Shown here in pieces: positions 1 through 10,800 of a stretch of 10,800 bases of DNA (position 1 is its first letter; the number at the start of each line of letters is the position of its first letter). This DNA comes from Chloroflexota bacterium. Its GTDB lineage: Bacteria; Chloroflexota; Anaerolineae; B4-G1. The stretch lies in NCBI GenBank assembly GCA_003648085.1, contig QMOC01000033.1:1-10800 (forward strand), read 5' to 3'. Position numbers and translations under genes: made by a program. The notes below the pieces were generated by a model. The model saw nothing but the letters and a program-made list of their open reading frames with translations. It made no database searches and was not told the origin of the DNA.

Positions 1-16
1 CTGACGCTCAACTTTC

Positions 17-265
17 CTACTCGCCCAGTCCACCTGATACACGATAGCGTTCCTTTCGTTCGGCGAGGTAGGCTTGAAGCGAACGCCCCTGCCCGGCCTG
101 GTATTCAGCCAAGGCGATGCGAGAGTCAATGATGTCTTCCAGTTCCTCAAGCCGGTCCAGTAGAGCCTCGTATTCATCCAGAGGCAGCACTACTGCCCTG
201 CGCGTGCCCAGACTGGCTAACGTCTCCGGCGGCCCGCTTATAGTGATTGTAGCAATTGAAGACAT
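17..265 (-). CDS. Phd/YefM-like type II antitoxin
   Basis: This encodes an 82-residue acidic protein. Its centre reads RRAVVLPLDEYEALLDRLEE (about residues 22-41), followed by a charged helical tail with LEDIIDSRIALAEYQAG. That pattern is typical of short prevent-host-death (Phd/YefM) antitoxins, in which the N-terminal part binds the operator and the C-terminal helix neutralises a RelE/ParE or Doc-type toxin. The ATG at 265-263 is preceded by GGGAG (277-273) at 7-nt spacing, which supports this start. An extended -10 promoter lies just upstream. In such modules the toxin gene normally follows the antitoxin directly; here only 16 bases remain before the window edge. They contain a possible TTG start (11-9) after a GGAAAG stretch, so the toxin, if present, is off-window. 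The family assignment is from sequence pattern only. A stand-alone antitoxin remnant is the alternative. Confidence 0.75.
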   Translation of the reverse strand: MSSIATITISGPPETLASLGTRRAVVLPLDEYEALLDRLEELEDIIDSRIALAEYQAGQGRSLQAYLAERKERYRVSGGLGE

Positions 266-300
266 CCCAACACTCCCTACGCTCAGGTTTTGATGACAAA

Positions 301-309
301 ATTATACCA
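301..309 (-). promoter_or_regulatory. Extended -10 promoter for the antitoxin gene
   Basis: Read on the minus strand, this is TGGTATAAT: a perfect TATAAT hexamer with the TGn extension. The hexamer covers 306-301. The position 17 bases upstream (329-324) reads TGGGAA, a poor -35, as is usual for extended -10 promoters. Transcription would start near 294, about 30 bases before the antitoxin ATG. In Phd-type modules the antitoxin usually represses this promoter. No clear operator palindrome was found. Confidence 0.7.
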
Positions 310-352
310 TATCTGTGCCGTTTTTCCCACTTTACTGTAGGAGGCATTGCCG

Positions 353-1375
353 ATGCTTGACCAATTGAGACAGGTGGAAAAGGAAGCCCTTGCCGCGCTG
401 GAGGCGGTGGAAGACAGTGACGCGCTGGCCGCCTGGCACAGGCGCTATCTGGGAAGGAAAGGTGCGCTGACGTTGTTTTTGCGCTCCGTCGGAGAACTGC
501 CCAAGGAGGAGCGTCCGGCCTTTGGGCGGGCCGCCAATGAAGCCAAGGCTAGATTGGAAGCAGCCTCCGAGGCCCGCGCCGAGGCACTGCGTCAGGAGGA
601 GATGCAGCGCGAACTGGAACGGGGCGCACTGGACGTCACGCTGCCGGGCCGCCCCACCGGGCCGGGGCACCTGCACATCACCACCCAGACACTGCGTCAG
701 ATCACCGCCATCTTCGCCGAGATGGGATTCCAGGTCTACGAGGCCCCCGACGTCGAGACCGACGAACTGAACTTCGGGCTGCTGAATATGCCGCCCCATC
801 ACCCGGCCCGCGATATGTGGGACACCTTCTGGATCAACGACGAGGTGTTGCTGCGCACCCACACCTCGCCGGGGCAGATCCGGGTGATGCGCGAGCGCTA
901 CCCTGAGCCCATCCGCGTCATCCTGCCCGGTAAATGCTACCGCTACGAGCAAATCACCGCCCGCTCCGAGCACCAATTCTATCAAGTGGAGGGGCTGGCG
1001 ATAGGGCACGCCATCACGATGACCGACCTCATCGGCACGCTGACCGAGTTCGCGCGACGATTCTACGGGCCGGAGCGTCGTATCCGCATTCGCGGCTCCT
1101 ACTTTCCCTTCACCGAGCCTAGCATCGAAGCCGATATGGACTGCATTCTATGCGGCGGGGCGGGCTGCCGGGTGTGCAAATACTCCGGCTGGCTGGAGGT
1201 GTGCGGGGCGGGGATGGTGCACCCGGTCGTGTTACAAAACGGCGGCTACGACCCCGACGAATGGAGTGGCTTCGCCTTTGGCTTTGGCGTCGAACGACCT
1301 GCGATGGTCAAATACGGCATTGACGACATTCGCCTGTTCTACGGGAATGATTTGCGATTCCTGCGGCAGTTCTAG
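353..1375 (+). CDS. pheS: Phenylalanyl-tRNA synthetase alpha subunit
   Basis: This is the catalytic alpha subunit of the alpha2beta2 phenylalanyl-tRNA synthetase (class II), which activates phenylalanine with ATP and charges tRNA-Phe in the cytoplasm. It has 340 residues, close to the family norm (327 in E. coli). Residues 1-85 form the charged N-terminal tRNA-contacting helical arm. The class II core follows: YEAPDVETDELNF (motif 1 region), GKCYRYEQITARSEHQFYQVEG from residue 193 (motif 2), and GFGVERPAMVKYGI with the motif 3 arginine at R315. A four-cysteine cluster (C264, C267, C272, C275) sits in the insertion before LEVCGAGMVHP. A TTG at 347 is in frame, but AGGAGG (339-344) is 8 nt from the ATG at 353 and only 2 nt from that TTG, so ATG 353 is chosen. 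It is the first gene of a run pheS-glycosyltransferase-pheT. No convincing plus-strand promoter was seen in the 87-base gap upstream. Confidence 0.97.
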   Translation: MLDQLRQVEKEALAALEAVEDSDALAAWHRRYLGRKGALTLFLRSVGELPKEERPAFGRAANEAKARLEAASEARAEALRQEEMQRELERGALDVTLPGRPTGPGHLHITTQTLRQITAIFAEMGFQVYEAPDVETDELNFGLLNMPPHHPARDMWDTFWINDEVLLRTHTSPGQIRVMRERYPEPIRVILPGKCYRYEQITARSEHQFYQVEGLAIGHAITMTDLIGTLTEFARRFYGPERRIRIRGSYFPFTEPSIEADMDCILCGGAGCRVCKYSGWLEVCGAGMVHPVVLQNGGYDPDEWSGFAFGFGVERPAMVKYGIDDIRLFYGNDLRFLRQF

Positions 1376-1391
1376 TCGTACAGGAGTATAG

Positions 1392-3443
1392 GTGAGCGAA
1401 GCGCATCGTTCGAGAAACGCCGATGGCACACCGCCAGCCCAGGAGACGAGCGCCCGTGCGATCCCCTCCGCGTGGCAACGCTGGTGCGGCATACTGACCG
1501 CCTGGGTCATTGCCCTGGCCTTCGTCACCGTGGAGGTGCGCCGTGTTGCGGGTCAGGTCACCGTTCGCTACCCCGACTTTTTCGCCTGGGCGGAGCGGGC
1601 TGCCCGGTTTGACCCGCACCACCTGGCCCAGTGGCAGTGGGTGGATGGGCTATATCCGCTGGGCTACCCGCTATTGCTGCGCCTGGGGGTGGCGCTGGGT
1701 CTCGACGTCCTGAGTACCGCCTTCGCGCTCTCCATCGCCGGTGGGATTCTGGGGCTGCTGGGGGCCTTCCTGCTCATCCGGCGGATGACGGGGAGTTGGA
1801 CGCTGGCCCTGTTCACCGAAACGATCCTGGCCTGCACTGCACACTACCTCTTCTTTGCCAGCCTGGACAGCACGGATATGCTGGCGGGGGGATTGCAAAT
1901 CTGCTCCCTCGCCACTCTGTTCACAGACGGACGGCGACGCCGCGTAGCCTTTTGGTCTGGCTTGCTCGCCGGCCTCAGTTACCTCATCCGGTACACTGCC
2001 TCGCTGAGCATCCTCCTGTGCGCTCTCTACCTGGTGGGATGCGCGTGGGCCCGACGGGAGCGCGGATGGTGGTCGGTGCCTGGCGTATATCTACTTGGCG
2101 CAGCGGTGGGAGCAGCCCCTCAATTAATCGCCAGCACCCTGGTTAAAGGAAACCCATTCTATACCACTCAAGCGCATAATCTCTGGTTCCACCTCACCGG
2201 CAGCAGCGACTACATCTTCGACTGGAACGCCGTGCCGATGGATATACCCGTGTGGGAGGTCATACGCGCCTATCCGAGAGAGTTGGTCACCCACTGGCTG
2301 GCTCAATTTCGCAGTTTCTGGGTGACCCAGGACGCGGTAGTGCTGGACGCCCCCTTCGCGCCGCTGATGCAGGCCGGGTTACTCTTCACGCTGCTGGCCC
2401 CCACCGGACTCAGGCGCTCCGTCCGGACGTTCCTGGGCCTGTACGTCGTCGGCATCGTGGCTTTGCTCTCCTTCATCCGACTGGACAAGCGATTTCTCAT
2501 CGTGCTGATGCCGACGCTGGTGTTCACCACGGTGTACTTCCTGTGGACGATCCTGCCGGCCAAAATCAGGATGCGACGAGGAGCGGTCCCGTTGCGCATC
2601 CCCGTGATGATACTCCTGACCATCTGGAGCATAGGGTATCCACTACGGTTTATGCGAAGCAATCCAAAAGACCGGGGGACGCTCGAAGTGAGCAATACGC
2701 TGCACGCAGCCGGCATGCAATCTGCTGACCAGGTGTACAGTACTCACCTGCGCTACCACGACGTGGCCGATCCGTGGAAGCGCCGTTTCGCGATGGCGTT
2801 CGCCATTGCCCCAAGGCTGGAGTCGTATGAGGCTCTGCTGGAACTGCTTCAGCGTGGCGACTATTGGTTTTTCATCTACGACCGCGACACCGGCGTATCC
2901 CTGTATCCCAACCTGCAATTCCTGCTCTCGCCCGAAAGCCGACCCGAGGGCCTGGCCCCTGTGTACGTGGAGGAGAAGCGCAAGTACGTAATCTACAGGG
3001 TATTAGACGAACCACTCTCGTACCAGCCGATATACGCATCTTGGGCGAACGGTATCACGCTGAAGGGCTACGAAACGTATCTCTGCGACGACGAGCCACG
3101 ACGCAACAATCGCCAGCGTCTGGGGGTGTACCTGTACTGGCAGGCCACTCAGCCGGTGACTGATATGCTTAAGGTCTTCGTGCACGTGATGGATGCGGCC
3201 GGTCAGTTGGTCGCTCAGCACGATGGCATTCCGGCGCTGTGGACTTATTCCACCGACAGGTGGGCGGTGGGCGAGACCGTCGTGGATTTCCACCAGGTGT
3301 TGCTTGAGACGGCCCTGCCACCCGGCTCCTACTCCATACGAGTAGGCTTATATACGGAAGACGCAGGCCGGGTCGCGGTACTGGATTCGTCCGGTGCTCC
3401 GGCTGGCGACTTTGTGACCCTGCAAACCATGACCATCCCTTAG
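1392..3443 (+). CDS. Multi-span membrane glycosyltransferase (GT-C/GT39-like)
   Basis: This 683-residue integral membrane protein starts at GTG 1392, with AGGAG at 1382-1386. Hydrophobic spans are visible at about residues 31-49, 105-129, 135-156, 186-218 (one or two), 229-249, 322-337, 344-362, 366-388 and 401-420. The first extracytoplasmic loop holds YPDFFAWAERAARF and WVDGLYPLGYPLL, and RLDKRFLIVLMP precedes a late span. This plan matches ArnT/PMT-like GT-C enzymes that use polyprenyl-phosphate sugars, though a canonical DE/DD catalytic pair in the first loop is not obvious. After the last span come about 260 residues outside the membrane. They end in a beta-rich domain (about 545-683) with LYWQATQPV, KVFVHVMDAAGQLVAQHDG and LPPGSYSIRVGLY, a module often fused to such transferases in Chloroflexota. 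Sugar and acceptor cannot be told. It sits between pheS and pheT with gaps of 16 and 18 bases, so it is very likely co-transcribed. No functional link to tRNA charging is known. Confidence 0.8.
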   Translation: MSEAHRSRNADGTPPAQETSARAIPSAWQRWCGILTAWVIALAFVTVEVRRVAGQVTVRYPDFFAWAERAARFDPHHLAQWQWVDGLYPLGYPLLLRLGVALGLDVLSTAFALSIAGGILGLLGAFLLIRRMTGSWTLALFTETILACTAHYLFFASLDSTDMLAGGLQICSLATLFTDGRRRRVAFWSGLLAGLSYLIRYTASLSILLCALYLVGCAWARRERGWWSVPGVYLLGAAVGAAPQLIASTLVKGNPFYTTQAHNLWFHLTGSSDYIFDWNAVPMDIPVWEVIRAYPRELVTHWLAQFRSFWVTQDAVVLDAPFAPLMQAGLLFTLLAPTGLRRSVRTFLGLYVVGIVALLSFIRLDKRFLIVLMPTLVFTTVYFLWTILPAKIRMRRGAVPLRIPVMILLTIWSIGYPLRFMRSNPKDRGTLEVSNTLHAAGMQSADQVYSTHLRYHDVADPWKRRFAMAFAIAPRLESYEALLELLQRGDYWFFIYDRDTGVSLYPNLQFLLSPESRPEGLAPVYVEEKRKYVIYRVLDEPLSYQPIYASWANGITLKGYETYLCDDEPRRNNRQRLGVYLYWQATQPVTDMLKVFVHVMDAAGQLVAQHDGIPALWTYSTDRWAVGETVVDFHQVLLETALPPGSYSIRVGLYTEDAGRVAVLDSSGAPAGDFVTLQTMTIP

Positions 3444-3461
3444 ATCATAGGAGGAGGCGCA

Positions 3462-5993
3462 ATGAAGGTTCCCTTATCCTGGCTCAAAGACTACGTAGAC
3501 ATCCCGGTTTCCATCAAGGAACTGGCCGAACGGCTGACACTGGCCGGACTGGATGTGGAGACTATCGAATACATCGGCCTACCGGGGGCTGAACTACCCT
3601 GGGACCCGGAGAAGGTCGTCGTCGGCGAGATCCGCGCCGTGTATCCCCACCCCAACGCCGACCGGCTGGTCCTGGCGGAGGTGGAGTACGGTGGCCCGGA
3701 GCCCGAAGTCGTCGTCTCCGGGCCTCCCAGTTTGCTACCACTCCGAGGGCAGAGCGATCTGCACCTCAAGGTGGCCTTCGCGATGGAGGGCGCTCGCCTC
3801 TGGGATCCCTACTCCGAGGAGCCGCGCATCAAGAAATTGAAGAAGGCCAGAATCCGCGGCGTCACTTCGCGGGCGATGGTCTGCTCGGAAAAGGAATTGG
3901 GCCTCTCCGACGAGCACGTGGACATCATCTACCTGCCCGACGACGCGCCCGTCGGTACGCCGCTGGCCGAGTACCTGGGCGACGCTGTGCTGGAGTTCGA
4001 TATCCAGGGGCCTTTCGCCCACCTGTACTCGGTCTTCGGCATCGCCCGCGAGGCGGCGGCGCTCCTCGACGTGCCGCTCAGAAGGGACGTGCTCGAAGTG
4101 CTGGAGCGACATCCGGCGGAACTGACCCCCACGCCTGACTTCATCGCGCTCGAGATCGCCGATCCTGACCTGTGCCCACGCTACTCGGCGGCCTTCATCC
4201 GAGGCGTGGAAGTGAAGCCCTCCCCCTTCTGGATGCAGATGCGGCTGCGCCGCGCCGGGATGCGTCCCATCAACAACATCGTGGACGTCACCAACTACGT
4301 GATGCTGGAGTTGGGGCAGCCGCTGCACGCCTTCGACTACCACCTCCTGCGTCCCAGGCCGGGCGAAGACCGCCCGGTCATTATCGTGCGCCGCGCCGAA
4401 CCCGGTGAGCAGATGATGACTCTCGACGGGATCTCACGCACCTTCGACGAAGAAATGCTACTCATCACCGACGGCGGCGGCCCTGTGGCCGTGGCCGGTG
4501 TGATGGGCGGTCTGGAAAGCGAGGTCACCGAGGAGACGACCGACGTCCTCCTGGAGTCGGCGAACTTCCATTTCCTCAACATCCGCCGCACCTCCCGCCT
4601 GCTGGGGCTGACGACCGACGCAAGCCAGCGCTTCGGGCGGCGGGTGGACCCGGAGTTGACGGTGAAGGCAGCGGCACGGGCGGCCCATCTGATGGCGGAA
4701 CTGGCCGGTGGCACCGTCGTCCCGGTCATCGGTGATTTGTACCCTGGCCGTCAGCCGCAGCGGGTCGTCGTCTTTGACCCGGCCTACGCCACCCGTGTCC
4801 TGGGCGTCGAGATCCCGACGGACGAAATCATCCGCATCCTCACCTCTCTTGAGTTTCAGGTTTCGGGGTTGCAGGTTTCAAGTTTAACAGACAGCGGGGA
4901 ACCTGAAACCCTGAACGTGATGGTTCCATCCCATCGCCTCGACGTCACGCGGCCCATAGACTTGGTTGAGGAGGTGGGACGCATCTGGGGCTACGACCGC
5001 TTCCCAACGACGCTTATGCGCGACGAATTGCCGCCGCAGCGGGCCAACCCCCGCCTGGAAGGGGCTGAGCGCGTGCGTGACCTTCTAACCGGCTGTGGAC
5101 TGGACGAGGTCATCACCTACTCGCTGGTGAACATTGAGGACGAGGGAAAACTGCGGCCTCAGGGGCCACCCCCTGACCCGGCCGACCATCTGCGCCTGCG
5201 GAATCCCTTGTCGGCGGAGCGTGCTTACCTGCGGCAGACGCTACTTCCCTCCCTGCTCCACACCACCCGCGAGAACCTGCGCTTCCTCGACCGCGTGGCC
5301 ATCTTCGAGATCGGCGCGGTCTACCTGCCGGTGGAGGGGCAGACGCTCCCCGACGAGCCGCGTCGGCTGGGCATCGTGATGACCGGGCCGAGAGAGGCCC
5401 GCTCGTGGCTGGAGGGACAGGACCGCGCGCCGGTGGGCTTCTACGATCTCAAGGGGGTAGTGGAGGCACTGTTGGCAGGGTTGGGTCTGGAGGGGACGTT
5501 CGAGCCGGGCGAGCACCCGGCCTTCCATCCGGGCCGCTGTGCGCAGGTGAGCGTTGGGGACGGCGCGGTGGGCGTGATGGGGGAACTGCACCCTCTGGTG
5601 CGGGAGGCCTTCGACCTGCCGGAGCAGCCTGTCTGCGCGTTGGAGTTTGACCTGGACGGGCTGCTGGCGGCCTGGGGAGCGCCGCGTAGGATGGTGCCCA
5701 TCTCCGTCCACCCGCCGGTCTACGAGGACCTGGCGCTGGTGGTGGACGAGGCAGTACCGGCAATACGGGTACGCGACCTCATCGCCCAGACCGGCAGGCC
5801 GCTTGTGCGCTCGGTCGTGCTGTTCGACGTCTATCGAGGGGAGCAAGTGGGGGCCGGTAAGAAGAGTCTAGCCTACCGCCTCACCTATCAGGCGGGCGAC
5901 CGCACGCTGACCGACCGGGAGGTTGCCAAACTGCGGGCCAAGATCGTGCGCCGGCTGGAGCGGGAACTGGGCGCGACGCTGCGAGGCACATAG
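3462..5993 (+). CDS. pheT: Phenylalanyl-tRNA synthetase beta subunit
   Basis: This is the beta subunit of phenylalanyl-tRNA synthetase. It binds tRNA-Phe and edits mischarged Tyr-tRNA-Phe, and assembles with PheS. It has 843 residues, somewhat longer than E. coli PheT (795). Domains in order are: N-terminal segment 1-38; EMAP/OB-like tRNA-binding domain about 39-160 (GEIRAVYPHPNADRLVLAEV); B3/B4 editing domain about 200-410 (INNIVDVTNYVMLELGQPLHAFD, GVMGG, then TTDASQRFGRRVDPE); B5 domain about 427-515 ending VEEVGRIWGYDRFP; class II-like core about 520-740; and an FDX-ACB anticodon-binding domain about 746-840 (PVYEDLALVVDE to KLRAKIVRRLERELG). ATG 3462 follows AGGAGGAGG (3449-3457). Two oddities are visible. 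The usual TPNRxDCLS segment before GIAREAAAL is replaced by QGPFAHLYS (182-190). The B5 domain has about 10 extra residues encoded by a repeat-rich tract (4853-4916). The reading frame is intact. Its TAG stop is also the left end of a palindromic element. Confidence 0.97.
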   Translation: MKVPLSWLKDYVDIPVSIKELAERLTLAGLDVETIEYIGLPGAELPWDPEKVVVGEIRAVYPHPNADRLVLAEVEYGGPEPEVVVSGPPSLLPLRGQSDLHLKVAFAMEGARLWDPYSEEPRIKKLKKARIRGVTSRAMVCSEKELGLSDEHVDIIYLPDDAPVGTPLAEYLGDAVLEFDIQGPFAHLYSVFGIAREAAALLDVPLRRDVLEVLERHPAELTPTPDFIALEIADPDLCPRYSAAFIRGVEVKPSPFWMQMRLRRAGMRPINNIVDVTNYVMLELGQPLHAFDYHLLRPRPGEDRPVIIVRRAEPGEQMMTLDGISRTFDEEMLLITDGGGPVAVAGVMGGLESEVTEETTDVLLESANFHFLNIRRTSRLLGLTTDASQRFGRRVDPELTVKAAARAAHLMAELAGGTVVPVIGDLYPGRQPQRVVVFDPAYATRVLGVEIPTDEIIRILTSLEFQVSGLQVSSLTDSGEPETLNVMVPSHRLDVTRPIDLVEEVGRIWGYDRFPTTLMRDELPPQRANPRLEGAERVRDLLTGCGLDEVITYSLVNIEDEGKLRPQGPPPDPADHLRLRNPLSAERAYLRQTLLPSLLHTTRENLRFLDRVAIFEIGAVYLPVEGQTLPDEPRRLGIVMTGPREARSWLEGQDRAPVGFYDLKGVVEALLAGLGLEGTFEPGEHPAFHPGRCAQVSVGDGAVGVMGELHPLVREAFDLPEQPVCALEFDLDGLLAAWGAPRRMVPISVHPPVYEDLALVVDEAVPAIRVRDLIAQTGRPLVRSVVLFDVYRGEQVGAGKKSLAYRLTYQAGDRTLTDREVAKLRAKIVRRLERELGATLRGT
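4853..4916 (+). repeat. Inverted/direct repeat tract inside pheT
   Basis: GTTTCAGGTT at 4853-4862 is a perfect inverted match to AACCTGAAAC at 4900-4909, with 37 bases between. CAGGTTTC also occurs as a direct repeat at 4857-4864 and 4872-4879, and a further CCCTGAAC closes the tract. It is richer in A/T than the surrounding GC-rich coding sequence. It encodes the stretch between EFQV and MVPSHRLD of the B5 domain, where PheT proteins usually have a much shorter turn. I infer that an intergenic-type short repeat was inserted in frame into a tolerant loop. Confidence 0.65.
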
Positions 5994-6043
5994 GGGCAGG
6001 TCTCGCGCCTGCCCTCCGGGGGCAACCGTGAGGGTTGCCCCTA
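5991..6043. repeat. Palindromic twin-hairpin element with 8-bp terminal inverted repeats; possible bidirectional terminator
   Basis: The element is bounded by TAGGGGCA (5991-5998) and its exact inverted copy TGCCCCTA (6036-6043). Inside are two hairpins: GGGCAGG/CCTGCCC (5994-6000 with 6008-6014, loop TCTCGCG) and GGGGCAACC/GGTTGCCCC (6019-6027 with 6033-6041, loop GTGAG). The left end is the TAG stop of pheT and the right end, on the other strand, is the TAG stop of the TPR gene. It lies exactly between two converging genes and could end transcription from both sides, although no T-run follows either hairpin, so a classical intrinsic terminator is doubtful. CTCGCG in loop 1 can pair with CGTGAG spanning loop 2, with one G-U pair. 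I infer a dispersed palindromic repeat of the GGGGC-type. Confidence 0.75.
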
Positions 6044-6586
6044 CCTGCCCCCTAGCAGCCGGGCGCGCAGATTGAACAGGCCCCGCAATGCTTTCTGGCT
6101 GACGGTCGGTTTTTGCAGCGTCTGCAGGCCGGCCTCGTAGGTCGCCAAACCACCGCTGCGATCACCCGTCTTCCACATCTGCACGCCCAGGGCCAGCAGC
6201 GTCTCCCCCTGATGTTGAACGTCGCCCAGTTCGGCGAAGATATCGGCGGCCTGGCGCAGACATTCCTTCGCTTTATCGCGCTCACCCTTGCTGGCGTACA
6301 GCCCGCCCAGATTGCCCAGCGTCTGCGCCTCGCGGCTGCGATCACTCAGGCGGACAAAGGCCGCTCTGGCCTCGTCCAGGGCCACGATCGCTTCATCCCA
6401 CTGACCCTGCATCCGATAGATCACACCCAGGTTGTTCACCATCTCGGCTGCCTCAACCTCGTTCCCCTCGGCGGCGAACATCTCCTGGGCCTGTCCAAAC
6501 CTGGCGGCGGCCTCTTCGTACAGCCCTTCCTGGAACAGCCGCAGCCCTTCCTCCTTCAATTCCTCTGCGGAAGCCGGCTTATCCAT
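6041..6586 (-). CDS. Small tetratricopeptide-repeat (TPR) protein
   Basis: This 181-residue soluble protein is almost entirely made of about four TPR helical hairpins. The units begin near residues 7 (EELKEEGLRLFQEGLYEEAAARF), 46 (EMVNNLGVIYRMQGQWDEAIVAL), 86 (TLGNLGGLYASKGERDKAKECL) and 126 (TLLALGVQMWKTGDRSGGLATY), followed by a basic tail. The G/A/Y spacing of each unit fits the TPR consensus. TPR arrays bind peptides of partner proteins, and no catalytic domain is present. GTG 6589 is directly before ATG 6586. GGGGG (6598-6594) is 7 nt from the ATG and 4 nt from the GTG, so the ATG is preferred. It starts 22 bases after the stop of the tandem-HTH regulator, so the two are probably one transcript and may act together. 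No signal peptide or membrane span is visible, so it is cytoplasmic. Its stop codon coincides with the end of the palindromic element at 5991-6043. The partner is unknown. Confidence 0.85.
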   Translation of the reverse strand: MDKPASAEELKEEGLRLFQEGLYEEAAARFGQAQEMFAAEGNEVEAAEMVNNLGVIYRMQGQWDEAIVALDEARAAFVRLSDRSREAQTLGNLGGLYASKGERDKAKECLRQAADIFAELGDVQHQGETLLALGVQMWKTGDRSGGLATYEAGLQTLQKPTVSQKALRGLFNLRARLLGGR

Positions 6587-6608
6587 CACGGCACCCCCAA
6601 TCCTGCAA

Positions 6609-7280
6609 TCAATACGTGATGTCCAGCAGTCCTTCGGCGATGGCGCGCAGTCCTCCGGCCGGCATCTGGGCCAGTTTCATCGCCACCTCCAGGTATTTGA
6701 TGTTGATCGGCTTGGTGACGAACTCCTGCACCTCTCTGGGAAGTTCGCAGAAACGACGCCAGGTCTCCTCCTGCCGGTGCCATTCTCCCACCGGGCCTTC
6801 CTGGTGGTCGAGGAAGTGTTCTAGAGGCAGATGCAGGTGCTGGGCCAATAACTCCAGTTCTGCCAGCGGGATGGGCCGCTCTCCGTGCTCATAGGCGGAG
6901 AGGCGGCTGGCCGAGCAGCCCAGTACCTCCGCCAACTCCCTCTGGGAGATACCGGCCTCCAGCCGGGCCTGGCGCAGGAGCGCCCCCACGATGCGATGGC
7001 GCAGGGCCAATACCTCCCGCAATGGCGGCGGCTTTTCCTGCGCTGCAAGTTTCGGTTCACGTTCCCAGAAGTGCGTTATCGGCGTATTGAGCACGTAAGC
7101 CAACACCTCCAACTCTGGCAGAGAGATGGGTTTGCGTCCCTCCTCATACGCCGTAATGGTGCTGGTGGAAACTCCCAGCGTGTCCGCACATTCCCGCTTA
7201 GTTTTCCCGGCCCGCTCCCGTGCATCACGTAACAACAGGCCAATGATGCGGTTGCGCAGGGCCAATTCTTCCTCAGCCAT
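6609..7280 (-). CDS. Transcriptional regulator with two tandem HTH_XRE domains
   Basis: This 223-residue protein has two XRE/Cro-CI helix-turn-helix domains in tandem, at about residues 6-72 and 91-157. The two are clearly an internal duplication: aligned without gaps at an offset of 85 residues, 37 of 67 positions are identical (LALR, GxLLRxAR, AYExG, PIxLxELExLA, HF). The recognition helices differ (STSTITAYEEG versus SASRLSAYEHG), so the halves may read different half-sites. A helical C-terminal part (about 165-223) ends in LPREVQEFVTKPINIKYLEV and AIAEGLLDITY, perhaps for dimerisation or effector sensing. TTG 7283 precedes ATG 7280. AGGAGG (7291-7286) is 5 nt from the ATG and 2 nt from the TTG, so the ATG is taken. 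It is transcribed divergently from ppdK and ahead of the TPR gene. Autoregulation and control of ppdK are plausible inferences. No peptidase or kinase domain is fused. Confidence 0.9.
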   Translation of the reverse strand: MAEEELALRNRIIGLLLRDARERAGKTKRECADTLGVSTSTITAYEEGRKPISLPELEVLAYVLNTPITHFWEREPKLAAQEKPPPLREVLALRHRIVGALLRQARLEAGISQRELAEVLGCSASRLSAYEHGERPIPLAELELLAQHLHLPLEHFLDHQEGPVGEWHRQEETWRRFCELPREVQEFVTKPINIKYLEVAMKLAQMPAGGLRAIAEGLLDITY

Positions 7281-7315
7281 CAACCCCTCCTCGGACGAGA
7301 CCTATGATGAACATG

Positions 7316-7344
7316 ATTATAGCACAACCAGGCAATGGCTACAA
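7316..7344 (-). promoter_or_regulatory. Promoter of the HTH/TPR gene pair
   Basis: On the minus strand a perfect TATAAT (7321-7316) carries the TGn extension (TGCTATAAT, 7324-7316). A TTGTAG -35 (7344-7339) stands 17 bases upstream. Transcription would begin near 7309, about 28 bases ahead of the regulator's ATG. The heptamer CCTGGTT (minus strand) occurs twice, at 7332-7326 in the spacer and at 7351-7345 just beside the -35. The two copies are 19 bases apart, a placement suited to an operator. Confidence 0.7.
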
Positions 7345-7395
7345 AACCAGGGGAACCCAATCCAAGAATCCGCTGACAGTGACCTCACGCAAAAT

Positions 7396-7424
7396 TTGAC
7401 TTTACTCTAAGAGATGAGTATAAT
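7396..7424 (+). promoter_or_regulatory. Sigma-70-type promoter of ppdK
   Basis: TTGACT (7396-7401) and TATAAT (7419-7424) are separated by exactly 17 bases, a near-consensus housekeeping promoter. Transcription would start near 7431, leaving an untranslated leader of about 130 bases before the GTG at 7562. The divergent HTH promoter lies about 75 bases to the left, so a regulator bound between them could affect both. Confidence 0.8.
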
Positions 7425-7458
7425 TCAACCACAATCCTGCCGATGGCACTTTATGAGA

Positions 7459-7506
7459 CCGGACATCTGAGGCTCATATCTGCGAGCCCCACATTGTTCC
7501 GGCTTT
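7459..7506 (+). promoter_or_regulatory. Stem-loop in the ppdK leader
   Basis: CCGGACA (7459-7465) can pair with TGTTCCGG (7495-7502, one bulged T). Inside it, GGCTC (7471-7475) pairs with GAGCC (7484-7488). CTTTT follows at once (7503-7507). The shape resembles a weak attenuator or stabilising leader hairpin, but the T-run is short and no known riboswitch class is recognised. A 22-codon open frame (ATG 7443 to TAA 7510) spans it but lacks a Shine-Dalgarno. Confidence 0.4.
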
Positions 7507-7561
7507 TATAACGCTTCTTTACTGGCAACTTCACCTTGAACCTGTAGGAGGGAAAGATACT

Positions 7562-10333
7562 GTGACTCAAAAATGGGTTTATCCATCCCGTTCGGCCAGG
7601 GAAGAACTGGCCGAGACACTGGGCCACGAGCCCGACCTGGCCGAGATGAAAGTCATCTTCGGCGGCAAAGGGGCCGGCCTGGCCGATATGACCGACGCAG
7701 GGCTTCCCGTGCCTCCCAGTTTCACCATCACAACTGAGGCATGCGTCGAGTACATGAAGACCGGCGAGTTCCCGCCTGGAATGTGGGAACAGACGCTGGA
7801 GGCGCTCAAAGAAATCGAACGACAGACCGGCAGACGCTTCGGCGATGCGGAAAACCCGCTCCTCGTCTCTGTCCGCTCCGGCGCGCGTGTCTCCATGCCG
7901 GGGATGATGGACACCGTCCTCAACTTAGGGCTAAACGACGAGACCCGGGCCGGCCTGGCAAAACTGACCGGCAATGAGTGGTTCTCCTACGACGCCTATC
8001 GTCGCTTTATCACCATGTTCTCCGACATCGTGATGGGCCTAGACCGGGAGCATTTCGAGAAACTGCTGAGTGAGTTAAAGGAGAGGGAAGGTGTCGAGTT
8101 TGACGCCGAGGTCAGCCTGGAGGGGATGAAGCAACTGGTTGAGCAATACAAGGCCCTCTATCGGGAGCACTTCGGCCAGGAATTCCCTTCCGACCCTTAC
8201 GAGCAACTGCGGCTGGCCATCAAGGCGGTCTTCGACTCCTGGAACGGCGAGCGGGCCGTCGCCTACCGCGAGTTCAACAAGATCCCCCACGACTGGGGCA
8301 CGGCTGTCAACGTCTGTACGATGGTCTTCGGCAACATGGGCGAGCGGAGCGGCACCGGCGTCGCTTTCACCCGTGATCCGGCCACCGGCGAGAAGCGTCT
8401 GTACGGTGAGTATCTGGAAAACGCCCAAGGCGAGGACGTAGTCGCCGGCATCCGCACCCCCCTCAAGATCGCCCAGTTACAGGAGGTGATGCCCGACATC
8501 TATGAGCAGTTCGTCGAGGTGACTCAGCAACTTGAGCGCCATTACCGCGATATGCAGGATGTGGAATTCACCGTCGAGCGGGGCAAACTGTGGATGCTCC
8601 AGACCCGCACGGGCAAGCGCACGGCGGCTGCGGCAGTGAAAATCGCTGTAGATATGGTCCACGAAGGGCTGCTCACCAAAGAGGAAGCGGTGATGCGGGT
8701 CAAACCGGAGGAGGTGGACCAACTCCTGCATCCCTTCTTCGACCCAGAGGCAAAACTGAGCGCCGAGGAGCGGGGCGATCTGCTGGCGGAGGGCCTCAAC
8801 GCCTCCCCCGGTGCCGGCACCGGCATCGCCGTCTTCGACGCCAAGCGGGCCATCGAATTGGCCCGGCAGGGCAAGTCCGTCATCCTGGTGCGCCCGGAAA
8901 CCTCCCCCGACGACGTGCCGGGCATGCTCGTCTCCAAGGGTGTGCTGACTCAGCACGGGGGTGCCACCTCCCACGCGGCAGTCGTGGCGCGGGGCAACAA
9001 CCTGCCCTGCGTCGCCGGCTGTGAAGATATCAGCGTGGATGTCGAACAGGCTCAGTTCACCGTCAAGTCCACCGGACGTGTCGTTAAGGAGGGGGACGTC
9101 ATCTCCATTGACGGCGGCACCGGCGAGGTCTTCTGGGGCGAGATCCACACCCTCGAAGTCGAATATGAGAAGCAGAAAGACCTGGTCGAGTTGCTCAGTT
9201 GGGCCGATGAGATTCGCAAACTCGGGGTGCGCACCAACGCCGATTACGGTAGGGACGCCCGGCGGGCACGCCAGTTCGGAGCCGAGGGCATTGGCCTCTG
9301 CCGTACCGAGCACATGTTTTTCGATGAACGTGCGCGGGACGCGGTGGTGCGCATGATCCTGGCCGAGACAGACGAGGAACGCCAGGCCGCGCTGGATGAG
9401 ATGCTGCCTTTCCAAGAGCAGGATTTTGAGGACGTCTTCGAAGCCATGGACGGCCTGCCGGTCATCATGCGCCTCATTGACCCGCCAATGCACGAGTTCC
9501 TACCCGCCCGCGAGGAATTGATCGAGGAGGTCACCCGCCTGAAGTGCACCGACCCCGACTCACCTGAACTGGCCGAGAAAGAGAAGATGCTCGAGGTGGT
9601 CAACTCCCTGTGGGAGGTCAACCCAATGATGGGGCTGCGCGGCTGCCGGGCCGGGATTATGTACAAAGGATTGACGGAGATGCAGACCCGCGCCTACTTC
9701 CAGGCAGCCTGCCGCTGCGCCAAGCGGGGCGTGAAGGTGATGCCGGAGGTGATGATCCCACTGGTTGGCCACGTCAACGAACTGAAACTGGAGCGGGGAA
9801 AACTGGAGGCTGTGGCGAAGCAAGTGATGGACGAAGAGGGCATCGAGGTCGAGTACAAGTTTGGCACAATGATCGAGGTGCCTCGCGCTGCTCTCACCGC
9901 TGGCGAAATTGCCCAATACGCCGACTTCTTCTCCTTCGGCACCAACGATCTGACGCAGATGACCTTCGGCTACAGCCGCGACGACGCCGAAGGGAAGTTC
10001 CTGATGAATTACGTGGACGGCATCGAGACGGGCGAGGTGGATGCGGAAGGCAAGCCGGTCCCGTTCAAGATCCTGGAGGCCAACCCCTTCCAAACGCTGG
10101 ATGAGGTCGGCGTGGGGCGGCTAGTGAAGATATGTGTGGAGGAGGGACGGGCGGCCAACCCTGACCTAGAGATCGGCATCTGCGGCGAGCACGGCGGCGA
10201 CCCGGCCTCGATAGACTTCTGCCATCGCGTTGGCCTGGATTACGTGAGTTGTTCCCCCTTCCGCGTGCCGGTGGCCCGCTTGGCGGCCGCCCAGGCTACG
10301 ATCCGACATGCCTCCGACGATCGGAGAGAATGA
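7562..10333 (+). CDS. ppdK: Pyruvate, phosphate dikinase
   Basis: This enzyme interconverts ATP + pyruvate + phosphate and AMP + PEP + diphosphate through a phosphohistidine carrier. In anaerobes it serves gluconeogenesis or PPi-linked glycolysis. It has 923 residues against about 875 in well-known bacterial enzymes. The N-terminal ATP-grasp part shows GGKGAGLADM (34-43) and SVRSGARVSMPGMMDT (from 103). The swivelling domain carries GGATSHAAVVARG with the catalytic histidine at H471; canonical enzymes usually have GGMTSHAAVVARG. The C-terminal PEP/pyruvate TIM barrel has CRTEH (580-584), GLRGCRAGIM, GTNDLTQMTFGYSRDD (from 793) and GICGEHGGDP with the proton-donor cysteine C874. The GTG start follows AGGAGG (7546-7551) at 10-nt spacing, and MTQKWVYPS matches how these proteins begin. 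It has its own strong promoter and stands alone. No gene for the PPDK regulatory kinase/phosphatase is adjacent. PEP synthase and phosphotransferase enzyme I are excluded by the complete three-domain set with the PPDK N-terminus. Confidence 0.97.
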   Translation: MTQKWVYPSRSAREELAETLGHEPDLAEMKVIFGGKGAGLADMTDAGLPVPPSFTITTEACVEYMKTGEFPPGMWEQTLEALKEIERQTGRRFGDAENPLLVSVRSGARVSMPGMMDTVLNLGLNDETRAGLAKLTGNEWFSYDAYRRFITMFSDIVMGLDREHFEKLLSELKEREGVEFDAEVSLEGMKQLVEQYKALYREHFGQEFPSDPYEQLRLAIKAVFDSWNGERAVAYREFNKIPHDWGTAVNVCTMVFGNMGERSGTGVAFTRDPATGEKRLYGEYLENAQGEDVVAGIRTPLKIAQLQEVMPDIYEQFVEVTQQLERHYRDMQDVEFTVERGKLWMLQTRTGKRTAAAAVKIAVDMVHEGLLTKEEAVMRVKPEEVDQLLHPFFDPEAKLSAEERGDLLAEGLNASPGAGTGIAVFDAKRAIELARQGKSVILVRPETSPDDVPGMLVSKGVLTQHGGATSHAAVVARGNNLPCVAGCEDISVDVEQAQFTVKSTGRVVKEGDVISIDGGTGEVFWGEIHTLEVEYEKQKDLVELLSWADEIRKLGVRTNADYGRDARRARQFGAEGIGLCRTEHMFFDERARDAVVRMILAETDEERQAALDEMLPFQEQDFEDVFEAMDGLPVIMRLIDPPMHEFLPAREELIEEVTRLKCTDPDSPELAEKEKMLEVVNSLWEVNPMMGLRGCRAGIMYKGLTEMQTRAYFQAACRCAKRGVKVMPEVMIPLVGHVNELKLERGKLEAVAKQVMDEEGIEVEYKFGTMIEVPRAALTAGEIAQYADFFSFGTNDLTQMTFGYSRDDAEGKFLMNYVDGIETGEVDAEGKPVPFKILEANPFQTLDEVGVGRLVKICVEEGRAANPDLEIGICGEHGGDPASIDFCHRVGLDYVSCSPFRVPVARLAAAQATIRHASDDRRE

Positions 10334-10480
10334 TCTATCCGCTATCGCGCTTGCAGGTTTGGCCATATCGTTTGCTGTTAGGCACTAGGCGAAGGTCATT
10401 GCGCTGTACGGGATCATCCCTCGTCGAGATTTGGAAAAGTATCTGAGGCGGTTCAGCTGAGCAGTGCAAAGAGCAACTCC
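10334..10480. other. Non-coding stretch after ppdK
   Basis: No gene is supported here. One frame is open for 23 codons (10389-10457, TGA at 10458) with a protein-like reading containing YGIIPRRDLEKYLRRF, but it has no start signal and is too short to judge. GGGAT-C-ATCCC at 10410-10420 is a minor palindrome. The stretch probably belongs to the ppdK 3' untranslated region. Confidence 0.5.
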
Positions 10481-10523
10481 ATGTGGCAGGTGGCGCTGGC
10501 TGCCTGCCACATATCGTTTATTC
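10481..10523 (+). terminator. Probable transcription terminator of ppdK
   Basis: ATGTGGCAGG (10481-10490) and CCTGCCACAT (10503-10512) form a perfect 10-bp stem with a 12-base loop, followed by the T-rich ATCGTTTATTCT. It lies about 150 bases after the ppdK stop. The T-tract is interrupted, so efficiency is uncertain, but no better candidate lies between the gene and the repeat cluster. Confidence 0.55.
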
Positions 10524-10589
10524 TGGCTGGAATTCGTGGGAGGTAGAGCGCGTTTCCGGTGCAAAACGAGTCTGGCTAAAATTCGTGGG
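10522..10589 (+). repeat. Direct repeat pair, 49 bases apart
   Basis: TCTGGCTGGAATTCGTGGG (10522-10540) recurs as TCTGGCTAAAATTCGTGGG (10571-10589), with 17 of 19 bases identical. The second copy is the left end of the inverted-repeat element at 10570-10664, so the first may be the end of a truncated older copy. Confidence 0.75.
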
Positions 10590-10664
10590 GAGAAAAGGCC
10601 GGAGGCCCCGCTTCAGCGGGGATTTTCCGGCTGAAGCCGGACGTCCCACTGATTTTAGCCACAC
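10570..10664. repeat. MITE-like element with 20-bp terminal inverted repeats
   Basis: The left end (10570-10589) and the reverse complement of the right end (10645-10664) match at 17 of 20 bases, including a perfect core TGGCTAAAAT (10573-10582) against ATTTTAGCCA (10652-10661). The 95-bp element encloses two hairpins: CCCCGC/GCGGGG around TTCA (10606-10621), and CCGGC/GCCGG around TGAA (10627-10640). Near-identical 12-mers, CCGGTGCAAAAC (10556-10567) and CCCGTGCAAAAC (10664-10675), flank it and might be a target duplication. It has no coding capacity, so any mobilising enzyme would be elsewhere. Confidence 0.7.
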
Positions 10665-10792
10665 CCGTGCAAAACTCGACGGAGGCCCCGATTTATCAGG
10701 GTTGGATCTTTGGGATTTCCCGTGGCCAGGATTCGGATGCCCCAACTTGTTGGGGTTGCCCGCTGGCAAACCCGAACAAGTTCGGACCCCCG
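10600..10792. repeat. Array of paired hairpins with reverse-complementary cores
   Basis: Unit 1 (10600-10647) reads CCCC-GCTTCAGC-GGGG, then ATTTT, then CCG-GCTGAAGC-CGG. Unit 2 (10734-10792) reads CCCC-AACTTGTT-GGGG, then a small TTGCC/GGCAA hairpin (10756-10769), then CCG-AACAAGTT-CGG. In each unit the second 8-base core is the exact reverse complement of the first, but the cores differ between units while the CCCC/GGGG and CCG/CGG frames stay the same. A degenerate middle unit starts at 10680 (CCCC-GATTTATC-AGGG) and lacks its matching partner. The units are bordered by a decamer close to CGGANGYCCC at 10600, 10638, 10680, 10734 and 10783. The array reaches nearly to the window edge and may continue. 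Confidence 0.75.
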
Positions 10793-10800
10793 GTGCGCCC

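Follow-up and report, generated by a model that had tools for sequence, protein, structure and literature searches.

Paired hairpins with matched cores at a Chloroflexota locus: probable REP dimers inside MITEs

Among described systems, REPINs and their transposases, the RAYTs (Bertels and Rainey 2011, PMC3116915; Quentin et al. 2018, PMC6006769), come closest to the paired hairpins analysed here. According to these papers, a REPIN consists of two inverted REP hairpins separated by a short spacer and can form two hairpins or one long one, the hairpins cluster at a dedicated RAYT, and the REP type follows the RAYT clade; the present hairpins are similar in all of these respects. The 5′ foot of the hairpin, GT[AG]G in the REPIN/RAYT systems, is GGANN here, and two RAYT subclasses with feet other than GT[AG]G have been described (PMC6006769). 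Furthermore, unlike REPINs, the dimers of the window (the whole 10,800-nt stretch of DNA that was analysed, which is the entire contig C33 of the window genome) are enclosed by MITEs, which have terminal repeats and are flanked by target duplications, in a genome that has no RAYT over the cut-off used below.

A fixed frame around a variable 8-base core is also found in the Neisseria dRS3 element, ATTCCC-N8-GGGAAT, the foot of which is different, and this likeness is a lead only. By analogy with dRS3, the CGTC motif of the corresponding REP class is placed on the 5′ side. dRS3 is filed under CGTC-1 in PMC3733652 section 6. As the text of this section, the source of the definition used here, is understood, CGTC marks one end of these repeats and the first stem pairs are A/T; in the window, the stems start with C/G, the 5′ feet read GGANN, and CGTC-like letters are found on the 3′ side. 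Membership in the CGTC class, suspected at first, was therefore rejected, as the tag is on the other side of the hairpin. PMC3733652 reports no transposase gene flanked by CGTC repeats, whereas the present GGANN hairpins flank RAYT genes.

REP dimers in general (Di Nocera et al. 2013, PMC3733652) are described as head-to-head pairs with arms that are equal, like those of families A and C below, or unequal, like those of family B. The presence of some of them inside longer palindromes has already been reported (A. variabilis, H. neapolitanus; section 7 of that paper). The bacterial MITEs covered by the same text (NEMIS, Nezha, ERIC and others) resemble the elements of the window genome in their length of ~100 bp, terminal inverted repeats, target duplications, high copy number and lack of coding capacity. 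What sets the present elements apart from the MITEs listed there is a hairpin-dimer interior that is common to several families whose ends are unrelated. The Marinomonas TnpA-REP (PMC8266576) reads a REP with a TTTA loop, in which the first T and the last A are important. This corresponds to the TTYA class of unit 1 and family B, and it is by loop class that this enzyme is likened to the present RAYTs; it differs by its GTAG motif.

The paired hairpins, in which the earlier note had recognised no named element, probably belong to an already named class, that of inverted REP dimers, also called REPINs (PMC3116915 and PMC3733652), here within MITEs. Each unit is likely to be an inverted REP-hairpin dimer, i.e. 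a REPIN-like core, within a non-autonomous DDE-type MITE. The new points are the foot other than GTAG and the capture by several unrelated MITEs. In the open-licence literature, no report was found of a GGANN foot or of a dimer interior common to several MITE families.

A nest of three MITEs at the end of the window

The window genome assembly comprises 3.05 Mb in 559 contigs and is 83% complete. The two hairpin pairs of the window, units 1 and 2, are found in a nest of MITEs that lies 3′ of the pyruvate phosphate dikinase gene. The features are as follows.

347–1372: pheS
3462–5990: pheT
7562–10330: pyruvate phosphate dikinase gene
10552–10567, plus strand: left part of a family-B MITE, GTTTCCGGTGCAAAAC, which includes the first target duplication copy and matches the B left end seen in 15 copies
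10559–10567, plus strand: target-site duplication copy 1, GTGCAAAAC, identical in 9 of 9 bases to 10667–10675
10568–10666, plus strand: family-A MITE, complete at 99 bp, that contains unit 1; four other copies have the same 99 bases
10568–10589, plus strand: left terminal inverted repeat of A
10606–10621, plus strand: hairpin 1 of unit 1, CCCC-GCTTCAGC-GGGG, with the foot GGAGG on the 5′ side
10627–10640, minus strand: hairpin 2 of unit 1, CCG-GCTGAAGC-CGG, with the minus-strand foot GGACG and loop TTCA
10645–10666, minus strand: right terminal inverted repeat of A
10667–10675, plus strand: target-site duplication copy 2, GTGCAAAAC
10676–10703, plus strand: middle part of the same B copy, with the hairpin CCCCGATTTATCAGGG and the C target at its end (10696–10703)
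10704–10800, plus strand: family-C MITE that contains unit 2 and is truncated where the contig ends, 98% match to C over 97 of 120 bases
10740–10755, plus strand: hairpin 1 of unit 2, CCCC-AACTTGTT-GGGG, with the foot GGATG
10756–10771, plus strand: spacer of unit 2, which can form TTGCC-CGCT-GGCAA
10772–10785, minus strand: hairpin 2 of unit 2, CCG-AACAAGTT-CGG, with the minus-strand loop CTTG

As the earlier note had pointed out, the units share one frame (10606–10640 and 10740–10785), and in both of them the second core equals the reverse complement of the first without a mismatch. The cores are nearly self-complementary, GCT-TC-AGC in unit 1 and AAC-TT-GTT in unit 2, so that, with the stems agreeing, the ‘reverse complement’ rests on two central bases per unit. 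The feet of the four hairpins are GGAGG, GGACG, GGATG and GGGGT; the last, read on the minus strand of unit 2 hairpin 2, departs from GGANN, and none is the 5′ GTAG or GTGG of the GTAG REPs. The interiors of A, B and C all consist of two hairpins in inverted orientation, as in a REPIN. No Rfam family matches the window at gathering score, and a known structured RNA was therefore rejected as the identity of the units.

The ends of the MITEs were read from 60 stretches of the window genome around copies of the frame. Family A is 99 bp long, has the inverted ends GRGTCTGGCTAAAATTCGTGGG and CCCACTGATTTTAGCCACACCC, and gave at least 50 matches in the window genome, a lower bound that stems from scoring 40 of 133 first-look candidates; five 99-bp copies, including that of the window, are identical. 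Of its 24 two-ended copies, 20 are flanked by a 9-bp duplication matching in at least seven positions (in all nine in 10 copies, the window’s included), and four (L019, L023, L027 and L052) have no qualifying duplication. Family C, with 14 matches in the window genome, has the ends GGATCTTTGGGATTTCCCGTGG and CCACGGCAAYTCYCAGAGAGCC and a full length of 120 bp, as seen in contig C202. Its 8-bp duplication, judged by eye, is present in five of eight full two-ended copies and missing in L071, L072 and L075; the internally deleted copy L081 was left out of this count. The terminal inverted repeats of ~22 bp in A and ~22 bp in C are within the 15–30 bp expected of MITEs, and the target duplication of each has the expected constant length, 9 bp in A and 8 bp in C. 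Family B measures 89 bp (GTTT...GAAC), and its duplication of ~6 bp is clear in only some of the 15 copies.

One and the same B copy of the window is split by A at GTGCAAAAC and also contains C. Contig C202 starts within A and shows this arrangement up to the right end of B (L048, L070), with TCGGGGTT flanking C on both sides at the place where C splits B. These two arrangements together make the ‘array’ a nest of three elements, with A and C inserted in one copy of B.

Several further observations concern the window and its surroundings. The start of C202 repeats window positions 10629–10800 with small differences and then continues, and the assembly break at the window end and C202 seems to have fallen within the hairpins. 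A degenerate A-type end with three mismatches (10520–10540), directly left of the nest, is perhaps the remnant of an older copy. A frame of 683 residues at 1392–3440, between pheS and pheT, has no NCBIfam match at 1e-10.

The search for an autonomous partner of A, in which frames were read by eye near unpaired A-type ends, recognised no transposase. Likewise, inspection by eye of the frames at unpaired A and C ends and their flanks on C28, C157, C164, C444, C176 and C102, and of ~300 bases on each of C432 and C49, revealed no obvious transposase. The A ends occur in one of 48 genomes of the order, the window genome itself. ISKra4 was rejected as the source of A, since this family has no match in the window genome. 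The ends of C presumably resemble those of ISL3-type elements.

Core changes within families and folding of the units

The genome-wide search proposed in the earlier note was carried out with the frame pattern CCCC-N8-GGGG ... CCG-N8-CGG. It gave 94 matches in the window genome, a few of which overlap one another, and five for a reversed-pattern control, i.e. the matches exceed chance by far; the cores are exactly matched in 35 of the 94. The copies are not independent, as most of them descend from a few amplified elements. Assigned by core alone, the matches fall into family A type (GCTTCAGC/GCTGAAGC, 32 copies and 14 deviating), family B (GATTTATC/GCTGAAGC, 19 copies and 14 deviating, 33 in all, with unmatched cores in the same frame), family C (AACTTGTT/AACAAGTT, three copies and one deviating) and 11 background or other matches. 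Some copies typed as A by their core have other ends, which are of type D in L050, L068 and L128, or belong to a B copy (L036).

According to the first proposal of the earlier note, the cores pair with each other, in kissing loops, a cruciform or a long stem, and selection keeps this pairing while the sequence drifts. The exact match of the arms in 35 copies speaks for such pairing, and so does part of the folding data. At its lowest energy, the DNA of the entire A element folds into a single long rod with the two cores paired together (−26.9 kcal/mol, z −4.6), the fold of 10670–10800 likewise joins the cores of unit 2 in one long stem (−25.8 kcal/mol, z −1.6), and unit 2 alone prefers one long stem (−16.1 kcal/mol) to three hairpins (−13.3 kcal/mol). 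Unit 1 alone, however, prefers two hairpins (−13.4 kcal/mol) to a hand-drawn long stem (−10.0 kcal/mol). Since REP dimers are known in both conformations, two hairpins or a long stem (PMC3733652, text of section 14), fold energy does not decide between the explanations, and the decision falls to the uncompensated changes. Families A, B and C have 29 deviating copies between them, and none of these carries a compensating change in the other arm. The 33 B copies are moreover the very outcome, copies with unrelated cores, that the note had named as contrary to its claim, and none of the ten variants listed from other genomes (see below) is compensated. Although the whole-element folds favour a long stem, both kissing loops and a kept long stem were rejected on these changes; selection for pairing is largely refuted and must be regarded as very unlikely.

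The same copies bear on the second proposal of the note, an inversion-type copying step that would rebuild one hairpin of a pair from its partner. Such a step could be a template switch or a gene conversion between the arms. The inverted, near-identical arms and the tandemly expanded core of some A copies would fit it, but deviations are not homogenised between the arms in any of the 29 copies, and B is still heterodimeric in 33. The basal stems also differ (CCCC/GGGG versus CCG/CGG), which is a weak point because the search pattern itself demands it. Regeneration by copying is, on these grounds, highly improbable.

Most likely, the arms change together because one transposase reads both of them, and the two halves probably match as binding sites of one DNA-cutting enzyme rather than by mutual pairing. 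A RAYT, an HUH/Y1 single-strand transposase, would read the foot GGANN and the hairpin core on one strand, and an inverted dimer would then have to carry the same core on opposite strands. The arms would look like reverse complements since they would be two inverted sites of one strand-specific enzyme. Different RAYT lineages would read different cores, so that the arms would change together between families without compensation within a family. At some point, the dimers would have been captured inside elements with terminal repeats, and a separate transposase would have moved these elements round the window genome. According to PMC8266576, TnpA-REP enzymes read their REP strand-specifically in vitro, and a reverse-complement loop severely impairs both cleavage and binding by the S. 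maltophilia enzyme. Under the one-transposase model, family B and the L257 dimer AATTTATT/AACTTGTT would be heterodimers, an arrangement known for REPs (PMC3733652, text of section 14). A puzzling covariation rule is thereby replaced by a testable one, namely that the arms match as one transposase reads both.

RAYT genes and their hairpins

The exact hairpin pair of unit 2 (CCCCAACTTGTTGGGG, 3–30 bases, CCGAACAAGTTCGG) was found in 67 stretches of the GTDB collection, which belong, by their record titles, to Chloroflexota (44), Poribacteria (17) and Armatimonadetes (6). The pair is identical over 30 fixed bases across the three phyla; as the core was fixed in this search, the result shows that the core is conserved, not that other cores are absent. 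A total of 95 places were listed for the pair, with L090 and L099 repeating L230 and L212. The spacers differ freely, and the outer bases are mostly GGATG...GCATCC in Poribacteria, GGACG...GCGTCC in Armatimonadetes, and GGACT or GGAGT...GACTCC or GAGTCC in Chloroflexota. The core-free frame pattern gave 102 matches in eight of 395 other genomes of the class and one match for the control. This class is taken to be Anaerolineae, since one of its genomes, G073, agrees with the Anaerolineales UBA3071 loci both in position and in the RAYT, where L243 and L323 gave identical results. The 27 of these that were listed comprise 16 exact AACTTGTT/AACAAGTT pairs, 10 with variants of one or two bases (e.g. 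AACTCGTT with AACAAGTT), all uncompensated, and one unrelated match.

Y1 transposase genes were sought in six genomes holding the unit-2 pair, which yielded 20 Y1 loci. Several AACTTGTT hairpins adjoin the gene at four of them (L243, L244, L251 and L257), and the proteins of these four exceed the cut-off of NCBIfam NF047646 (REP-associated tyrosine transposase). The best match of the L243 protein among solved structures is TnpArep (4er8, E 5.5e-7). We take this structure to be that of the E. coli protein. The AACTTGTT hairpins are found on both sides of the RAYT at L244, L251, L257 and L329; L243 has them on one side and the one-base variant AACGAGTT on the other, and L246 is a Y1 locus with a single AACTTGTT hairpin. 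Altogether, the same hairpins flank the gene, as in REPIN systems, at five RAYTs in five genomes, in four of them on both sides.

RAYTs over the cut-off are present in 107 of 298 genomes of the class. The window genome, at 83% completeness, has none over it and a single match with an E of 1.8e-6, so that it lacks the RAYT in the same genome that would make a REPtron. The only Y1 gene detected there, L069 on C272, is of the IS200 type. Hairpin clusters with TGAA/TTCA centres adjoin this gene; of the three TTCA-loop hairpins read, the foot is GGAAA in one and departs from GGANN in the other two. L069, considered as the mobiliser of the units, is less likely in this role in view of its type and of these hairpins.

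For comparison of feet and loops with the RAYT proteins, 60 further loci were added to those in hand and recurrent hairpins were tabulated; 24 of 110 Y1/RAYT loci, besides L069, had no RAYT frame by motif and were left out, and the first tree also omits three duplicates and one long row. All five AACTTGTT RAYTs, among them L329, group in a single clade (support 99/89; 99/98 in a second tree). Nine of ten RAYTs with TTYA (TRAA) loops fall into another clade (100/99), the TTYA hairpins of which carry the classical GTAG foot; L327, where no TTYA hairpin was detected, falls inside this clade, and L280 is separate from it, on a long branch. Among RAYTs from 400 genomes of the phylum, those closest to L243 are L406, L407 and L408 (50, 49 and 45% identity), and the hairpins adjoining these three RAYTs combine TTYA loops with a GGANN foot. 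In a tree of 39 rows, which lacks L408 because no frame was extracted for it, a branch with support 95/92 separates 14 GTAG-foot RAYTs from seven GGANN-foot RAYTs, and 13 of the 18 ungrouped rows also lie on the GGANN side.

Feet were also scanned at 21 RAYT loci, two of which, L288 and L296, coincide with L406 and L408. At L316, L340, L342 and L324, GGANN feet accompany additional cores (GGCTTGCC, GACACGTC, GCCTTGGC and others). The scan also found near-GGANN feet with other cores at L313, L321 and L319, one near-GGANN foot at L291 and one GTAG foot at L310; 10 of the 21 have no foot-bearing hairpin. The GGANN foot is degenerate, and the window-genome background is itself rich in these elements: of 300 random 2-kb segments of this genome, 44 contain a GGANN-foot hairpin (17 at least two) and 22 a GTAG-foot hairpin (four at least two). 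Hairpin cores seen at least twice within 2 kb occur at 41 of 83 RAYT loci versus 20 of 400 random segments, or 35 of 83 versus 12 of 400 for stems of at least 7, the background in both cases being the window genome, which is distinct from the RAYT genomes.

The GGANN-side RAYT loci, 16 in number, were searched for adjacent plus- and minus-strand hairpins. Eight gave nine distinct dimers and eight gave none by the criteria used. The two cores of a dimer differ at no position in six cases, at one in two and at two in one, a mean of 0.44 of 8, versus an average of 4.45 of 8 (56 comparisons) for arms from different clades. Four of the nine dimers belong to the AACTTGTT clade, which leaves about four independent lineages. 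What stands of the fixed frame with a variable core described in the earlier note is a core common to both arms; its preservation by pairing is not supported.

These data also bear on a third alternative, in which the hairpin pairs are internal palindromes of the MITEs that act as RNA or DNA structures (a terminator or mRNA stabiliser) and owe their likeness to RAYT-side hairpins to convergence. All copies of A, B and C that were read do lie in MITEs, there is no RAYT over the cut-off in the window genome, and the GCTTCAGC pair is absent among the 27 listed of the 102 matches in 395 other genomes. Convergence would, however, have to account for a unit-2 pair that is identical over 30 bases in three phyla and lies beside RAYTs of one clade, and for foot and loop classes that follow the RAYT clades. 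This makes the palindrome explanation unlikely, and an origin of the dimers as RAYT substrates is preferred.

The putative RAYT link of unit 1 is less certain than that of unit 2. None of the RAYTs examined has the exact GCTTCAGC core together with a GGANN foot next to it, and the link therefore rests on foot, loop and sister clades: the core and TTCA loop of unit 1 fit the TTYA class, and its feet, GGAGG and GGACG, fit the GGANN class. RAYT–REP pairs with a non-GTAG guide are of wider use, since foot and core can be mapped on the RAYT protein tree and specificity thus becomes testable. Two loci deserve separate mention. In Poribacteria, the L257 RAYT is flanked by AACTTGTT REPs and is 43% identical to L243 of Chloroflexota, which is an old or a transferred RAYT–REP pair. 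At L411 (G742), a single GTAG-foot TTYA hairpin recurs sixteen times around the RAYT with regular spacing.

Inverted ends around the dimers

The AACTTGTT dimer is found between inverted ends of several kinds: those of C in the window genome, CTAGCAG ends in G007 (L090), and AAACTGTATGAAG/TTCGGTAAT ends in Poribacteria. The ends around it in UBA3071 (L210) and G006 (L099) are, we assume, ISL3-like. Hairpins of the GCTTCAGC type occur with A, B and D ends, the last of which were read by eye. An inverted-flank test was applied to 93 places, of which four were dropped for short flanks and 53 of the remaining 89 for array neighbours, leaving 36 solitary dimers, all from genomes other than that of the window. 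Inverted flanks with a score of at least 10 were found at 10 of these 36, versus 5.3% of mispaired controls; at higher thresholds, the values are 5 of 36 versus 2.3% (at least 12), 1 of 36 versus 1.1% (at least 14) and 0 of 36 versus 0.6% (at least 16). The excess is thus confined to the middle score range. Since most solitary dimers have no detectable ends, capture looks recurrent but far from universal. It could have occurred by insertion of a REPIN between the ends of a MITE or by formation of a MITE round a REPIN.

A more general picture is plausible, if somewhat short of probable. A broad RAYT group in Chloroflexota, and also in Poribacteria, would use a GGANN instead of a GTAG guide with CTTG, TTYA and other cores, and its REPINs would have been captured repeatedly by unrelated DDE-type MITEs (A, B, C and D, and those with ISL3-like, CTAGCAG and TTCGGTAAT/AAACTGTATGAAG ends). 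The result would be a single-strand HUH transposon inside a double-strand DDE transposon, able to spread by either route. REP dimers and MITEs, which are commonly regarded as separate subjects, would on this evidence have joined more than once, and such unions may account for the persistence of REP-like hairpins where a genome has no RAYT.

The interior of the captured element is itself variable in one respect. Inside some A copies, the hairpin core is multiplied (C232:288–562, L121; C157, L113; L009, L014, L017 and L025), and the core array on C232 falls within an open frame of 173 codons.
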